From positions 930,001 through 994,000 of the forward strand of contig NZ_PXYJ01000001.1 of NCBI RefSeq assembly GCF_003012815.1: DNA of 64,000 bases, given 5' to 3'. This stretch comes from Allosphingosinicella vermicomposti (GTDB lineage: Bacteria > Pseudomonadota > Alphaproteobacteria > Sphingomonadales > Sphingomonadaceae). Positions 1 through 64,000 of the stretch are shown piece after piece (the stretch's first letter is position 1; every line of letters starts with the position of its first letter). The position numbers and the translations under genes are program-made. Below the pieces are notes generated by a model. That model had not been told where the DNA came from, did not search any database, and saw only the letters and a program-made list of their open reading frames with translations.

Positions 1-98
1 TGTGGTCGGGCAAGGCGGGCAGCCTCTACGACAAGGGCGCCACCGGCTTTGGCGTTGCACTCCTCGACCGCTTCATCGCCGCCAATCACGAGGGCTAA
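1..98 (+). CDS. pepA: Leucyl aminopeptidase (M17), C-terminal end only
   Basis: Only the last 31 codons are in the window (reading frame begins at base 3, TAA at 96-98). The translated tail contains GATGFGVALLDRFI, which matches the extreme C-terminus of M17 leucyl aminopeptidases, where a G-x-T-G-x-G-V-x-L-L segment ends the catalytic domain. The next gene is holC; the pepA-holC order is conserved in many proteobacteria and supports the call. The family makes hexameric dizinc cytosolic aminopeptidases. None of the metal ligands can be checked because they lie upstream of the window. Confidence 0.75.
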   Translation, partial: WSGKAGSLYDKGATGFGVALLDRFIAANHEG

Positions 99-107
99 GC
101 GCGCGAC

Positions 108-536
108 GTGCGGATCGGCTTTTATCATCTGACTGCTGTTCCGCTGGAGCGTACCTTGCCCCGCATCGCCGAGCGGGTGCTGGCTGACGGCCAGCGCCTG
201 CTCGTCGTGGCCGATGAAACGCTGCTCGACCGGCTCGACGAACTGCTCTGGACTTATGCGCCAGCTTCGTTCCTGCCGCATGGACGGGAGAGGGCGGACA
301 TACAGCCGGTTTTTCTTTCCAAAGCTTGTGAGGCAGCGAACGGAGCCACGCACATATTGATCGCCGACGGCATCTGGCGCGACGAAGCCTTGTCCTTCGA
401 TCGCACCTTCTATCTGTTCGACGAAAGTCGCATCGCCGACGCACGCACCGCCTGGCGCCAGCTTAAGGGTAGGGAGGGGGCCAACCTGTCCTATTGGAAG
501 CAGGACGAACAGGGCAAGTGGGTCGAAGGGCCATAA
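108..536 (+). CDS. holC: DNA polymerase III subunit chi
   Basis: A 142-residue protein starting at GTG, nine bases after the pepA stop. It has the HolC pattern: an N-terminal FYHLT segment, a central LLVVADETLLDRLDELLW stretch, and a late D-G-x-W-R-D / YLFDES region. The length is close to the E. coli protein (147 aa). Chi sits in the clamp loader and ties it to single-stranded-DNA-binding protein on the lagging strand. Its place directly after pepA is the usual one. It is probably co-transcribed with pepA, since the gap leaves no room for a promoter. Confidence 0.9.
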   Translation: MRIGFYHLTAVPLERTLPRIAERVLADGQRLLVVADETLLDRLDELLWTYAPASFLPHGRERADIQPVFLSKACEAANGATHILIADGIWRDEALSFDRTFYLFDESRIADARTAWRQLKGREGANLSYWKQDEQGKWVEGP

Positions 537-542
537 CCTTCG

Positions 543-630
543 GCATCGCTAGGAGCGCAGCGACGCGGCAATTCATCTTGAGGCCAGGTTTGGCGCCGCT
601 GGATTGCCTCGCTCCGCTCGCAATGACGAT
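543..630. repeat. Interspersed palindromic repeat, family C copy 1
   Basis: The gap between holC and ndk carries a block with two hairpin-forming arms: one around GGAGCGCAGCGACGCGG (near 552-568) and one reading GGATTGCCTCGCTCCGCTCG (601-620). Read on the minus strand it matches the block at 50164-50231. It is a non-coding, REP-like element; the short open frames across it are repeat translation artefacts. Confidence 0.75.
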
Positions 631-713
631 GGAGCGACGACTTGCCCTTTCCTCGCGTCCCGCCTAAAGCGCCGCGCAATCCCAATCCTCATTTCAATGG
701 AGCATAATCGGCC

Positions 714-1136
714 ATGGCGACCGAACGCACTTTCTCGATCATCAAGCCCGACGCGACCCGCCGCAACCTGACCGGCGCCGTCACCAAGATGCTGGAAGAT
801 GCCGGCCTCCGCGTCGTCGCTTCCAAGCGCATCCACATGTCCAAGGAACAGGCTGAAGGCTTCTATGCCGTCCACAAGGAACGTCCTTTCTTCAACGACC
901 TCGTCAGCTTCATGATCTCCGGCCCGGTCGTCGTTCAGGTTCTGGAAGGCGAAAATGCCGTCGCGAAGAACCGCGAAGTCATGGGCGCGACGAACCCGGA
1001 AAATGCCGACGAAGGCACGATCCGCAAGGTTCACGCGGAATCGATCGAAGCCAACAGCGTCCATGGTTCGGACAGCCTGGAAAACGCCAAGATCGAAATC
1101 GACTACTTCTTCAAGCCGGAAGAGATCGTAGGCTAA
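714..1136 (+). CDS. ndk: Nucleoside diphosphate kinase
   Basis: A 140-residue protein of standard Ndk length. It starts [13 protein letters not shown], the canonical N-terminus, and keeps the active-site segment N-S-V-H-G-S-D with the phosphate-accepting histidine at H117. The enzyme moves the gamma phosphate from ATP to other (d)NDPs through phospho-His, balancing nucleotide pools in the cytosol. It appears to be a single-gene unit: the upstream gap has a repeat and the downstream side has a strong rho-independent terminator at 1162-1189. Confidence 0.98.
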
Positions 1137-1161
1137 CGCCTGTCTTAATGACTAAATGATC

Positions 1162-1189
1162 AGGCCCCGGCGAAAGCTGGGGCCTTTTT
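1162..1189 (+). terminator. Rho-independent terminator of ndk
   Basis: A GC-rich hairpin (AGGCCCC ... GGGGCCT arms, loop around GGCGAAAGCT) is followed directly by TTTTT. It lies 25 bases after the ndk stop and just before the convergent purN stop, so it may serve both directions. The CCCCGGCGAAAGC core resembles repeat family E, suggesting that element may have been co-opted as a terminator. Confidence 0.85.
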
Positions 1190-1191
1190 CG

Positions 1192-1788
1192 TTAGGAGGC
1201 GGCGCGATCCGCCAGCAACTTCCGGCAAAACGCATCGAGCGCCGCCGGATAGAGCTTATGCTCCTCGACCAGCACCCGCTGCGCCAATGTTTCCGCCGTA
1301 TCGCGCGCCTGAACCCGGACCCGGGCCTGCGCGATGACGGGGCCGTCATCCAATTCCTCGGTCACGACATGGACCGAACATCCCGCATATTCCTCTCCCC
1401 CCATCAGCGCCCGCTGGTGCGTGTCGAGACCCTTATAGTCTGGCAGGAGCGAGGGATGGATATTGAGGATCCGGTGATTCCAGCCGTGAATGAATTCAGG
1501 CGACAGCAGCCGCATATAGCCCGCGAGCGCGATCACCTCGACACCGCTCCGCCGCAGTTCGGCATCGACGAGCGCGTCGAATTCGGCACGTTTCACGCCT
1601 TTATGGCTTTGCGCCCAGGTTGGAATGTCGAACCGTTTCGCAAGCACCAGCCCGCGCGCTTCAGGGACGTTCGAGGCCACGACCACGATCTCATAAGCCG
1701 GATCGGCCTTGCGCTTATAATCGGCCAGGGCTTCAAGGTTCGATCCCCGTCCGGAGATGAGGACGCCGACCCGGACCTTGTCAGCCAT
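1192..1788 (-). CDS. purN: Phosphoribosylglycinamide formyltransferase
   Basis: A 198-residue GART enzyme. It transfers a formyl group from 10-formyl-THF to GAR in the third step of purine synthesis. The phosphate-binding loop SGRGSNL is at residues 12-18. The catalytic triad is visible as N109 and H111 in [13 protein letters not shown] and D147 in the TEELDDGP segment. The start overlaps the 3' end of purM by eight bases, so the two are translationally coupled. The order purM-purN is the usual bacterial one. Confidence 0.97.
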
Positions 1789-2887
1789 TATGCGTCGCGG
1801 TCCAATCGGCCTTGGCGCTCCACACGCCTGCGGGGCCGGACACGGTGCAGCCCTTTTCGCCCGCCTCGATCCGCCCGATCGTGAAGACGGTCTCTCCCGC
1901 AGCGTCCAGCGCCGCCTTCACGTCTGCCGCATCACCGGAGCGGACGACCACCGCCATGCCGATGCCGCAGTTGAAGGTCCGCGCCATCTCCTCGGGCTCG
2001 ATATTCCCCTGTCCCTGCAGGAAGGCCATCAAACGCGGCTGCGTCCACGCGCCAGCATCGACATGTGCATGCAGGCCGTCGGGCAGCACACGCGGGATAT
2101 TTTCAAGGAGTCCGCCGCCCGTGATGTGCGCCAGCGCCGCAATCTTGCCGCTCCGCACCAGCGGGAGCAGGGACTTCACATAAATCCTTGTCGGCTCGAT
2201 GAGCGCTTCGATCAGCAACTTGTCCTGATCGAACAAAGCAGGGCGGTCGAGCTTCCAGCCCTTGTCCGCCGCCAGCCGCCGCACGAGCGAAAAGCCATTG
2301 GAGTGAACCCCCGACGAAGCCAGCCCGAGGATCACGTCGCCATCCTCGACCCGCGATCCGGTCAGCGCCTCGGCCCGCTCCACCGCGCCGACGCAGAAAC
2401 CGGCGAGGTCATAATCGCCTTGCGCATACATGCCCGGCATTTCAGCGGTTTCCCCGCCGATCAGCGCGCAGCCCGCTACCTTGCAGCCTTCCGCGATGCC
2501 CGCGATCACGCGTTCCGCGACACCGCTTTCCAGCTTCCCGGTCGCGAAATAGTCGAGGAAGAAAAGCGGCTCGGCGCCTTGAACGATCAGATCGTTCACG
2601 CACATCGCGACAAGATCGATGCCCACCCCATCATGCCGGTCCGAATCGATGGCGAGTTTGAGCTTCGTGCCGACCCCGTCATTCGCCGCGACCAGAAGCG
2701 GGTCGGAATATCCCGCTGCCTTCAGGTCGAAAAAGCCGCCAAACCCGCCCAGCGATGCGTCCGCGCCGGGGCGTGCCGTCGCCTTGGCCAGCGGCGCGAT
2801 CGCCTTTACCAGCGCATTTCCGGCGGCAATGGACACACCTGCCTTGGCATAGGTGTAGGACTCGCTCTGCTGATCCGCATCGTTCAT
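1781..2887 (-). CDS. purM: Phosphoribosylformylglycinamidine cyclo-ligase (AIR synthetase)
   Basis: A 368-residue protein that closes the imidazole ring of AIR from FGAM using ATP (purine step 5). The family signatures are seen in order: GGFGGFFDL near residue 47, NDGVGTKLK near 68, CVNDL with the [10 protein letters not shown] segment near 90-110, GGETAEMPG in the middle and HITGGG in the C-terminal half. It is the first gene of the purM-purN pair and is divergent from the DUF2066 gene across only 65 bases, so both promoters must lie in 2888-2952. Confidence 0.98.
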
Positions 2888-2952
2888 GTTTTACGCGACT
2901 AGCCATATCCTGCTTGGATTTCCACGCTCAACTCGCCAAAAGGCCAGTTGTA

Positions 2953-4182
2953 ATGGCTTTCCTTTCCTCCAAGAGGCTGATCGCGGGCGCCGCGGCCTTG
3001 TCGCTCGCTGGCGCGGCGGCGGTCTATGCGCAGCTCGAAGGCGCCGATCGCGGCATTGCCCCGGTCGACAGCTCCAGCTCGTTCGAAATCACGGGCATCG
3101 AGGTCGACGTTACGGCGAAGACGGCGGAAGCCGCGCGCAGCGAAGGCTGGCGGCAGGCGCTGACCAAGGGCTGGCAGGCGCTCTGGGCGAAAACGCATAA
3201 CCGCCCGGTGAGCGAGGCGCCGAAGCTCAGCTATACCGACCTGTCCGGCATGATGTCGGGGATCGTGGTCGAGCAGGAGCAGATCGGCCCCAACCGTTAT
3301 GTCGCGACGTTGGGCGTCCTCTTTGATCGCGCGCGTATGGCCGGTGTGCTCGGCGGTGCGCAGGGGCAGGTTCGCCGTTCGCAGCCCATGCTCGTTATTC
3401 CGGTGATGCTGACCGGCGGTTCCTATCAAAGCTTCGAATCGCGAAATGAATGGCAGCGGGCTTGGGCGCAGTTCCGCACGAATAACAGCCCGATCGACTA
3501 CGTCCGGCCAACCGGCATCGGTGCCGATCCTCTGCTGCTCAACGTTTCCCAGGCACAGCGCCGCAATCGCAGCTGGTGGCGCGTCATCCTCGAACAATAT
3601 GGCGCGGCCGACATCCTCGTGCCCGAAGTGCGGTTGAAGCGGCTTTATCCCGGTGGCCCGGTCATCGGCACGTTCAGCGCGCGTCACGGACCCGATTATC
3701 AGCTGATCGACCGTTTCACACTGCGCGTCGAATCGAGCGCCGCCTTGCCGCGCCTGCTCGCGACCGGCGTGCAGCGCATCGACCAATCCTATGCTCGCGC
3801 GCTTGCCGAGGGACGCCTGACCTTCGATCGCTCGCTCATCCCGGTTGAGCCGGAAATCGATCCGGCTGCGGAGATCGAGGCGGCCAGCGATGCGGTGTCC
3901 GACGCCGCGCCTGAACCGGTGGCGGCGCCTGCCGGAGCCGCCGTGCCCTACAGCATCCGTTACGCTACACCGAGCACCAATGAGGTCGCGGAGGCCGAGA
4001 TTTCATTGAGCGGCATTCCGGGCATGACCTCGGCGCTGACCACCAGCACCGCGATCGGCGGGATATCGACGATGCGCGTCACTTTTGCGGGCGACTCTGC
4101 CGCGCTTGCCGCCGCTCTTCGCGCCCGTGGCTGGAGGGTGCAGGGCAGCGGATCCACGCTCACCATTTCCCGGGGCCAGTAA
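2953..4182 (+). CDS. DUF2066 exported protein
   Basis: A 409-residue protein when started at ATG 2953; upstream codons in the open frame overlap the divergent purM and are unlikely to be used. The N-terminus is a signal peptide (KRLIAGAAALSLAGAAAVYA, likely cleaved before QLEG). The mature protein matches the DUF2066 family in length, in its early tract of alanines and tryptophans (EGWRQALTKGWQALW) and in context. Function is unknown. The order purN-purM / DUF2066 / hda also occurs in gammaproteobacteria such as Pseudomonas (from memory). It abuts hdaA with no spacer. An acidic, proline/alanine-rich stretch (residues about 297-330) splits it into two parts. Confidence 0.8.
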   Translation: MAFLSSKRLIAGAAALSLAGAAAVYAQLEGADRGIAPVDSSSSFEITGIEVDVTAKTAEAARSEGWRQALTKGWQALWAKTHNRPVSEAPKLSYTDLSGMMSGIVVEQEQIGPNRYVATLGVLFDRARMAGVLGGAQGQVRRSQPMLVIPVMLTGGSYQSFESRNEWQRAWAQFRTNNSPIDYVRPTGIGADPLLLNVSQAQRRNRSWWRVILEQYGAADILVPEVRLKRLYPGGPVIGTFSARHGPDYQLIDRFTLRVESSAALPRLLATGVQRIDQSYARALAEGRLTFDRSLIPVEPEIDPAAEIEAASDAVSDAAPEPVAAPAGAAVPYSIRYATPSTNEVAEAEISLSGIPGMTSALTTSTAIGGISTMRVTFAGDSAALAAALRARGWRVQGSGSTLTISRGQ

Positions 4183-4797
4183 GTGGTACAGATCGCGCTG
4201 CCGCTCGATTGGCCGGTGGCGAGTGGGGAGGCGGATTTCATCCTGTCCGATGCCAACCGTCTGGCATTTGAACATCTCCGCCGCTGGCATACCTGGCCGG
4301 TCATGGCGACGATCCTCGTCGGTCCGCGCAAGTCGGGCCGCAGTCTGCTCGGCGGCATCTTCGCCCGCAAGGTCGGCGGCCGACTGTTCGACGACGCGCC
4401 CGCGCATGATGAAGAAACACTTTTCCACGCCTGGAACGATGCGCAGGCGCAGCGGCGCCCGGTCCTGCTCGTCTCTGACACGCCGCATTGGGACGTCGAC
4501 CTTCCGGACCTCCGCTCGCGCCTCGCCGCGACCCCGCATGTCGAGATCGGCCTGCCGGACGATGCGCTCATCTGTAACCTGATTGTAAAACTCTTGTCCG
4601 ATCGGGGAATCATGATTCCGCCCGAAATTCCCCAATATGTCGCCCCGCGGATCGAACGGAGCTACGTGGCCGTTCTGAAGGCCGTGGACAGTCTGGATCA
4701 TGCAGCCCTTGCCAGCCGCCGCAGGTTGACCCTGCCCGCCGCCCGCGCGGCGCTCGTCGCCGATAAGCTGGTCGACCGGAGTGATCGCCTTGGCTAG
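4183..4797 (+). CDS. hdaA: DnaA regulatory inactivator (Hda/HdaA-type)
   Basis: A 204-residue AAA+ protein, starting at GTG directly after the DUF2066 stop. Hda proteins, bound to the DNA-loaded beta clamp, stimulate ATP hydrolysis by DnaA and so block re-initiation. The extreme N-terminus carries Q-I-A-L-P-L, a good match to the clamp-binding hexapeptide. The P-loop reads GPRKSGRS with Arg in place of the usual Lys, as in E. coli Hda (AREGAGRS). The LPDLRSRLA segment supplies the arginine-finger region. The C-terminal ORC-like helices (LDSLDHAALASRRRLTLP) match Hda, and the DNA-binding domain IV of DnaA is absent. Confidence 0.88.
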   Translation: MVQIALPLDWPVASGEADFILSDANRLAFEHLRRWHTWPVMATILVGPRKSGRSLLGGIFARKVGGRLFDDAPAHDEETLFHAWNDAQAQRRPVLLVSDTPHWDVDLPDLRSRLAATPHVEIGLPDDALICNLIVKLLSDRGIMIPPEIPQYVAPRIERSYVAVLKAVDSLDHAALASRRRLTLPAARAALVADKLVDRSDRLG

Positions 4798-6952
4798 CGC
4801 CAGCCAGTCCGCGAGCGACCTGTCCGATCTTCCGGGAGGCGAATCGCGCTATTTCAACCGCGAACTCTCCTGGCTCGCCTTCAATCGGCGCGTGTTGGAA
4901 GAGGCATGCAATTCCGCGCACCCTCTATTGGAACGCCTCCGCTTCCTTTCTATTTCGGGGCACAATCTCGACGAATTCTTCATGGTCCGCGTTGCCGGCC
5001 TCAAGGGCCAGCAACTACTGGGGGTCGAGGAGCGCTCCGCCGATGGCCTGACGCCCGCGCAGCAGCTCGCTGCCATTGCGGAGGAAGCGGACGACCTGAC
5101 CGTCAGCCAACAGCAGGTGTGGAACGACATCAAGGCGGAGCTGGCGGACGCTGGGCTTCAGGTTATGGGCAATGACGATGTCGACGCTGACAGCGAGGCT
5201 TCACGTTGGCTCGCCCGCTATTTCGATGAGCAGATTTTCCCGGTTTTGACGCCTCAGGCCATCGACCCCGCTCATCCCTTTCCCTTCATCCCGAATAAGG
5301 GCTTCTCCCTCATCTTCGACATGAAGCGCCGGGCGGACGAAGAGCCTATCCATGAACTTTTGATGGTGCCGGCCTCGCTTCCGCGCTTCGTCCGCGTGCC
5401 GGGGCAGGAGGCGCGCTATATCGCGATCGAAACGCTCATCCGCCGCCATATCGGTACGCTCTTCCCCGATTATGACGTGCTCGGCCATGGTGCCTTCCGG
5501 ATCATCCGCGACAGCGACATCGAAGTGGAGGAGGAGGCCGAAGACCTCGTCCGCTTCTTCCGCTCGGCGATCAAGCGCCGCCGCCGGGGCCGCGTTATTC
5601 GTTTAAAGCTCGAGGCAGGTATGCCGCCCGAGCTTATCGCTCTCGTCCGCGAAGGCATAGACGCCAGCCAGGCGATCGTCTCTGAATCGACCGGCTTCCT
5701 CGGCATCGCCGACCTTGAAGGGTTGGTGGACGAGGACCGGCCCGATCTTAAATTCACGCCATTCGCGCCACGCTTTCCCGAGCGTATTCGCGAACATGAC
5801 AGCGACTGTTTCGCCGCGATCCGTACCAAGGACATCGTCGTTCACCACCCTTACGAAACCTTCGACGTGGTGGTCGCCTTCCTGCGCCAGGCGGCCGAGG
5901 ATTCGGATGTCGTCGCGATCAAGCAGACGCTCTATCGCGCGGGCAAGCAGTCCGCGATCATCCGCGCCCTGATTGACGCCGCCGAAGCGGGCAAGTCCGT
6001 TACGGCCGTGGTCGAACTCAAGGCCCGCTTCGACGAAGAGCAAAATATCCTCTGGGCAAATGCGCTAGAGCGGGCGGGGGTGCAGGTCGTCTACGGCTTT
6101 GTCGATTGGAAGACTCACGCCAAGGTGTCGATGGTCGTCCGCCGGGAGGAGAAGGGCTATCGTACCTATTGCCACCTTGGCACCGGCAATTATCACCCTG
6201 GCACCGCGCGTGTTTATACCGACGTCAGCTTCTTCACCGCCGACCCGCGCGTTGGCCGCGACGTGGCGCAGCTGTTCAACTATATTACCGGCTATGTGGC
6301 GCCCCGCGACCTCGAGCTCATCACCATGTCGCCCTACGGCCTTCGCGAACATCTCTTCGCTTTGATCGATCAGGAGATGGAGAATGTCGCGGACGGGAAG
6401 CCCGGCGCCATCTGGGCGAAGATGAACTCTCTCGTCGACCCCGCGATTATCGACAAGCTTTATGTCGCCAGCAATGCGGGCGTCGAGATTGACCTCATCG
6501 TGCGCGGCATTTGCTGCCTTCGGCCTGGCGTTCCGGGCCTTTCCGATCATATCCGCGTCAAATCGGTGGTTGGCCGCTTCCTTGAGCATAGCCGCATCTG
6601 GGCCTTCGGAAATGGCGAGGAGTTGCCGAACCGGGCCGCGCAGGTGTTCATCAGCTCGGCCGACTGGATGCCGCGCAATTTCGACCGCCGCGTTGAATAT
6701 ATGCTCCAGGTCGAAAACCCTACCGTTCACGCCCAGATTCTCGATCAGGTCATGGTCGCCAACCTCATCGACAATGAACAAAGCTGGCGGCTCCAATCGG
6801 ATGGCCGTTACGTTCGCCTCTCAGCAGATGGCGAGAAGCCATTCAATCTTCATCGTTACTTCATGACGAATCCATCATTGTCCGGACGCGGTGGCGCGCT
6901 TCGGGCAGGTGGGGCGGTGCCGAAACTGCGCCTGCGGAGGGCGGAGCCATGA
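4781..6952 (+). CDS. ppk1: Polyphosphate kinase 1
   Basis: A 723-residue RNA-degradosome-sized PPK1, starting at GTG 4781 inside the end of hdaA (17-base overlap; TTG 4790 is an alternative). It reversibly polymerises the ATP gamma phosphate into inorganic polyphosphate. The N domain begins YFNRELSWLAFN. The two catalytic histidines are H465 in the TYCHLGTGNYH segment and H603 in RFLEHSRIWAFGNG. The phospholipase D-like C-terminal domains are complete. It is paired with ppx through a four-base ATGA overlap, so synthesis and breakdown of polyphosphate are co-expressed. Confidence 0.97.
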   Translation: MIALASASQSASDLSDLPGGESRYFNRELSWLAFNRRVLEEACNSAHPLLERLRFLSISGHNLDEFFMVRVAGLKGQQLLGVEERSADGLTPAQQLAAIAEEADDLTVSQQQVWNDIKAELADAGLQVMGNDDVDADSEASRWLARYFDEQIFPVLTPQAIDPAHPFPFIPNKGFSLIFDMKRRADEEPIHELLMVPASLPRFVRVPGQEARYIAIETLIRRHIGTLFPDYDVLGHGAFRIIRDSDIEVEEEAEDLVRFFRSAIKRRRRGRVIRLKLEAGMPPELIALVREGIDASQAIVSESTGFLGIADLEGLVDEDRPDLKFTPFAPRFPERIREHDSDCFAAIRTKDIVVHHPYETFDVVVAFLRQAAEDSDVVAIKQTLYRAGKQSAIIRALIDAAEAGKSVTAVVELKARFDEEQNILWANALERAGVQVVYGFVDWKTHAKVSMVVRREEKGYRTYCHLGTGNYHPGTARVYTDVSFFTADPRVGRDVAQLFNYITGYVAPRDLELITMSPYGLREHLFALIDQEMENVADGKPGAIWAKMNSLVDPAIIDKLYVASNAGVEIDLIVRGICCLRPGVPGLSDHIRVKSVVGRFLEHSRIWAFGNGEELPNRAAQVFISSADWMPRNFDRRVEYMLQVENPTVHAQILDQVMVANLIDNEQSWRLQSDGRYVRLSADGEKPFNLHRYFMTNPSLSGRGGALRAGGAVPKLRLRRAEP

Positions 6953-8409
6953 TCGGCCAGGATCCCGTTGCGATCATCGACATCGGTTCGAATTCGATCC
7001 GCCTCGTCGTCTATGCCGGCGCCCCGCGTATTCCCGCGATCATCTTCAACGAAAAGGTGATGGCGGGCTTGGGCAAGAGCCTCAACGCCTCGGGTGAACT
7101 CTCAGGAGGCGCGCAAAACCGGGCATTGAAGGCGTTGGCGCGTTTTCGTCTGCTTCTCCGGCAGATGGACGTCAGCGAGGTCCACGTTGTTGCCACCGCC
7201 GCCGTGCGCGATGCGAGCAACGGCACCGCCTTCCTTGACGACGTACGCGCAATCGGTTTCGATCCGGAAGTTCTATCCGGCGAGCGGGAAGGGTTGATGG
7301 CGGGTCAGGGCGTCCTCTCTGCAATCCCTGAGGCGGATGGCATCGTCGGCGATCTGGGCGGCGGCAGCCTCGAACTGGTCGACGTCGCGGGCGGCAACGT
7401 GCGCAAGAGCGCCTCCACGCCCTTCGGCGTCCTCCGCATTCCCGCAATCCTGGAACAGGGTGAAGGCGCGCTACGCAAGATCGTCCGCAAGGCACTGGAG
7501 GAAAAAGGATTTGCGAGCCTTGGCAAGGGGCGCCCTTTCTACCTGGTCGGCGGCTCATGGCGCGCGCTAACGAAACTCGACATGGCGCTGACGGACTACC
7601 CGCTGCCGATCAGCCATCATTATTGGCTGGCACCCGATCGCCCCGCCGAACTCTACCACATGATTAACGATGGCGCGCGCAAGGAAGCGAAGGCCGTCCT
7701 CTCCTCTGCCCGCTTCACCACCCTTCCTCAGGCAACTCTTTTACTTCAGATATTGTCTGAGGAATTGCAGCCTAATGTCCTGATAACATCAGCCTTTGGT
7801 ATTCGAGAGGGCTTTCTGTTCGATCGCCTTGACCCTGCGACGCGGTCGCGCGATCCGCTGATCGATGCGGCGCGGGAAGCGGGCAGGGGGCTTGGCCGGT
7901 TCGAAGAACATGGCAAGCTGCTCGACCGCTGGATCGCGACCGCTCTGCCTGAAGAAGACCCCGCCTTTGCTCGCCTTCGCCTCGCGGCCTGCGTCCTGTC
8001 CGATATTGCTTGGCGCGCCCACCCCGATTTCCGTGCCGAGCGCGGCGTCGATATGGCACTTCACGGCCATTGGGTAGGTATCGATGCGCCGGGCCGGGTG
8101 ATGATCGCTCAGGCTTTATTCTGTAATTTCGCCGGGTCAGGCGAGTTTTCAGATCTTGATTGCGCCGCCCTCTGCACGCCGGACGAGCTTCACCGCGCCA
8201 GTCTATGGGGTCACGCCATGCGCCTCGCCCAACGCCTCAGCGGCGGCGCAGCCGAAAGCCTCCGCAACACCGGCCTCATCGTTGACGGAGATTTCCTCCG
8301 CCTCGAACTACCCGGCGGCCAAGCTGCACTCTACGGAGAAACGGTGGAAAAGCGCCTCAAAAACCTCGCCGCCGCCATGGGCCTGACACATGCCTGCTCA
8401 GCGGCTTGA
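6949..8409 (+). CDS. ppx: Exopolyphosphatase (Ppx/GppA family)
   Basis: A 486-residue actin-fold phosphatase. The N-terminal phosphate loop IDIGSNSIRLVVY and the second loop GDLGGGSLELV mark the Ppx/GppA family. These enzymes release orthophosphate from polyphosphate ends and, in the GppA branch, hydrolyse pppGpp. The start overlaps the ppk1 stop (ATGA). The length is near that of the long Ppx class, with an HD-like helical C-terminal half. I cannot tell pppGpp hydrolysis from polyphosphate hydrolysis by sequence alone; pairing with ppk1 favours polyphosphate. Confidence 0.95.
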   Translation: MIGQDPVAIIDIGSNSIRLVVYAGAPRIPAIIFNEKVMAGLGKSLNASGELSGGAQNRALKALARFRLLLRQMDVSEVHVVATAAVRDASNGTAFLDDVRAIGFDPEVLSGEREGLMAGQGVLSAIPEADGIVGDLGGGSLELVDVAGGNVRKSASTPFGVLRIPAILEQGEGALRKIVRKALEEKGFASLGKGRPFYLVGGSWRALTKLDMALTDYPLPISHHYWLAPDRPAELYHMINDGARKEAKAVLSSARFTTLPQATLLLQILSEELQPNVLITSAFGIREGFLFDRLDPATRSRDPLIDAAREAGRGLGRFEEHGKLLDRWIATALPEEDPAFARLRLAACVLSDIAWRAHPDFRAERGVDMALHGHWVGIDAPGRVMIAQALFCNFAGSGEFSDLDCAALCTPDELHRASLWGHAMRLAQRLSGGAAESLRNTGLIVDGDFLRLELPGGQAALYGETVEKRLKNLAAAMGLTHACSAA

Positions 8410-8414
8410 CCCGC

Positions 8415-8714
8415 TCATCCGCAATTGATCGACCGCACCTTATTCTGTTCATCAAGGTGAACATTCACGCGGCCGTCGCGGAATTCCATCGTCACGATCT
8501 GCCCGGGCTGAAGCCAGCGAAATGCATTCGCGCCCGTCCGCCGCTGAACATCCGCACCCAATTCCGCCGTTGCCGGTTGCCCGACCATATCCTGCGCGGG
8601 CGCGGCATCGCAGCGACCACCGATTGACGGCATCGCGGGCGCAGTCCCATCGCTTGCGCTTGTCGCACAGGCGCCAAGGGCCGGGATCAGCAAAGCAGCG
8701 GCAAATCGCATCAT
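8415..8714 (-). CDS. Lipoprotein with peptidase inhibitor I78 domain
   Basis: A 99-residue protein whose N-terminus is a lipoprotein signal with lipobox A-L-G-A-C. The mature part matches the I78 inhibitor fold: a GGRCDA start, R-W-L-Q-P-G-Q-I-V-T-M-E-F-R, then R-V-N-V-H-L-D and a final C-G, with two cysteines in the mature part besides the lipidated one. The family is a potato-inhibitor-like class thought to block serine proteases in the periplasm. Its ATG sits in the rnd stop (TGATG), so translation is coupled to RNase D. The link between the two products is not understood. Confidence 0.8.
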   Translation of the reverse strand: MMRFAAALLIPALGACATSASDGTAPAMPSIGGRCDAAPAQDMVGQPATAELGADVQRRTGANAFRWLQPGQIVTMEFRDGRVNVHLDEQNKVRSINCG

Positions 8715-9886
8715 CAGTCGAGCTCCGTCCGTGTCATGGCCAGCTTCCCGCCCTTGATCGCAAAGGCGAGCCGGCCTTCCACCAGGTCCAACGCATCACG
8801 GCCGAATTGGTCGAATCGCCACCCTTCCAGGATCGAAAGCCCGTCGCGCTTGCCCGCCGCGAGCAATTCCAGCTCTTGGGACTTCGCAATCAGCCGCGCC
8901 GCGACATTGCTCTCACGCGACCGGATCTTGAGCAACAATTTCAAAAGGTCAGCGACCAGGGCCCCTTCCTTGCCGAGACCCGGCATCCGCTCCTCGCGCG
9001 GCGGCATTTCGTCTGCGGGAAGTTCCTTTGCTTCGCCAATTGCCTGCATCAGCCGCGCGCCGATATCGTTCGACTTCCACGTCGGCGACAAACCGCGCAC
9101 ATTGGCGAGCGTGTCCTGCGATTTCGGCGGGTGCGATGCGATATCGGCCAGCGTCTCATCCTTCATGATGCGCCCGCGCGGCAGATTCTTGCCCTTGGCC
9201 TCCTTCTCGCGCCACGCCGCGATGGCCTTGAGGCGCCCCAGCACCTCGGCCTTGCGGCTCGGCATGCGGATGCGCTTCCACGCCTGATCCGGATCGACCG
9301 AATAATTGGACGGATCGCCAAGCCGCTCCATCTCCTGGTCCAGCCAGGCGCCGCGTCCGGTGGTTTTCAGCCGCTCGAGCATCTTCGGGAACAGCCCCGC
9401 CAAATGGGTGACATCGCCGATCGCGTAATCGATCTGGCGCTTGTCGAGGGGGCGGCGCGCCCAATCCGTGAAGCGCGCGCCCTTGTCGAGCCGTTCGTTA
9501 AGCAGGCTTTCGACGAGGTTCGAATAGCCAACCTGTTCGCCCAACCCCAGCGCCATCGCTGCGATCTGAGTGTCGAACAGAGGGAAGGGGGTCTTACCCG
9601 TCAGATTGTGGATGATCTCGATATCCTGACCGCCCGCGTGGAAGACCTTCAGCACTTCATGGTTGTCGACCAGCAATTCGAGCAGGGGTGAAAGATCGAT
9701 CCCTTCTGCCTTGGGATCGATCGCCGCAGCCTCGAACTGATCGCCGATCTGCACCAGGCACAGGTCCGGCCAATAGGTATTTTCCCGCATGAACTCCGTA
9801 TCGACAGCGACGAAGCTGGCGGCGGAAAGTCGTTTGCAAAGGGCGGCGAGCGATTCGCTGTCGGTAATCAACGGATGAATATGCAT
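8714..9886 (-). CDS. rnd: Ribonuclease D
   Basis: A DEDD-superfamily 3'-5' exoribonuclease that trims tRNA and other stable RNA precursors. The exonuclease motifs are clear: VDTEFMRENTYW, HAGGQDIEIIHN, and Y-x3-D in YAIGDVTHL. An HRDC domain follows (around AWREKEAKGKNLPRGRIMKD), as expected of a full RNase D. The start is taken at ATG 9886 (MHIHPLITDS, 390 aa), the usual N-terminus. The open frame extends upstream to a TTG at 9925 with another ATG at 9901, but that extension ([12 protein letters not shown]) has no family-like content. Confidence 0.93.
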   Translation of the reverse strand: MHIHPLITDSESLAALCKRLSAASFVAVDTEFMRENTYWPDLCLVQIGDQFEAAAIDPKAEGIDLSPLLELLVDNHEVLKVFHAGGQDIEIIHNLTGKTPFPLFDTQIAAMALGLGEQVGYSNLVESLLNERLDKGARFTDWARRPLDKRQIDYAIGDVTHLAGLFPKMLERLKTTGRGAWLDQEMERLGDPSNYSVDPDQAWKRIRMPSRKAEVLGRLKAIAAWREKEAKGKNLPRGRIMKDETLADIASHPPKSQDTLANVRGLSPTWKSNDIGARLMQAIGEAKELPADEMPPREERMPGLGKEGALVADLLKLLLKIRSRESNVAARLIAKSQELELLAAGKRDGLSILEGWRFDQFGRDALDLVEGRLAFAIKGGKLAMTRTELD

Positions 9887-9995
9887 AGGGCCAAGGCTCA
9901 TAGCTTGAGGGTGGCGCCTTGACAAAGCGGCTTATCCGGGGCGAAGCGCGGTCTTCTGTATTTTCCGTCCATTCCAGTTCGAAAGCAGTCAGACG

Positions 9996-11777
9996 ATGCA
10001 CGCCTACCGCACCCATAATTGCGCCCAACTCCGTTCAGCGGACGTGGGCAATCAGGTCAGGCTTTCGGGATGGATCCACCGCAAGCGCGATCATGGCGGC
10101 GTGCTTTTCATCGATCTTCGCGATCATTATGGCCTGACGCAGATTGTCGCCAATGCGGGCACCGAGGCGCTTCGCATCCTCGATGGCCTGCGCGCCGAAT
10201 CGGTCGTGACGATCACCGGCAAGGTTGTCGCGCGCGGCGGCGAAGCGTCCAATGCCAATCTTGCTACCGGCGAGATCGAGGTTCATGCCGAGGATGTCGT
10301 CGTTCAATCCTCCGCTCAGGAACTCCCCATGCCGGTCGCGGGCGAGGCCGAATATCCCGAGGATATCCGCCTGCGCTATCGCTACCTCGACCTGCGCCGC
10401 GAGCGCATCCACCAGAATATCGTGCTGCGTTCGAATGTGATCAGCTCAATCCGCCGCCGCATGATCGATCAGGGCTTTACCGAATTTCAGACGCCGATCC
10501 TGACCGCATCGAGCCCCGAAGGTGCGCGCGACTATCTCGTGCCGAGCCGCGTCCATCCCGGCAAATTCTACGCGCTTCCGCAGGCGCCGCAGATGTTCAA
10601 GCAGCTGATCATGGTCGCGGGCTTCGACCGCTATTTCCAGATCGCGCCCTGCTTCCGCGACGAAGACGCCCGTGCCGACCGCAGCCCGGGCGAATTCTAC
10701 CAGCTCGATTTCGAAATGAGCTACGTCACGCAGGACGACGTATTCAACGCGATCGAGCCCGTCCTCCACGGCGTCTTCGAAGAGTTCGCTAACGGCCGCA
10801 GCGTCTCGCCGCTGCCGTTCAAGCGCATCCCCTACAGGGAATCGATGCTGAAATACGGCAATGACAAGCCGGACCTCCGCAACCCGATCCTGATCACCGA
10901 CGTGTCGGACCACTTCAAGGGATCGGGCTTCGGCCTGTTCGACAAGATCGTGGGCGGCGGCGGCGTGGTCCGCGCCATCCCGGCGCCGGGCACGGCGGAC
11001 AAGAGCCGCAAATTTTTCGACGACATGAACGATTGGGCGCGTTCGGAAGGCCATGCGGGCCTTGGCTACATCACGCAGAAGAATGGTGAACTTGGCGGCC
11101 CGATCGCCAAGAACCATGGCGAGGAAGCGACCCGCAAGCTGATCGCGCAGCTCGGCCTTGGGCCGAATGACGGCATCTTCTTCGCTGCGGGCAAGGAAGC
11201 GCAGGCGGCGAAGCTCGCCGGCCTCGCCCGCACCCGCGTCGGTGAACAGCTCGGCCTGATCGATGAGAACCGCTTCGAATTCTGCTGGATCGTCGATTTC
11301 CCGATGTTCGAATATGATGAGGAAGCGAAGAAGGTCGATTTCAGCCACAATCCCTTCTCGATGCCGCAGGGCGAACTGGAAGCGCTGGAAACCAAGGATC
11401 CGCTCGATATCCTCGCTTATCAATATGACATTGTCTGCAACGGCGTGGAGCTGTCCTCGGGTGCAATCCGGAATCACCGTCCGGACATCATGTACAAGGC
11501 GTTCGAAATTGCAGGCTACAGCCAGGAAGACGTGGACACGAACTTCTCGGGCATGATCAACGCCTTCAAGTTCGGCGCGCCGCCGCACGGTGGCTCGGCT
11601 CCCGGCATCGATCGCATCGTCATGCTGCTCGCCAACGAACCGAATATCCGCGAAGTCATCCTCTTCCCGATGACGCAGAAGGCCGAAGACCTGATGATGA
11701 ACGCGCCCGCCGCCGTTACGGCAAAGCAATTGCGCGAACTCAACATCCGCGTCGTCGAGCCGCCAAAGGCTGGCTAA
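9996..11777 (+). CDS. aspS: Aspartate-tRNA ligase
   Basis: A 593-residue class IIb synthetase. The N-terminal OB-fold anticodon domain begins [12 protein letters not shown] and carries [20 protein letters not shown]. Motif 2 ([19 protein letters not shown]) and motif 3 ([12 protein letters not shown]) are intact, and the GAD insertion domain is present between them. Many alphaproteobacteria use a non-discriminating AspRS that also charges tRNA-Asn for GatCAB; I cannot decide that here. It looks monocistronic: a palindromic repeat follows and a divergent rnd lies upstream. Confidence 0.98.
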
Positions 11778-11787
11778 ACCCAGCCAC

Positions 11788-11869
11788 CGTCACCCCGGCG
11801 AAAGCCGGGGTCTCAGCCCGGACAGGCACATCTCTTGTCACGAGATTCCGGCTTTCGCCGGAATGACGC
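11788..11869. repeat. Interspersed palindromic repeat, family E copy 1
   Basis: Between the convergent aspS and greB ends there are two hairpins: CACCCCGGCGAAAGCCGGGG (11791-11810) and a second around TTCCGGCTTTCGCCGGAA (11846-11863). The second is the inverted partner of the first, so the whole block can fold as one long cruciform. It could act as a bidirectional transcription stop, though no T-run follows. Confidence 0.8.
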
Positions 11870-11877
11870 GGAAATTT

Positions 11878-12354
11878 TCAGATATAGGCTATCGAAATCA
11901 CCTCATATTCGCGCTCGCCTGCGGGCAGGCTTACCCTGCGCACATCGCCAACCCCAGCGCCGCGCACCGCGCGGGCCAAAGGTGAGTTCCAGCTGATCCG
12001 GCCCGCGCCCGCTTCCGCCTCGTCCTCGCCGACCAGGGTCACGACTCGCTCATTGTCGTCCTCATCAGCGAGTGTAACCGTGGCACCGAACAGCACCTTT
12101 CCAGCTTCCTGCTCCTTGGGCTCGACGATCCGCGCCGCCTTCATTCGCTTGGAGAGCCAGCCAAGGCGCCGGTCGATCTCGCGCAACCTCTTGCGGCCGT
12201 ATATGTAATCGCCATTTTCCGACCGATCGCCATTGCCGGCGGCCCAGCTGATCGTTTCGACCAGCTGCGGCCGCTCGACGGCAAACAGCCGCTCATATTC
12301 CTCGCGCAGACGGCGATAGCCGTCCGGCGTGATATAGTTCGGGCGGTCGTTCAC
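11878..12354 (-). CDS. greB: Transcription elongation factor GreB
   Basis: A 158-residue Gre factor that enters the RNA polymerase secondary channel and stimulates cleavage of backtracked transcripts. The N-terminal coiled coil carries the acidic tip pair in GNGDRSENGDYIYGRKRLREID. The C-terminal FKBP-like domain ends REYEVISIAYI. The GDYIYGRKRLREIDRR segment is typical of GreB rather than GreA. Start is GTG 12354, three bases after the stop of the transglycosylase gene, so the two form one unit. Confidence 0.95.
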   Translation of the reverse strand: MNDRPNYITPDGYRRLREEYERLFAVERPQLVETISWAAGNGDRSENGDYIYGRKRLREIDRRLGWLSKRMKAARIVEPKEQEAGKVLFGATVTLADEDDNERVVTLVGEDEAEAGAGRISWNSPLARAVRGAGVGDVRRVSLPAGEREYEVISIAYI

Positions 12355-12357
12355 GGC

Positions 12358-14400
12358 TCAGCTCGCGATGCGCTGGCCAAGATAATAAGACATGCGGTTT
12401 CCAACCGGCCCCACGGCGGAACGCCGCGGGTTGATCGTGTCGTAGACCACGGCATTTTCCAGCACACGCTGCACGTAATTGCGTGTTTCCTGGAAGGGAA
12501 TGTCCTCGATCCAGCGCAGCACGTCCGCGCCGGGGAGGCGTGGGTCGCCATTGGCGCGGATCCACTTGTTCACATTTCCCGGCCCGGCATTGTAGGCTGC
12601 AACCGCCATCGGCGCGAAATTGCCGTAGCGCGTCATCAGGTCCGCGAAATATTTGCTGCCCAGCATGACATTATATTGCGGGTCGACGGTCAGCCGCCCA
12701 AGCTCATAGGGCATTCCCATTTGCCCCGCGACCTCGCGCGCCGTGCCCGGCATCAACTGCATCATGCCCCGCGCACCGACATGGCTTTGCGCCGTGCGGT
12801 CGAAGGAGCTTTCCTGCCGCGTGATCGCATTGGCGAGCGTCCAATGGTGATCGTAAGCAGGCGGAACTTGGACGGTCGGGAAATTTGCCAGCGTATAGAC
12901 GGTCGTACCCTGACTACGCGCCTGACGCGCCACCCAGACGCCAAGGTCCGGCCGCGCAATCTGCCTCGCAAATTCGTCAGCCAGCGCATGCTCTTCCGGC
13001 GTGGTCAGCTGGTCGGACAGCGCCCGGATAAACAACGCCTGGTCCTCGCGGCGGCCCATCATGCCAAGAAGGCGGGTCGCCTGCACGATCGGACGACGCG
13101 CGAAGGCGGCGCGCGCTTCCGGCGTCGGGGTCACGCGATCGGTGGGCGAGGGGGCGGGGATCGGGCGGCCGAGCCGCTCCATCGCAAGCTGACCGTAAAA
13201 CTGATCTGGATAGGCCGCCGCTTCGTTCAGAAGTTGCGCCGACCGCTCGGCCTGACCCGCCTGCGTCGCGGCGCGTGCGGCCCAATAGAAGCCCTTCGCC
13301 CGCGTCTGCGGTGATCGCGCTGCACGGCCATAACGTTCGAACATGCCGATCGCGTCGACCGGGCGGTTGAGCCGATGGAGCGCCGTGGTGCCCGCTAGCC
13401 AGGTGAGGCTCGTATATTCGTCGCGCTCGCCATAGGGTTGATTGCTGACGTCGGTGCCTGCGGGATAAGCATCGTCCACCTGGCTCGCAATCTGATAAGC
13501 CGTCAGCCACTGGCTATCGGCCGCCGCCCCTCGCGCCATGATGAGCAGGGTTTCGAACCATTTTTCCGCATTGGCAGGCTTGGTGACGAGCGTGCGCGGC
13601 TGAGCAAGCAGGTTGCGCGCCGCAAGGCTCTGGCCCGTGCTCCGCATCCAGTTGGCGCGATCCCTCAGCAGACCCGCATCGCCCGTGCCGCTCGCCTGCG
13701 CCATATTAAGCTTCGCAGCTGCATCGGCTGTCCGCGTTTGCAATGCGATCCGCGCATCGTAAATCGCCCGCCGCGTTCCCGACGCATAAGGAAGCGCCCG
13801 CAGCGCGCTCGCCGTGTCGCCATTGTCGAGCAAGGTCTCCATTCGCCGGTCATGATCGGCGGGCGATAAGATGCGGCCAAAGGCGCTGAGCAGGCGGCTT
13901 TCCTCGGTCGTCGCCATGACGCCGCTGGCCCAGGCCGTGCGCGCGGCGGCCTGCGCTTCGGCCACCATGCCCTGCGCCTGCAGGGCCAGCGCATATTTCG
14001 CATGACCACCCGGCGTCAGCGGCGGGTGGACCCGGAAGAAGGCGACGACATCGCCCGGCGCGGTGGTGGCGGGATCGATCGCCCGTTCGGCATCGCGCCG
14101 CAGCCCCGTCTCGCCCGGGAAGCCGCGATACGTCATCAGAAAGGAGGCGTAGGCGGAGAACGGTTGATTGCTGCTTTGGCGCAGACTGTTCCACTGCGCG
14201 ATCGCTTGGCTGGTCGCGGGCGACACGGCAAAATTTTGGGCCTGTGGCGCAGCAGCCTGAGGCTGAACCTGCGGCGCAGGCACATTCTGCGCGACCTGGA
14301 CGGCGCCGGGAAGCAGGGTGCGGACGGCGACCGGACCGGTCGAGGCGACAGCGGCAACGGAGGCCGCGAGTAAAGCTATGGTCATCGCTCTTTTATGCAT
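12358..14400 (-). CDS. slt: Soluble lytic murein transglycosylase (Slt70-type)
   Basis: A 680-residue exported protein. The N-terminus is a signal peptide (TIALLAASVAAVAS), followed by a Gln/Pro/Ala-rich spacer and a long superhelical region (TPR-like, to about residue 500). The C-terminal SLT domain has the catalytic glutamate at E530 in AITRQESSFDRTAQS, then GARGMMQLMPGTAREVA and AVAAYNAGPGNVNKW. It cleaves the glycan backbone with 1,6-anhydro formation in the periplasm. ATG 14400 is chosen; an ATG five codons later is also possible. It is divergent from dapA. Confidence 0.94.
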   Translation of the reverse strand: MHKRAMTIALLAASVAAVASTGPVAVRTLLPGAVQVAQNVPAPQVQPQAAAPQAQNFAVSPATSQAIAQWNSLRQSSNQPFSAYASFLMTYRGFPGETGLRRDAERAIDPATTAPGDVVAFFRVHPPLTPGGHAKYALALQAQGMVAEAQAAARTAWASGVMATTEESRLLSAFGRILSPADHDRRMETLLDNGDTASALRALPYASGTRRAIYDARIALQTRTADAAAKLNMAQASGTGDAGLLRDRANWMRSTGQSLAARNLLAQPRTLVTKPANAEKWFETLLIMARGAAADSQWLTAYQIASQVDDAYPAGTDVSNQPYGERDEYTSLTWLAGTTALHRLNRPVDAIGMFERYGRAARSPQTRAKGFYWAARAATQAGQAERSAQLLNEAAAYPDQFYGQLAMERLGRPIPAPSPTDRVTPTPEARAAFARRPIVQATRLLGMMGRREDQALFIRALSDQLTTPEEHALADEFARQIARPDLGVWVARQARSQGTTVYTLANFPTVQVPPAYDHHWTLANAITRQESSFDRTAQSHVGARGMMQLMPGTAREVAGQMGMPYELGRLTVDPQYNVMLGSKYFADLMTRYGNFAPMAVAAYNAGPGNVNKWIRANGDPRLPGADVLRWIEDIPFQETRNYVQRVLENAVVYDTINPRRSAVGPVGNRMSYYLGQRIAS

Positions 14401-14505
14401 GCTGGACAGAGTGCCAACCCCCTCCTTATCAGGCGATGAATAGATTCCGCCGCCTTTGAGCCATTTCTATGCTCACATCGGCGCGATAAGGTGAAGGATA
14501 GACGC

Positions 14506-15381
14506 ATGTTTCGTGGTTCGATCCCGGCTCTGGTGACGCCGTTTCGCGACGAAGCGTTTGACGAGGACGCATTCCGCGCCTTCGTCGAATGGCAGATCGT
14601 GGAGGGAAGTCACGCGCTTGTGCCCTGCGGCACTACTGGCGAATCCGCGACGCTCTCCGCCGATGAACACATCCAGGTCATCCGCGCCTGTGTTGAACAA
14701 GCGGCGGGCCGGGTGCCGGTCATCGCCGGCTGCGGCGCCAACAATACGGCTGTGGCAAGGGAATTGATGCAGGCCGCGAAAAATGCCGGTGCCGATGCCG
14801 CGCTCGTCGTCGCGCCTTATTATAATCGCCCAAACCAGGATGGTATCTACGCCCATTTCGCCGCGCTGGCGGAAGCAAGTCCGCTCCCGATCGTCCTTTA
14901 CAATGTGCCCGGGCGGACCGTGACGGATATTAAACCCGAAACCGTCGCTCGCTTTGCCAAGCTCGATACCGTGGTTGCGATCAAGGATGCGTCGGGCGAC
15001 CTTGGCAGGGTCAGCGCGCATCGCTTGTCCTGCGGAACCGATTTCGCCCAGTTGTCGGGAAATGACGACATGACGTTGGGCTATATGGCGATGGGCGGCG
15101 TGGGAGCGATTTCGGTCACCGCCAACATCGCCCCGCGTCTCTGCGCCGATTTCCAGAATGCCTGCCTGGAAGGCCGCTGGACTGACGCGCTCGCCCTTCA
15201 GGATCGGCTCTATCCGCTTCATGCGGCGTTGTTCACTGACGCTTCACCCGGTCCTGCTAAATATGCGTTGAACAAAATCCGCCCCGAATTCTCACCCGAG
15301 CTCCGTCTGCCAATGACTCCACCTTCCGAAGCGAGCCGAAAGGCCGTCGACGCCGCGCTCGCTCATGCTGGCCTCGCCTGA
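14506..15381 (+). CDS. dapA: 4-hydroxy-tetrahydrodipicolinate synthase
   Basis: A 291-residue (beta/alpha)8 aldolase that condenses pyruvate and aspartate semialdehyde, the first committed step to lysine and meso-DAP. The Schiff-base lysine is K160 in [10 protein letters not shown], the catalytic tyrosine Y132 in LYNVPGRT, and the T43-T44 pair sits in [13 protein letters not shown] 14506 is preferred over GTG 14491: AAGGAT lies six bases upstream and the family starts at [13 protein letters not shown]. The stop overlaps the smpB start (TGATG). Confidence 0.98.
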
Positions 15382-15863
15382 TGGCCCGTCCGCGCCCCGA
15401 GGAATTCGACAAGAAGAAGATCGTCGCCGAGAACCGGCGCGCGCGCTACGATTATGCCATCGAGGATAAATATGAAGCGGGCATCGCGCTCACCGGCACG
15501 GAGGTCAAATCGCTCCGTTTCGGTGAGGGTTCGATCGCCGAGAGCTATGCCGAGGTGAAGGACGAGGAGGTGTGGCTCATCAACGCCAACATCCCGGAAT
15601 TCAGCCACGGTAACCGCTTCAACCATGAGCCCAAGAGGCCGCGCAAATTGCTGCTCAACCGGCGGCAGATCGACAAGGCATTCGGCGCCGTTGCCCGCCA
15701 AGGCATGACGCTCGTCCCGCTATCCATCTATTTCAACGGAAAAGGCCGCGCGAAGGTGGAACTGGCCCTTGCCAAGGGGCGCAAGGCCCCGGACAAGCGC
15801 GAATATCAGAAGGAAAAGGACTGGAAGAGGGAGCAGGGCAGGTTGCTGCGCCAACATGGCTGA
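15381..15863 (+). CDS. smpB: SsrA-binding protein SmpB
   Basis: A 160-residue OB-fold protein that binds tmRNA and positions it in stalled ribosomes for trans-translation. Signatures include [12 protein letters not shown] at the start, the [26 protein letters not shown] region (given here in two parts: [12 protein letters not shown] and [12 protein letters not shown]), and the basic C-terminal tail [14 protein letters not shown] that inserts in the decoding centre. No tmRNA gene is in the window. It overlaps dapA by one base and the DUF2062 gene by eight. Confidence 0.98.
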
Positions 15864-16440
15864 ACTGGCTGACAAAGTAAGCCGCTGGCTCGCGAAGAAC
15901 GCGCCCAAACGGGAGGATCTGGCGGAAAATCGCCTGATGAGGCCGTTTGCGGGGCGTGTGCTCCGCAGCGATCTCTGGCGCTTCACCCGCCGTTCCGTTC
16001 CGCGCGCCGTGGGCCTCGGCTTGTTCGTCGGCATCTTCCTGATGATCCCTGGTCTGCAGATCATCGGCGCGGCGCTTATCTCCGTGCCGTTCCGCGCCAA
16101 TATTCCAATCGCTGCGGCGATGACCTTCCTGTCCAATCCAGCGACGACGCCCTTCATCCTGCTGGCCTCGATCGGGGTGGGCAACACGCTCGGATTTCAC
16201 GCCGATACTGGAACCTTCTACTCTCTCTATGAACGCGGTGCGGGCATAGGCGAATGGTTCTCATGGCTCGCTTCCGACGCAGCCCCCTCCATGGTTGTCG
16301 GTCTTGCCATCATTTCCGCAGTCGCAGCCGTTGTCGGCTATTTCGTGTCGAAATGGGGCTGGCGCTGGTGGACGGGCCGCAAGTGGCGCCGCCGCCAGCT
16401 CCGCACGCTTTTTTCCTCCACGGATTCGGAAAGCGTCTAG
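15856..16440 (+). CDS. DUF2062 membrane protein
   Basis: A 194-residue protein starting at ATG 15856 (MAELADKV), overlapping the smpB stop by eight bases. The DUF2062 region has a basic N-terminal segment, [12 protein letters not shown] at about residue 50, PGLQ, then the diagnostic SNPATTPF near residue 95. Two to three hydrophobic segments (about 50-80, 98-112 and 148-168) suggest an inner-membrane protein with a basic cytosolic tail ([13 protein letters not shown]). Function is unknown. It sits between smpB and the CckA-like kinase, an order I associate with sphingomonads. Confidence 0.85.
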
Positions 16441-16443
16441 CTC

Positions 16444-18825
16444 TTGGCGGCGTCCGTCCTCGCGCTATCCGGAACCCGCCTGTCGCGCGTCTGGCCGGGC
16501 CTGCTCGCCGCCACCTCATTCTTGATTGCCGCCACAGCCCTGCTCGTCACAGCCGGCAGCTGGCCGTTCGCTCTGGCCTTCGGTGCCGGCACTTGCGTCG
16601 CCGCTGCTCTGATCCTCGCCCGCGAAAGTGCTCGCGCGCCGGCCCAGCGCCGCGTGCCGGAAACTATTCTCGACATCCCGCTTCTCCGCGCCGCGCTCGA
16701 CGGATCGGGCGTCGCCATGGCGGTGACGGACCAGGGCGGGCAACTCCTCACTGCCAACGAACTCTATGGCGAATTGATGGGCGGCTACCCATCGCCCGAA
16801 AATCTTCCCGCCGACCATAGCGGGCGCGAGGATGCCGCCGAAGCGGCAGCCCGCGCGCGCCGGGAAGGCGAGGTGGCCTTTCGAGCCTGCGACGGTAAGG
16901 GCCGCGCACTGATCGGGCACGCCCGCCGCACAGGCCAAGGCGGCGTCTTTCTCCTCTGGACCTTCACACAATCGGGCACCACCGATCTCGCGCTCGAAGC
17001 CGAACAGATGCTCGGTGGCGAGGCGGGTGCGCGACTGGGAGAAGCTGGCGTGATGGCTGCGCTCGTTGACGATCAGGGCCTCGTCGTCGCGGCCAACCGC
17101 GCCTTTGCCGCCCGCGCGACGGGCCGGGCGGACGGCGATGCCACCGGAGCGCCGCTCATCGACCTGATCCTCGCGAGCGAGGTCGGCCAATTTTCCTATG
17201 CCATCGAAGGGCAAGGCGGCGCGCCTCTCCGCATCGTCCAGGTGCCGGTGGGCGAGGGGGGGGGGCAGTTCACTCTCTTCGCGATCCTCGACGATCATGG
17301 CGGCGGCCTCGCGCGGCTGATGCGCGATGATCGCGGCAATGTGAACGCGCTTCTCGACATGCTTCCGCTCGGCCTTGCCCTGGTCAATGTCGACGGGCGC
17401 TTCGTCTATTTGAACAAGGCTTTCCGGAAGGCGGCGGGGCTCGCGCCCGATGCCCGGCCTGTCTACCCCGGCGATCTCGTGGTTGACGAGGATAAGGGCT
17501 CCGTTTCCGATCTCGTTCGCCGTTTCGCGCGCGGTCCGTCAATGTCCAGCGACATGGCCGTCACCCTGAAGTCCAACCCCGATGAGCCCGTCGCCCTCAC
17601 TGTCGCGGGTGCCCGCGGCCTTGGCGAAGCGACCGTCCTCCTGTCCCTCAAGGACAATAGCGAGGAGGATCGCCTGAAGCGTCAGGTCGCGCAGGCCACG
17701 AAGATGCAGGCTGTGGGCCAGCTCGCGGGCGGCGTCGCGCACGATTTCAACAATATCCTCACCGCGATCCTCGGCCATTGCGACCTCATGCTGATGCGCC
17801 ACACGCCGGGCGACAGCGATTATGACGATATCCAGCAAATCCGGTCCAATTCGAACCGCGCCGCAGGCCTGACCCGCCAGCTCCTCGCTTTCTCCCGGCA
17901 GCAGACCTTGCGCCCGCAGGTGCTCCAGCTTCCCGACGTGATCGCCGAAGTTTCGAACCTGTTGAAACGGCTGCTCGGCGAAACCGTCACGCTACAAACC
18001 AAGCATGGCCGAAATTTGGGTGCCGTCCGCGCCGATCCGGGCCAGCTTGAACAAGTGATCGTGAACCTCGCCGTAAACGCGCGAGACGCCATGCCGCAGG
18101 GGGGCACGCTCACTATTCAAACCTTCGGCGTCTCGGCCGTGGATGTGCGCAAGATGGGGCACGATGTGCTCCCGATAGGCGATTACACCGCTTTGCGCGT
18201 TACCGATACCGGGACCGGCATATCGCCGGCCAATATGGTCAAGATTTTCGAGCCCTTCTTCACGACGAAGGAGGTGGGGAAGGGGACCGGCCTCGGCCTT
18301 TCCACCGTCTACGGCATCGTCAAGCAATCGGGCGGCTACATCTTCGCGGATTCCGAATTGGGCGCGGGTACCTCGATCACCATCTACTTGCCCGTCAACA
18401 AGTCCGAACCGGTCCGGCCTGCCAAGGTCAAGGCGAAAGAGCAGACGCCGGAGCTTTGGGGCACGGGCACGATCCTTCTCGTCGAAGACGAGGCCATGGT
18501 CCGCGCCGTCGCCGAGCGCGCGCTGACCCGCCACGGCTACACCGTCCTCACCGCCGAAAATGGCGAGGCGGCCCTCGAAATTCTGGCGCGCGGCGAGCAG
18601 GTCGATCTCATGATATCGGACGTTGTCATGCCGACGATGGACGGCCCCACGACCGTCCGCGAAGCCCGCAAGACGCGGCCCGATCTGCCCATCCTTTTCA
18701 TTTCCGGCTATGCGGAAGAACAGTTGCGCAAATCGATCGATCTCGAAAAAGTCGCTTTCCTCGCAAAACCCTTTTCGGTTCAAAAGCTTGCCGAGGCCGC
18801 ACGCGACGCGCTCGTGAAGAAATAA
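16444..18825 (+). CDS. cckA: Hybrid sensor histidine kinase, CckA-like
   Basis: A 793-residue protein: two N-terminal membrane segments (residues about 15-55), PAS-type sensor regions (about 75-390), HisKA with phospho-accepting H433 in GGVAHDFNNILTAILGHCD, a HATPase domain with the N box and GTGLGLSTVYGIVKQSGG, and a C-terminal receiver with D726 in MISDVVMPTMDG. This architecture and the HisKA wording match CckA, which through ChpT controls the cell-cycle regulator CtrA and switches between kinase and phosphatase. Start is TTG 16444, three bases after the DUF2062 stop. A 10-G run at 17256-17265 lies between sensor segments. Confidence 0.88.
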   Translation: MAASVLALSGTRLSRVWPGLLAATSFLIAATALLVTAGSWPFALAFGAGTCVAAALILARESARAPAQRRVPETILDIPLLRAALDGSGVAMAVTDQGGQLLTANELYGELMGGYPSPENLPADHSGREDAAEAAARARREGEVAFRACDGKGRALIGHARRTGQGGVFLLWTFTQSGTTDLALEAEQMLGGEAGARLGEAGVMAALVDDQGLVVAANRAFAARATGRADGDATGAPLIDLILASEVGQFSYAIEGQGGAPLRIVQVPVGEGGGQFTLFAILDDHGGGLARLMRDDRGNVNALLDMLPLGLALVNVDGRFVYLNKAFRKAAGLAPDARPVYPGDLVVDEDKGSVSDLVRRFARGPSMSSDMAVTLKSNPDEPVALTVAGARGLGEATVLLSLKDNSEEDRLKRQVAQATKMQAVGQLAGGVAHDFNNILTAILGHCDLMLMRHTPGDSDYDDIQQIRSNSNRAAGLTRQLLAFSRQQTLRPQVLQLPDVIAEVSNLLKRLLGETVTLQTKHGRNLGAVRADPGQLEQVIVNLAVNARDAMPQGGTLTIQTFGVSAVDVRKMGHDVLPIGDYTALRVTDTGTGISPANMVKIFEPFFTTKEVGKGTGLGLSTVYGIVKQSGGYIFADSELGAGTSITIYLPVNKSEPVRPAKVKAKEQTPELWGTGTILLVEDEAMVRAVAERALTRHGYTVLTAENGEAALEILARGEQVDLMISDVVMPTMDGPTTVREARKTRPDLPILFISGYAEEQLRKSIDLEKVAFLAKPFSVQKLAEAARDALVKK

Positions 18826-18864
18826 AGCTTCACGTTTCGCTGCCCAGCGCCTAGACTTGGTTTC

Positions 18865-19233
18865 GTGACTAACAGCCGCTCCATCCTAGTCGTCGAAGAC
18901 GAACCCCTTATCGCCATGATGCTGGAGGATTTTCTCGATTCCCTCGGCCACAAATGCGTCGCTATCGCGGAAACTGTCGCCGAAGCGATGGACCGCATCG
19001 ACGAAGGCGGCTTCGACGTCGCGATCATGGACGTGCATCTGAAGGGCGGAGAAAAGATTTGGCCCGTCGCCGATCGCCTCGCCAAAAAGGGCTGCCCCTT
19101 CATTCTCGCCACCGGCGGCCATATCGAACCGCCGCCCGCGCAACATGCCGACGCACCGGTTCTTTCCAAGCCTTACACGATGGACGCGATCAATCCCGCC
19201 ATCGCTGCCGCGCTCACCGAACGGGCAAGCTGA
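18865..19233 (+). CDS. Single-domain response regulator
   Basis: A 122-residue stand-alone receiver starting at GTG 18865. The acidic pair E11-D12 (VVEDEP), the phospho-accepting D56 (IMDVHL), a conserved T in LATGGH and the K in LSKPYT are all present. It has no output domain, so it must act through protein contacts, as phosphate sink, or in a relay. It follows the CckA-like kinase by 39 bases and might be its partner, but typical CckA signalling uses ChpT, so this is only a possibility from position. Confidence 0.9.
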   Translation: MTNSRSILVVEDEPLIAMMLEDFLDSLGHKCVAIAETVAEAMDRIDEGGFDVAIMDVHLKGGEKIWPVADRLAKKGCPFILATGGHIEPPPAQHADAPVLSKPYTMDAINPAIAAALTERAS

Positions 19234-19277
19234 GCCACTCCGGCCCGCGAGGGAACACCGCTCAGCCTAAATACCCC

Positions 19278-19303
19278 GCTAGTCCTGAGCCTGTCGAAGG
19301 ACG
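19278..19303. repeat. Interspersed repeat, family D half-unit
   Basis: GCTAGTCCTGAGCCTGTCGA followed by AGGACG, the same core as in the blocks at 45291-45361, 35162-35241 and 60843-60871. Only one arm is present, so this is probably a decayed copy. It lies in the recA upstream gap; the rest of 19234-19393 shows no gene. Confidence 0.6.
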
Positions 19304-19393
19304 TTCCAGCAGACGCTAAGCTTGCGAATACGCTAGTCTGCAACCAATTCCCTCAATCCTTCCGCATGTTAGCGCAGCGGCTTGACCCTCAAT

Positions 19394-19417
19394 GTTTCCC
19401 TCTTGTTCCAAGGGAAC
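19394..19417 (+). promoter_or_regulatory. Candidate LexA (SOS) operator upstream of recA
   Basis: Bases 19394-19408 read GTTT-N7-GTTC, one mismatch from the alphaproteobacterial LexA operator GTTC-N7-GTTC. The second half-site also starts a 13-base palindrome GTTCCAAGGGAAC (19405-19417). It lies about 75 bases before the recA start, the expected place for SOS control. Sequence match and position only; no binding evidence. Confidence 0.6.
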
Positions 19418-19481
19418 AAATGGAATACATAGCTCCCCAATGAAGCAGTTTTAACACTGGCAATAAGACGGGAGCTTGGCC

Positions 19482-20555
19482 ATGGTGGCATCCTTGAAAG
19501 TCGTCGAATCCGGCAGGAAATCAGAAGATATGGACAAGCAAAAGGCTCTCGAAGCGGCACTGGCGCAGATTGACCGTGCATTCGGCAAGGGCTCGGCCAT
19601 GAAATTGGGCTCGCGCGAAGCGATCGAGATTGAGGCGATTTCGACCGGCTCCTTGGGCCTCGACATCGCGCTCGGCATTGGCGGCCTGCCGCGCGGGCGC
19701 ATCATTGAGATTTATGGGCCGGAAAGCTCGGGCAAGACCACGCTCGCTCTCCATGCGGCTGCCGAGGCGCAGCGCGGCGGCGGCACGGTCGCCTTCGTCG
19801 ATGCCGAACATGCGCTTGACCCCGTGTACGCCAAGAAGCTCGGCGTCGACATTGACGAACTCATCGTTTCGCAGCCCGATACGGGCGAGCAGGCGCTGGA
19901 AATCACCGACACGCTCGTCCGTTCGAACGCGGTTGACGTGCTCATCGTGGACTCCGTCGCCGCCCTTGTGCCGCGCGCGGAAATCGAAGGCGAGATGGGC
20001 GACAGCCATGTCGGTCTTCAGGCCCGCCTCATGTCTCAGGCGCTGCGCAAGCTGACCGGCTCGATCTCCAAGTCGAAATGTCTGGTCATTTTCATCAATC
20101 AGGTGCGCATGAAGATCGGCGTCATGTACGGCAATCCGGAAACCACAACCGGCGGCAATGCGCTCAAATTCTACGCCTCGGTCCGTCTCGACATCCGCCG
20201 CACCGGTCAAATCAAGGATCGCGACGATATCATCGGCAACACCACCCGCGTGAAGGTGGTGAAGAACAAGGTCGCGCCGCCGTTCAAGCAGGTCGAATTC
20301 GACATCATGTATGGCGAGGGCATTTCCAAGATCGGCGAAATCCTCGATCTCGGCGTCAAGGCCGGTATCGTCGAAAAGTCCGGCGCCTGGTTCAGCTACG
20401 ATTCGATCCGCATCGGTCAGGGCCGCGAAAACGCCAAGACCTTCCTCAAGGAAAATCCGGACCTCTGCGCCCGTCTCGAAAACGCAATCCGCGGCAAGAC
20501 GGAGGAGGTGTCGGAAGCCCTGATGACCGGCCCGAGCGCGGACGACGATATCTGA
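19482..20555 (+). CDS. recA: Recombinase RecA
   Basis: A 357-residue RecA. The protein forms ATP-dependent filaments on single-stranded DNA, drives strand exchange and activates LexA self-cleavage. The Walker A loop GPESSGKTT is at residues 79-87; LLVIDSV-type Walker B, the L2 loop ([17 protein letters not shown]) and the acidic C-terminus are present. ATG 19482 is chosen because GGGAG lies seven bases upstream; the upstream TTG 19476 and the downstream ATG (MDKQKAL) are less likely. A terminator follows at 20579-20613. Confidence 0.98.
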
Positions 20556-20578
20556 GCCTGTTATTTTCGGAGATGCAG

Positions 20579-20613
20579 AAAGCCCCTCCCGCTCCTGCGG
20601 TGAGGGGCTTTTT
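20579..20613 (+). terminator. Rho-independent terminator of recA
   Basis: The hairpin AAGCCCCTC ... GAGGGGCTT, with a CCGCTCCTGCGGT inner segment, is followed by TTTTT. It starts 24 bases after the recA stop. The stem is uninterrupted for nine pairs, a strong intrinsic terminator. Confidence 0.9.
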
Positions 20614-20679
20614 GCATTCTGCACTGCGGATGCAATCGCCGTGTGTCCGCTGTGGGTAGAAAGCGGATATACGCGAAGC

Positions 20680-20892
20680 CTATTTGGCCGGCCCCACGAT
20701 TGTCATTCTACTCATACCTTCTTTGAAGATAGTCAGTTCGCACCGCACGGTGTCGCCGGGCGCATATGCCCACTCTTCATCGTCTGGCATTCTGTCATTC
20801 ACGCGATAGAGGTCAAACGAGAGGTGTGTAGCCTCCACTGGACGCCAGACTTCCGTTCCTTCGTTCAAGAGCGGCATGTAGATCGTTGCCAT
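20680..20892 (-). CDS. Small conserved hypothetical protein
   Basis: A 70-residue protein if started at ATG 20892 (MATIYMPLLNEGTEVWRPV). The open frame runs further upstream to 20976, but the extension overlaps the MFS gene and lacks family-like content. The core 'M-P-L-L-N-E-G-T-E-V-W-R-P-V' and later 'W-A-Y-A-P-G-D-T-V-R-C-E' recall a widespread family of short beta-rich proteins of unknown function seen scattered in proteobacteria. No signal peptide, membrane segment or catalytic pattern. It stands alone after the recA terminator. Confidence 0.65.
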   Translation of the reverse strand: MATIYMPLLNEGTEVWRPVEATHLSFDLYRVNDRMPDDEEWAYAPGDTVRCELTIFKEGMSRMTIVGPAK

Positions 20893-20947
20893 GCTTGAAG
20901 TGTGACACGAGCGCAAAATGTCCGCAACGGGTGGAAGGGAACAATCT

Positions 20948-22186
20948 CTAGGTATGCGACCCCACTGCTTCGCCATTCATCCGGTTCGCCCATAGCGCCA
21001 GCAGCAGTCCCGCAAAGCCGCAGATCGCGAAACCGGCCAGCAAGGGCACCGTGGTGCCATCGAAATGCTGGCCGACCCACAGCCCGATCAGCGCGCCGCC
21101 GATCGTCGTGATGAGGCCCTGCACGGACGACGCCGTCCCCGCAATGTGCCCTAGCGGCTGCATCGCCACGGCGCCAAGATTTGCGGAGATCAGCCCGAAA
21201 CAGGCCATGGTGAGCGCCTGCAGGATGATGAAGGTGAGGAGATTTTCGCCGATCAGCGCACTGATCGCGAGGTGCACCGCCGCAACGCCGGCGAACAGCG
21301 CAAGGCCGATCAACATAATCCGCCGCGATCCCATGCGCTCGACAATCCGCGAATTGAGGTAGGAACTGAGCGCCATCGGCCCGGCGATGCTCGCGAACAC
21401 GATCGCGATGAGGTCCGGCCGCCCGAACACGTCGAACACCACCTGTTGGATCGAATTGATGAAGGAGAAGAGGCCGCCCATCACCAGGGTCAGCGCCAGC
21501 GTGTTGCCGATCGATAGGCGATTGGTGAGCGTCATCCACATCGCCTCGCGAATCTTGGTCAGCGACAGCGGCCTGCGCTTTTCCTCGGGCAAAGTTTCCG
21601 GCAATCGGATCATCGTCCAGACGAGCACGGCCGCGCCGTAAATGGCGAGCCCGATGAAGATGGTGCGCCATGTCGCCACGGCCAGCACCGCCTGCCCGAG
21701 CGCTGGCGCCAGCACGGGGACCAGCATGAAGACGATGAAGGTGATCGACATCACCCGCGCCATGGTCGGCCCTTCGAACCGGTCCCGCGCGATCGATACG
21801 ACCAGCACCCGCGTTCCCGCCGCCGCCAGCCCTTGTGCGAACCGCGCGACGAGCAGCAGGTCAAAGCTTGCTGCTATGCCGGACAGCAAGGCGAAAACCG
21901 CGTAGAAAATCAGCGTCACGACCAGGATCGGCTTGCGCCCAAAACGGTCGGAAAACGGCCCGTAGAAAAGCTGCGCCGCGCCAAAGCCCAGAAGATAGGC
22001 GGTGATGACAAGCTGCCGCTCATTTTCCGCCGCAACGCCAAGCGACGCCCCAATTGCGGGCAGAGCAGGTAGCATCGAATCGATGGCGAGCGCGTTCACC
22101 GCCATTAAAGCAGCCATCATCGCCACGAATTCGTGAAGGCCGGGGCCAGCCCAGGGCCGTGCCGCGGCGTTGCGGGGGTCGGTCAT
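20948..22186 (-). CDS. Bcr/CflA-type multidrug efflux MFS transporter
   Basis: A 412-residue protein with 12 predicted membrane segments and the major facilitator motif A (GPFSDRFGRKPIL) between segments 2 and 3. The N-terminal wording LAIDSMLPALPAIG followed by QLVITAYLLGFGAAQLFYGP is typical of the drug:H+ antiporter-1 branch that includes Bcr and CflA. Members export bicyclomycin, chloramphenicol or similar compounds from the inner membrane. The substrate cannot be read from sequence. It is divergent from the GST gene over 105 bases, suggesting joint control. Confidence 0.88.
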   Translation of the reverse strand: MTDPRNAAARPWAGPGLHEFVAMMAALMAVNALAIDSMLPALPAIGASLGVAAENERQLVITAYLLGFGAAQLFYGPFSDRFGRKPILVVTLIFYAVFALLSGIAASFDLLLVARFAQGLAAAGTRVLVVSIARDRFEGPTMARVMSITFIVFMLVPVLAPALGQAVLAVATWRTIFIGLAIYGAAVLVWTMIRLPETLPEEKRRPLSLTKIREAMWMTLTNRLSIGNTLALTLVMGGLFSFINSIQQVVFDVFGRPDLIAIVFASIAGPMALSSYLNSRIVERMGSRRIMLIGLALFAGVAAVHLAISALIGENLLTFIILQALTMACFGLISANLGAVAMQPLGHIAGTASSVQGLITTIGGALIGLWVGQHFDGTTVPLLAGFAICGFAGLLLALWANRMNGEAVGSHT

Positions 22187-22291
22187 CGATTATCCTGTGC
22201 TTGGGCGGAGGCGAGAATAGGAAACGGCCTTGCGCGAGTTCGTTTCCATTTCGTGGCTCAACCGATAGGGCAGGGGAAGGAGGCGCTCAAG

Positions 22292-22930
22292 ATGATCATC
22301 GTTCACCACCTCGAAAATTCGCGTTCGCAGCGCATAATCTGGCTGCTCGAAGAGCTCGGCCTTGATTATCGCGTCCAACGCTACGAGCGGGACAGGAAGA
22401 CGATGCTCGCTCCACCCGATCTTCGCCGTGTTCACCCGCTCGGCAAAAGCCCGGTGATTGAAGACGAAGGCCGCGTCCTCATCGAAACCGGCGCGATCGT
22501 TGAATATCTCGTCGAGAAAAGCGGCCGCCTCGGCCCGCCGCCGCGGCGCGAAGATGTCCTGCGCTACCGCCAATTCCTTCACTATGCGGAAGGCTCGATG
22601 ATGCCGCCGCTTTTCGCGCTGCTCGTCGTCAATCGCCTCGGCATCCTCGGCCGCCCGGCCAAGGCGCCGATCCAGAAAATGATGGATGTCCATCTGAACT
22701 GGCTGGAAAACGAACTCGACACGCGGGACTGGTTTGCGGGGGAAACCTTTACCGCCGCCGATATCATGATGAGCTTCCCGCTCGAAGCCGCAACCAGCCG
22801 CGCGGGGCTCGATGCCCGCTATCCCAATCTCCAGGATTGGCTCGCCCGCATCCACGCCCGCCCGGCTTATGCCGCCGCCCTGCAAAAGGGCGGGCCCTAT
22901 GCCTATGCAAGGGCGACCGACCGGCGCTGA
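22292..22930 (+). CDS. Glutathione S-transferase family protein
   Basis: A 212-residue two-domain GST. The thioredoxin-like N domain begins MIIVHHLENSRSQRIIWLLEELGLDY and carries the gamma-glutamyl contact in L-I-E-T-G-A-I-V-E-Y-L. The C domain has the N-capping motif in FTAADIMMSFPLEAA. ATG 22292 is supported by AAGGAGG at 22276-22283, eight bases upstream; the longer open frame upstream overlaps the divergent promoter. The residue at the usual catalytic place is Ser/Asn (N-S-R-S). Substrate unknown. Confidence 0.92.
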   Translation: MIIVHHLENSRSQRIIWLLEELGLDYRVQRYERDRKTMLAPPDLRRVHPLGKSPVIEDEGRVLIETGAIVEYLVEKSGRLGPPPRREDVLRYRQFLHYAEGSMMPPLFALLVVNRLGILGRPAKAPIQKMMDVHLNWLENELDTRDWFAGETFTAADIMMSFPLEAATSRAGLDARYPNLQDWLARIHARPAYAAALQKGGPYAYARATDRR

Positions 22931-23008
22931 CTGCCCTTCCAAGGAACGGCCAGGAACCTCAGGGGTTATGCTCATGCCCTTGTACTTGCTTATCTTTGGG
23001 AGGCCGGA

Positions 23009-23524
23009 ATGGCCCTTTCTCGTACGCTTCCGATCATGCTCGGCCTTGCCGTGTCCGGCGCGCTGGTCGGCGTTTATGCGGGACGCGCCGCCCTTGGCGA
23101 AATCCCCGCTTTCTATGCCGATTATAGCGCGGCCTACACGTCATTCGGATCGCTTGTTCCGAACGCGTCCGGACCCGCGGACGACGAAGCTGGCCTCGGC
23201 ACGGAAGCCGCCCCTTGTATCGGGTGCGACGCGACGGGCACCGGTCAATATCCCTGGACCCACCACGCCGTATTCAGCGACGATCAACTCGGGATAGCCG
23301 ATGAATGGCCCGAAGAACCGCTAGCCTTCGCCGAGCCCGAATTCATCGACATGCCGCCGTCTACCGAAACTCAGCCCACCCTCATTGACCGCTACAGCCA
23401 TTATCCGGTGACGGCCGAGGACCGCGCGGATCAAGCACCGCCCGAACCGAGCGATCAGGCAAGGCAAGTCGCGGTAGCCGCCGCCGCCTGCGAAGGGCCC
23501 GATTGCGTGCCCGTCGGCATGTAG
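23009..23524 (+). CDS. Hypothetical exported protein with Cys pairs
   Basis: A 171-residue protein with an N-terminal hydrophobic helix (LPIMLGLAVSGALVGVYAG) that could be a signal anchor. The rest is acidic and proline-rich, with two cysteine pairs: C-I-G-C (about residue 70) and C-E-G-P-D-C close to the C-terminus. I do not recognise a family. GGGAGG at 22998-23003 supports ATG 23009. It lies between GST and alaS. The spaced cysteines suggest disulfides in the periplasm or a bound metal, but no known site matches. Confidence 0.6.
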   Translation: MALSRTLPIMLGLAVSGALVGVYAGRAALGEIPAFYADYSAAYTSFGSLVPNASGPADDEAGLGTEAAPCIGCDATGTGQYPWTHHAVFSDDQLGIADEWPEEPLAFAEPEFIDMPPSTETQPTLIDRYSHYPVTAEDRADQAPPEPSDQARQVAVAAAACEGPDCVPVGM

Positions 23525-23567
23525 CTCTCCGCTTGCCCGCTTGTCCGCGCTCGCCTAAATCGCGGGC

Positions 23568-26228
23568 ATGACATCGACCAACGACATCCGCCGCTCCTTC
23601 CTCGACTATTTCGGGTCCACCGGACACCGGGTGGTGCCTTCCGCGCCGCTCGTGCCGCAGAACGACCCCACCCTGATGTTCGTCAATGCTGGCATGGTGC
23701 CGTTCAAGAATGTCTTCACCGGCCTAGAAACCCGGCCTTACTCGACCGCGACGTCATCGCAGAAATGCGTGCGTGCAGGCGGCAAGCATAACGATCTCGA
23801 CAATGTAGGCTATACGGCGCGGCATCACACCTTCTTCGAAATGCTCGGGAATTTCTCGTTCGGCGATTATTTCAAGGAACAGGCGATCACTCACGCCTGG
23901 ACGCTGATCACCAAGGAATGGGGCATCGATCCCCATCGCCTGACCGCCACTGTCTACCACACCGATGACGAGGCGTTCGATCTGTGGAAAAAGATCGCCG
24001 GCCTTCCCGAAAGCCGCATCATCCGCATCCCGACCAAGGACAATTTCTGGGCCATGGGCGACAATGGCCCGTGCGGACCCTGTTCGGAAATCTTTTTCGA
24101 TCATGGGGATCACATTCCGGGCGGCCCTCCGGGTTCGCCGGACGAGGATGGCGACCGCTTCGTCGAGATCTGGAACCTCGTGTTCATGCAATATGAGCAG
24201 GAGAATAATGAGATCGTCCGCGATCTGCCCCAGCCCTCGATCGACACCGGCATGGGCCTGGAACGCATTGCCGCCGTCATGCAGGGCGTCCACGACAATT
24301 ATGACACGGACACCTTCAAGGCGCTGATCGCCGCATCGGGCGAGTTCACCAAAACGGAGACGACCGGCGCCCGCCAGGCCAGCCATCGCATCATAGCCGA
24401 TCACCTCCGCACCTCTGGCTTCCTGGTCGCCGACGGTGTGCTGCCGGCGAATGAGGGTAGGGGATATGTCCTCCGCCGCATCATGCGCCGTGCCATGCGT
24501 CATGCGCATATCCTCGGCGCCGGCGAGCCGCTCATGCACCGCCTCGTGCCCGCGCTTGTCGCCGAAATGGGCGCCGCTTATCCCGAACTCGTCCGCGCTC
24601 AGCCGTTGATCGAAGAGACTCTGAAGCTCGAGGAAACCCGCTTCCGTCAGACGCTCGACAAGGGCCTCCGCCTTCTCGACGAAGCCACCGCTTCAATCGG
24701 CGAGGGCGGTACGCTTTCGGGCGACGTCGCCTTCAAGCTCTACGACACCTACGGTTTCCCCTACGATCTCACCGAAGATGCCCTTCGCGCCCAGAATATG
24801 CTGGTCGACCGCGAAGGCTTCGACGCCGCCATGGCTGAGCAGAAGGCCGCCGCCCGCGCTGCCTGGAAGGGCTCGGGCCAGAAGGCGTCGGAAGATGTGT
24901 GGTTCGACGTGGCCGAAGAATTTGGATCGACCGAATTTACGGGCTATTCCGGCCATGAGGGCGAAGGACAGTTGCTCGTCATCGTGAAAGACGGCCAGCG
25001 CGTCGAGCGCGCTCAGGCGGGCGATGAAGTGACCTTCATCCTCAATCAGACACCTTTCTACGGTGAAAGCGGCGGCCAGATGGGTGATGCCGGAACGCTC
25101 AGCAATAACAGCGGCTTCCACGCCATTGTTACCGACACGTCTAAGCCGCTCGGCCGCCTCCACGCTCTCAATGTCGTGGTAGAGGAAGGCGCGGTGACGA
25201 CCGGTGAGATCCTCGGGCAACATGTCGATGCCGAGCGTCGTTCGCGGGTCCGCGCCAATCATAGCGCCACCCACTTGCTCCACGCCGCCCTGCGCAACCG
25301 GCTCGGCACGCATGTAACCCAGAAGGGCAGCCTCGTGGCGCCCGATCGCCTGCGTTTCGATTTCTCGCATCCCAAGGCGCTGAGCCCGGACGACATCGAA
25401 GCGATCGAAGCGGAGGTGAACCGCCACATTCGCGAGAATGACGCCGTCACCACGCGCCTGATGACTCCCGACGAAGCCATTGCCGCTGGCGCCATGGCTT
25501 TGTTCGGCGAGAAATATGGCGACGAGGTCCGCGTTCTCTCCATGGGCCTTGGCGAAGAGAATAGCTATTCGGTCGAGCTGTGCGGCGGCACGCACGTCAA
25601 CGCGCTTGGCGACATCGCGCTTTTCAAGATCGTGTCGGAAAGCGCCGTGGCTTCAGGCGTGCGCCGCGTCGAGGCGCTGACCGGTGAGGCGGCCCGCCGC
25701 TGGCTCACCGAGCGCGAGGACAAATTGAAGGAAGCCGCGTCCGCCCTCAAGGCGACGCCGGACGAAGTTCCGGCGCGCGTGCTGAGCCTGCTCGAAGACC
25801 GCCGCCGCCTCGAAAAGGAATTGGCCGAAGCGAAGAAGGCGCTGGCGCTTGGTGGCGGAAAGGCTGCCGATGCCTCAGGCCCCGAGCAGATTGGCGGCCA
25901 CGGCTTTATCGGCCAGGTTATGGACGGCCTCGATCCCAAATCCCTGCGCGGCCTTGTCGACGAAGCCAAGGCGCGTGTCGGCTCCGGCGTCGTCGCCATG
26001 ATCGCCGTTAACGAAGGGCGCGGCAGCGTCGCTGTCGGCGTGACCGATGATCTCACGGGACGCCGCAGCGCCGTCGATCTCGTCCGCGCAGCCGTTGCCG
26101 CACTCGGCGGGCAGGGCGGCGGAGGACGTCCCGACATGGCCCAAGGCGGCGGCCCCGATGGAGGCAAGGCGGACGAAGCCTTGTCGGCGATCAAAGCCGC
26201 ACTGGAAGCCGAAACCGTCGAGGTCTGA
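23568..26228 (+). CDS. alaS: Alanine-tRNA ligase
   Basis: An 886-residue class II synthetase. The N-terminus reads [20 protein letters not shown]. Motif 2 and the active-site segments are present ([32 protein letters not shown]). The editing domain has the zinc site in [12 protein letters not shown] and [11 protein letters not shown]. The C-Ala region closes with the usual glycine-rich [16 protein letters not shown]. It is the standard full-length enzyme, charging tRNA-Ala and clearing Ser/Gly mischarges. It appears monocistronic and is followed by a palindromic repeat. Confidence 0.98.
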
Positions 26229-26236
26229 GCGTTCCT

Positions 26237-26307
26237 TGTGCTCCTGCGAAAGCAGGAGCACAGCGGCGCCGATTTGGCGACTAGGCTCCTGCTTTCGCAG
26301 GAGCACA
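26237..26307. repeat. Paired palindromic repeat, family F
   Basis: Two near-identical hairpins, GTGCTCCTGCGAAAGCAGGA (26238 on) and CTCCTGCTTTCGCAGGAGCA (26286 on), face each other across a 24-base spacer in the gap between the convergent alaS and antiporter genes. Each arm can fold alone or the two can pair. Plausible bidirectional terminator or REP-like element. Confidence 0.8.
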
Positions 26308-26317
26308 ACGCGCTTTC

Positions 26318-28102
26318 CTAACCCGGATTGATCGCATCCCTCAGCCGTCGCCGTCTTAGCACCGGCTCATTATCCATTTCGCCCAAATCCATGATTTCCT
26401 TGCGGAGCTCCGCGCGTTTCTCATGGATTGATGCGATGACCGGCCCCATGGCGACGCCCAGCCCGACCAGCACGGCCTCCGACAGCTGAAGCGACGATTC
26501 CAGCGTTTCCGGCACCGCATCCGTCGCGCCCGCTTTGTAGAGTTCCGCCGCATGGGCGGCATCGCGGGCACGGGCGACGACCGGCAAATCCGGATAGGCC
26601 GCCCGCACCTTCTTCACCACACGCACGGACAGCACCGGATCATCCATGGTCAGGATGAGCGCGCCAGCACGGTCGAGGTGCAATTTGTCGATCAGTTCCG
26701 CCCGCGTGACGTCACCAAACATCACGGGGAAACCATCCCGCCGCGCTGCGGCGACCGCATCGATGTCCGATTCCACGGCAATGTAGCGCCGCCCGTGAAA
26801 GGCGAGCATCTGCGCGACGAGCCGCCCCACCCGGCCAAAGCCAATGATGACCGACAACGGCTTGGTTTCATCTTCCGCCGCCTCGGGCAGTTCGAACCCG
26901 CCCTTCAAATCCACCCGCCGCGCCGCAATCTGGCCAAGCTTGGCGAGAAGCGGCGTGATGGTAAGGCCGATGGCGGTCACGATCTGCCAGAACGAAGCCG
27001 TTTCGCGGTCGATCAGTCCTGCGGTCGCGGCTGCCGCGAGCACGATCAGCGTTGTTTCCGAAGGCGATGCCATGAGCAAACCCGTTTCCGCTGCCACGCC
27101 CTTCCGCGCCCCGCTGGCCCTCAGCAACAACGAAGTGACGAGCGCCTTCACCAAAACGACACCGAGAACCGCGAGAACAAGCGTCGTCCAATTGGCAAGG
27201 ATCACGCGAATGTCGAGGTTCATGCCAACCGAGATGAGGAACACGCCGAGCGCGAGGCCCTTAAACGGTGCGGTCATCACCTCGACCTCGGTGTGATAAC
27301 TCGTCTCGGCGATCAGGATGCCTGCCAGCAAAGCACCTACGATCGGGGAAAGGCCCACGGCGGTCGTCGCGATGCTGGCGACGATGGCGACCAGCAGACT
27401 CGCGGCGAGAAACAGCTCGGGGCTTTTCGTCCGCGCCGCCTGCGCAAACAGCCGGGGCAACAGCAAACGGCCAAGGACAAGCATCGCCGCGATGGTCAGC
27501 ACGCCGAATAGCAACGTCTGCGCAAGATTGTCCCATCCGCTTGCCTGCGGATTGGGTGCAAGCGCGCCAAGCAGGAAGATGATTGGCACCAGAGCCAGAT
27601 CCTCGAACAGCAGCATCGCAAAGGCGCTGCGTCCGACCGGGCTTTGCATCCCCGCAATCGGGAGAACGAGCGCGGTTGATGAAAGGGCGAGGGCCAGTCC
27701 CAGGCTGATCGCACCCGCGACGCTCTGGCCAAGAACGAACAGGGTCACACCGATGACGAGCGCGGCGATGCTCAGCTCGGCCGCGCCTAACCCGAAAACC
27801 AGCCGCCGCATCGACCAGAGGCGGGTGAACGACAGTTCAAGACCGATCGAGAACAGCAGCAGGATGATGCCAAGCTCGGCAAAAGGCGCGATCGATTCCG
27901 GATCGGTGATCGTCACATGATAGAGCCAGGGTGCTTGCCCTACGAACGATCCGAACCCTGCCGGTCCCACCAGCAAGCCGACCAGGATGAAGCCGATCAC
28001 CGGATTGATACGGAAACGCGCGAAGGTTGGAATGACGAGACCGGCGGCGCCGAGCACCACCAGTGAATCGCTGAAGCCAATGCTGTCAATTTCAAGGGAC
28101 AT
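26318..28102 (-). CDS. CPA2 monovalent cation:proton antiporter with TrkA-N domain
   Basis: A 594-residue membrane protein when started at ATG 28102, preceded by AGGAAGG. About 12 hydrophobic segments (residues 10-385) form the Na+/H+ exchanger domain, with GLVIPTFARFRINPVIGFIL and ELGIILLLFSIGLELSF typical of Kef-type proteins. A cytosolic TrkA-N (RCK) domain follows, with the dinucleotide loop GFGRVGRLVAQML and acidic strand end VESD. Kef proteins export K+ for H+ when gated by nucleotide or glutathione adducts. No ancillary KefF/KefG is nearby. The short cytosolic tail after the RCK domain is about 60 residues. Confidence 0.9.
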   Translation of the reverse strand: MSLEIDSIGFSDSLVVLGAAGLVIPTFARFRINPVIGFILVGLLVGPAGFGSFVGQAPWLYHVTITDPESIAPFAELGIILLLFSIGLELSFTRLWSMRRLVFGLGAAELSIAALVIGVTLFVLGQSVAGAISLGLALALSSTALVLPIAGMQSPVGRSAFAMLLFEDLALVPIIFLLGALAPNPQASGWDNLAQTLLFGVLTIAAMLVLGRLLLPRLFAQAARTKSPELFLAASLLVAIVASIATTAVGLSPIVGALLAGILIAETSYHTEVEVMTAPFKGLALGVFLISVGMNLDIRVILANWTTLVLAVLGVVLVKALVTSLLLRASGARKGVAAETGLLMASPSETTLIVLAAAATAGLIDRETASFWQIVTAIGLTITPLLAKLGQIAARRVDLKGGFELPEAAEDETKPLSVIIGFGRVGRLVAQMLAFHGRRYIAVESDIDAVAAARRDGFPVMFGDVTRAELIDKLHLDRAGALILTMDDPVLSVRVVKKVRAAYPDLPVVARARDAAHAAELYKAGATDAVPETLESSLQLSEAVLVGLGVAMGPVIASIHEKRAELRKEIMDLGEMDNEPVLRRRRLRDAINPG

Positions 28103-28206
28103 TGCGCCTTCCTGCGGCATTTTCTGCGCTTTGTCATGACCCGCGCGGGGTGGCGAAACCCGAAAGGCACCCCTAAGTGGGGCGTTCAGCCACGTTAGGA
28201 GAAATG

Positions 28207-29817
28207 ATGCCGCACCATACACCGCTGATCGCAACCATCGTCGCGGGCCTGGTGCTGGCTTTTATATTTGCCGCCATTGCGGTGCGGCTGCGTGTTTCTC
28301 CGCTTATCGGCTACCTCGCCGCGGGTGTGGTCGTCGGCCCCTTCACGCCCGGCTATGTCGCCGATCAGTCGCTGGCCAACGAGCTTGCGGAAATGGGCGT
28401 CATCCTGCTCATGTTCGGCGTCGGCCTTCACTTTTCCGTGCGCGACCTGCTTTCAGTGCGGAAAATCGCCATTCCGGGCGCGCTCGTACAGATTGGCGTT
28501 GCCACATTGCTTGGCATGGGGCTCGCTTTCATGCTCGGCTGGAGCCTCGTGGCGGGCATTGTCTTCGGTCTTGCTCTTTCCGTCGCCAGTACCGTGGTGC
28601 TCCTCCGCGCGCTTCAGGAGCGGAAGATACTCGACACCGAACGCGGGAAGATCGCGGTCGGTTGGCTCATCGTCGAAGATCTCGTCATGGTGCTCGCCCT
28701 TGTTCTCATTCCGGCTATGGCGGCCGGGCAGGGGGGTAATTTCGGCTGGGCGATCGGCATCACGGTGCTGAAGGTCGCCGCCTTCTTCGCTTTCATGCTC
28801 ATTGTGGGGCGCCGCGTCATTCCCTGGGCACTCCACGAAATTGCCCATACCGGCTCGCGCGAATTGTTCCGCCTCGCGGTCCTTGCCATCGCCCTTGGGG
28901 TGGCGTTCGGCGCTGCGAAACTGTTCGGCGTATCCTTTGCCTTGGGTGCTTTCTTCGCCGGCATGATCCTCGCCGAATCCCCGTTCAGTCAGCGGGCGGC
29001 GCAGGAAACTTTGCCACTCCGCGACGCTTTCGCGGTTCTGTTCTTCGTTTCGGTTGGCATGCTGTTCAATCCGAACATCCTGTTCAGCCATCCCGTCGCG
29101 CTGGCAGCGACGGTTGCGATCATCATCCTCGGCAAGTCGATCGCAGCTTATTTCATCGTCCGCGCTTTCGGCCGCTCGCACAGCACCGGCCTCGTCATCT
29201 CCGCGAGCCTTGCGCAAATCGGCGAATTCTCCTTCATCCTCGCAACGCTTGGCGCTTCGCTCGCTTTGCTGCCGCCGGATGGACGCAACCTCATCCTTGC
29301 AGGCGCGATCATCACGATCATGCTCAATCCATTCATCTTCGCGCTGATCGACCGGTTCACGGTGATGGAAGCGAAGGACAGCGCGCCCTTGCCGGCCGCG
29401 CCACGCGACAAACGCCATATCGTTCTGGTGGGCTACGGGCGGGTCGGCAATCTCGTCGGCAAAGGCCTGTTGGCCGCCGGGGAAGCGGTAACGGTGATCG
29501 AGACCGAGAACGACATTGAAGGACTGCCGTCGATCGATGAGGCTCAGATTGTGATCGGCAATGCGGCTGATCCGCACGTCCTGGTTTGGGCTGAGCTCGA
29601 TCGCGCCAAGATGCTGTTCGTCGCCATCCCCGACACGTTCGAGGCGGGGCAAATCGTCGAACAGGCCCGCGCCATCAACGCCGAGCTTCCCATCGTCGCC
29701 CGCGCCCATTCGGATGAGGAGGTCGCCTATCTCACCGCCCGCGGCGCGACCCGCACGATCATGGGCGAGCGCGAAATTGCCCAGCGGATGATCGCGGACG
29801 CCAAGGCAGTGGCATGA
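28207..29817 (+). CDS. CPA2 cation:proton antiporter with TrkA-N domain (YbaL-like)
   Basis: A 536-residue protein. The start is ATG 28207, five bases after AGGAG; ATG 28204 is too close to it. Twelve membrane segments are followed by a TrkA-N domain with GYGRVGNLVGKGLL and VIETENDI. The wording SPLIGYLAAGVVVGPFTPGY and ELAEMGVILLMFGVGLHFS resembles E. coli YbaL. It is divergent from, and only distantly similar to, the other antiporter across about 100 bases, so the pair may be co-regulated. Ion choice (K+ or Na+) cannot be settled from sequence. Confidence 0.9.
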   Translation: MPHHTPLIATIVAGLVLAFIFAAIAVRLRVSPLIGYLAAGVVVGPFTPGYVADQSLANELAEMGVILLMFGVGLHFSVRDLLSVRKIAIPGALVQIGVATLLGMGLAFMLGWSLVAGIVFGLALSVASTVVLLRALQERKILDTERGKIAVGWLIVEDLVMVLALVLIPAMAAGQGGNFGWAIGITVLKVAAFFAFMLIVGRRVIPWALHEIAHTGSRELFRLAVLAIALGVAFGAAKLFGVSFALGAFFAGMILAESPFSQRAAQETLPLRDAFAVLFFVSVGMLFNPNILFSHPVALAATVAIIILGKSIAAYFIVRAFGRSHSTGLVISASLAQIGEFSFILATLGASLALLPPDGRNLILAGAIITIMLNPFIFALIDRFTVMEAKDSAPLPAAPRDKRHIVLVGYGRVGNLVGKGLLAAGEAVTVIETENDIEGLPSIDEAQIVIGNAADPHVLVWAELDRAKMLFVAIPDTFEAGQIVEQARAINAELPIVARAHSDEEVAYLTARGATRTIMGEREIAQRMIADAKAVA

Positions 29818-29847
29818 TATAGTCGCTTCCCGGAGGGAGGCTCCGTA

Positions 29848-31080
29848 ATGGACGAACGTCGAACCCGATTGTGCATCGTTGGCGGCGGCCCCGCAGGCAT
29901 GTTCGCAGGCCTGCTCTTCGCCCGCGCGGGGGTCGAAACGGTCGTGCTCGAAAAGCATGGCGACTTCCTCCGCGATTTCCGGGGCGACACGGTTCATCCC
30001 TCGACGTTCCGGCTGTTTCATGAAATGGGTCTGCTCGACAGGCTGTTGGAACGCCCACACGATAAGGTGCACCGCCTCGGTGCTTTCGTCGGCGACCGCT
30101 ATGTGAAGATCGCCGATTTTTCCCGTTTTGATCCGCGCTGGAACTTCATCGCGATGATGCCGCAGTGGGATTTCCTCGATTTCGTCGCGGGCGAGGCGCG
30201 GCTCTATCCAAATTTCCAGATCATCATGAATGCTGAGGCGAGGGGCCTCATCACCGAAAACGGGCGCGTCGCTGGCGTCAGGTTCAAGGAGAAAGGCACA
30301 GAGCGGAAGATACGGGCGGACCTCGTCATCGCGTCGGACGGCCGCCGCTCCGTGTTGCGCGAGGAAGCGGGATTCAAGATCCGCTCATTGGGCGCGCCGA
30401 TGGACGTCTTCTGGTTCCGCCTGCCCAAGGCGCACACGCCGGACAATCGCAGCACGGGCATATTCGTCGCGGGGCGGATCATGGCGCTCATCGATCGCGG
30501 CGATTATTGGCAATGCGCTTATGTCTTTGGCAAAGGACAGGAAGCGTCGGTGAAGGCGGCCGGACTCGACGCCTTCCGCGTGAGCATCGCCCGCGCCGCG
30601 CCGATGATGGCGGACGCCGTCGACGCGATTCAAAGCTGGGATGACGTAAAGCTGCTGAGCGTCGCGCTCGACCGGCTCGAAGCATGGCACAAGCCGGGCC
30701 TCTTAGTCATCGGCGATGCCGCCCACGCAATGTCGCCCATCGGCGGCGTCGGCATCAATGTCGCGGTGCAGGATGCCGTCGCGGCGGCCAACATTCTCGC
30801 CGCGCCCATGGCGCGGGGTGAGGATGTCGACGGCTTGCTGGGAAAGGTGGAGAAAAGGCGCCGCTTGCAGGTGCGCACGATCCAGGCGTTTCAGGATACG
30901 GCGCAGAAAAGGATTATTCAGCCGCTGCTTGCGGAAGAGGGCGGCGCGTTCGAACCCCCGCGCATATTCAAATGGCTGGACCGTCTGCCATGGCTCCGCC
31001 GGATCCCTGCCGCCTTTCTAGGCTTCGGGATCCGGCCAGAGCATATCATGTCGCCACAAACAAAAAGCCCTCCCCCTTGA
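29848..31080 (+). CDS. FAD-dependent monooxygenase (aromatic hydroxylase fold)
   Basis: A 410-residue flavoprotein of the p-hydroxybenzoate-hydroxylase class. The three fingerprints are present: GGGPAGMFAGLLFARAG at about residue 12 (FAD ADP-binding), ASDGRRSVLREEAG near 162 (DG motif), and LLVIGDAAHAMSPIGGVG near 285 (GD motif). Such enzymes hydroxylate aromatics or modify quinones and lipids using NAD(P)H. Substrate unknown; no catabolic genes adjoin. A GGAGG lies about eight bases before the ATG. Confidence 0.88.
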   Translation: MDERRTRLCIVGGGPAGMFAGLLFARAGVETVVLEKHGDFLRDFRGDTVHPSTFRLFHEMGLLDRLLERPHDKVHRLGAFVGDRYVKIADFSRFDPRWNFIAMMPQWDFLDFVAGEARLYPNFQIIMNAEARGLITENGRVAGVRFKEKGTERKIRADLVIASDGRRSVLREEAGFKIRSLGAPMDVFWFRLPKAHTPDNRSTGIFVAGRIMALIDRGDYWQCAYVFGKGQEASVKAAGLDAFRVSIARAAPMMADAVDAIQSWDDVKLLSVALDRLEAWHKPGLLVIGDAAHAMSPIGGVGINVAVQDAVAAANILAAPMARGEDVDGLLGKVEKRRRLQVRTIQAFQDTAQKRIIQPLLAEEGGAFEPPRIFKWLDRLPWLRRIPAAFLGFGIRPEHIMSPQTKSPPP

Positions 31081-31092
31081 TGGGGGAGGGGC
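31060..31092 (-). terminator. Rho-independent terminator of icd
   Basis: Read on the minus strand, CCCCTCCCCC-ATCAA-GGGGGAGGG is followed by CTTTTTG. The stem overlaps the final codons and stop of the convergent monooxygenase gene. It ends icd transcription and may slow the opposite transcript too. Confidence 0.85.
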
Positions 31093-31107
31093 GCATCATC
31101 GCAGGAA

Positions 31108-32325
31108 TCAACCCTTCGCCATTTCCTTTTCGAGGTTGGCACGGATCGCCTCGAAGAATTGCTCTGTCGTCATCCAGCTCTGTTCGGGGCCTATCAAAAT
31201 AGCGAGATCCTTGGTCATCTGACCACTTTCGACCGTCTTGATGCAGACCTTTTCCAGCGTTTCGGCGAACTGCGTCACTTCGGGCGTGTTGTCGAACTTG
31301 CCGCGATACTTAAGGCCGCCGGTCCAGGCGAAGATCGACGCGATCGGGTTCGTCGACGTCGCCTTGCCCTGCTGATGCTGGCGATAGTGACGGGTAACTG
31401 TGCCGTGCGCGGCTTCCGCCTCGATCGTCTTGCCGTCCGGCGACATGAGGACGGAGGTCATGAGGCCGAGCGAGCCGAAACCCTGTGCCACCTGATCGGA
31501 TTGCACGTCGCCGTCATAATTCTTGCAAGCCCAGACGAACTTGCCGCTCCACTTCAAGGCCGATGCGACCATGTCGTCGATCAGGCGATGTTCATAGACG
31601 ATCTTCGCTTCGGCGAATTTGTCCTTGAATTCGCTGTCGAAAACGTCCTGGAAAACATCCTTGAAGCGGCCGTCATAGGCCTTGAGGATCGTGTTCTTCG
31701 TCGACAGGTAAACCGGCCAGCCGCGGGCGAGGCCGTAATTCATGCTGGCACGGGCGAAGTCGCGGATCGATTCGTCGAGATTGTACATGCCCATGGCGAC
31801 ACCGGCGGACGGGAAGTCGAACACTTCCTCCTCGATCCGCTCGCCATTTTCGCCTTCCCACACCATGCGGAGCTTGCCGGGGCCGGGCACCTTGAAGTCG
31901 GTCGCCTTATACTGGTCGCCGAAGGCATGACGGCCGACGACGATCGGGTCGGTCCAGCCCGGAATGAGGCGGGGTACGTTGTCGATCACGATCGGCTCGC
32001 GGAAGACAACGCCGCCAAGGATGTTGCGGATCGTGCCATTCGGCGACTTCCACATCTTCTTGAGCTTGAATTCCTCGACGCGGGCTTCGTCCGGGGTGAT
32101 CGTCGCGCACTTCACGCCGACGCCATATTGTTTGATCGCCTCGGCCGCCTCGACCGTCACCTTATCCTCGGTCGCGTCGCGATTCTCGACGGACAGGTCG
32201 TAATATTTGAGGTCGATGTCGAGATAGGGGAGGATCAGCCGCTCGCGAATCCACTGCCAGATGATGCGGGTCATTTCATCGCCGTCGATTTCGACGACCG
32301 GCGTTTTCACTTTGATCTTGGCCAT
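31108..32325 (-). CDS. icd: NADP-dependent isocitrate dehydrogenase (eukaryote-like dimeric type)
   Basis: A 405-residue enzyme of the homodimeric class common in alphaproteobacteria and mitochondria. It begins [20 protein letters not shown]. The substrate-binding segment SPNGTIRN and the metal-site Asp region near [20 protein letters not shown] are seen, and [20 protein letters not shown] matches the NADP-site region. It makes 2-oxoglutarate and NADPH in the TCA cycle. It has its own terminator. The promoter must lie in 32326-32440, shared with divergent psd. Confidence 0.98.
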
Positions 32326-32440
32326 GGTGCTTCCTTGAGCTGATTTATGCGTTGGTGGCGCTAGTAAGCGGTGGACGCAGCCGGATCAACCGCTCCGCCG
32401 TCCGGTTGTTTCGCCGCCGAACTCTGCGTAAGGGACAGGC

Positions 32441-33181
32441 ATGACTTCTCTCGAAAAGCCGGAAATCGGCACCACAACCGTCCGCTACCGCATGCCGAGC
32501 GTGCATCCCGAAGGCCGCAAATTCGCCGTCATTGCGGGCGCCATCGCACTTCTCTTCTTCTGGGTCCTGGACTGGGATTGGCTTGGCTGGATCTCGGTCG
32601 GCTTGACGCTCTGGGTCTGCGCCTTTTTCCGCGATCCCATCCGCACGACGCCGAAGGGGGAGGGGCTCATTGTCTCTCCGGCCGATGGCATGGTGACGAT
32701 GATCGCCGACGTGCCCGCACCGCGCGAGCTGATTGGTGCAGACGGCCTCGGCGAAACCGACACCTTCATCCGCGTCTCGATCTTCATGAGCGTGTTCGAC
32801 GTTCACATCAATCGCGCGCCCATCGCGGGGATGATCCGCAAGGTCGCCTATATTCCGGGCAAATTCCTCAACGCCGATCTCGACAAAGCGAGCGAGGATA
32901 ATGAGCGCCAGCACATATTGGTCGAGGCGCAGGACGGCACCCGGATCGGTTTCACGCAGATTGCCGGGCTCGTCGCCCGCCGCATCGTGCCTTGGGTAAA
33001 GCCCGGCGACATTGTGACCGTCGGCCAGCGCGTCGGCCTGATCCGCTTCGGTAGCCGCGTCGATGTCTATCTGCCTCAGGGCACAGCGCCCAAGGTCGTC
33101 CTTGGCCAGCGCATGATCGCGGGCGAGACGATCGTCGCGAAGCTTGGCGAAAATGTCGCCGCGGAGGGTGTCAGCCAGTGA
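32441..33181 (+). CDS. psd: Phosphatidylserine decarboxylase (short class) proenzyme
   Basis: A 246-residue short-form PSD that makes phosphatidylethanolamine. Two membrane segments (residues about 26-62) precede the catalytic core. The self-cleavage site is [10 protein letters not shown], where S205 should become the pyruvoyl group; this GSR form replaces the GST of the long E. coli type. The Asp-His pair for self-cleavage and catalysis is in [10 protein letters not shown] (D120, H122). It is followed with a four-base overlap by pssA, so PE synthesis from CDP-diacylglycerol is encoded in one unit. Confidence 0.95.
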
Positions 33182-33948
33182 AGGCGCCGGTCCGCGACAC
33201 GCCGCGTCGGGGCATCCCGCTTCGCGCCCTCATCCCCAACGCCATCACGGCCCTGGCGCTTTGCTTCGGCCTGACCGGTGTGCGCTTCGCCATTGCGGGG
33301 CAATGGGAGCAGGCGGTCGCGGCCATCGTCTTCGCAGGCATATTGGACGGAATGGACGGCCGCATCGCGCGGGCGCTTAAAGGGCAGAGCCGCTTCGGCG
33401 CTGAACTCGATTCGCTTTCGGACGTCATCGCATTCGGCGTTTCTCCTGCCGTCGTCATCTATCTCTGGTCGCTGCAATATCTGCCGAAGGTCGGCTGGAT
33501 ATTCGCGCTCGCCCATGCCGTCTGCGCGGCGCTTCGTCTCGCGCGCTTCAACGCCAATATCGACGTCGAGGATCAGCCTCATAAGTCGGCGGGCTTCCTC
33601 ACCGGCGTTCCCGCGCCTGCCGGGGCGGGCCTCGCCCTCCTGCCGCTCATCCTCTGGATGTGGACCGGTATTCCGGAATTACGCGAAGTCTATGTCGTCG
33701 CGCCCTGGGCAGCGTTTGTCGCCTTTCTCCTCATCTCGAACCTGGCGACCTTCTCCTGGACGTCCTTGCGTCTGCGTAGCAGCATGAGGCTCGGCGCCCT
33801 CGTGGTCATCGCCCTCGTCGGCGCTGCGCTGGTTTCCGCGCCCTGGCCGACGCTTAGCGTCGTCAGCATCATCTATGCCTTGCTCATCCCCTTCAGCATT
33901 GCGAGCTATCGGAAGGTCAAGCGGCAGCGCGCTGCTGCCGCACGCTGA
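33178..33948 (+). CDS. pssA: CDP-diacylglycerol-serine O-phosphatidyltransferase
   Basis: A 256-residue multi-pass membrane protein of the CDP-alcohol phosphotransferase family, making phosphatidylserine. The full motif is visible: D57-x2-D60-G61-x2-A64-R65-x8-G74-x3-D78-x3-D82. It starts at GTG 33178 inside the psd stop. Together psd and pssA feed PE to the envelope. The last 32 bases overlap the convergent small membrane protein gene. Confidence 0.96.
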
Positions 33949-34135
33949 TCACCACCGGGCGGGGCCGGGCATTCAAACGCGTGCGGGACCAGGAACGGCC
34001 CGCGCGGCGCGGCGGCACTTCACCCAATAAAGCGGCCAGGATCTCGTCGCGATAATCGCGCACCGTCATCTGAATGATGGCGGCGGCGCCTGCAAAGGCG
34101 AGAAGGAAGAACAAAGCGGAAAGGAACTGAACCAC
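33917..34135 (-). CDS. Small single-pass membrane protein, hypothetical
   Basis: A 72-residue protein with one N-terminal hydrophobic helix (FLSALFFLLAFAGAAAIIQM) and a very basic tail rich in Arg (RRAGRSWSRTRLNARPRP). The likely topology is helix in the inner membrane and tail in the cytosol. No family recognised. Its 3' end overlaps pssA convergently by 32 bases. It is called because coding composition and the clean helix-plus-basic-tail layout look real, but a chance frame cannot be excluded. Confidence 0.5.
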   Translation of the reverse strand: MVQFLSALFFLLAFAGAAAIIQMTVRDYRDEILAALLGEVPPRRAGRSWSRTRLNARPRPVVISVRQQRAAA

Positions 34136-34359
34136 AGCTTATCCCCTAATTTATCCACAGACCAACGAAAATCCGTCACTTTCGGTCCGCGGCGTTTCGC
34201 TGGATTGGCTTATGTTCCCTATTTGTTCTTGCTGTCAACCCTTGATTTGTGCAGGAAACGCGTCTAAGCGCGCTCCCATTCCACATGCGGGACCATCATA
34301 CCGGTGGCTGGAAACAGTCTCTCGGCCCCGCAGAGGTATAACCGGAAGGAGAAAATATC
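34136..34359 (+). promoter_or_regulatory. rpsB upstream region with a consensus DnaA box
   Basis: This 224-base gap has no convincing gene. It is AT-richer than its surroundings and should hold the promoter and leader of the rpsB cluster. TTATCCACA, an exact DnaA-box 9-mer, is at 34151-34159, with TTATCCCC just before. GGAGAAAAT at 34349-34358 supplies the rpsB ribosome site. One DnaA box is not enough for an origin and may be chance. Confidence 0.4.
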
Positions 34360-35118
34360 ATGGCGTCGACCGACGTTTCCATGCAAGACCTGCTTGAGGC
34401 CGGAGCGCATTTCGGCCACCAGACCCACCGTTGGAACCCCAAGATGAAGCCGTACATCTTCGGCGAGCGCAACGGGGTCCACATCATCGATCTTTCGCAG
34501 ACCGTTCCGCTCTTCGCCCGCGCGCTCGATTTCGTGCGCCAGACGGCGGCGTCCGGCGGTAAGGTTCTGTTCGTCGGCACCAAGCGTCAGGCGCAGGATC
34601 CGATCGCGGAAGCGGCCCGCCGTTCGGGCCAGCATTTCGTCAACCACCGCTGGCTGGGCGGCATGCTCACCAACTGGAAGACGATTTCGAACTCGATCAA
34701 GCGCTACAAGAGCCTTGAAGAGCAGCTTTCAGGCGACACGCACGGCCTCACCAAGAAGGAAGTGCTGCAGCTTACCCGTGAGCGCGACAAGCTCGAACTG
34801 AGCCTCGGCGGCATCAAGGACATGGGCGGCATTCCGGACGTGATGTTCGTCATCGACGCCAATAAGGAAGAGCTGGCGATCAAGGAAGCCAATACGCTCG
34901 GCATCCCCGTCGTCGCGATCCTCGATTCGAACGTCAGCCCGCAGGGCATCGCTTTCCCGGTTCCCGCGAACGACGATGCGAGCCGCGCGATCCGCCTTTA
35001 TTGCGACGCGATCGCCAATGCGGCGATGGCCGGCAAGCAGGGCGGTCAGGCCAAGCGCGGTGTCGACCTCGGCGCGATGGACGAGCCGCCGGCCGAAGCC
35101 GCGCTCGCCGACGCGTAA
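34360..35118 (+). CDS. rpsB: 30S ribosomal protein S2
   Basis: A 252-residue S2. The N-terminus reads [20 protein letters not shown], then [20 protein letters not shown] and the late [21 protein letters not shown]. These are universal S2 segments. S2 joins the small subunit late and is needed for S1 binding and mRNA loading. It heads the rpsB-tsf-pyrH-frr cluster, a conserved bacterial order. A strong hairpin and a repeat separate it from tsf. Confidence 0.99.
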
Positions 35119-35131
35119 TAGAAAAGTCTCC

Positions 35132-35157
35132 GAGTGGGCGCATGTGTGCGCCCACTC
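35132..35157 (+). promoter_or_regulatory. Perfect 11-bp hairpin after rpsB (candidate attenuator or processing site)
   Basis: GAGTGGGCGCA-TGTG-TGCGCCCACTC forms an 11-base-pair stem with a four-base loop, 13 bases after the rpsB stop. No T-run follows, so it is not a classical terminator. It may pause RNA polymerase, protect the rpsB 3' end or serve as a cleavage site; E. coli also has partial termination between these genes. Confidence 0.65.
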
Positions 35158-35161
35158 TCAC

Positions 35162-35241
35162 CGTTCGGGCTGAGCCTGTCGAGGCCCTGTCTTTCTTTTG
35201 AAGAAGGGCAAGGCAGGCCTTCGACAGGCTCAGGCCGAACG
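35162..35241. repeat. Interspersed palindromic repeat, family D, full unit inside rpsB-tsf
   Basis: Outer arms GTTCGGGCTGAGCCTGTCGA and TCGACAGGCTCAGGCCGAAC are near-perfect inverted partners around a 40-base middle that itself has smaller paired pieces (GGCCCTGTCTTTC / AAGGCAGGCC). It sits inside a ribosomal-protein operon. The motif family is common in sphingomonad genomes. Confidence 0.85.
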
Positions 35242-35269
35242 TCTGTGTATTTCAAGGAAGGACAGAATC

Positions 35270-36193
35270 ATGGCATTCACCGCCTCCGACGTGAAGGAAC
35301 TGCGCGAGCGCACCGGCGCCGGCATGATGGACTGCAAGAAGGCGCTCATCGAAGTGGACGGCGACATGGAAGCCGCTATCGATTGGCTCCGCACCAAGGG
35401 GCTCGCCGCCGCCGCCAAGAAGGCCGGCCGCACCGCCGCTGAAGGCCTGGTCGGCGTGTCTGTTCAGGGCACGAAGGGCGCCGCCGTCGAAGTGAATTCG
35501 GAAACCGATTTCGTTGCGAAGAACGAGCAGTTCCAGGAATTCGTCCGTGAAGCCGCGAAGATCGTCCTTTCGACCGGCAACGACATCGACGCGCTCGCCA
35601 GTGCTGCTTGGCCGTCGGGCGGCACCGTCCAGGAAAAGCTGACCTCCAACATCGCGACGATCGGCGAAAACCAGTCGCTCCGCCGCGCAGCCGTGCTCGA
35701 AGTGACCGACGGCGTCGTCGTTCCCTACGTTCACAATGCGGTGACGCCCGGCCTCGGCAAGATCGGCGTGCTCGTCGCGCTCGAATCGACCGGCGACAAG
35801 GCGAAGCTCGAGGCGCTCGGCAAGCAGCTTGCCATGCACATCGCGGCTGCCAACCCGCTGGCGCTCAACGGTGGCGATCTCGACGTCGACATGGTCGAGC
35901 GCGAGCGCGCGATCGCCGCTGAAAAGGCGTCCGAATCCGGCAAGCCCGCCGATATCGTCGCCAAGATGGTCGACGGCGCCATCGCCAAGTTCCGCAAGGA
36001 AAACGCGCTGATGAGCCAGATCTTCGTCATGGATAACAAGACGAAGATCGAAGACGTGGTTGCCGCCGAAGGCAAGGCGCTTGGCGCCGCGATCACGCTC
36101 AAGAACTATGTTCGCTTCCAGCTCGGTGAAGGCATCGAGAAGAAGGAAACGGACTTCGCAGCCGAAGTCGCTGCTGCCGCAGGTCAGGGCTAA
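35270..36193 (+). CDS. tsf: Elongation factor Ts
   Basis: A 307-residue guanine-nucleotide exchange factor for EF-Tu. ATG 35270 follows AAGGAAGGA and starts [20 protein letters not shown], the conserved N-terminal UBA-like domain with MDCKKAL. The [10 protein letters not shown] segment, which contacts EF-Tu, is present, and the C-terminal module is complete. Frames opening further upstream begin inside the repeat and are rejected. Confidence 0.99.
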
Positions 36194-36202
36194 GCACGAT
36201 TG

Positions 36203-36270
36203 TACCCCGGCGAAAGCCGGGGCCCAATCGCTCATACTGCGCCGTTGGGCTCCGGCATCCGTCGGAGCAC
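36203..36270. repeat. Interspersed palindromic repeat, family E copy 2
   Basis: ACCCCGGCGAAAGCCGGGGC (36204 on) plus a second arm pair GGGCCCAATCG ... GTTGGGC and TCCGGCATCCGTCGGA lie between tsf and pyrH. The first hairpin is the same core as at 11788-11869. It occupies most of the 157-base gap, leaving about 80 bases before pyrH. Confidence 0.75.
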
Positions 36271-36350
36271 AAGCAACTTGGCAGGGTGGCGTCACCTCTC
36301 TAAGGTCGCGCCACCTTGTCCCACAAATAGCGAACGGATCACCACGCCCC

Positions 36351-37067
36351 ATGACGCGCCCGCGCTTCAACCGCATTCTCCTGAAACTTTCCGGCGAGGC
36401 GTTGATGGGCGAGGGGGCATTCGGGATCGATCCCGCCACCACCGCGCGTCTCGCGGGCGAGATCAAGGCCGCGCGGGAAGCTGGCCATGAAATCTGCATC
36501 GTTGTTGGCGGCGGCAATATCTTCCGGGGCCTCGCCGCAGCGGCCAAGGGATTCGACCGCACCAGCGCCGATTATATGGGCATGCTTGCTACGGTCATGA
36601 ACGCGCTCGCTATGCAGAACGCGCTCGAGGATATCGACGTCGACACCCGCGTTCTGTCCGCTATCCCCATGGCGACCATTTCCGAACCTTATATCCGCCG
36701 CCGCGCCGTGCGGCACATGGAGAAGGGCCGCGTGGTGATCTTCGCCGCAGGCACCGGCAACCCCTATTTCACCACCGATACCGCCGCCGCCCTCCGCGCC
36801 GCCGAAATGGGCTGCAACGCGCTCTTCAAGGGCACGAGCGTCGATGGTATCTATGATGCGGACCCGAAGAAGGTGGCGGGCGCCACGCGCTACGACAGCG
36901 TCAGCTTCCAGCAGGTGCTGTCTGATGACCTGAAGGTCATGGACGCCAGCGCCGTGGCGCTTTGCCGTGACAACAATATACCGATCGTCGTGTTCAACAT
37001 CCGCGAGCAGGGCAATCTTGCCAGCGTGCTTGATGGACATGGCACCGCAACGATCGTCCAGAACTAA
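36351..37067 (+). CDS. pyrH: UMP kinase
   Basis: A 238-residue hexameric amino-acid-kinase-fold enzyme that makes UDP. ATG 36351 gives [19 protein letters not shown], the family N-terminus; the longer open frame reads through the upstream repeat. [23 protein letters not shown] and [14 protein letters not shown] are signature segments for phosphate, allosteric GTP and UMP sites. It is unrelated to the eukaryotic UMP/CMP kinase. Placed between tsf and frr as in most bacteria. Confidence 0.98.
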
Positions 37068-37077
37068 GGAGTGAGCG

Positions 37078-37635
37078 ATGCCAGCCTATAACAAATCGGA
37101 CATTCAGCGCCGCATGACGGGCGCCGTCGAGGCGCTGAAGCATGATCTGGGCGGTCTCCGCACCGGCCGCGCGTCCACCACATTGCTCGATCCGGTGACG
37201 GTCGAGGTTTACGGCTCCCATATGCCGATCAGCCAGGTCGCGACGGTCTCCGCGCCGGAGCCGCGCCTCCTTTCGGTTCAGGTCTGGGACCGCTCGAACG
37301 TGGGTTCGGTCGAAAAGGCGATCCGCTCGGCGGGCCTCGGCCTCAATCCGATGACCGATGGCCAGAATATCCGTCTGCCGATCCCGGACCTGACCGAGGA
37401 ACGCCGCAAGGAACTTGCCAAGCTCGCCGGCCAATATGCGGAAAAGGCGAAGATCGCCGCCCGCAACGTGCGCCGTGACGGCATGGACAGTCTCAAGACC
37501 GACGAGAAGAAGGGCGAGATCAGCGAAGACGAGCGCAAGCGCCTTGAAACTGAAGTCCAGAAGATGACCGACGACACGATCAAGGACATTGACGCCGCCG
37601 CTGCCGCTAAGGAAAAGGAAATCCTCAGCCAGTGA
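37078..37635 (+). CDS. frr: Ribosome recycling factor
   Basis: A 185-residue RRF of standard length. It splits post-termination ribosomes with EF-G. The three-helix-bundle and beta-domain markers are in order: [39 protein letters not shown], and [30 protein letters not shown] sits before ATG 37078. The stop overlaps uppS by four bases. Confidence 0.99.
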
Positions 37636-38378
37636 CCGCCACGGCGAGCGCGCCGCAGCCGGAGGGTGGCGGCGCCGATCCTTCCGTTCCGCGCCACGTC
37701 GCCATCATCATGGACGGCAACGGCCGCTGGGCGAAGAAGCGCGGCTTGCCGCGCGCCGCCGGGCACAAAGCGGGCGCGGAATCCGTCCGCAAGGTGCTGA
37801 AGGCGGCGGGGGAGTCGGGCGTTCAATGCCTTACCCTCTACGCTTTCTCTTCGGAAAACTGGCGCCGCCCGGAAACCGAGATCAACGACCTGATGGGCCT
37901 GCTCCGCTTTTATCTGAAGGCGGAGTTGAGCGCGCTGCACAAGCAGGGTGTGCGGATCAAGATTATCGGTGATTACAAAGTCTTCCCAGCTGATATTGTG
38001 AAGATGCTCGAAGAGGCGATGGCGCTGACGGCCGCCAATAGCCGCCTCACTTTGGCGGTCGCACTGAACTACGGATCGCGCGCCGAAATGACCCGCGTGG
38101 TGCGTACCCTTGCGGACCGCATCGCGAAGGGCGAGGTTGCCGCCGACGCCGTGGATGAAGCCGCGATCGACCGTGAACTCTACACTGCGGATCTGCCGCC
38201 GCTTGATCTTCTCATCCGCACCTCAGGCGAATGCCGCCTGTCCAACTTCCTGCTCTGGCAGGCGGCCTATGCCGAGATGCTGTTCGTCGACACGCTCTGG
38301 CCCGATTTCGACGGCGATGCTTTCCGCGCCGCCATTAGCGATTTCGCCCGCCGCGAGCGCCGCTACGGTGGTTTGTGA
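37632..38378 (+). CDS. uppS: Undecaprenyl diphosphate synthase (cis-prenyltransferase)
   Basis: A 248-residue cis-isoprenyl transferase that builds the C55 carrier for peptidoglycan. The catalytic Asp is in [20 protein letters not shown], the S/T-rich loop in [18 protein letters not shown] and the pyrophosphate-binding arginines in [17 protein letters not shown]. Note SNFL where many have S-N-F-L-L-W-Q, unchanged. Start is GTG 37632, overlapping frr by four bases. Confidence 0.97.
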
Positions 38379-39169
38379 CGGATAAGGCCGCGAAGCCCGC
38401 ATCCGACCTTCCGGTCCGCGCCGCGGCGGGGATCGTCATGATCGCGGTCGCGGTCGCCGCCGTCTATTTCGGCGGCTGGCCCTTCCGCATCCTGGTCGCG
38501 CTCGCCGCTGCAGTGATGATCGCGGAATGGAGCGAGATGCACCGCATCGCGCGCCATTGGTCCCGTGCGGCCTCGCTCGGGGTGGGGGCCTTCCTGCTCG
38601 TCGCACCCGCTTTCGTTCTTCTCGACGATGGCCTGTCGCCGCTGATCGAGTGGGTGCCGATCCTCCTGCTGGGGTTGGCAATTACCCTCGGCGCCGCAAG
38701 TCGGCGCGTCACCCTGGCGGGCGGTATCCTCTATGTCGGCATTCCGTCCTTCGCTCTTTTGCTCCTCAATTGGCTGTCCTGGCAGGCGGTGTTCTGGGCG
38801 CTGGTCGTCACCTGGGCGACCGACATCTTCGCATATTTTGCGGGCCGCTCCATCGGCGGTCCCAAGCTCGCCCCGCGCGTCAGCCCGAACAAGACTTGGG
38901 CGGGGCTGATTGGCGGCATGTTGGGGGCAGGGGTGTGCGGCGCTCTGGTCGCGATCCTGTTCAAGCTTCCCCTCATATTCCTCTACGCAGGTGCCCTGAT
39001 GGGCCTCATCGCCCAGCTTGGCGATCTTTATGAAAGCTGGCTGAAGCGCAGGGCAGGGGTGAAGGATAGCGGCTCGCTCCTTCCCGGCCATGGCGGCGTG
39101 CTGGACCGCCTCGACGGTCTTCTCCCCGTTGCCGTCGCCACGCTCGCTTTGGCTGCGTTTAAATTTTGA
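38375..39169 (+). CDS. cdsA: Phosphatidate cytidylyltransferase
   Basis: A 264-residue inner-membrane enzyme making CDP-diacylglycerol, the precursor used by pssA. Seven to eight hydrophobic segments are present. The C-terminal family signature S-P-N-K-T-W-A-G-L-I-G-G begins near residue 169, with the metal-site D in KDSGSLLPGHGGVLDRLDGL near 230-250. Start is GTG, overlapping uppS by four bases; the stop overlaps dxr by one. Confidence 0.96.
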   Translation: MTDKAAKPASDLPVRAAAGIVMIAVAVAAVYFGGWPFRILVALAAAVMIAEWSEMHRIARHWSRAASLGVGAFLLVAPAFVLLDDGLSPLIEWVPILLLGLAITLGAASRRVTLAGGILYVGIPSFALLLLNWLSWQAVFWALVVTWATDIFAYFAGRSIGGPKLAPRVSPNKTWAGLIGGMLGAGVCGALVAILFKLPLIFLYAGALMGLIAQLGDLYESWLKRRAGVKDSGSLLPGHGGVLDRLDGLLPVAVATLALAAFKF

Positions 39170-40329
39170 TGCCGCGCACCGTCACCATCCTCGGCGCGAC
39201 GGGATCGGTGGGCACATCGACCCTCGATCTCATCGAACGCAATCGCGACGCCTATGATGTGCTCGCGCTCACCGCCAACACCGACGCCGATGGCCTCGCT
39301 CAGGCTGCCAAGCGCGTTGGTGCCAAACGCGCCGTCGTCGCCGACGAGAGGCAGCTCGAAACCCTGAAGGCCAATCTCGTAGGAACGGGCATCGAAGCCG
39401 CTGCGGGTGAGGATGAAGTCGTCGAGGCCGCGCGCATGGGCGCCGACTGGACCATGGCCGCCATCGTCGGCTGTGCGGGCCTTCGCCCCGTGATGGCCGC
39501 GCTCCAGGGCGGAAAAACTGTGGCGCTCGCCAATAAGGAGTCGCTCGTCTCGGCGGGCACGATCATGACGCAGGCGGCGCGCGCGAGCGGCGCGACACTG
39601 CTTCCGGTTGATTCCGAACATAATGCCATCTTCCAGTGCTTCGACCCGGCGCAGGCTGACAGGGTCGGCCGCATCATCCTGACCGCAAGCGGCGGGCCGT
39701 TCCGGACCTGGGGCCGCGAGCAAATGGCGTCCGTCACGCCCGAACAGGCGGTCGCGCATCCCAATTGGTCGATGGGCGCCAAAATCTCCGTCGATTCCGC
39801 CACCCTGATGAACAAGGGGTTGGAGCTGATCGAGGCCTTCCATCTCTTCCCGTTGGAGGCAGAGGCATTCGACGTCGTCGTCCATCCGCAATCGGTCATC
39901 CATTCGCTGGTGGAATATGTCGACGGCTCGGTCCTCGCCCAGCTCGGCTCCCCGGACATGCGCATCCCGATCGCTTATGCGCTCGGTTGGCCGGAGCGGA
40001 TCGAAACGCCCTGCCAGCGCCTCAACCTCGTCGAAATCGCCAATTTGAGCTTCGAAGCGCCGGACACGGATCGCTTCCCGGCCTTGGCCCTGGCACGCGA
40101 AGCCCTGATAGCGGGAGGCGCCAAGCCCGCCATTCTCAACGCGGCCAATGAAATCGCCGTCGCGGCTTTTCTCGACAATCGCATCGCGTTCCTCGATATT
40201 GCCACAATCGTCCGTGAGACAATGGACGCCCTCGATCCCGCGCCACCCAGCGATCTGGACGGTGTGTTCGAGGTGGATAAAGCCGCAAGAGGGGAAGCGG
40301 CGCGCATCGCGAGAGAGTATAGTCGTTGA
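39169..40329 (+). CDS. dxr: 1-deoxy-D-xylulose-5-phosphate reductoisomerase
   Basis: A 386-residue enzyme of the MEP isoprenoid pathway. The NADPH fingerprint GATGSVGTSTLDLI is at residues 8-21. The metal and substrate segments ANKESLVSAG, LPVDSEHNAIFQ and the flexible-loop region with GPFRTW are present, then SATLMNKGLELIEAFHLF and HPQSVIHS. ATG 39169 overlaps the cdsA stop (TGATG). Upstream TTG 39166 would add one residue only. Confidence 0.98.
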   Translation: MPRTVTILGATGSVGTSTLDLIERNRDAYDVLALTANTDADGLAQAAKRVGAKRAVVADERQLETLKANLVGTGIEAAAGEDEVVEAARMGADWTMAAIVGCAGLRPVMAALQGGKTVALANKESLVSAGTIMTQAARASGATLLPVDSEHNAIFQCFDPAQADRVGRIILTASGGPFRTWGREQMASVTPEQAVAHPNWSMGAKISVDSATLMNKGLELIEAFHLFPLEAEAFDVVVHPQSVIHSLVEYVDGSVLAQLGSPDMRIPIAYALGWPERIETPCQRLNLVEIANLSFEAPDTDRFPALALAREALIAGGAKPAILNAANEIAVAAFLDNRIAFLDIATIVRETMDALDPAPPSDLDGVFEVDKAARGEAARIAREYSR

Positions 40330-41438
40330 CGCCAACCTATCCCGGCCTTCCGCTCACGATACTGAGCTTCATTCTCGTCATCGGCCCGCTCGTTTTCGTC
40401 CATGAAATGGGCCATTATCTCCTCGGCCGCTGGTTCGGCGTAAAGGCCGAAACCTTCTCCATCGGCTTCGGCCGCGAAATCCTCGGATGGACGGACAAGA
40501 AGGGCACGCGCTGGAAAATCGGTTGGCTCCCGCTCGGAGGCTATGTCCGCTTCAAGGGCGAAATGACGGTGAGCGCCGTGTCCGCGCAATTGACGTCCGG
40601 CGAAGACCGGTCGGACAGTTTTGAGACCAAGCCCCCCTGGCAGCGCTTTCTGATCGTCGCGGCGGGCCCGATCACCAACTTGGCCCTCGCCATCATCATC
40701 TTCATCGGTGCCTTCTCGATCACGGGTCTGCCGACAACGCCGCCGATCATCGCGGGCGTCGTCAAAAACAGCGTGGCAGACGAGGCCGGGCTTTTGCCCC
40801 ATGATCACATCACCGCGATTGACGACCGCGCGATCGAAACCTTCGCCGAATTGCGAGCGATCGTCAGTCTGCGCCCGGATCAGCCGGTCGCGCTGACGGT
40901 GGACCGCGGCGGCCGGACGCTGAACATAGACGTAACGCCGGAACGCCGCAGCGAATATGGCCAGTCGATCGGATCGATCGGCATCATATCGGGCCCTTAT
41001 GTGCTTGAAAAGGCGGGGACGGCACAGGTCATGACGGCCGCCTTCGTGCAGACCGGCGACGTCATCTCTTCGATGATTGTCTATCTGAAGCAGATCGTTA
41101 GCGGCGCTCGTTCGGCAAGCGAAATGGGCGGCCCGCTCAAGATCGCGCAAATTTCTGGCGAGCAGGTGACGGCCGGGTGGCTCAACTTCCTCCTCTTCGC
41201 CGCGCTCATCTCGATTAATCTGGGATTCATCAACCTGTTGCCAGTGCCGATGCTGGATGGCGGCTATCTCGTCCTTTACGCTGTGGAGGCCGTGCGGCGC
41301 CGTCCGGTATCGGAACGTGTCCAGGAATATGCCCTTCGCGTGGGGCTGGCGATGATGGTGACGCTGATGTTGTTCGTGACCGCGAACGATCTGGCCTCTT
41401 TTGGGCTGTGGTCGAAGCTTCGCGGGTTGATCGGGTGA
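40326..41438 (+). CDS. rseP: RIP metalloprotease RseP
   Basis: A 370-residue site-2 protease. The zinc motif is H26-E-M-G-H30 in the first membrane helix, and the distal Asp is in NLLPVPMLDGGYLVLY. A periplasmic PDZ region lies at about residues 125-215. RseP cuts anti-sigma factors within the membrane in envelope stress and removes signal-peptide remnants. Start is TTG 40326, overlapping dxr by four bases. It precedes bamA, as in most proteobacteria. Confidence 0.97.
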   Translation: MTPTYPGLPLTILSFILVIGPLVFVHEMGHYLLGRWFGVKAETFSIGFGREILGWTDKKGTRWKIGWLPLGGYVRFKGEMTVSAVSAQLTSGEDRSDSFETKPPWQRFLIVAAGPITNLALAIIIFIGAFSITGLPTTPPIIAGVVKNSVADEAGLLPHDHITAIDDRAIETFAELRAIVSLRPDQPVALTVDRGGRTLNIDVTPERRSEYGQSIGSIGIISGPYVLEKAGTAQVMTAAFVQTGDVISSMIVYLKQIVSGARSASEMGGPLKIAQISGEQVTAGWLNFLLFAALISINLGFINLLPVPMLDGGYLVLYAVEAVRRRPVSERVQEYALRVGLAMMVTLMLFVTANDLASFGLWSKLRGLIG

Positions 41439-41514
41439 CGATGTTGAGGCAGGGCGTGACAATACAGGGAATCTCGCGCCGGATGACGGCGCATTGCATG
41501 AAGGGCGGGGACGC

Positions 41515-44193
41515 GTGACAGCGATCAAGACCATTTCTCATCGTCGGCAAATGTGCACGATGTTTCTGCTTGGAACGGCGTTAGGCGGCCTCACCGCACC
41601 CGCGCTCGCCCAAAATGCGTCCGCGCCTGCGCAGCAGGCTCCGGTCGTCGTGCCGACGCCCGCGCCGGTGGAAACCATCCGCTCGATCACGGTCACGGGA
41701 AATCAGCGCCTCGAGGCTGAAACGGTGATCTCCTACATGCCGCTCCGCGTGGGCGAGCCTTATTCCGCCGCACGTGGCGACGAAGCCCTTCGCGCCCTTT
41801 ACGCGACCGAGCTTTTTGCCGACGCCCAGATCCGCAACAACAATGGCGCAATCACCATCGAAGTGCGCGAAAATCCGGTGATCAACCGTATCATCCTGGA
41901 AGGCAACAAGCGCCTGAAGGATGACAAGATCAACCCGGAAATCCGCCTGTCGCCGCGGCAAATCTTTACGCGGACCAAGGCGCGCGCCGACGTTGCCCGC
42001 ATCGTCGAACTCTATCGCCGCCAGGGCCGCTTCGGCGCGACCGTCGAACCGAAGATCGTCCAACTCGATCAAAATCGCGTCGATGTCGTGTTCGAAATCA
42101 ATGAAGGGCCGCGCTCGAAGATTCGCCAGATCAATATTCTGGGGAATGACAAGTTCACGGACGGCGAATTGCGCTCCGAAATGGTGACGAAGCAGTCGCG
42201 CTTCTTCCGTTTCTTCAGTTCCAGCGATGTCTACGATCCCGATCGTCTCGCGTTCGATCAGCAGAAGCTGCGTCAATTCTATCTGACCGAAGGCTATGCC
42301 GATTTCCGCGTTGTGTCCGCCGTCGCCGAACTCACCGCCGACAAGCGCGACTTCATCATCACCTATGTGGTGGAAGAGGGCGAGCGCTACAAATTCGGTG
42401 ACGTCGCCGTCGAAAGCGAAATCCGCGATTTCTCGGGCGAGGCGCTTCAGCGCACTTTGCCGATGAAAAGCGGCGACTGGTATAATGCCAAGCAGGTCGA
42501 GGACGCTGTCACCAGCCTCAACGAAACGGCCGGCCTCTTCGGCTACGCTTTCGCTGACGTACAGCCCAACATCAAACGCAATGCCGAAGACAGGACGATG
42601 GCGATCACCTTCCAGGTGGCTCAGGCGCCGCGCGTCTATGTCGAGCGTATCGACATTAACGGCAACACCATCACGCGCGACAAGGTGATCCGCCGCGAAT
42701 TCCGTCTCGCGGAAGGCGATCCGTTCAATTCGATCCGCGTCAAGCGTTCGCGCGACCGCATTCAATCGCTCGGCTATTTCCAGGAAAATCTGGAGATCGA
42801 ACAGCAGCCGGGCTCGTCGCCCGACCGCGTCGTGCTCGTCACCAATGTCGAGGAAAAGCCCACGGGCGAACTCAACGTCTCGGCCGGCTTCTCCAGCCTT
42901 GAGCGTTTTCTCGTCAACCTGTCGATCACACAGCGCAATTTCATGGGCAAGGGCCAGTTGCTCCGCGCCGCCGTCAATTATTCGAGCTATTCGAAGTCGG
43001 CGGAACTGAGCTTCACCGAACCCTATCTGTTCGATCGCAACATTGCGGTTGGCGGCGACATCTTCCGCCGCGACTATCGCAACTTCAATTTCGTCAACAA
43101 TAATCGCAACACGACCTACGAAAATATCACGACGGGCGGGCAGCTGCGTCTGGGCTTTCCGATCACCGAATATCTTCAGGGCGCGATCCGCTATGGCCTG
43201 AGCTATGACGAGGTGAGCCTTGCCGACAGCTTCTATTCCGATCTCGATGGCGACGGCGACCGTGAGTGTGATCCCTTGCAGGCCGGCCGTTATCTCTGCG
43301 ACGTGATCGGCGACCGCCTGACCTCGTCTATCGGCTATACCCTTGCTTATAGCACGCTCAACAACAGCATCCGTCCGACGCGCGGCGAGCGGATCAGCCT
43401 CAGCCAGGATTTTGCCGGCCTTGGCGGCGACACGCACTATCTGCGTACGCGCCTCAACAGCGCTAAATATTGGGGCATCGGCAGCGGCTTCATCCTCTCG
43501 GCCAGCCTTGAGGGCGGCTATATTCGCAGCTTCGAAAAGCCGGACGAGCCGGGCGTCGATTCTGTGCGCCTCACCGACCGCTTCTTCCTCGGCGAACCGC
43601 AAATTCGCGGCTTCGACATTCGCGGCGTCGGCCCGCGCATCCTGCGTCAGCGCTACAGCGGGGTGGATGATGACGGCAATCCTGTCCTCCTTACGGACCG
43701 TGATCAGACCAGCGACGACGCGATTGGCGGCCGCGCTTATTACCTTGGCCGTGTCGAGCTCGAAATTCCGCTCGGTTCAGGGGCGCGCGAAATGGGCCTT
43801 CGCCCGTCGGCCTTCATCGATATCGGCTCGGTCTTCGGCGTCGAAGATCCGGTTGTGAACGATTACCGGCCGGGCGATCCGCGCCTGGATCGGAATATCC
43901 TCAATTCCGAAGGCCTGCGTCAGTGCGTGCCGACCGGCGGCGGCACGCCGACGTCGATCCCGAACGATGCCAGCGGGTGCCCCGCGGGAACATCGCTTCT
44001 GGCCTTGCCGTCGGTCAGCCCGTTCAAGGAAACCTTCCTTGGAGATACGTGGAAACCGCGCATCTCGATCGGTTTCGGCGTCAATTGGAACTCCCCGTTC
44101 GGTCCGTTCAGGATCGATATCGCTAAAGCCCTTGTAAAGTATAAGGGCGATGACACTAAACTCTTCGCATTCAACGTAGGGACTGCATTCTGA
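41515..44193 (+). CDS. bamA: Outer membrane protein assembly factor BamA
   Basis: An 892-residue protein if started at GTG 41515, which has GGCGGGGAC upstream; the open frame also allows TTG 41494. A signal sequence (TMFLLGTALGGLTAPALA) is followed by five POTRA domains (about residues 55-460; the ETIRSITVTGNQRLE start is typical) and a 16-strand barrel. The barrel has the VRGF-like segment IRGFDIRGVGPR and the C-terminal strand ends in F. BamA folds barrel proteins into the outer membrane. Its stop overlaps the skp gene by one base. Confidence 0.97.
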   Translation: MTAIKTISHRRQMCTMFLLGTALGGLTAPALAQNASAPAQQAPVVVPTPAPVETIRSITVTGNQRLEAETVISYMPLRVGEPYSAARGDEALRALYATELFADAQIRNNNGAITIEVRENPVINRIILEGNKRLKDDKINPEIRLSPRQIFTRTKARADVARIVELYRRQGRFGATVEPKIVQLDQNRVDVVFEINEGPRSKIRQINILGNDKFTDGELRSEMVTKQSRFFRFFSSSDVYDPDRLAFDQQKLRQFYLTEGYADFRVVSAVAELTADKRDFIITYVVEEGERYKFGDVAVESEIRDFSGEALQRTLPMKSGDWYNAKQVEDAVTSLNETAGLFGYAFADVQPNIKRNAEDRTMAITFQVAQAPRVYVERIDINGNTITRDKVIRREFRLAEGDPFNSIRVKRSRDRIQSLGYFQENLEIEQQPGSSPDRVVLVTNVEEKPTGELNVSAGFSSLERFLVNLSITQRNFMGKGQLLRAAVNYSSYSKSAELSFTEPYLFDRNIAVGGDIFRRDYRNFNFVNNNRNTTYENITTGGQLRLGFPITEYLQGAIRYGLSYDEVSLADSFYSDLDGDGDRECDPLQAGRYLCDVIGDRLTSSIGYTLAYSTLNNSIRPTRGERISLSQDFAGLGGDTHYLRTRLNSAKYWGIGSGFILSASLEGGYIRSFEKPDEPGVDSVRLTDRFFLGEPQIRGFDIRGVGPRILRQRYSGVDDDGNPVLLTDRDQTSDDAIGGRAYYLGRVELEIPLGSGAREMGLRPSAFIDIGSVFGVEDPVVNDYRPGDPRLDRNILNSEGLRQCVPTGGGTPTSIPNDASGCPAGTSLLALPSVSPFKETFLGDTWKPRISIGFGVNWNSPFGPFRIDIAKALVKYKGDDTKLFAFNVGTAF

Positions 44194-44783
44194 TGAAAAA
44201 GCTTCTTCTCGGCGCGGCCGCTCTGGCCGCCATCGTTCCCGCCGCCGCTCCGGCGCAGCGCCTCAGTCCGGCGGTTGTCGCCGTGGTCGACACACAGCGC
44301 ATCTTTGCCGAATGCACCGCATGCCGCGCGGCGCAGACGCAGCTGCAGACGCAGCTCGACACGCTCCGCACCCGCGCCCAGACGCTCGGCCAGCCGCTTC
44401 AGACCGAAGCGCAGTCGATCCAGCAGGCCGTTGCCGCCCTTAACGGCAAGCAGCCGGACGCCGCTCTTCAGCAGCGCGCGCAGTCGCTCCAGACCCGCCA
44501 GACCCAGGCGAACCAGGAAATCCAGCAGGGTGAACAGAATATCCGTTCGACCCAGGCTCACGTCGCGCAGCAGATCACGCAGCGCCTTAACCCGATCATC
44601 AACACCGTGATGCAGAGCCGCAACGCGACCGTCGTGCTCGACAAGGGTAACACCTTGGCCGCCTCGGCCTCGATCGACGTCACCAACGACGTTCTCGCGC
44701 AGCTCAACCAGCAGCTGCCGTCGGTCAGCGTGACCCCGCTGCCGCAGCAGCAGCCGGCACAAGCCCAGCCCACCGGCCGGTGA
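44193..44783 (+). CDS. skp: OmpH/Skp-family periplasmic chaperone
   Basis: A 196-residue exported protein. The signal peptide ([20 protein letters not shown]) is followed by [20 protein letters not shown], the usual start of Skp, and a long helical hairpin very rich in Gln and Ala (residues about 50-150). The C-terminal tail is Gln/Pro-rich. Skp trimers hold unfolded outer-membrane proteins for BamA. Two cysteines (C-T-A-C) near residue 47 are unusual for the family. ATG overlaps the bamA stop; the stop overlaps fabZ by four bases. Confidence 0.9.
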
Positions 44784-45259
44784 GCACCGAAGGAGAGGCA
44801 CGCGCAGCCGTCGGCCCGCTGGATATCCGGCGGGTGATGGCGGCGTTGCCGCATCGTTATCCAATGCTTTTGGTCGACCGTGTCGAGGAGATTATCCCCG
44901 ACCGGTCGATCCGGGCCTTGAAGGCGGTGACGATCAACGAAGATTTCTTCAACGGCCATTTTCCGGGCCGCCCGATCATGCCGGGCGTGCTGATCGTCGA
45001 GGCGCTGGCGCAGGCCGCAGGCGTGCTCGCCGTTGAATCGCTCGACCTCGCGGGCTCTGGCAAGCTCGTCTATTTCATGGCGATCGAAGGCGCGAAGTTC
45101 CGCAATCCGGTCGAGCCGGGCTGCCTTTTGAACCTCGAAGTCGAATTCGTACAGAAGCGCAGCAGCGTCTGCAAATTCGCGGGTAAGGCGCTCGTCGACG
45201 GCAAAGTCGTCGCCGAAGCCAATTTCACCGCCATGATCGCTGATCCGCCCGCCGCCTAA
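44780..45259 (+). CDS. fabZ: 3-hydroxyacyl-[acyl-carrier-protein] dehydratase FabZ
   Basis: A 159-residue hotdog-fold dehydratase of fatty acid elongation. The active site has H60 in [20 protein letters not shown] and E74 in the same helix. [12 protein letters not shown] near residue 25 is also typical. Start is GTG 44780, coupled to skp. In LPS-making proteobacteria lpxD sits between skp and fabZ, and lpxA/lpxB follow; here none of them is present. Confidence 0.97.
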
Positions 45260-45290
45260 GCGGAAGGTAGGAGTTAGCAAACCAAACATC

Positions 45291-45361
45291 ACCGCTAGTC
45301 CTGAGCCTGTCAAAGGACGGTCCGGTTTGAACCGGGCTTCGACAAGCTCAGCCCTAGCGGT
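45291..45361. repeat. Interspersed palindromic repeat, family D, full unit after fabZ
   Basis: ACCGCTAGTCCTGAGCCTGT at one end and a matching inverted AGCTCAGCCCTAGCGGT at the other, around CGGTCCGGTTTGAACCGGGC. The outer arms pair as CCGCTAG / CTAGCGG. It lies in the gap between the convergent fabZ and B12 ATPase genes and may end both transcripts. Confidence 0.8.
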
Positions 45362-45382
45362 AATGATATTTGAGATTCCAGC

Positions 45383-46090
45383 CTAAGCTTCCCTCCATCC
45401 ACCACCCGACTGGCGAACCCCGAAAACCTCGGGAATGTGCGGACTGCTCAAAACCTCGTTAGGCACACCGTCCGCGACCACCCTGCCTCTCTCCATCACG
45501 ACCAGCCGGTCGGCATAAGCCGCAGCCATGTCGAAATCGTGCACCGCGATCAGCACCGCGCGCCCGGCCTCATGCGCTTCGTCCCGTAGCCGCTCCATCA
45601 TCCGGATCTTCCACAGCGGATCGAGGTTCGCCGTCGGCTCGTCGAGCAGCAGCACCTTAGGCTCGGCAATCAGCGCCCGCGCCAGCAGTACACGCGCCCG
45701 CTCGCCGGTGGACAGCCTATCCATCCGGCGCTCCGCCAATTCGGTGAGGCCAAGCGAGGCAAGCAAAGCATTCAGTCCGTCTCCGACAGCACCGGCGGCC
45801 CCCAGCGCCACGACGTCCCGCGCGCATAGCGGCCAGGCGATATCGCGCGATGCCGGCAAATAGGCGAGCGTCCGCGCCCGCTGCTCAGGCGCCAACCGGT
45901 CGACATCGCGGCCCTCCACCTCCACGGCACCAGCAGGCTTTCCGATCCGCGCAAGCGCGTGGAGAAGGCTCGTCTTGCCGCTGCCATTGGGCCCAATCAG
46001 GCACGTCACCTTGCCCGCCCCCAGCTGGAAATCAGCCGGTTCCAACCGGCCCGGCAGCGCCACGGCGCGTGCGCTCAGCATCATCGTCAT
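45383..46090 (-). CDS. btuD: ABC transporter ATPase, vitamin B12 import (BtuD-type)
   Basis: A 235-residue nucleotide-binding subunit. Walker A is GPNGSGKT near residue 33, the signature is LSTGERARVLLARAL, and Walker B is KVLLLDEPTANLD; the switch His follows in IAVHDFDMA. ATG 46090 overlaps the permease stop (ATGA), showing translational coupling. The assignment to B12 instead of iron-siderophore import rests on the cobalamin riboswitch in front of the three-gene unit; the ATPase alone could not tell them apart. Confidence 0.85.
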   Translation of the reverse strand: MTMMLSARAVALPGRLEPADFQLGAGKVTCLIGPNGSGKTSLLHALARIGKPAGAVEVEGRDVDRLAPEQRARTLAYLPASRDIAWPLCARDVVALGAAGAVGDGLNALLASLGLTELAERRMDRLSTGERARVLLARALIAEPKVLLLDEPTANLDPLWKIRMMERLRDEAHEAGRAVLIAVHDFDMAAAYADRLVVMERGRVVADGVPNEVLSSPHIPEVFGVRQSGGGWREA

Positions 46091-47052
46091 CGCGCCAGCC
46101 TCCAGCGCATATGAAGGACAAGCGCGAGGAAGAATGGGGCGCCCAGGATCGCTGTGACCACGCCCAAGGGCAAAGTCCGTCCCATCGGCGCCAGCCGCGT
46201 GAACAGGTCCGCGCCAAGGAGCAGCGCGCCGCCGATCAGCGCCGAAGGCAGGATCGCCCGCCCCGGATGTCCCGCCACCAGTTTGCGCGCGAAAAATGGT
46301 CCGACAAGCCCCACGAAACCCACCGCCCCGCACACCGCCACGCAAGCGCCGACGCCAAGCGCCGCAAGGCTGATCACCGCAACCCGCAGGCGCTGGACGT
46401 CATGGCCCAGCGATTGCGCAACCTCTTCACCCACCGCCAGCGCATCGAGCGCCCCGGACAGCCGTGCGAGCAGGGCGATGGTGAGGAGCCCCGGCACCGC
46501 CGCGAAGGCCGCCTGCGCAAAGCTCCGGTCGACGATCGATCCCATCAGCCAGTCATAGGCATCGTAAAAAGCGAAGGGGGAGGGGGCGAGCGCCAGCGCG
46601 AGGGTCGTCAGCGCCCCGGTCAGCGCGCTGATCGCCAGTCCCGCAAGCAGCACCGTCGCCGTCTCGGCGCGCGGCCCCGCCAACAGAAGCAATGCCCCAA
46701 GCGCCGCCAGCGCCCCCGCCACCGCGCCTAAGGAAATGGCAATGGGCGTCGAGAGCCCGATCAGATAGGCGGTAACAACCGCGCCAAATGCCGCACCGCT
46801 GCTCGCCCCGGTCAGATCGGGAGAGGCCAGCGGATTGGCGAACAAAGCCTGGATCGCCGCGCCCGAAGCCGCCAGCACCCCGCCGTATACCAAAGCGAGC
46901 ACCGCGCGCGGCAACCGCAACTCCACGATCAACGCGCCGGCAAGCCCGCGGTCCTCCCCGATCAGGCTCGCCACGATGTCCCAAGGCAAGGCCAAAGACA
47001 GCAGGAAGAGGGCGAGGGTCAAAACCCCCAACAGGATCAGCCGCCGCCTCAT
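46087..47052 (-). CDS. btuC: ABC transporter permease, FecCD family (BtuC-type)
   Basis: A 321-residue inner-membrane permease starting at ATG 47052, which overlaps the binding-protein stop by four bases. About ten hydrophobic helices are seen. FecCD markers: L-R-L-P-R-A-V-L-A-L-V-Y-G (residues about 48-60), ALFANPLASPDLTGASSGAA, and GFVGLVGPFFARKLVAGHPG, where the cytosolic coupling helix lies. The upstream frame up to 47109 is inside the binding-protein gene and is not used. Confidence 0.9.
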   Translation of the reverse strand: MRRRLILLGVLTLALFLLSLALPWDIVASLIGEDRGLAGALIVELRLPRAVLALVYGGVLAASGAAIQALFANPLASPDLTGASSGAAFGAVVTAYLIGLSTPIAISLGAVAGALAALGALLLLAGPRAETATVLLAGLAISALTGALTTLALALAPSPFAFYDAYDWLMGSIVDRSFAQAAFAAVPGLLTIALLARLSGALDALAVGEEVAQSLGHDVQRLRVAVISLAALGVGACVAVCGAVGFVGLVGPFFARKLVAGHPGRAILPSALIGGALLLGADLFTRLAPMGRTLPLGVVTAILGAPFFLALVLHMRWRLAR

Positions 47053-47846
47053 GCCGCCAACTCCTTGCGAATACGCTCGATTTCCGGGATCAAAGCCGGC
47101 CCCATGCATGTCCAGCGCCGCCCGTCCGTCGCCAGCGTCTTCGCCTTGCCCGCGCGCCGGGCGAGGGGGTGGGACAGCCAGCTCTGGTCGCCCGAATATT
47201 GCGCACTGCGATAGGCGCTGCGCAGCAGCACGGAGGGCGGCCGAACCAGCAATTGCTCCAGCGTCACCCGATCCCCCTGCAAGGCACGTTGCTTCAAGCC
47301 CGCCAGCCGCATCCAGTCCGCGCCAAGACCAACGGCAGGAAGGGACAGCCCCTTACCGCTCAGCCAGATCGCATCCTTCGGCACGCGCGGCGCAGTTCGC
47401 TCAAGTCCCTCGATCCGCCGCACGAAAGCCGCCCCTGCGCCCGGACGCTCGAGCGCCCCGGCCACCGCCCCGATCGCCGCCTTCAGATCGTTGAGGCTCA
47501 TCATATAAGGGACGGTGATGACCCGCGCGCCGATCCGCTTGGCGAGCCTTTCGGTATCGCGCCCGCCGCCGCCCATGGTGAAAACCAGATCGGGCCTGGT
47601 GCGGATGGCCGAAAGGAGGCTGCCATCGTTTGATGCATAGCCCCGCGCCTGCCGCCAATAGGGCGTCTCATGGGCGTAATGGGACAGGAATGACACGGAC
47701 ACAATTTGCCGCGGATCCGCCAGCGCCATGACCAGCTCGTCCGTGCAAAGGTTGAGCGAAGCAACCCGCTTCGGCGCGGGCAGGGCGGGGGAGGCCACTC
47801 CCATCGCCGCCACAAGAGCCAGTCCGAAACCCGCTTTGACCCGCAT
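47049..47846 (-). CDS. btuF: ABC transporter substrate-binding protein (BtuF-type)
   Basis: A 265-residue exported protein starting at ATG 47846, after a signal peptide ([20 protein letters not shown]). It begins [18 protein letters not shown], the class III binding-protein opening, and has [20 protein letters not shown]. It should bind the corrin in the periplasm and hand it to BtuCD. The longer open frame upstream crosses the riboswitch and is rejected. No outer-membrane BtuB receptor is adjacent. Confidence 0.85.
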
Positions 47847-47944
47847 CCTCAACGCTTCCTCCAACGACACCGATCTGCCGTCTCGAAGGAACTCCGTTGC
47901 GGGAGTGCCGCGCATCCAGGCTGGACCCGGCCCGATGCGGACGA

Positions 47945-48076
47945 CAAGGCGAAGGCAGGTCTCCTGGCTTTGCCGCCTTTTCGCGGCATTCACAGTTGCG
48001 GGCACAGCGCCGGATATCCACCGGCTTCCCTTTTCACTCCATGGCGGGGCACCTTCACGGGCGCCGGTGCTATCAC
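47945..48076 (-). promoter_or_regulatory. Cobalamin (adenosylcobalamin-type) riboswitch
   Basis: Read on the minus strand, the core has AAGGGAAGCCGGTG, then TATCCGGCGCTGTGCCCGCA running into ACTGT, and ends with the B12 box AAGCCAGGAGACCTGCC (47953-47970). These are the conserved J6/3 and B12-box elements in the right order and spacing. It lies about 100 bases before the BtuF-type start codon, so B12 should turn the importer off. The upstream P2/P3 region around CACCGGCGCCCGTGAAGGTG is also present. Confidence 0.93.
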
Positions 48077-48169
48077 GCCGCCGCCGCTTGTCAATTCGCG
48101 GGCAAGGCTGTAGAGCGCGCACCACTTCCAACGGGCTGGTCGGAACCAGCCATTCCTAAGGAAAAAGTC

Positions 48170-48400
48170 ATGAAGGCCGATACCCATCCCGACTACCACA
48201 TGATCAAGGTGCAGATGACCGACGGCACCGTGTTCGAAACCCGCTCCACCTGGGGCAAGGAAGGCGACACGCTGCAGCTCGACATCGACCCGACGGCGCA
48301 TCCGGCATGGACCGGCGGCACCGGCAAGATGCTGGATTCGGGCGGCCAGGTCGCGCGCTTCAACAAGCGCTTCGGCGGCCTCTCGCTCAGCAAGAAGTAA
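48170..48400 (+). CDS. rpmE: 50S ribosomal protein L31
   Basis: A 76-residue L31. The start [19 protein letters not shown] and the segment [20 protein letters not shown] are typical of the alphaproteobacterial form. It has no cysteine at all, so it cannot bind zinc like the CXXC form of E. coli L31; this is the zinc-independent type. TAAGGAAA gives the ribosome site before ATG 48170. It faces away from the riboswitch. Confidence 0.95.
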
Positions 48401-48415
48401 GAAAAAGGAGGGCGC

Positions 48416-48940
48416 GTGGTTCCGGTTCTCGAAACCGCGCGCCTCATCCTCAGGGCCAATGCCCCGGGCGATTTGCCGTTCATGGCGGCAATGCTCGCCG
48501 ATCCCGAATTCGTCCGCTATGTCGGCGGCAAGACCGCGTCGCGCGAAGAAGCGTGGCGCAAACTCCTCGCCAATCTGGGGCTCTGGGATTTCCTCGGGTA
48601 CGGCTATTGGGCGGTCGAGCTCAAGGCGACCGGCGAAATGATCGGCCAGGTCGGCTTCGCGGACTTCAAACGCGATATGCAGCCCAATATCGAAGGTCTA
48701 CCCGAAATGGGCTGGGTGTTCGCCTGCCACACTCACGGTCAGGGTTATGCGGCCGAATCCACGGCGGCGGCGGCGGCCTGGGCGGATGAAAATCTGCCCG
48801 GTCAGGATATCGTCGCGATCATCGATCCCGCCAACACGCCCTCGATCCGCGTCGCCGAACGCCTCGGCTTCAGCGAACGCTCCGACGCGATGTACCGCGA
48901 CGATCCGATTTTGCTCTTCCGCCGCCCGGCGCGCGGCTAA
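48416..48940 (+). CDS. GNAT-family N-acetyltransferase
   Basis: A 174-residue acetyltransferase of the RimJ/RimL-like branch. It begins VLETARLILRANAPGDLPFM; the acetyl-CoA loop region is G-W-V-F-A-C-H-T-H-G-Q-G-Y-A-A-E-S, and the C-terminal NTPSIRVAERLGF is typical. The substrate may be a protein N-terminus or a small amine. GTG 48416 has AAAAAGGAGGG directly upstream. It follows rpmE by 15 bases and is probably co-transcribed. Confidence 0.9.
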   Translation: MVPVLETARLILRANAPGDLPFMAAMLADPEFVRYVGGKTASREEAWRKLLANLGLWDFLGYGYWAVELKATGEMIGQVGFADFKRDMQPNIEGLPEMGWVFACHTHGQGYAAESTAAAAAWADENLPGQDIVAIIDPANTPSIRVAERLGFSERSDAMYRDDPILLFRRPARG

Positions 48941-48948
48941 CCTCACCC

Positions 48949-49032
48949 GTCATGCTGAACTTGTTTCAGCATCCATCTCATGGCCAGCGAGACTGTCGCA
49001 GGCATGGACCCTGAAACAAGTTCAGGGTGACG
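48949..49032. repeat. Interspersed palindromic repeat, family B copy 1
   Basis: CGTCATGCTGAACTTGTTTC at one end and GAAACAAGTTCAGGGTGACG at the other are inverted partners, with CATCCAT ... ATGGACC inside. It separates the convergent acetyltransferase and CoA-transferase genes. A near-identical 85-base copy is at 55789-55873. Confidence 0.85.
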
Positions 49033-49047
49033 TTAGTAAGGGTTAGA

Positions 49048-50151
49048 CTAGTCTCCGCCCAACCCCGGGCTTCCCTTGTCGGAAACCTGCCGCTTTCCAT
49101 CGATCACGATCGGCGAAGCCACACCCGGCACTCCGCCAGCCTCGATCCGCATCCCGCGCGCAATCACCTGCGGATCGGCAAAAACCTCCGCGACATCGTT
49201 GATCGGCCCGGCGGGCACCCCGGCACCGGCCAGCGCCGCCAGCAACTCGTCCTTTCGCCGCAGCGCAAGGGCAGGGGAGAGTGCCGCCGCCAATGCCTCG
49301 CGATGCCCAACGCGATCGGCATTGCTCGCGAACCGCGCATCCTCAGCCAGCGCCGCAAGCCCCAATATCCCGCACAATTTCGCGAACTGCCCATCATTGC
49401 CGACGGCCACGATCACATGCCCGTCCGCCACGGCAAAGGTCTGATAAGGCGCGATATTGGGATGCGCATTGCCCATGCGGTGCGGCACATTCCCCGACAC
49501 CAGATAATTCATCGCCTGATTGCCCAGCACCGCGACCTGGGTATCAAGCAAAGCCATGTCGATACGACAGCCCATGCCGGTTTTCTCCCGGCCGATCACG
49601 GCGGCAAGGATCGCATTGGCGGCATAGACGCCGGTGAAGATGTCCGCGAAGGCAACGCCGATCTTCTGCGGCTCGCCATCCGCTTCGCCGGTCAGGCTCA
49701 TGATCCCGCCCATGCCCTGGATCATGAAATCATAACCCGCGCGCGCCGCATAAGGACCGTCCTGCCCGAAGCCGGTGATCGAGCAGTAGATGAGGCGCGG
49801 ATTGACCTTGGCCAGGCTCGCAAAATCAAGGCCGTATTTGGCCAGCCCGCCAACCTTGAAATTCTCGATCAGGATGTCTGCCTCGGCTGCCAGCGCCCTG
49901 ACCTTGGCCTGGCCATCCTCCGTCTCCAGATCAATCGCGACCGATGTCTTTCCCCGGTTGCATCCGTGGAAATAGGCCGCGCTGCCGTCCGCCGCAAAGG
50001 GCGGCCCCCAGCCGCGCGTATCGTCGCCGCTACCGGGCCGCTCGACCTTCACTACCTCGGCGCCGAGATCCGCCAAGAGCTGGCCCGCCCACGGCCCGGC
50101 GAGAATGCGGGCGAGTTCTAGGACTTTCAGGCCTTGAAGCGGCTTATCCAT
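49048..50151 (-). CDS. Class III (CaiB/BaiF) CoA-transferase, likely acting on glutarate
   Basis: A 367-residue protein starting at ATG 50151 (MDKPLQGLKVLELARILAGP). The family's Q/P-W-A-x-x-L-L-A-D-L-G-A-E-V-V-K-V-E segment and the catalytic Asp region near YDFMIQGMGG are present. These enzymes move CoA between acids in a ping-pong reaction. Its neighbour is glutaryl-CoA dehydrogenase and human SUGCT, a relative, uses glutarate; so glutarate is the best guess for the acceptor. The open frame extends upstream into a repeat and is cut there. Confidence 0.85.
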   Translation of the reverse strand: MDKPLQGLKVLELARILAGPWAGQLLADLGAEVVKVERPGSGDDTRGWGPPFAADGSAAYFHGCNRGKTSVAIDLETEDGQAKVRALAAEADILIENFKVGGLAKYGLDFASLAKVNPRLIYCSITGFGQDGPYAARAGYDFMIQGMGGIMSLTGEADGEPQKIGVAFADIFTGVYAANAILAAVIGREKTGMGCRIDMALLDTQVAVLGNQAMNYLVSGNVPHRMGNAHPNIAPYQTFAVADGHVIVAVGNDGQFAKLCGILGLAALAEDARFASNADRVGHREALAAALSPALALRRKDELLAALAGAGVPAGPINDVAEVFADPQVIARGMRIEAGGVPGVASPIVIDGKRQVSDKGSPGLGGD

Positions 50152-50163
50152 TACGCACCTCTC

Positions 50164-50231
50164 GTCATTGCGAGCGTAGCGAAGCAATCCAGCCACTGGA
50201 TCGCCGCGTCGCTCCGCTCCTCGCGATGACG
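50164..50231. repeat. Interspersed palindromic repeat, family C copy 2
   Basis: GTCATTGCGAGCGTAGCGAA, GCAATCCAG and then the inverted CGTCGCTCCGCTCCTCGCGA TGAC. Same layout as 543-630 in reverse orientation. It separates the CoA-transferase from the upstream gcdH within a same-strand pair. Confidence 0.85.
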
Positions 50232-50245
50232 AAGGTAAGCGAGCA

Positions 50246-51436
50246 TCAAAAGGCCGAAATCCCCGTAATCGCGCGGCCCAGGATCAGCGCATGAACGTCA
50301 TGCGTACCTTCATAGGTGTTGACCGTTTCAAGATTCGCCGCGTGGCGCATCACCTGGAATTCGGCGCTGATGCCGTTGCCGCCATGCATGTCGCGGGCGA
50401 CGCGGGCAATATCCAGCGCCTTGCCGACATTGTTGCGCTTGATGAGTGAGATGGTTTCCGGGATTAGCTCGCCCTCATCCATCCGCCGCCCGACGCGCAA
50501 AGCCGCCTGAAGGCCAAGCGTGATTTCCGTCACCATATTGGCAAGCTTCAACTGCACAATCTGGTTGGATGCGAGCGGCCGCCCGAACTGCTTGCGGTCA
50601 AGCGTATATTGCCGAGCCGCATGGAAGCAGGCCTCCGCCGCGCCCATCGATCCCCAGGCAATGCCGTAGCGTGCGCGGTTCAAGCAGCCGAACGGACCTT
50701 TAAGCCCGCTGACATTGGGCAGCAGCGCGTCTTCCGGCACCTCCACCTCGTCCATCACGATCTCGCCGGTGATAGACGCGCGGAGCGACAGCTTCATCTC
50801 GATCTTGGGTGCGGTGAGCCCCTTCATACCTTTTTCAAGGATGAAGCCCCGGATCGCGCCGTCATGCGCATCGGACTTTGCCCACACTACAAACACGTCG
50901 GCGATCGGCGAATTGGTGATCCACATTTTGGATCCGGAAATCACATAGCCGCCGTCGACCTTCTTGGCCCGCGTCCGCATCCCGCCCGGATCGGAGCCCG
51001 CGTCCGGCTCGGTGAGGCCGAAACAACCGACCCACTCGCCGCTGGCGAGTTTCGGCAAATACTTCTTCCGCTGTTCCTCCGATCCGTAAGCGTAGATCGG
51101 GTGCATGACGAGCGAGGATTGTACCGACATCGCCGAACGATAGCCGCTATCGACGCGCTCTACCGCGCGCCCGATCAGGCCATAGGACACATAGTTGAGG
51201 CCCGCGCCCCCATATTCGTGCGGGATCGTCGCGCCGAGCAGGCCGAGCTCACCCATCTCGCTCATGATCTCGCGGTCGAAATGCTCGTCGAGATAGGCCT
51301 CCGTCACGCGCGGCAGCAGCTTTTCCTGCGCATAACCTTCCGCCGTATCGCGGACGAGTCGCTCTTCGTCGGTCAGCTGCGCATCCAGCGCGAACGGGTC
51401 CGCCCAGTCGAACGGCATGATCTTCGCTTCGGCCAT
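50246..51436 (-). CDS. gcdH: Glutaryl-CoA dehydrogenase
   Basis: A 396-residue acyl-CoA dehydrogenase from ATG 51436 (the ATG at 51439 is only one codon upstream and closer to GAGAGGA). The glutaryl-specific segment [19 protein letters not shown] holds the Arg and Ser that bind the distal carboxylate. The catalytic base is E376 in [22 protein letters not shown]-contact segments [16 protein letters not shown] and [18 protein letters not shown] are intact. It oxidises and decarboxylates glutaryl-CoA to crotonyl-CoA in lysine/tryptophan or glutarate breakdown. Confidence 0.95.
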
Positions 51437-51535
51437 CATATCCTCTCTTGTTCGATGACCGCCTAGCCGAGGGCGCGGCTCGTGAAAAGGCTCATAGTCC
51501 TGGTCTTAAAGCCTGCCCGTTCATAAGAGTATTGC

Positions 51536-51871
51536 ATGATCAAGTCGGCCAGCGATGCCATGCAAGTGACCGATACTGGCGTCCGCCTGCACGTCCGCGT
51601 CACGCCGCGGGCGCGAAAAACGCAATATGCCGGAATCGTCGTGGATGAGCGGGGACGCGCAGCCCTCGCAATCCGTCTCGCAGCGCCGCCGGTCGAGGGA
51701 GCGGCCAATGAGGCCCTCCTTGCCTTCCTGAAGTCGGCACTTGGTCTGGCGCGCAATCAATTAACTCTCGTTACCGGCGAAACGGCGCGCGCTAAAACGG
51801 TTGCAATCGCGGGTGATGGCGATCTGATCGCGGAACGGATTAATAAATTGGTCGACGCAGCCGATGGTTAA
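51536..51871 (+). CDS. DUF167 (YggU-type) protein
   Basis: A 111-residue protein of the YggU/DUF167 fold. Markers are RLHVRVTPRARKTQY near the start, then A-I-R-L-A-A-P-P-V-E-G-A-A-N-E-A-L-L and V-T-G-E-T-A-R-A-K. Function is unknown; structures show a small alpha/beta domain. It is read away from gcdH. No obvious partner genes. Confidence 0.88.
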   Translation: MIKSASDAMQVTDTGVRLHVRVTPRARKTQYAGIVVDERGRAALAIRLAAPPVEGAANEALLAFLKSALGLARNQLTLVTGETARAKTVAIAGDGDLIAERINKLVDAADG

Positions 51872-51937
51872 GTCGCTTTACCGTTGATCGCTTCAGGGCC
51901 GCCGGACCATCGACGCGGAAACTTTAGGGAATTTCCG

Positions 51938-52672
51938 ATGACTATTTTACGCTTCCTTGCCTTGGCCGCGCTGACGGCCGCTCCGGCCCAGGCTCGGGAT
52001 TGGTGGCTGATCGGCCAGAGCTACGATTTTGCAAGCTTCATCGACGCCGATTCGATCGAGGGTTATGGCGAAAGCCGGACCGCCGACCTCTTGCGCATCA
52101 ATTTTGAGCCCAATCGTCAGGGTGAGAAAACCTACAAGATCGTCGCGCGTTGGAATTGCGCGCGCGGAACCTTCGGCATCCGATCGGCGCGAACGGACGA
52201 TGAATGGGGTTCGGAGATCGTGGCGGTTCGCGGCAAGTATTTCTCGGATACGGAACGACCGCGACGCGGTACGGTCGGAAGGGCTGAACTCGATTTCGTC
52301 TGCCGCGGATCGTGGGATGCTCCCGTCGGCCGCCGCAGTGCCGTTCCGCCGGCTGAAGCGGTTGAAAAGGCACTGGAACTGAAGCGCATCGGTTTCCGGA
52401 ACGGGGACGCCTTCGCGCTCGCCACGTCCGACGTCAACGCGCCCGATTTCCGCGATCTGTTTCGCGATATCGTACCGCCCGCTCAGGCCGACGAAGCGGC
52501 GCGCATCGTCGGTTTCGACAATCAATCGGGCTTCGACAGCCAGCCCGGTTTTGATGACGGCTTCCAAAGCGGATTCGACGATCGCTTCGAAGGCGGTGAC
52601 GAAGTACGGGGCCAGGATCAGGGTCAGGGTGGGAAAGAGTGGCGGAGAGAGTGGGATTCGAACCCACGGTGA
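51938..52672 (+). CDS. Hypothetical exported protein whose frame ends inside antisense tRNA-Ser
   Basis: A 244-residue frame from ATG 51938 (after TTAGGGA) with a signal peptide (ILRFLALAALTAAPAQA). The mature start RDWWLIGQSYDFASFIDADSI resembles small exported proteins of sphingomonads near SlyX/surface-adhesin-like families, but I do not claim a function. A repeat of F-D-N-Q-S-G-F-D-S-Q-P-G-F-D-D-G-F sits at about residues 187-216, then charged residues. The final 11 residues (EWRREWDSNPR) are encoded by the antisense strand of the tRNA gene. The true end may differ if the gene has lost its stop. Confidence 0.6.
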   Translation: MTILRFLALAALTAAPAQARDWWLIGQSYDFASFIDADSIEGYGESRTADLLRINFEPNRQGEKTYKIVARWNCARGTFGIRSARTDDEWGSEIVAVRGKYFSDTERPRRGTVGRAELDFVCRGSWDAPVGRRSAVPPAEAVEKALELKRIGFRNGDAFALATSDVNAPDFRDLFRDIVPPAQADEAARIVGFDNQSGFDSQPGFDDGFQSGFDDRFEGGDEVRGQDQGQGGKEWRREWDSNPR

Positions 52673-52729
52673 GCTTGCACCCACGGCGGTTTTCAAGACC
52701 GCTGCCTTAAACCACTCGGCCATCTCTCC
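52640..52729 (-). tRNA. serT: tRNA-Ser (anticodon UGA)
   Basis: Minus-strand sequence folds as a class II tRNA: acceptor GGAGAGA / TCTCTCC with discriminator G, D arm TGGCCGAGTGGTTTAAGGCA, anticodon arm GCGGT-CTTGAAA-ACCGC with anticodon TGA, a long variable arm (GTGGGTGCAAGCTCAC), and T arm GTGGGTTCGAATCCCAC. CCA is encoded at 52640-52642. It reads UCA codons. The 5' end is at 52729. Confidence 0.98.
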
Positions 52730-52837
52730 GTTCGCGCTGCCTTAGTCGCGAAGCGGCCTTTCGTGCAAGCGGCGCGGTGGAACCGCTGTTGATCCCCGTG
52801 CGATTGTGCCACTAGGATGGGCGACGGAGGGACGAGT

Positions 52838-53899
52838 ATGCGTATTCTGGGTTATGCGGCGCTGGCGGCACTGGCGCTTTCGGCACCGGCGAGCGAGTGG
52901 AGCGGGGAGGGGATGGCCTTCGCGCAAAATGTCGGGTTGAGCCAGACTGGCTTCCAGGCTTACCTGCCACAGCTGCGCGCGCAGGCGCAGGCGGCGGGCG
53001 TCACCCCCGCGACCATCGCTGCGGTCTTCTCGAACCTCCAGTTCAGCCAGCGCACCGTGGAGCTCGATCGCGCCCAGCCCGGCGGCACCGCAGGCAGCAG
53101 CGCCATTCCGGCCTTCGCGCCTTATGAAGCGCGCCACGTCAACGCGAACCTCATCAGCCGCGGCCAGCAGCGCTACCGCGCCAATCTTGGTCAGCTACGC
53201 ACGATCGGTGAACGCTATGGCGTCGACCCTTCGATCATGATGGCGATCTGGGGCCATGAGACGAGTTACGGCTCCGTCACCGGCGACTTCGATCTTTTGA
53301 ACTCTCTCGCCAGCCTCGCTTATGAAGGCCGCCGCCGCGAGCTCTTCACCGACGAATTCATCGCGACGATGAAGATGATGGATCGCGGCTTTTCGCGCAG
53401 CGAATTGAAGGGCAGCTGGGCGGGTGCGACCGGCTACCCGCAATTCCTGCCCAGCGTCTATATCCGCTTGGGCGTAGATGGCGACGGAGATGGCCGCGCC
53501 AACATCTGGTCGAGCCAACTCGATGCTCTCGCCTCCATCGCCAATTATCTCGACAATGCGGGCTGGAAACATAACGTCCCCTGGGGCTTCAAGGTGAACG
53601 TGCCCGGCAGCTACAGCCGCGCGGGCACCGCGACCGAACTCACTTCGCCCCGTTGCCCCCGCGTCCACGAACGCCACACCAAATGGATGACCGCCGCCGA
53701 ATGGCGTCAGCGCGGTATCATGCCCCAGGCGGGCGTCTGGCCCGTCGCCGATACCGAGCTGATGAGCCTCCTGGAGCCCGACGGCCCCGGCAAGACCGCC
53801 TATCTCCTCACCATCAATTACCGAACGATCCTCGATTATAATTGCTCGAACTTCTACGCACTCTCCGTCGGCCTGCTCGCCGACGCCGTGAAGCGCTAG
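52838..53899 (+). CDS. Lytic murein transglycosylase, MltB-like
   Basis: A 353-residue exported enzyme starting at ATG 52838, preceded by GGAGGGACGAGT; the open frame begins seven codons earlier. A signal region (ILGYAALAALALSAPA) is followed by the MltB family pattern: V-D-P-S-I-M-M-A-I-W-G-H-E-T-S-Y-G with the catalytic Glu, GSWAGATGYPQFLPSVYIR and GVDGDGDGRANIWSSQLDAL. It cleaves peptidoglycan glycan strands. No lipobox, so it is soluble or membrane-released. First of the wall-remodelling pair with the downstream D,D-carboxypeptidase. Confidence 0.92.
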   Translation: MRILGYAALAALALSAPASEWSGEGMAFAQNVGLSQTGFQAYLPQLRAQAQAAGVTPATIAAVFSNLQFSQRTVELDRAQPGGTAGSSAIPAFAPYEARHVNANLISRGQQRYRANLGQLRTIGERYGVDPSIMMAIWGHETSYGSVTGDFDLLNSLASLAYEGRRRELFTDEFIATMKMMDRGFSRSELKGSWAGATGYPQFLPSVYIRLGVDGDGDGRANIWSSQLDALASIANYLDNAGWKHNVPWGFKVNVPGSYSRAGTATELTSPRCPRVHERHTKWMTAAEWRQRGIMPQAGVWPVADTELMSLLEPDGPGKTAYLLTINYRTILDYNCSNFYALSVGLLADAVKR

Positions 53900-53972
53900 C
53901 ATCGCCCGGGCCGAGACGATAAGGTCCGGCCCGGAATCGCAATGTTCACAACTATCCTAGGGTGAGATCTGA

Positions 53973-55145
53973 ATGATGAAGCGTAAGGCGCTGGTTTCTC
54001 TGGCTTTGGCAACGGCCCTCACTCTCCCGGCGATCGCCGCCGCGCCGCCGTTCGATACGCCCGCGCCGGTCGCTTATTTGAAGGATCTCTCCTCCGGCGC
54101 CGTCCTTTATGCGAAGGACGCCGATCGCCGCATGCCGCCCGCCTCCATGGCAAAGATGATGACGACGCACGTCGCCTTCCACATGATCAAGAAGGGCGAA
54201 CTGAAGCTCGACCAAATGTGTCAGGTGCGCCCCGAAACCTGGCAGCAATGGCACGGCCCTCAGGCCGGCTCCACCATGTTCCTCTCGCCCGGCGAGCAGG
54301 TGAGCGTCCAGAACCTCCTCCACGGCATCGTCACCCTTTCGGGCAACGACGCCAGCGTCGTCCTCGCCGAATGCATCGCCGGCACTGAACCCGCCTTCGC
54401 CGCGCTCATGAATGCCGAAGCCAAGCGCCTTGGCATGAAGAACAGCAATTTCGGCAATTCGAACGGCTGGCCGGACGAGGGCGTCACCTACGTCACCGCC
54501 CGCGATCTCGCCACGCTGGCCGAAGCGACGATCGAGGAGACGCCCGACCTCTACAAGGATTTCTACGGGCAGGAGAGTTTTACCTGGGGCAAGACGATGG
54601 GCAGCGGCCAAGCCATCACCCAGGCGAACCGCAACCCCTTGCTTGGCAAGGTGCAGGGCGCCGACGGCCTCAAGACCGGCCACACGGAAGAAGCGGGTTA
54701 CGGCTTCACCGGCTCGGCGGTCCAGAATGGCCGCCGCCTCGTCATGGTCGTCGCCGGTCTCGACAGCTATAACGGCCGCATCGATGAATCCGTCAAGTTC
54801 ATGAATTGGGGCTTCCGCGCCTGGAAGGGCCAGCCGCTCTTCGCCAAGGGCAAGAAGGTCGCCGACGCGCAGGTCCAGCTTGGTGACGAAGAAACGGTCG
54901 GCCTCGTCGCCCCGCGCAACCTTGCCGTCACCATCCCGCAAGGCCCGAGCGGCAACATGCGCGTGAAAGTCGTGTACAATGGCCCGATCAAGGCGCCGAT
55001 CCAGGCGGGCCAGCATATCGCCGATCTCGTCGTTGAAACCGGCAACACCCCGCCGCAAATCATGCCGCTCGTCGCCGAAAAGGCGGTGGGCGAAGCGGGC
55101 TTCTTCGGCCGCCTCTGGGCCGCGCTGACCGGCCTCTTCGCCTGA
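53973..55145 (+). CDS. dacC: D-alanyl-D-alanine carboxypeptidase (PBP5/6 family)
   Basis: A 390-residue exported penicillin-binding protein. The signal peptide (VSLALATALTLPAIAAA) leads to the active-site triad: S58-M-A-K61, the S-G-N in VTLSGNDASV and K-T-G in GLKTGHTEEAGYG. A C-terminal beta domain and an amphipathic end (FFGRLWAALTGLFA) that should anchor it to the membrane follow. It trims the terminal D-Ala of pentapeptides. The tmk start lies two bases after the stop. Confidence 0.95.
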   Translation: MMKRKALVSLALATALTLPAIAAAPPFDTPAPVAYLKDLSSGAVLYAKDADRRMPPASMAKMMTTHVAFHMIKKGELKLDQMCQVRPETWQQWHGPQAGSTMFLSPGEQVSVQNLLHGIVTLSGNDASVVLAECIAGTEPAFAALMNAEAKRLGMKNSNFGNSNGWPDEGVTYVTARDLATLAEATIEETPDLYKDFYGQESFTWGKTMGSGQAITQANRNPLLGKVQGADGLKTGHTEEAGYGFTGSAVQNGRRLVMVVAGLDSYNGRIDESVKFMNWGFRAWKGQPLFAKGKKVADAQVQLGDEETVGLVAPRNLAVTIPQGPSGNMRVKVVYNGPIKAPIQAGQHIADLVVETGNTPPQIMPLVAEKAVGEAGFFGRLWAALTGLFA

Positions 55146-55147
55146 TC

Positions 55148-55777
55148 GTGACCGCGCGCGGGGGTTTCATCAGCCTGGAAGGCGGGGAGGGGGCAGGCAA
55201 GTCCACCCAGCTCCGCCGCCTCGCCGCAGCCTTGCGCGCGCGCGGCCTCGAAGTCGTCGAAACCCGCGAACCGGGCGGCAGCCCCGGCGCCGAAGCGATC
55301 CGCGCGCTTCTTCTCCAAGGCGACGAAGACCGTTGGACCCCAGAAGCCGAAGCCCTGCTCTTCGCCGCGGCCCGCGCCGATCATGTCGCAAAGACGATAA
55401 AGCCCGCCCTCGAACGCGGCGCCTGGGTGCTCTCGGACCGCTTCGTCGACAGCAGCATCGCCTATCAGGGCGGGGCAGGCGGCCTCAGCAGGCAAGCCAT
55501 CCGCGCCCTCCACGATTTCGGCAGCCACGGCTTTCTCCCGGACCGCACGATCCTCCTCCAACTGCCTGTTGAGTCCGCCGCCGCCCGCGCCGACGCCCGC
55601 GACAATGGCGCCGCCGACCGCATCGGCGCCCGGGACGAGGGCTATCATGCCAAGGTCGCGGGGACATTCGCGGAGCTGGCGGCGGAGGATCCGGCGCGCT
55701 TCCGCACCGTGGACGCCTCAGGCTCGATCGATGAAGTCGCCGCCAGCGTTTTCGCGGCGGTCGAGGATATCCTGTGA
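55148..55777 (+). CDS. tmk: Thymidylate kinase
   Basis: A 209-residue kinase making dTDP. The P-loop is E-G-G-E-G-A-G-K-S-T-Q at residues 11-21, the DR(F/Y) motif is LSDRFVDSSIAYQG and the arginine-rich LID region follows near DARDNGAADRIG. Start is GTG 55148. The adjacent holB is separated by 217 bases of repeats, but the tmk-holB order is conserved. Confidence 0.97.
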   Translation: MTARGGFISLEGGEGAGKSTQLRRLAAALRARGLEVVETREPGGSPGAEAIRALLLQGDEDRWTPEAEALLFAAARADHVAKTIKPALERGAWVLSDRFVDSSIAYQGGAGGLSRQAIRALHDFGSHGFLPDRTILLQLPVESAAARADARDNGAADRIGARDEGYHAKVAGTFAELAAEDPARFRTVDASGSIDEVAASVFAAVEDIL

Positions 55778-55788
55778 CCCTCTCAATC

Positions 55789-55873
55789 CGTCATGCTGAA
55801 CTTGTTTCAGCATCCATCTCGCGGGCAACGCCCTTGTCCCCGCCATGGACCCTGAACCGAGTTCAGGGTGACG
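55789..55873. repeat. Interspersed palindromic repeat, family B copy 2
   Basis: CGTCATGCTGAACTTGTTTC ... CCGAGTTCAGGGTGACG, the same outer arms and inner CATCCATCTC ... CCATGGACCC as at 48949-49032. The inner spacer differs (GCGGGCAACGCC against ATGGCCAGCGAG), showing that the arms are kept more strictly than the middle. Confidence 0.85.
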
Positions 55874-55891
55874 GTAGGGCGTTAAACCAAT

Positions 55892-55971
55892 CCCGTTCGT
55901 TTCGAGCGAAGTCGAGAAACGGGTGTGACGTGGTCGTGCCAGCGCTTCTCGACTTCGCTCGAAGCGAACGG
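55892..55971. repeat. Interspersed palindromic repeat, family A copy 1
   Basis: CCCGTTCGTTTCGAGCGAAG, TCGAGAAACGGG on one side and CTTCTCGACTTCGCTCGAAG CGAACGG on the other. It follows family B copy 2 within the tmk-holB gap. A second copy is at 58555-58634. Confidence 0.85.
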
Positions 55972-55994
55972 ATTGAGGGAAGGGGCCAGCTCGC

Positions 55995-56978
55995 ATGACC
56001 CCCCTCTACGGACACACCGAAGCCGTCGCCGCTTTCCGCGAAGGCCTCGCGACAAGCCGCCTCCATCACGCCTGGCTGATCACCGGCCCCGAAGGCATCG
56101 GCAAGGCCCTGTTCGCGGAGAAAGCCGCCCTCCGCCTCCTCGCCGAAAAAGCCGGTCCACCCATCGAGATGCCAAATCTCGACGTCCCCGCCAGCCACCG
56201 CATCGCCAAGCTCGTCGAAGCGGGCAGCCACCCGGACCTGATGCGCCTCGAGCGCCTGCCCAAGGATAATGCCGGCGAACTCGCCCGCAGCATCACCGTG
56301 GATCAGGTGCGCGGCCTCCAGCGTCTCTTCGCCACCACCGCCTCCTTGTCGCCGTGGCGCGCCGTGATCATCGACAGCATCGACGACCTCGAACGCCCCG
56401 CCGCCAACGCTCTCCTCAAGAATCTCGAAGAACCGCCCGCCAACAGCATCTTCTTCCTTATAAGTCACGCCCCCGAACGCCTGCTCCCGACCATCCGGTC
56501 CCGTTGCCGCCAGGTCCGCCTCTCATCTCTCGATCCTGACGCTATGACGTCAGCCCTCCGCGCCGCGCTCCCCGATGCCGATGAAGCCGAAATCGCGACG
56601 CTGGCCGAAGTGGGAGAGGGGAGCCCCGGCCGCGCCATCGCTTTTCGCGGCCTCGATATCGACGCGATGGACGCGGCAATGGCCGCGCTCGTCCGCGAAG
56701 GCGATCCGATCAACGCCAAACGCGTGGCGCTCGCGTCCAGCCTCTCTCTCAAATCCGCACAGCCGCGCTACGAGGCCTTCCTCGCTCGCGCGCCCTCCTT
56801 CATCGCGCGGATTGCGAAGGAACGGCGCGGCGCAGCGCTTGCCGAAGCGCTCGGCTTGTGGGAAAGGGCGGCCAACCTGGCGGGAAGCGCGCAGCGCCTC
56901 TCCCTCGACCCGCAAAGCGTGGCGTTCGAGCTTGCCGGGATGCTGGCAACCCTCGCACCGAAACCGGACAATGGCTGA
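55995..56978 (+). CDS. holB: DNA polymerase III subunit delta-prime
   Basis: A 327-residue clamp-loader subunit. The AAA+ start reads MTPLYGHTEAVAAFREGLAT, with RLHHAWLITGPEGIGKALFA as P-loop, the WRAVIIDSIDDLERPAANAL Walker-B-like segment and P-A-N-S-I-F-F-L-I-S-H with RSRCRQVRL as sensor/arginine-finger region. The four cysteines of the E. coli zinc module are missing; only one Cys is visible. Delta-prime opens and loads the beta sliding clamp. The stop overlaps metG by eight bases. Confidence 0.93.
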   Translation: MTPLYGHTEAVAAFREGLATSRLHHAWLITGPEGIGKALFAEKAALRLLAEKAGPPIEMPNLDVPASHRIAKLVEAGSHPDLMRLERLPKDNAGELARSITVDQVRGLQRLFATTASLSPWRAVIIDSIDDLERPAANALLKNLEEPPANSIFFLISHAPERLLPTIRSRCRQVRLSSLDPDAMTSALRAALPDADEAEIATLAEVGEGSPGRAIAFRGLDIDAMDAAMAALVREGDPINAKRVALASSLSLKSAQPRYEAFLARAPSFIARIAKERRGAALAEALGLWERAANLAGSAQRLSLDPQSVAFELAGMLATLAPKPDNG

Positions 56979-58533
56979 CCCTTTCTACATCACCACCGCG
57001 ATCAGCTACCCCAATGGCCGCCCCCATATCGGCCACGCTTACGAAGCGATCGCGACCGACGTCATCGCCCGCTTCCAGCGTCAGATGGGGCGCGACGTCT
57101 TCTTCCTCACCGGGACGGACGAACATGGCCTGAAAATGGCCCAGACGGCGCGCGACCGGGGCGTCACGCCGCACGAACTCGCGACGGAAATGTCCTCGCT
57201 TTTCAAGGCAATGGATGATCGTCTTGAGATTTCCTACGATCGCTTCATCCGCACCACGGAGGCGGAGCATCACGCCGCCAGCCAGGAAATCTGGCGCCGG
57301 ATGGAGGCCAATGGCGACATCTATCTCGATCGCTACGAAGGCTGGTATTCGGTCCGCGACGAAGCTTATTATGACGAAAAGGAACTGACCGTCGCCGAAA
57401 CCGGCGAAAAGCTCTCGCCGCAGGGCACGCCGGTCGAATGGACGGTCGAGGAAAGCTGGTTCTTCCGCCTCTCCAAATATCAGGAGCCGCTTCTCGCTTA
57501 TTACGCCGCGAACCCGGACTTCATCCGCCCCGAAGCGCGTCGCAACGAAGTCGTCCGCTTCGTCGAAGGCGGCCTGTCCGATCTCTCCATCTCGCGCACC
57601 AGCTTCGATTGGGGCGTCAAGGTTCCGGGCAGCGACAATCACGTCATGTACGTCTGGGTCGACGCGCTCACCAATTACCTGACCGGCGCGGGTTTCCCCG
57701 ACGATACAGCGCGTTACGAGCGGTTTTGGCCAGCTGATGTCCACATTATCGGCAAGGACATCATCCGCTTCCACGCCGTCTATTGGCCGGCCTTTTTGAT
57801 GTCGGCCAAACTGCCGCTACCCAAACAAGTGTTCGGCCACGGCTTCCTCCTCCATCGCGGGGAAAAGATGTCGAAGTCGCTCGGCAACGTCGTCGATCCG
57901 CTCGACCTCGCCGACACGTTCGGCGTCGATCCGCTCCGCTACTTCCTCCTGCGTGAAGTCACCTTCGGCCAGGACGGCAGCTACAGCGCGGAAGCGATCG
58001 TCAACCGCGTCAATGCCGATCTCGCCAACAGCTTCGGCAATCTCGCCCAGCGGACCTTGTCCTTCATCGCGAAGAATTGCGAAGGCGTGGTGCCGACGGG
58101 AGGGAAGGGGGATGCCGCCGACGACGCGCTCCTGGCGCAAGTCTCGGAAGCCGCCGCCGAAATGCGCGCCGCCTTCAACGATCTGGGCCTCAGCCAAGGC
58201 ATCGAAGCGTGGCTGAAGGCCGTCTTCGCCTGCAACCAATATATCGACGCGCAGGCGCCATGGACGCTCCGCAAGACCGATCCCGATCGCATGATCGCCG
58301 TCCTTGGCACGCTCTACGTCGCGATCCGCGATCTCGCCATCATCATCGCGCCGGTCATCCCCGGCTCGGCCGCGAAACTACTCGACCAGATGGGCATCCC
58401 GGCGGGCGAGCGCACGCATGACGTCATCGGCGACCGCAGCGGGGTCGAAAGCCTCGCGATTTCCGGATTCCGTCTCAGCGCTCCGACGCCCATCTTCCCA
58501 AGGTTGGAACTTCCGGCAGAAGCGGATGCCTAA
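56971..58533 (+). CDS. metG: Methionine-tRNA ligase
   Basis: A 520-residue class I synthetase. ATG 56971 begins ADPFYITTAISYPNGRPHIG with the HIGH-equivalent HIGH in P-H-I-G-H-A-Y. The KMSKS loop is GEKMSKSLGN. The zinc-knuckle cysteines of the E. coli type are absent, so this is the short, zinc-free class. The C-terminal dimerisation domain is also lacking. The longer open frame to 56575 belongs to the holB antisense/out-of-frame region and is not used. Overlaps holB by eight bases. Confidence 0.97.
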   Translation: MADPFYITTAISYPNGRPHIGHAYEAIATDVIARFQRQMGRDVFFLTGTDEHGLKMAQTARDRGVTPHELATEMSSLFKAMDDRLEISYDRFIRTTEAEHHAASQEIWRRMEANGDIYLDRYEGWYSVRDEAYYDEKELTVAETGEKLSPQGTPVEWTVEESWFFRLSKYQEPLLAYYAANPDFIRPEARRNEVVRFVEGGLSDLSISRTSFDWGVKVPGSDNHVMYVWVDALTNYLTGAGFPDDTARYERFWPADVHIIGKDIIRFHAVYWPAFLMSAKLPLPKQVFGHGFLLHRGEKMSKSLGNVVDPLDLADTFGVDPLRYFLLREVTFGQDGSYSAEAIVNRVNADLANSFGNLAQRTLSFIAKNCEGVVPTGGKGDAADDALLAQVSEAAAEMRAAFNDLGLSQGIEAWLKAVFACNQYIDAQAPWTLRKTDPDRMIAVLGTLYVAIRDLAIIIAPVIPGSAAKLLDQMGIPAGERTHDVIGDRSGVESLAISGFRLSAPTPIFPRLELPAEADA

Positions 58534-58554
58534 TCTCTTTTCCTCCCACCCAAG

Positions 58555-58634
58555 CCCGTTCGCTTCGAGCGAAGTCGAGAAGCGCTGGCACGAACCCTTC
58601 ACCCCGTCTCTCGACTTCGCTCGAGACGAACGGG
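58555..58634. repeat. Interspersed palindromic repeat, family A copy 2
   Basis: CCCGTTCGCTTCGAGCGAAG, TCGAGAAGCGCTGGC, then CTCTCGACTTCGCTCGAGAC GAACGGG. Fills the gap between metG and the tatD-like gene. Same arms as 55892-55971. Confidence 0.85.
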
Positions 58635-58649
58635 AAGGGTGAAGGCTCA

Positions 58650-59426
58650 ATGTTCATCGATAGTCACTGCCACCTCAATTATAAGGGCCTGGTCGAAGAC
58701 CAGCAGGGCGTCCTCGCCCGCGCTCGCGCGGCTGGCGTCGACACGATGCTCAACATCTCCACCCGCGCCAGCGAATGGGACGATGTCGTGGGCTTGGCAG
58801 AGCGCGAGCGCGATGTCTGGGCCTCGATCGGCATCCACCCGCACGATGCCGACACCCATCCCGATGTCGAAACCGCGACCCTGGTCGAACGCGCGCAACA
58901 TCCGCGCATCGTCGGCATCGGGGAAACCGGCCTCGATTTCTATTACGACAAATCGGACCGCGACCGGCAGCGTGCCAGCTTCCGCAACCACATCGCCGCC
59001 GCCCGGGAAACCGGCCTTCCGCTTATCGTCCACACGCGAGAGGCGGAAGAAGACACTGCCGCGATCCTCACCGAAGAAATGGGGAAGGGGGCCTATAGCG
59101 GCGTCATCCACTGCTTCACGGCCAGCGCCCATTTCGCGCGCAAGGCCCTCGATCTCGGTTTCTACATTTCCATCTCCGGCATCGTCACCTTCAAGAATGC
59201 GAAGGATCTGCAGGAAACCGCGCAGAGCCTGCCGCTCGACAAGCTATTGATCGAAACGGATTCCCCGTTCCTCGCGCCCGTTCCCCATCGCGGAAAGCCG
59301 TGCGAACCGGCCTTCGTCGCGGACACCGCCAAATTCCTCGCGGCGTTGCGCGGCGAGACGCTGGAGCAACTGTCCAGCGCCACAAGCGCCAACTTCCGCA
59401 AACTTTTCGCCAAGGCGGCCCAATGA
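58650..59426 (+). CDS. tatD: TatD-family metal-dependent hydrolase
   Basis: A 258-residue TIM-barrel metallohydrolase. The first metal motif is IDSHCHLNYKG, the glutamate ligand is in IGETGLDFYYD, then L-I-V-H-T-R-E-A, V-I-H-C-F-T-A and the final Asp in LIETDSPFLAPVPHRGK. Members act as 3'-5' deoxyribonucleases or DNA-repair enzymes. It is next to holB-metG in many bacteria. A four-base overlap couples it to the MBL gene. Confidence 0.95.
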   Translation: MFIDSHCHLNYKGLVEDQQGVLARARAAGVDTMLNISTRASEWDDVVGLAERERDVWASIGIHPHDADTHPDVETATLVERAQHPRIVGIGETGLDFYYDKSDRDRQRASFRNHIAAARETGLPLIVHTREAEEDTAAILTEEMGKGAYSGVIHCFTASAHFARKALDLGFYISISGIVTFKNAKDLQETAQSLPLDKLLIETDSPFLAPVPHRGKPCEPAFVADTAKFLAALRGETLEQLSSATSANFRKLFAKAAQ

Positions 59427-60190
59427 AGGTCCGCATCCTGGGCTGCGGAACCTCTTCGGGTGTGCCGCGGGTCGGGAATGACTGGGGCGCCTGCGATCCG
59501 GCCAATCCCAAAAACCGCCGCAGCCGCGCATCGATCCTCGTTGAAAGCGACGGGAATCCGCCGATTCTGGTCGACACCAGCCCCGATCTTCGCGAGCAAT
59601 TGCTGGCCGCGAGGGTAAGCAATGTCGCGGGCGTCATCTGGACCCACGACCATGCCGATCATTGCCACGGCATCGACGATCTCCGCCAGCTCTTCCACGC
59701 CCGTGGCGCGCCGGTGGAAGGCTATGCGCGTCCCGACACGCTTGCCGCGCTCCGCCACCGCTTCGCTTATGCATTCGAAGGGAAGGGGGGCTATCCCCCG
59801 GTCGCGACCGCCAACGATCTTCCCGACCGCCTGTCAGTGGGCGGCCTCGATATCCGCATCGTCGATCAGCCGCACGGCGACATCACGTCCGTGGGCTTCC
59901 GCTTCGAGGCGGGCAACCATTCGATTGTTTATTCAACGGACTTCAATATCTTAACAGACGAGATGAGGAATTTATATCAGGGCGCGGACCTCTGGGTCGT
60001 CGATGCGCTCCGCCGTCATCCGCACCCGACCCATCCTCATCTGGCGCAGACTTTAGGCTGGATCCAAGAGCTCAAGATCGGCCGTGCCGTCCTCATACAC
60101 ATGGACCAGTCCATGGACTATGAAGCCCTCCGCGCCGAGCTGCCGCCACATGTGGAGCCGGGATATGACGGTCTGGAGATTGTCCTGTGA
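59423..60190 (+). CDS. MBL-fold metallo-hydrolase (PhnP-like)
   Basis: A 255-residue beta-lactamase-fold hydrolase. It starts KVRILGCGTSSGVPRVGNDW, then the motif W-T-H-D-H-A-D-H-C-H-G near residue 74, DQPHGDITSVGFRF and the late STDFN and I-H-M-D-Q-S segments. Cys/Ser/Gly pattern at the start is shared with PhnP-like phosphodiesterases. Likely a phosphodiester or nucleotide-derived substrate; the metal is probably Zn or Mn. No phn genes nearby. The next start overlaps by four bases. Confidence 0.9.
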   Translation: MKVRILGCGTSSGVPRVGNDWGACDPANPKNRRSRASILVESDGNPPILVDTSPDLREQLLAARVSNVAGVIWTHDHADHCHGIDDLRQLFHARGAPVEGYARPDTLAALRHRFAYAFEGKGGYPPVATANDLPDRLSVGGLDIRIVDQPHGDITSVGFRFEAGNHSIVYSTDFNILTDEMRNLYQGADLWVVDALRRHPHPTHPHLAQTLGWIQELKIGRAVLIHMDQSMDYEALRAELPPHVEPGYDGLEIVL

Positions 60191-60777
60191 CCGCCGGAGA
60201 CAGCGCCAACGCCATCTATATCCTGCTGCTGCTCATGCTGATCGGCAGCGCCTTGTTCGCGCGCCAACTCCCGATGCGCAAGGGCCTCAAGATGGCCTTG
60301 GGCTGGCTCATCATCTTCTTCATCGCCTTTGCAGCCTTCACTTTGCGCGACGATTTTCGTTTGTTTGGCAACCGGTTGAGCGCGGAATGGACCGGCGGCG
60401 CCATTCAGCAGGGCAGCGAGCTCCGCATCCCGCGCGCCGAAGACGGCCATTATTGGATCGAAGGCCACCTCAACGGCGAACCCGTCCGCTTCCTGATCGA
60501 CAGCGGCGCTACGATGACCAGCATCGGCCAAACCACCGCCGATCGCGTCAAGGCGGATGCATCCGGCGGCTTCCCGGTCGCCGTGGAAACCGCCAACGGC
60601 ACCGTCACGGCCAGTCGCGCCCGGGTGAAGGAGCTCAAGATCGGCGACATAAAGCGCGAGGATTTCCCGATCCACGTCTCGCAAGCCTTCGGCGACACCA
60701 ATGTGCTCGGCATGAACTTCCTCTCGAGCCTGTCGGGCTGGGGCGTCGAAGGCAGCTGGCTCGTCCTGCGGCCGTGA
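60187..60777 (+). CDS. Membrane-anchored retropepsin-like aspartic protease
   Basis: A 196-residue protein with two N-terminal hydrophobic helices (residues 9-25 and 38-52) and a single pepsin-type half domain. The catalytic motif is L-I-D105-S-G-A-T-M-T. Single-motif clan AA enzymes must dimerise to build an active site, like retroviral protease. The bacterial TIGR02281 family fits. The position right after the MBL gene (four-base overlap) implies co-expression; the target is unknown. Confidence 0.88.
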   Translation: MTAGDSANAIYILLLLMLIGSALFARQLPMRKGLKMALGWLIIFFIAFAAFTLRDDFRLFGNRLSAEWTGGAIQQGSELRIPRAEDGHYWIEGHLNGEPVRFLIDSGATMTSIGQTTADRVKADASGGFPVAVETANGTVTASRARVKELKIGDIKREDFPIHVSQAFGDTNVLGMNFLSSLSGWGVEGSWLVLRP

Positions 60778-60842
60778 AGCCCGCAGGCGTGCCACCAATC
60801 GCGCGGAACGCCCGAAGGGCTATGGCCTCCGACAACCGCCAG

Positions 60843-60871
60843 CCGCTAGAGCTAAGCCTGTCGAAGCCCGA
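60843..60871. repeat. Interspersed repeat, family D half-unit
   Basis: CCGCTAGAGCTAAGCCTGTC followed by GAAGCCCGA. It shares the core of family D but lacks the opposite arm, so it is probably a remnant. It lies in the gap between the aspartic protease and mazG; the remainder of 60778-60919 shows nothing further. Confidence 0.55.
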
Positions 60872-60919
60872 TCCAGCTCACACAAGCCCCCCATTTTCCA
60901 TCTTCAATCTATATTTAAC

Positions 60920-60933
60920 ATAATGTATATTAT
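60920..60933 (+). promoter_or_regulatory. AT-rich palindrome upstream of mazG
   Basis: ATAAT-GTAT-ATTAT is a perfect inverted repeat directly before the mazG start, within a 45-base AT-rich stretch that stands out in this GC-rich chromosome. It could be a promoter -10/-35 zone or an operator for an unknown regulator. Position and symmetry only. Confidence 0.4.
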
Positions 60934-60942
60934 CGGACTTAA

Positions 60943-61722
60943 ATGATAATGCGCTCCAAGCCACTTTCGCCAACTTCCACCCCCTCCAGCCTGGCTGAGC
61001 TCCGCGCCATCATGGCCCGTCTCCGCGATCCCCAAATTGGTTGCCTTTGGGACATCGATCAAACCTTCGAAACCATCGCGCCTTATACGATCGAGGAAGC
61101 CTATGAGGTTGCGGACGCCATAGAACGCAAGGACTTGGCCGCACTGAAGGACGAGCTCGGCGATCTCCAGCTCCAGGTTGTATACCACGCCCGCATGGCC
61201 GAGGAACTTGGCGCCTTCACCCTCGACGATGTGATCGCCGCCATCTGTGACAAGATGATCCGCCGCCACCCGCATGTCTTTGGCGACACTCAGGAAAGTC
61301 CCGGCTGGGAAGCCTTGAAAGCCTCAGAACGCGACGTCCATGACGACAAGAGCGCCTTGGCTGGCGTCGCGCTGGCACTCCCGGCGCTAAAGCGTGCCGA
61401 GAAGGTCCAACGCCGCGCTGCTCGTGTCGGCTTCGACTGGCCCGATATTAGCGGCCCCCGCGCCAAGATCGACGAGGAAATGGTCGAAATCGAAGCCGCT
61501 GAAAGCTTTGAAGAAAAGGCCGCCGAGCTTGGCGACTTGCTTTTCTCAGTGGTCAATTATGCCCGCCATTTGGGAGTCGACGCGGAAGCCGCGCTCCGCG
61601 ATGCCACCGCCCGCTTTGAAGGACGCTTCCGCAAGGTCGAAACGATGGCGGATGAGCCTTTATCCGACCTCAATATCGAACAGTTGGAAGCCCTCTGGCA
61701 AAAGGCCAAAACGGCGGGTTAG
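60943..61722 (+). CDS. mazG: Nucleoside triphosphate pyrophosphohydrolase MazG
   Basis: A 259-residue all-alpha NTP pyrophosphatase that turns (d)NTPs into NMPs and PPi. The metal site is I-E-E-A-Y-E-V-A-D-A-I-E-R in the first helix and D-E-L-G-D-L-Q-L-Q-V-V-Y-H-A-R in the next; a second, similar module follows (E-M-V-E-I-E-A-A-E-S and LGDLLFSVVNYARHLG). The usual GCPWD segment before the first helix reads G-C-L-W-D here. No Shine-Dalgarno is clear before ATG 60943; an in-frame ATG two codons later is equally possible. Confidence 0.93.
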   Translation: MIMRSKPLSPTSTPSSLAELRAIMARLRDPQIGCLWDIDQTFETIAPYTIEEAYEVADAIERKDLAALKDELGDLQLQVVYHARMAEELGAFTLDDVIAAICDKMIRRHPHVFGDTQESPGWEALKASERDVHDDKSALAGVALALPALKRAEKVQRRAARVGFDWPDISGPRAKIDEEMVEIEAAESFEEKAAELGDLLFSVVNYARHLGVDAEAALRDATARFEGRFRKVETMADEPLSDLNIEQLEALWQKAKTAG

Positions 61723-61723
61723 A

Positions 61724-63028
61724 TTACTCGGCGTAATTGGCCTGGAATCGCGCCCAGTTTGCACCGGAGAGGCGCACGCTGAGGGTAACGCCAAGATCCT
61801 TATGCGCTTGATCGAGCACCTCGCCATTGGCGTGGAGCCAGGCGATCGCTTCCCCGGCAGAGACCGGCAAGGTGATGTCGTGGACCGATGCCCCCTGCCG
61901 CAGCCGCTCCGCCGCGAGCCTCAAGAGATCGTCCAAACCTTCGCCGGTAAGCGCTGAAATCGTAACGACATTTTCGCGCCGCCGCGCTTCTTCGCGGATG
62001 CGTGACGCTTCTTGCTCATCCAGGCTGTCGATCTTGTTCCAAGCTTCGAGGATCGGAGCCCCCTCCTCTCCTCGCGCGCCAATCTCCTCCAGCACATCCT
62101 CAACATCCTGACGTTGCGCATCGCTGTCGGGGTGCGAAATATCGCGGACATGGATGATGAGGTCGGCCGAAATGACTTCCTCCAAGGTTGCGCGGAAGGC
62201 CGCGACCAACTGGGTCGGCAGGTCGGAAATGAAGCCAACGGTGTCGGACAGGATCGCTTTATCGATACCCGGCAGGCCGATTTCCCGCATCGTGGGATCG
62301 AGTGTCGCGAAAAGCAGATTTTCCGCCATCACATCGGCGCGGGTCAGGCGATTGAAAAGGGTCGATTTTCCAGCGTTCGTATAGCCGACGAGCGCGATGA
62401 TCGGCCACGGTGCCCGCTGGCGGCGCGCGCGGTGGAGGGTGCGGGTACGCGTCACCTGCTCCAGCTCCTTGCGGAGCTTCGCCATGCGGTCGCGAATCTG
62501 GCGGCGGTCGGCCTCGATCTGGGTTTCACCAGGGCCGCCGAGAAAGCCGAAGCCGCCGCGCTGGCGTTCAAGGTGGGTCCAGGACCGGACGAGCCGCCCT
62601 GCCTGATAATCGAGGTGGGCAAGCTCCACCTGCAACCGCCCTTCGGCCGTTGCCGCCCGCTCCCCGAAGATTTCAAGGATCAGGCCAGTGCGATCGATGA
62701 TCTTGGCATTGATCGCCTTCTCCAAATTCTTCTGCTGGATCGGCGTCACCGCGCCGTCGACGATGACAAGCTCAGCCTCATGCAGGCGAGCGGCCTCGGC
62801 GATCGCCTCGACCTGCCCCGAACCGAATAGGGTGGCGGGCTTTGCAGCGCGGATTCGGAATGGGAGCTTGTCGACGACGTCGATGCCAATCGCTTCAGCG
62901 AGACCTGTCGCTTCTTCGAGGCGAGCCTGCGTATCGCGCCGCCCCTCCCCGCCCATTTCAGGCAAGGCCACAATAGCACGCGCGCCGCGCGCGACATCGG
63001 CGTTATCGTCGCGATTGAAAACGCTCAG
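61724..63028 (-). CDS. hflX: Ribosome-splitting GTPase HflX
   Basis: A 434-residue HflX if begun at CTG 63028, or 415 residues from GTG 62971. The N domain has RTGLILEIFGERA, EGRLQVELA and RGGFGFLGGPGETQIEADRR; the G domain has GYTNAGKSTLFNRL, DPTMREIGLPG, DTVGFISDLP and the N-K-I-D motif. HflX splits stalled ribosomes under stress. The upstream frame reads SVFNRDDNADVARGARAIVA, which aligns with the E. coli start (MFDRYDAGEQAVLVH), and AGGAG lies seven bases before the CTG. No ATG, GTG or TTG exists between that point and GTG 62971. Hence the CTG is preferred. Confidence 0.9.
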   Translation of the reverse strand: MSVFNRDDNADVARGARAIVALPEMGGEGRRDTQARLEEATGLAEAIGIDVVDKLPFRIRAAKPATLFGSGQVEAIAEAARLHEAELVIVDGAVTPIQQKNLEKAINAKIIDRTGLILEIFGERAATAEGRLQVELAHLDYQAGRLVRSWTHLERQRGGFGFLGGPGETQIEADRRQIRDRMAKLRKELEQVTRTRTLHRARRQRAPWPIIALVGYTNAGKSTLFNRLTRADVMAENLLFATLDPTMREIGLPGIDKAILSDTVGFISDLPTQLVAAFRATLEEVISADLIIHVRDISHPDSDAQRQDVEDVLEEIGARGEEGAPILEAWNKIDSLDEQEASRIREEARRRENVVTISALTGEGLDDLLRLAAERLRQGASVHDITLPVSAGEAIAWLHANGEVLDQAHKDLGVTLSVRLSGANWARFQANYAE

Positions 63029-63032
63029 CGGC

Positions 63033-63521
63033 TTACTCCTGAGTCTCGGCCTGCATCAGGCTGACGGGGTTTTCCGGCTGCACCGTCGAGATAGCGTGCT
63101 TGTAAACAAGCTGGGCCATGCCCTCGCGCTGAAGGAGCAAGCAAAAGAGGTCGAAGGCCGCGACCTGCCCTTGCAGCATAACGCCGTTCACCAGGAACAT
63201 CGTTACCGGCTCATCGGCGGCCCGGATGGCCCCGAGGAACACTTCCTGAAGCTGCGTTGCCCGCTTGGCATTGGCCTGCTCGGCAAAAATGCGGGTAATC
63301 TCGTCAAGGTCGACCGGCTGCGCTGGCATGATCGTGGAGATGGCATGCTTATAGACAAGCTGGGCCTGACCATCCCGGCGCAGCAGCACCGAAAAATTGT
63401 CGAACCAGGTGATAATCCCCTGAAGTTTCACGCCCTTCACCAGGAACATCGTCACCGGCGTCTTGGACTTACGGAGGCTGTTCAGGAACATATCCTGTAA
63501 ATTGTTGGTCTTATCAGCCAT
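63033..63521 (-). CDS. hfq: RNA chaperone Hfq, fused tandem double-Sm form
   Basis: A 162-residue protein holding two complete Hfq/Sm domains: residues 7-70 and 89-153, joined by a linker of 18 residues. Each has the Sm2 tail YKHAIST. Copy 1 keeps LQDMFLN, KGVKLQG and WFDNF, close to E. coli Hfq. Copy 2 (LQEVFLG, NGVMLQG, AFDLF) loses the D9, N13, K31 and basic rim residues. Three chains could form a six-domain ring. ATG 63521 follows AAGGAG; the upstream frame (to 63569) is not family-like. It lies four bases before the proposed hflX start. Confidence 0.93.
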
Positions 63522-63640
63522 TGTTATGTTCTCCTTATTGGCAGGCCGTCCCCGAAAAGCGGCCAGCATATGTGCGCTCCGGTAACATCCGTGCGCCCGC
63601 GTAAATTAGAGCATGGCGCGCCGCTTTCAAGCGCTGCCGC

Positions 63641-64000
63641 TTACTCTCCCTGCTCCGGCTTCCCGTCGGATATGCCCAGCGCCTTGAGCTTACGGTGGAG
63701 CGCCGATCGCTCCATGCCGATAAAAATGGCTGTGCGTGAGATATTACCGGAGAAACGCCGGATCTGGATACGGAGATATTCCCGTTCGAACGTCTCGCGC
63801 GCCTCGCGCAACGGCGTTCCCATGATCGCTTTCACCGCTTCATTGGGATTGAGTTGGGCTTGCTCACTAATGATTTCCGGCGGCAGCATATCAATCTCGA
63901 TGCGGCCAAGCCGCGCCCCTGGAGCCAGAATGATCGTCCGCTCAACAACGTTGCGAAGCTGGCGCACATTGCCTGGCCAATCGTAAGCTTGAAGCGCCGC
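63641..64000 (-). CDS. ntrX: NtrX-type sigma-54-dependent response regulator, C-terminal part
   Basis: Only the last 119 codons are in the window; the gene runs past 64000. The piece starts AALQAYDWPGNVRQLRNVVE, the conserved R-finger/sensor II end of the sigma-54 AAA+ domain, and ends with a Fis-type helix-turn-helix (ISRTAIFIGMERSALHRKLK). NtrX-hfq-hflX is a known alphaproteobacterial order. The receiver and most of the AAA+ domain cannot be checked. NtrC is the alternative, but the context and the IGMERSALHRKL wording favour NtrX. Confidence 0.85.
   Translation of the reverse strand, partial: AALQAYDWPGNVRQLRNVVERTIILAPGARLGRIEIDMLPPEIISEQAQLNPNEAVKAIMGTPLREARETFEREYLRIQIRRFSGNISRTAIFIGMERSALHRKLKALGISDGKPEQGE

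Follow-up and report, generated by a model that had tools for sequence, protein, structure and literature searches.

The distribution of Hfq reportedly received an early survey from Sun et al. in 2002, and the eukaryotic Sm/Lsm rings are hetero-heptamers that hold unlike Sm subunits, encoded by separate genes, at fixed positions. A described counterpart of the gene considered here is Zymomonas mobilis ZMO0347, which carries the same two Sm domains in the same order in one chain; the available text of its report (Yang 2010, PMC2877685) notes two Sm-like domains in six other Sphingomonadales species as well and already raises the question of whether three proteins suffice for a ring. According to the same text, Z. 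mobilis hfq contributes to stress tolerance and an hfq mutant shows stress phenotypes (PMC2877685), which implies that the double protein works in vivo. Both the architecture and the trimer proposal are thus known already (NF010691; PMC2877685), and the sequence-only reading was right to mention double Hfqs from some sphingomonads. What we add is a fixed split of residues between the halves, a single origin and a diverged genus, coded g91. The portion of the ZMO0347 paper at hand contains no comparison of RNA-face residues between the two domains (PMC2877685), and searches of an open-licence library listed no recognisable description of such a division. Hfq of E. coli resembles both copies in Q8, G29, Q33, F42, Y55, K56 and H57; it has no tandem, and D9, R16, Y25 and K31, mutated in a preprint available in part (PMC12262471), sit on all six of its subunits. 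A solved double Hfq was sought in the PDB, where each of 35 matching sequences aligned in one stretch only.

The window, a stretch of 64,000 nucleotides, holds the double hfq close to one end (Table 1). Its neighbours are ORFs that we take to be of the ntrX and hflX types, with a presumed mazG-type ORF on the other strand beyond them in the ORF list of the window. The hfq ATG at 63521 is preceded by AAGGAG; a second in-frame ATG lies upstream at 63569, and most alignment rows start at MA(D/E)K. That two full Sm domains lie in one chain, as first read from the sequence, is borne out by the ORF together with two stretches matching PF17209 (191.1 bits, cut-off 27), alongside a TIGR02383 score of 179.7 bits (cut-off 61.7). 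The two-domain model NF010691 matches at full length, with 286.8 bits over residues 1–161 (cut-off 270). A search of the organism's own genome gave this one Hfq match only.

Table 1. Features at the double hfq locus, in window coordinates.
Feature	Coordinates	Strand	Description and basis
hfq, double	63033..63521	-	162-residue protein with both Sm domains in a single chain; ORF, PF17209, NF010691
Copy 1, residues 1 to about 74	63300..63521	-	NF001602 stretch 3–74; residue table; model
Linker, about residues 75–88	63258..63299	-	continues predicted helix 73–85; model; linker charge
Copy 2, about residues 89–162, acidic C-terminal tail	63033..63257	-	residue table; model
hflX-type ORF, downstream of hfq	61724..62971	-	ORF; served as species marker (tree)
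C-terminal end of ntrX-type response regulator, upstream	63641..64000	-	open ORF

How do the two halves differ? In E. coli numbering, used throughout, copy 1 of the window's Hfq has an RKSK rim, K28/K31, W38 and N41, and copy 2 has an RAAD rim, N28/M31, A37-A38, L41 and Q63. Q8, F42, Y55, K56 and H57, the core of the proximal uridine pocket, are present in both, and G29 and Q33 belong to the distal face. The translation confirms YKHAIST and VTMFLV in both copies, and the sequence confirms Q8-D9, N13, K31 and RKSK in copy 1. The changes first listed for copy 2 hold for D9E, N13G, K31M and RAAD; Q8 itself is retained.

One hfq ORF was read at each of 253 loci (254 were fetched; L254 lacked an hfq ORF), yielding 204 two-domain and 49 one-domain proteins, the latter comprising 35 loci inside the family (15 coded genera) and 14 outside it. 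Because 80 of the 204 doubles were the best 80 of 578 matches in one search, the double set leans to close relatives, and some species may recur in both locus collections. The residue counts refer to the 185 doubles outside g91, which include repeated sequences and so are not independent rows (124 different sequences for copy 1, 136 for copy 2), or to all 204 where stated.

On the distal face, unfused Hfqs carry N28/K31 in 49/49 cases. In all 185 doubles outside g91, copy 1 has K28/K31 and copy 2 has N28/M31, a combination found in 195 of the 204 doubles when g91 is included. The gain of a lysine in copy 1 (N28K) near the loss of one in copy 2 (K31M) makes the distal face, judged by its residues, look re-partitioned rather than half dead. 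How much weight can the swap bear? In the accessible text of a molecular dynamics study, K31 and N28 meet RNA mainly through the backbone (PMC8121710), which counsels against over-reading it. For E. coli, the preprint, as far as available, describes K31A as mild in earlier reporter assays but as cutting RNA chimeras almost fourfold, and R16A as nearly abolishing them (PMC12262471); these losses indicate that such residues matter, while the backbone contacts and the mild K31A effect temper, as a caution, the weight of M31.

The proximal side is split too. In doubles outside g91, copy 1 has N at position 41 (185/185) and copy 2 has L (179/185); positions 37-38 are T-W in copy 1 (185/185 each), with A37 in 163 and A38 in 166 of the 185 copies 2; and position 63 is M in 182 copies 1 and Q in all 185 copies 2. 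Single Hfqs have the copy-1 residues at 38, 41 and 63 in 49/49 and at position 37 in 48/49. W38 replaces a serine of E. coli Hfq, being present in every single and every copy 1 outside g91 and replaced by alanine in those 166 copies 2. At the rim, position 19 is basic in 185/185 copies 1 against 25/185 copies 2, and the first rim arginine is kept in 185/185 against 38/185. Since R16 (185/185 in copy 1, 162/185 in copy 2) and a basic residue at 17 (185/185 and 136/185) remain common in copy 2 and R47 is kept in both copies (185/185 each), the rim of copy 2 is, by its residues, weakened, not gone. Q8, G29, Q33, F42, Y55, K56 and H57 are conserved at 99–100% in both copies outside g91.

The two halves differ on all three faces (distal, proximal and rim), as the sequence-only reading had it for this one gene, and the difference persists across the doubles of the family. 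Comparison with relatives sorts the changes it had listed: M31 is general in copy 2, and RAAD (2/15 loci of the own genus) and G13 (about 10% of genus-weighted rows, with E9 at 64%) are local. Copy 2 in general has M31, L41, A37-A38 and Q63 and lacks K19 as well as the first rim arginine. The proposed contrast of strong and weak halves captures a real inequality and is too simple, because copy 2 outside g91 keeps Q8, Q33, F42, Y55, K56 and H57, is under purifying selection, and faces a copy 1 that has itself gained N28K near its own K31M.

Rates of evolution bear on the best-surviving alternative, namely that copy 2 is a structural spacer whose RNA sites decayed under relaxed selection and whose fixed differences are old, functionless accidents. 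Estimated from 73 disjoint pairs outside g91, the dN/dS of copy 1 is 0.077 and that of copy 2 is 0.162, with dN higher in copy 2 in 55 pairs, higher in copy 1 in 9 and tied in the remainder; mean pairwise identity is 0.90 and 0.80, and mean identity to the singles 0.83 and 0.68, for copies 1 and 2, respectively. Copy 2 evolves twice as fast yet is constrained. The doubled rate, the concentration of most fixed changes in copy 2 and the wide variation of its rim are what a spacer would predict. However, a dN/dS still at 0.16 argues against simple decay, M31 and Q63 are invariant in 185/185 and Q8, Y55, K56 and H57 are retained, and N28K, the sole fixed distal change of copy 1, fits coordinated change better than decay. 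We rate the spacer as unlikely.

What assembly could accommodate two unequal halves? We consider it probable that the doubles have a single origin, form an (AB)3 ring of three chains with the RNA faces split between the copies, and serve as RNA chaperones. Three chains with alternating copies are the simplest assembly that keeps a six-domain ring, and the family-wide inequality of the halves fits such a three-fold arrangement, at the level of residues. The window's Hfq, the one match in its genome, is predicted to act as an RNA chaperone; three of its chains would close into one six-domain ring with copies 1 and 2 in alternation. Among the sampled doubles, the residues of the three RNA faces are apportioned almost uniformly: copy 1 retains a complete rim, the pocket of the proximal face and a pair of distal lysines, and copy 2 retains the uridine-pocket core, devoid of K31, N41 and K19 and usually of the first rim arginine.

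The C-terminal tails would add to this asymmetry. Family singles have a mean tail charge of −4.2 (one run-on ORF included) and outgroup singles of −3.8; in doubles outside g91 the linker averages −0.3 and the copy-2 tail −5.2, so that only the stretch following copy 2 has stayed acidic. In Caulobacter crescentus Hfq (PDB 6gwk), which has one domain per chain and hence six identical rims and tips, the acidic tip lies against R18 and K19 in the rim of the adjacent protomer, and K21 forms a bond with R49 within its own protomer, according to the accessible text (PMC6561178). By alignment, Caulobacter K21 corresponds to position 19 and R49 to the first rim arginine here; this touching pair of the Caulobacter protein, as described there, is the one of which both members are mostly lost in copy 2. 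In an alternating ring every copy 2 would be flanked by copies 1, and the three acidic tips would consequently fall on the three rims with their basic residues kept; the other three rims would have no tip of their own and would have a reduced basic patch. Such a ring would present three fully basic positions and three plainer ones, giving putatively three regulated annealing sites, and distal A-R-N contacts that may recur only at every second repeat. It would still have as many distal lysines as an ordinary ring, six, all of them gathered on copy 1. Eukaryotic Sm/Lsm rings likewise combine unlike subunits, but they have seven of them, from separate genes, and we suggest no shared origin of the asymmetry.

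An AlphaFold2 monomer model (29 rows; mean pLDDT 88.7, pTM 0.85) has two Sm domains and a linker helix, although two of the five models were weaker (pLDDT 78 and 77) and the linker block stands at about 71. With helices at 8–19 and 91–101 and strands within 22–66 and 105–149, each half is predicted to adopt the Sm fold of one helix and five strands. Copy 1 can be superposed on the Caulobacter protein and aligns to solved Hfqs; copy 2 is barely covered among the matches listed. A complete predicted fold in each half would also suit six chains forming two stacked or tethered rings, in which copies 1 bind RNA in the ordinary way and copies 2 have another role. A linker of 23–28 residues (from T61 of copy 1 to Q8 of copy 2, outside g91) is compatible with this, as is the closer identity of copy 1 to ordinary Hfq. 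One of the two rings would, however, hold twelve distal Lys28/31 and the other none, and we argue that alternation better accounts for both the reciprocal N28K/K31M exchange, which keeps six lysines per six domains, and the disappearance of the acidic tail after copy 1. Stacked or tethered rings appear improbable, somewhat more so than the spacer.

Sequencing or assembly error joining two genes has next to no chance of explaining the double, since unrelated assemblies show both domains in a single frame at 204 of 253 loci, the architecture has its own NCBIfam model and the Zymomonas double is described in the available part of its report (PMC2877685). Within the genus, 22 of 25 genomes have a full-length double, which equally speaks against the artefact that had been named as a possible refutation; three genomes gave partial or split matches (G012, G023, G024). 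In G012, a draft of about 300 contigs, the double hfq was matched in two pieces at about 9335–9752 of contig C266, perhaps reflecting an assembly error or a disrupted copy. In a sample of the family, 291 of 298 genomes had an Hfq match, of which 250 read as doubles and 41 as singles by E-value (42 low ones were searched again), a reading that by itself cannot separate a single from a diverged double in genomes without ORF reading. Elsewhere in the order, other families gave E-values of single size, and the 14 loci fetched were all single. The NF010691 cut-off, below which strongly diverged doubles would fall, was passed by 5/385 genomes of the class and 12/299 of the phylum, all from the same family. 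Among 6 matching phage records and the 15 plasmid records listed of 85 with a match, the sole one-piece full-length match was a Sphingomonas record.

Where did the double come from? We propose one duplication-fusion of an ordinary alphaproteobacterial hfq, which would have taken place in the ancestor of most of the family. In an HflX tree of 98 rows, chosen by coded genus and built by a quick method (without the single genus g22 and some double genera), the 62 double rows form one clade (SH-aLRT 96), 22 family single rows lie below the doubles and 14 outgroup rows at the base. The single/double label changes once, with no sampled reversion, which fits one fusion without reversion among the sampled relatives. 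In domain trees of 59 columns each copy groups together, and neither a grouping of copy 2 with copy 1 nor one with outgroup singles is rejected. Position 24 is V in outgroup singles and M in 96–99% of family singles and of both copies outside g91 (it varies in g91), a residue pattern that weakly favours an origin of copy 2 inside the family.

On the HflX tree, genus g91 diverges first among the doubles. Going by E-values it seemed a mixed single/double genus with reversion, an idea we dropped because the ORFs at all 19 fetched loci proved double; in 9 of the 19, both halves have diverged strongly. All 19 copies 1 combine K28 with K or R at 31, and 12 of the 19 copies 2 have N28/M31. The split is blurred at 37, 38, 41 and 63; compared with the other doubles, mean charge is more negative in the linker (−1.3) and less negative in the tail (−2.5). 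dN/dS for copies 1 and 2 is 0.11 and 0.16 in 4 disjoint pairs, and 0.28 and 0.42 in 23 overlapping pairs. The diverged proteins (L177–L185) score 40–57 bits in copy 2 against 78–100 in the other ten; they come from genomes of 2.1–2.6 Mb and constitute a natural case of fast Hfq evolution.

The hfq leader carries a feature of its own, a hairpin ahead of the ribosome site (63541–63567, minus strand) that ends in GC-CAA. The motif [CT][CGT]GCCAA occurs at most 45 nt from the start: outside g91, 135 of the 162 double leaders read have it (shuffling predicts 4.2), as do 15 of 35 family singles (0.7 expected), and none of the 19 g91 and 14 outgroup leaders does. A perfect stem of at least five pairs accompanies GCCAA in 128/143 double leaders (shuffled 16%) and 15/19 family single leaders (shuffled 35%), with stems varying on both sides (GCGGG/CCCGC, GCAGG/CCTGC, GCATG/CATGC, GCAAAC/GTTTGC); the window's own stem has one mismatch, and folding energies overall are only slightly lower than in other groups. 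Rfam gave nothing above threshold across window positions 62900–64000 (one match, E 0.99). In Z. mobilis, the hfq 5′UTR influences hfq expression, as stated in the accessible text (PMC5770649). Leader A-R-N repeats, considered as an autoregulation site, were set aside; their run lengths did not clearly separate the groups.

Hfq has mostly been studied as a ring of identical subunits, in which the roles of single faces are hard to isolate. Double Hfqs have their subunits tied in pairs and unequal, and among their relatives are both the unfused state, in 15 coded genera, and g91. The fullest version of our reading—a natural asymmetric (AB)3 Sm ring, shaped by residue exchange after one fusion, with three-fold, directional sRNA annealing and A-R-N reading—we put forward tentatively, as something nearly as likely to hold as to fail. 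If true, the sphingomonad ring would be an (AB)3 assembly unlike homohexameric Hfq, with its distal lysines on copy 1 and with the basic rim residues of one half kept to match the acidic tips of the other. With this family one can test what number of rim, distal and tip sites a ring requires, and likewise the passage from a homomeric to a heteromeric ring, a step that the eukaryotic Sm/Lsm rings must once have taken.
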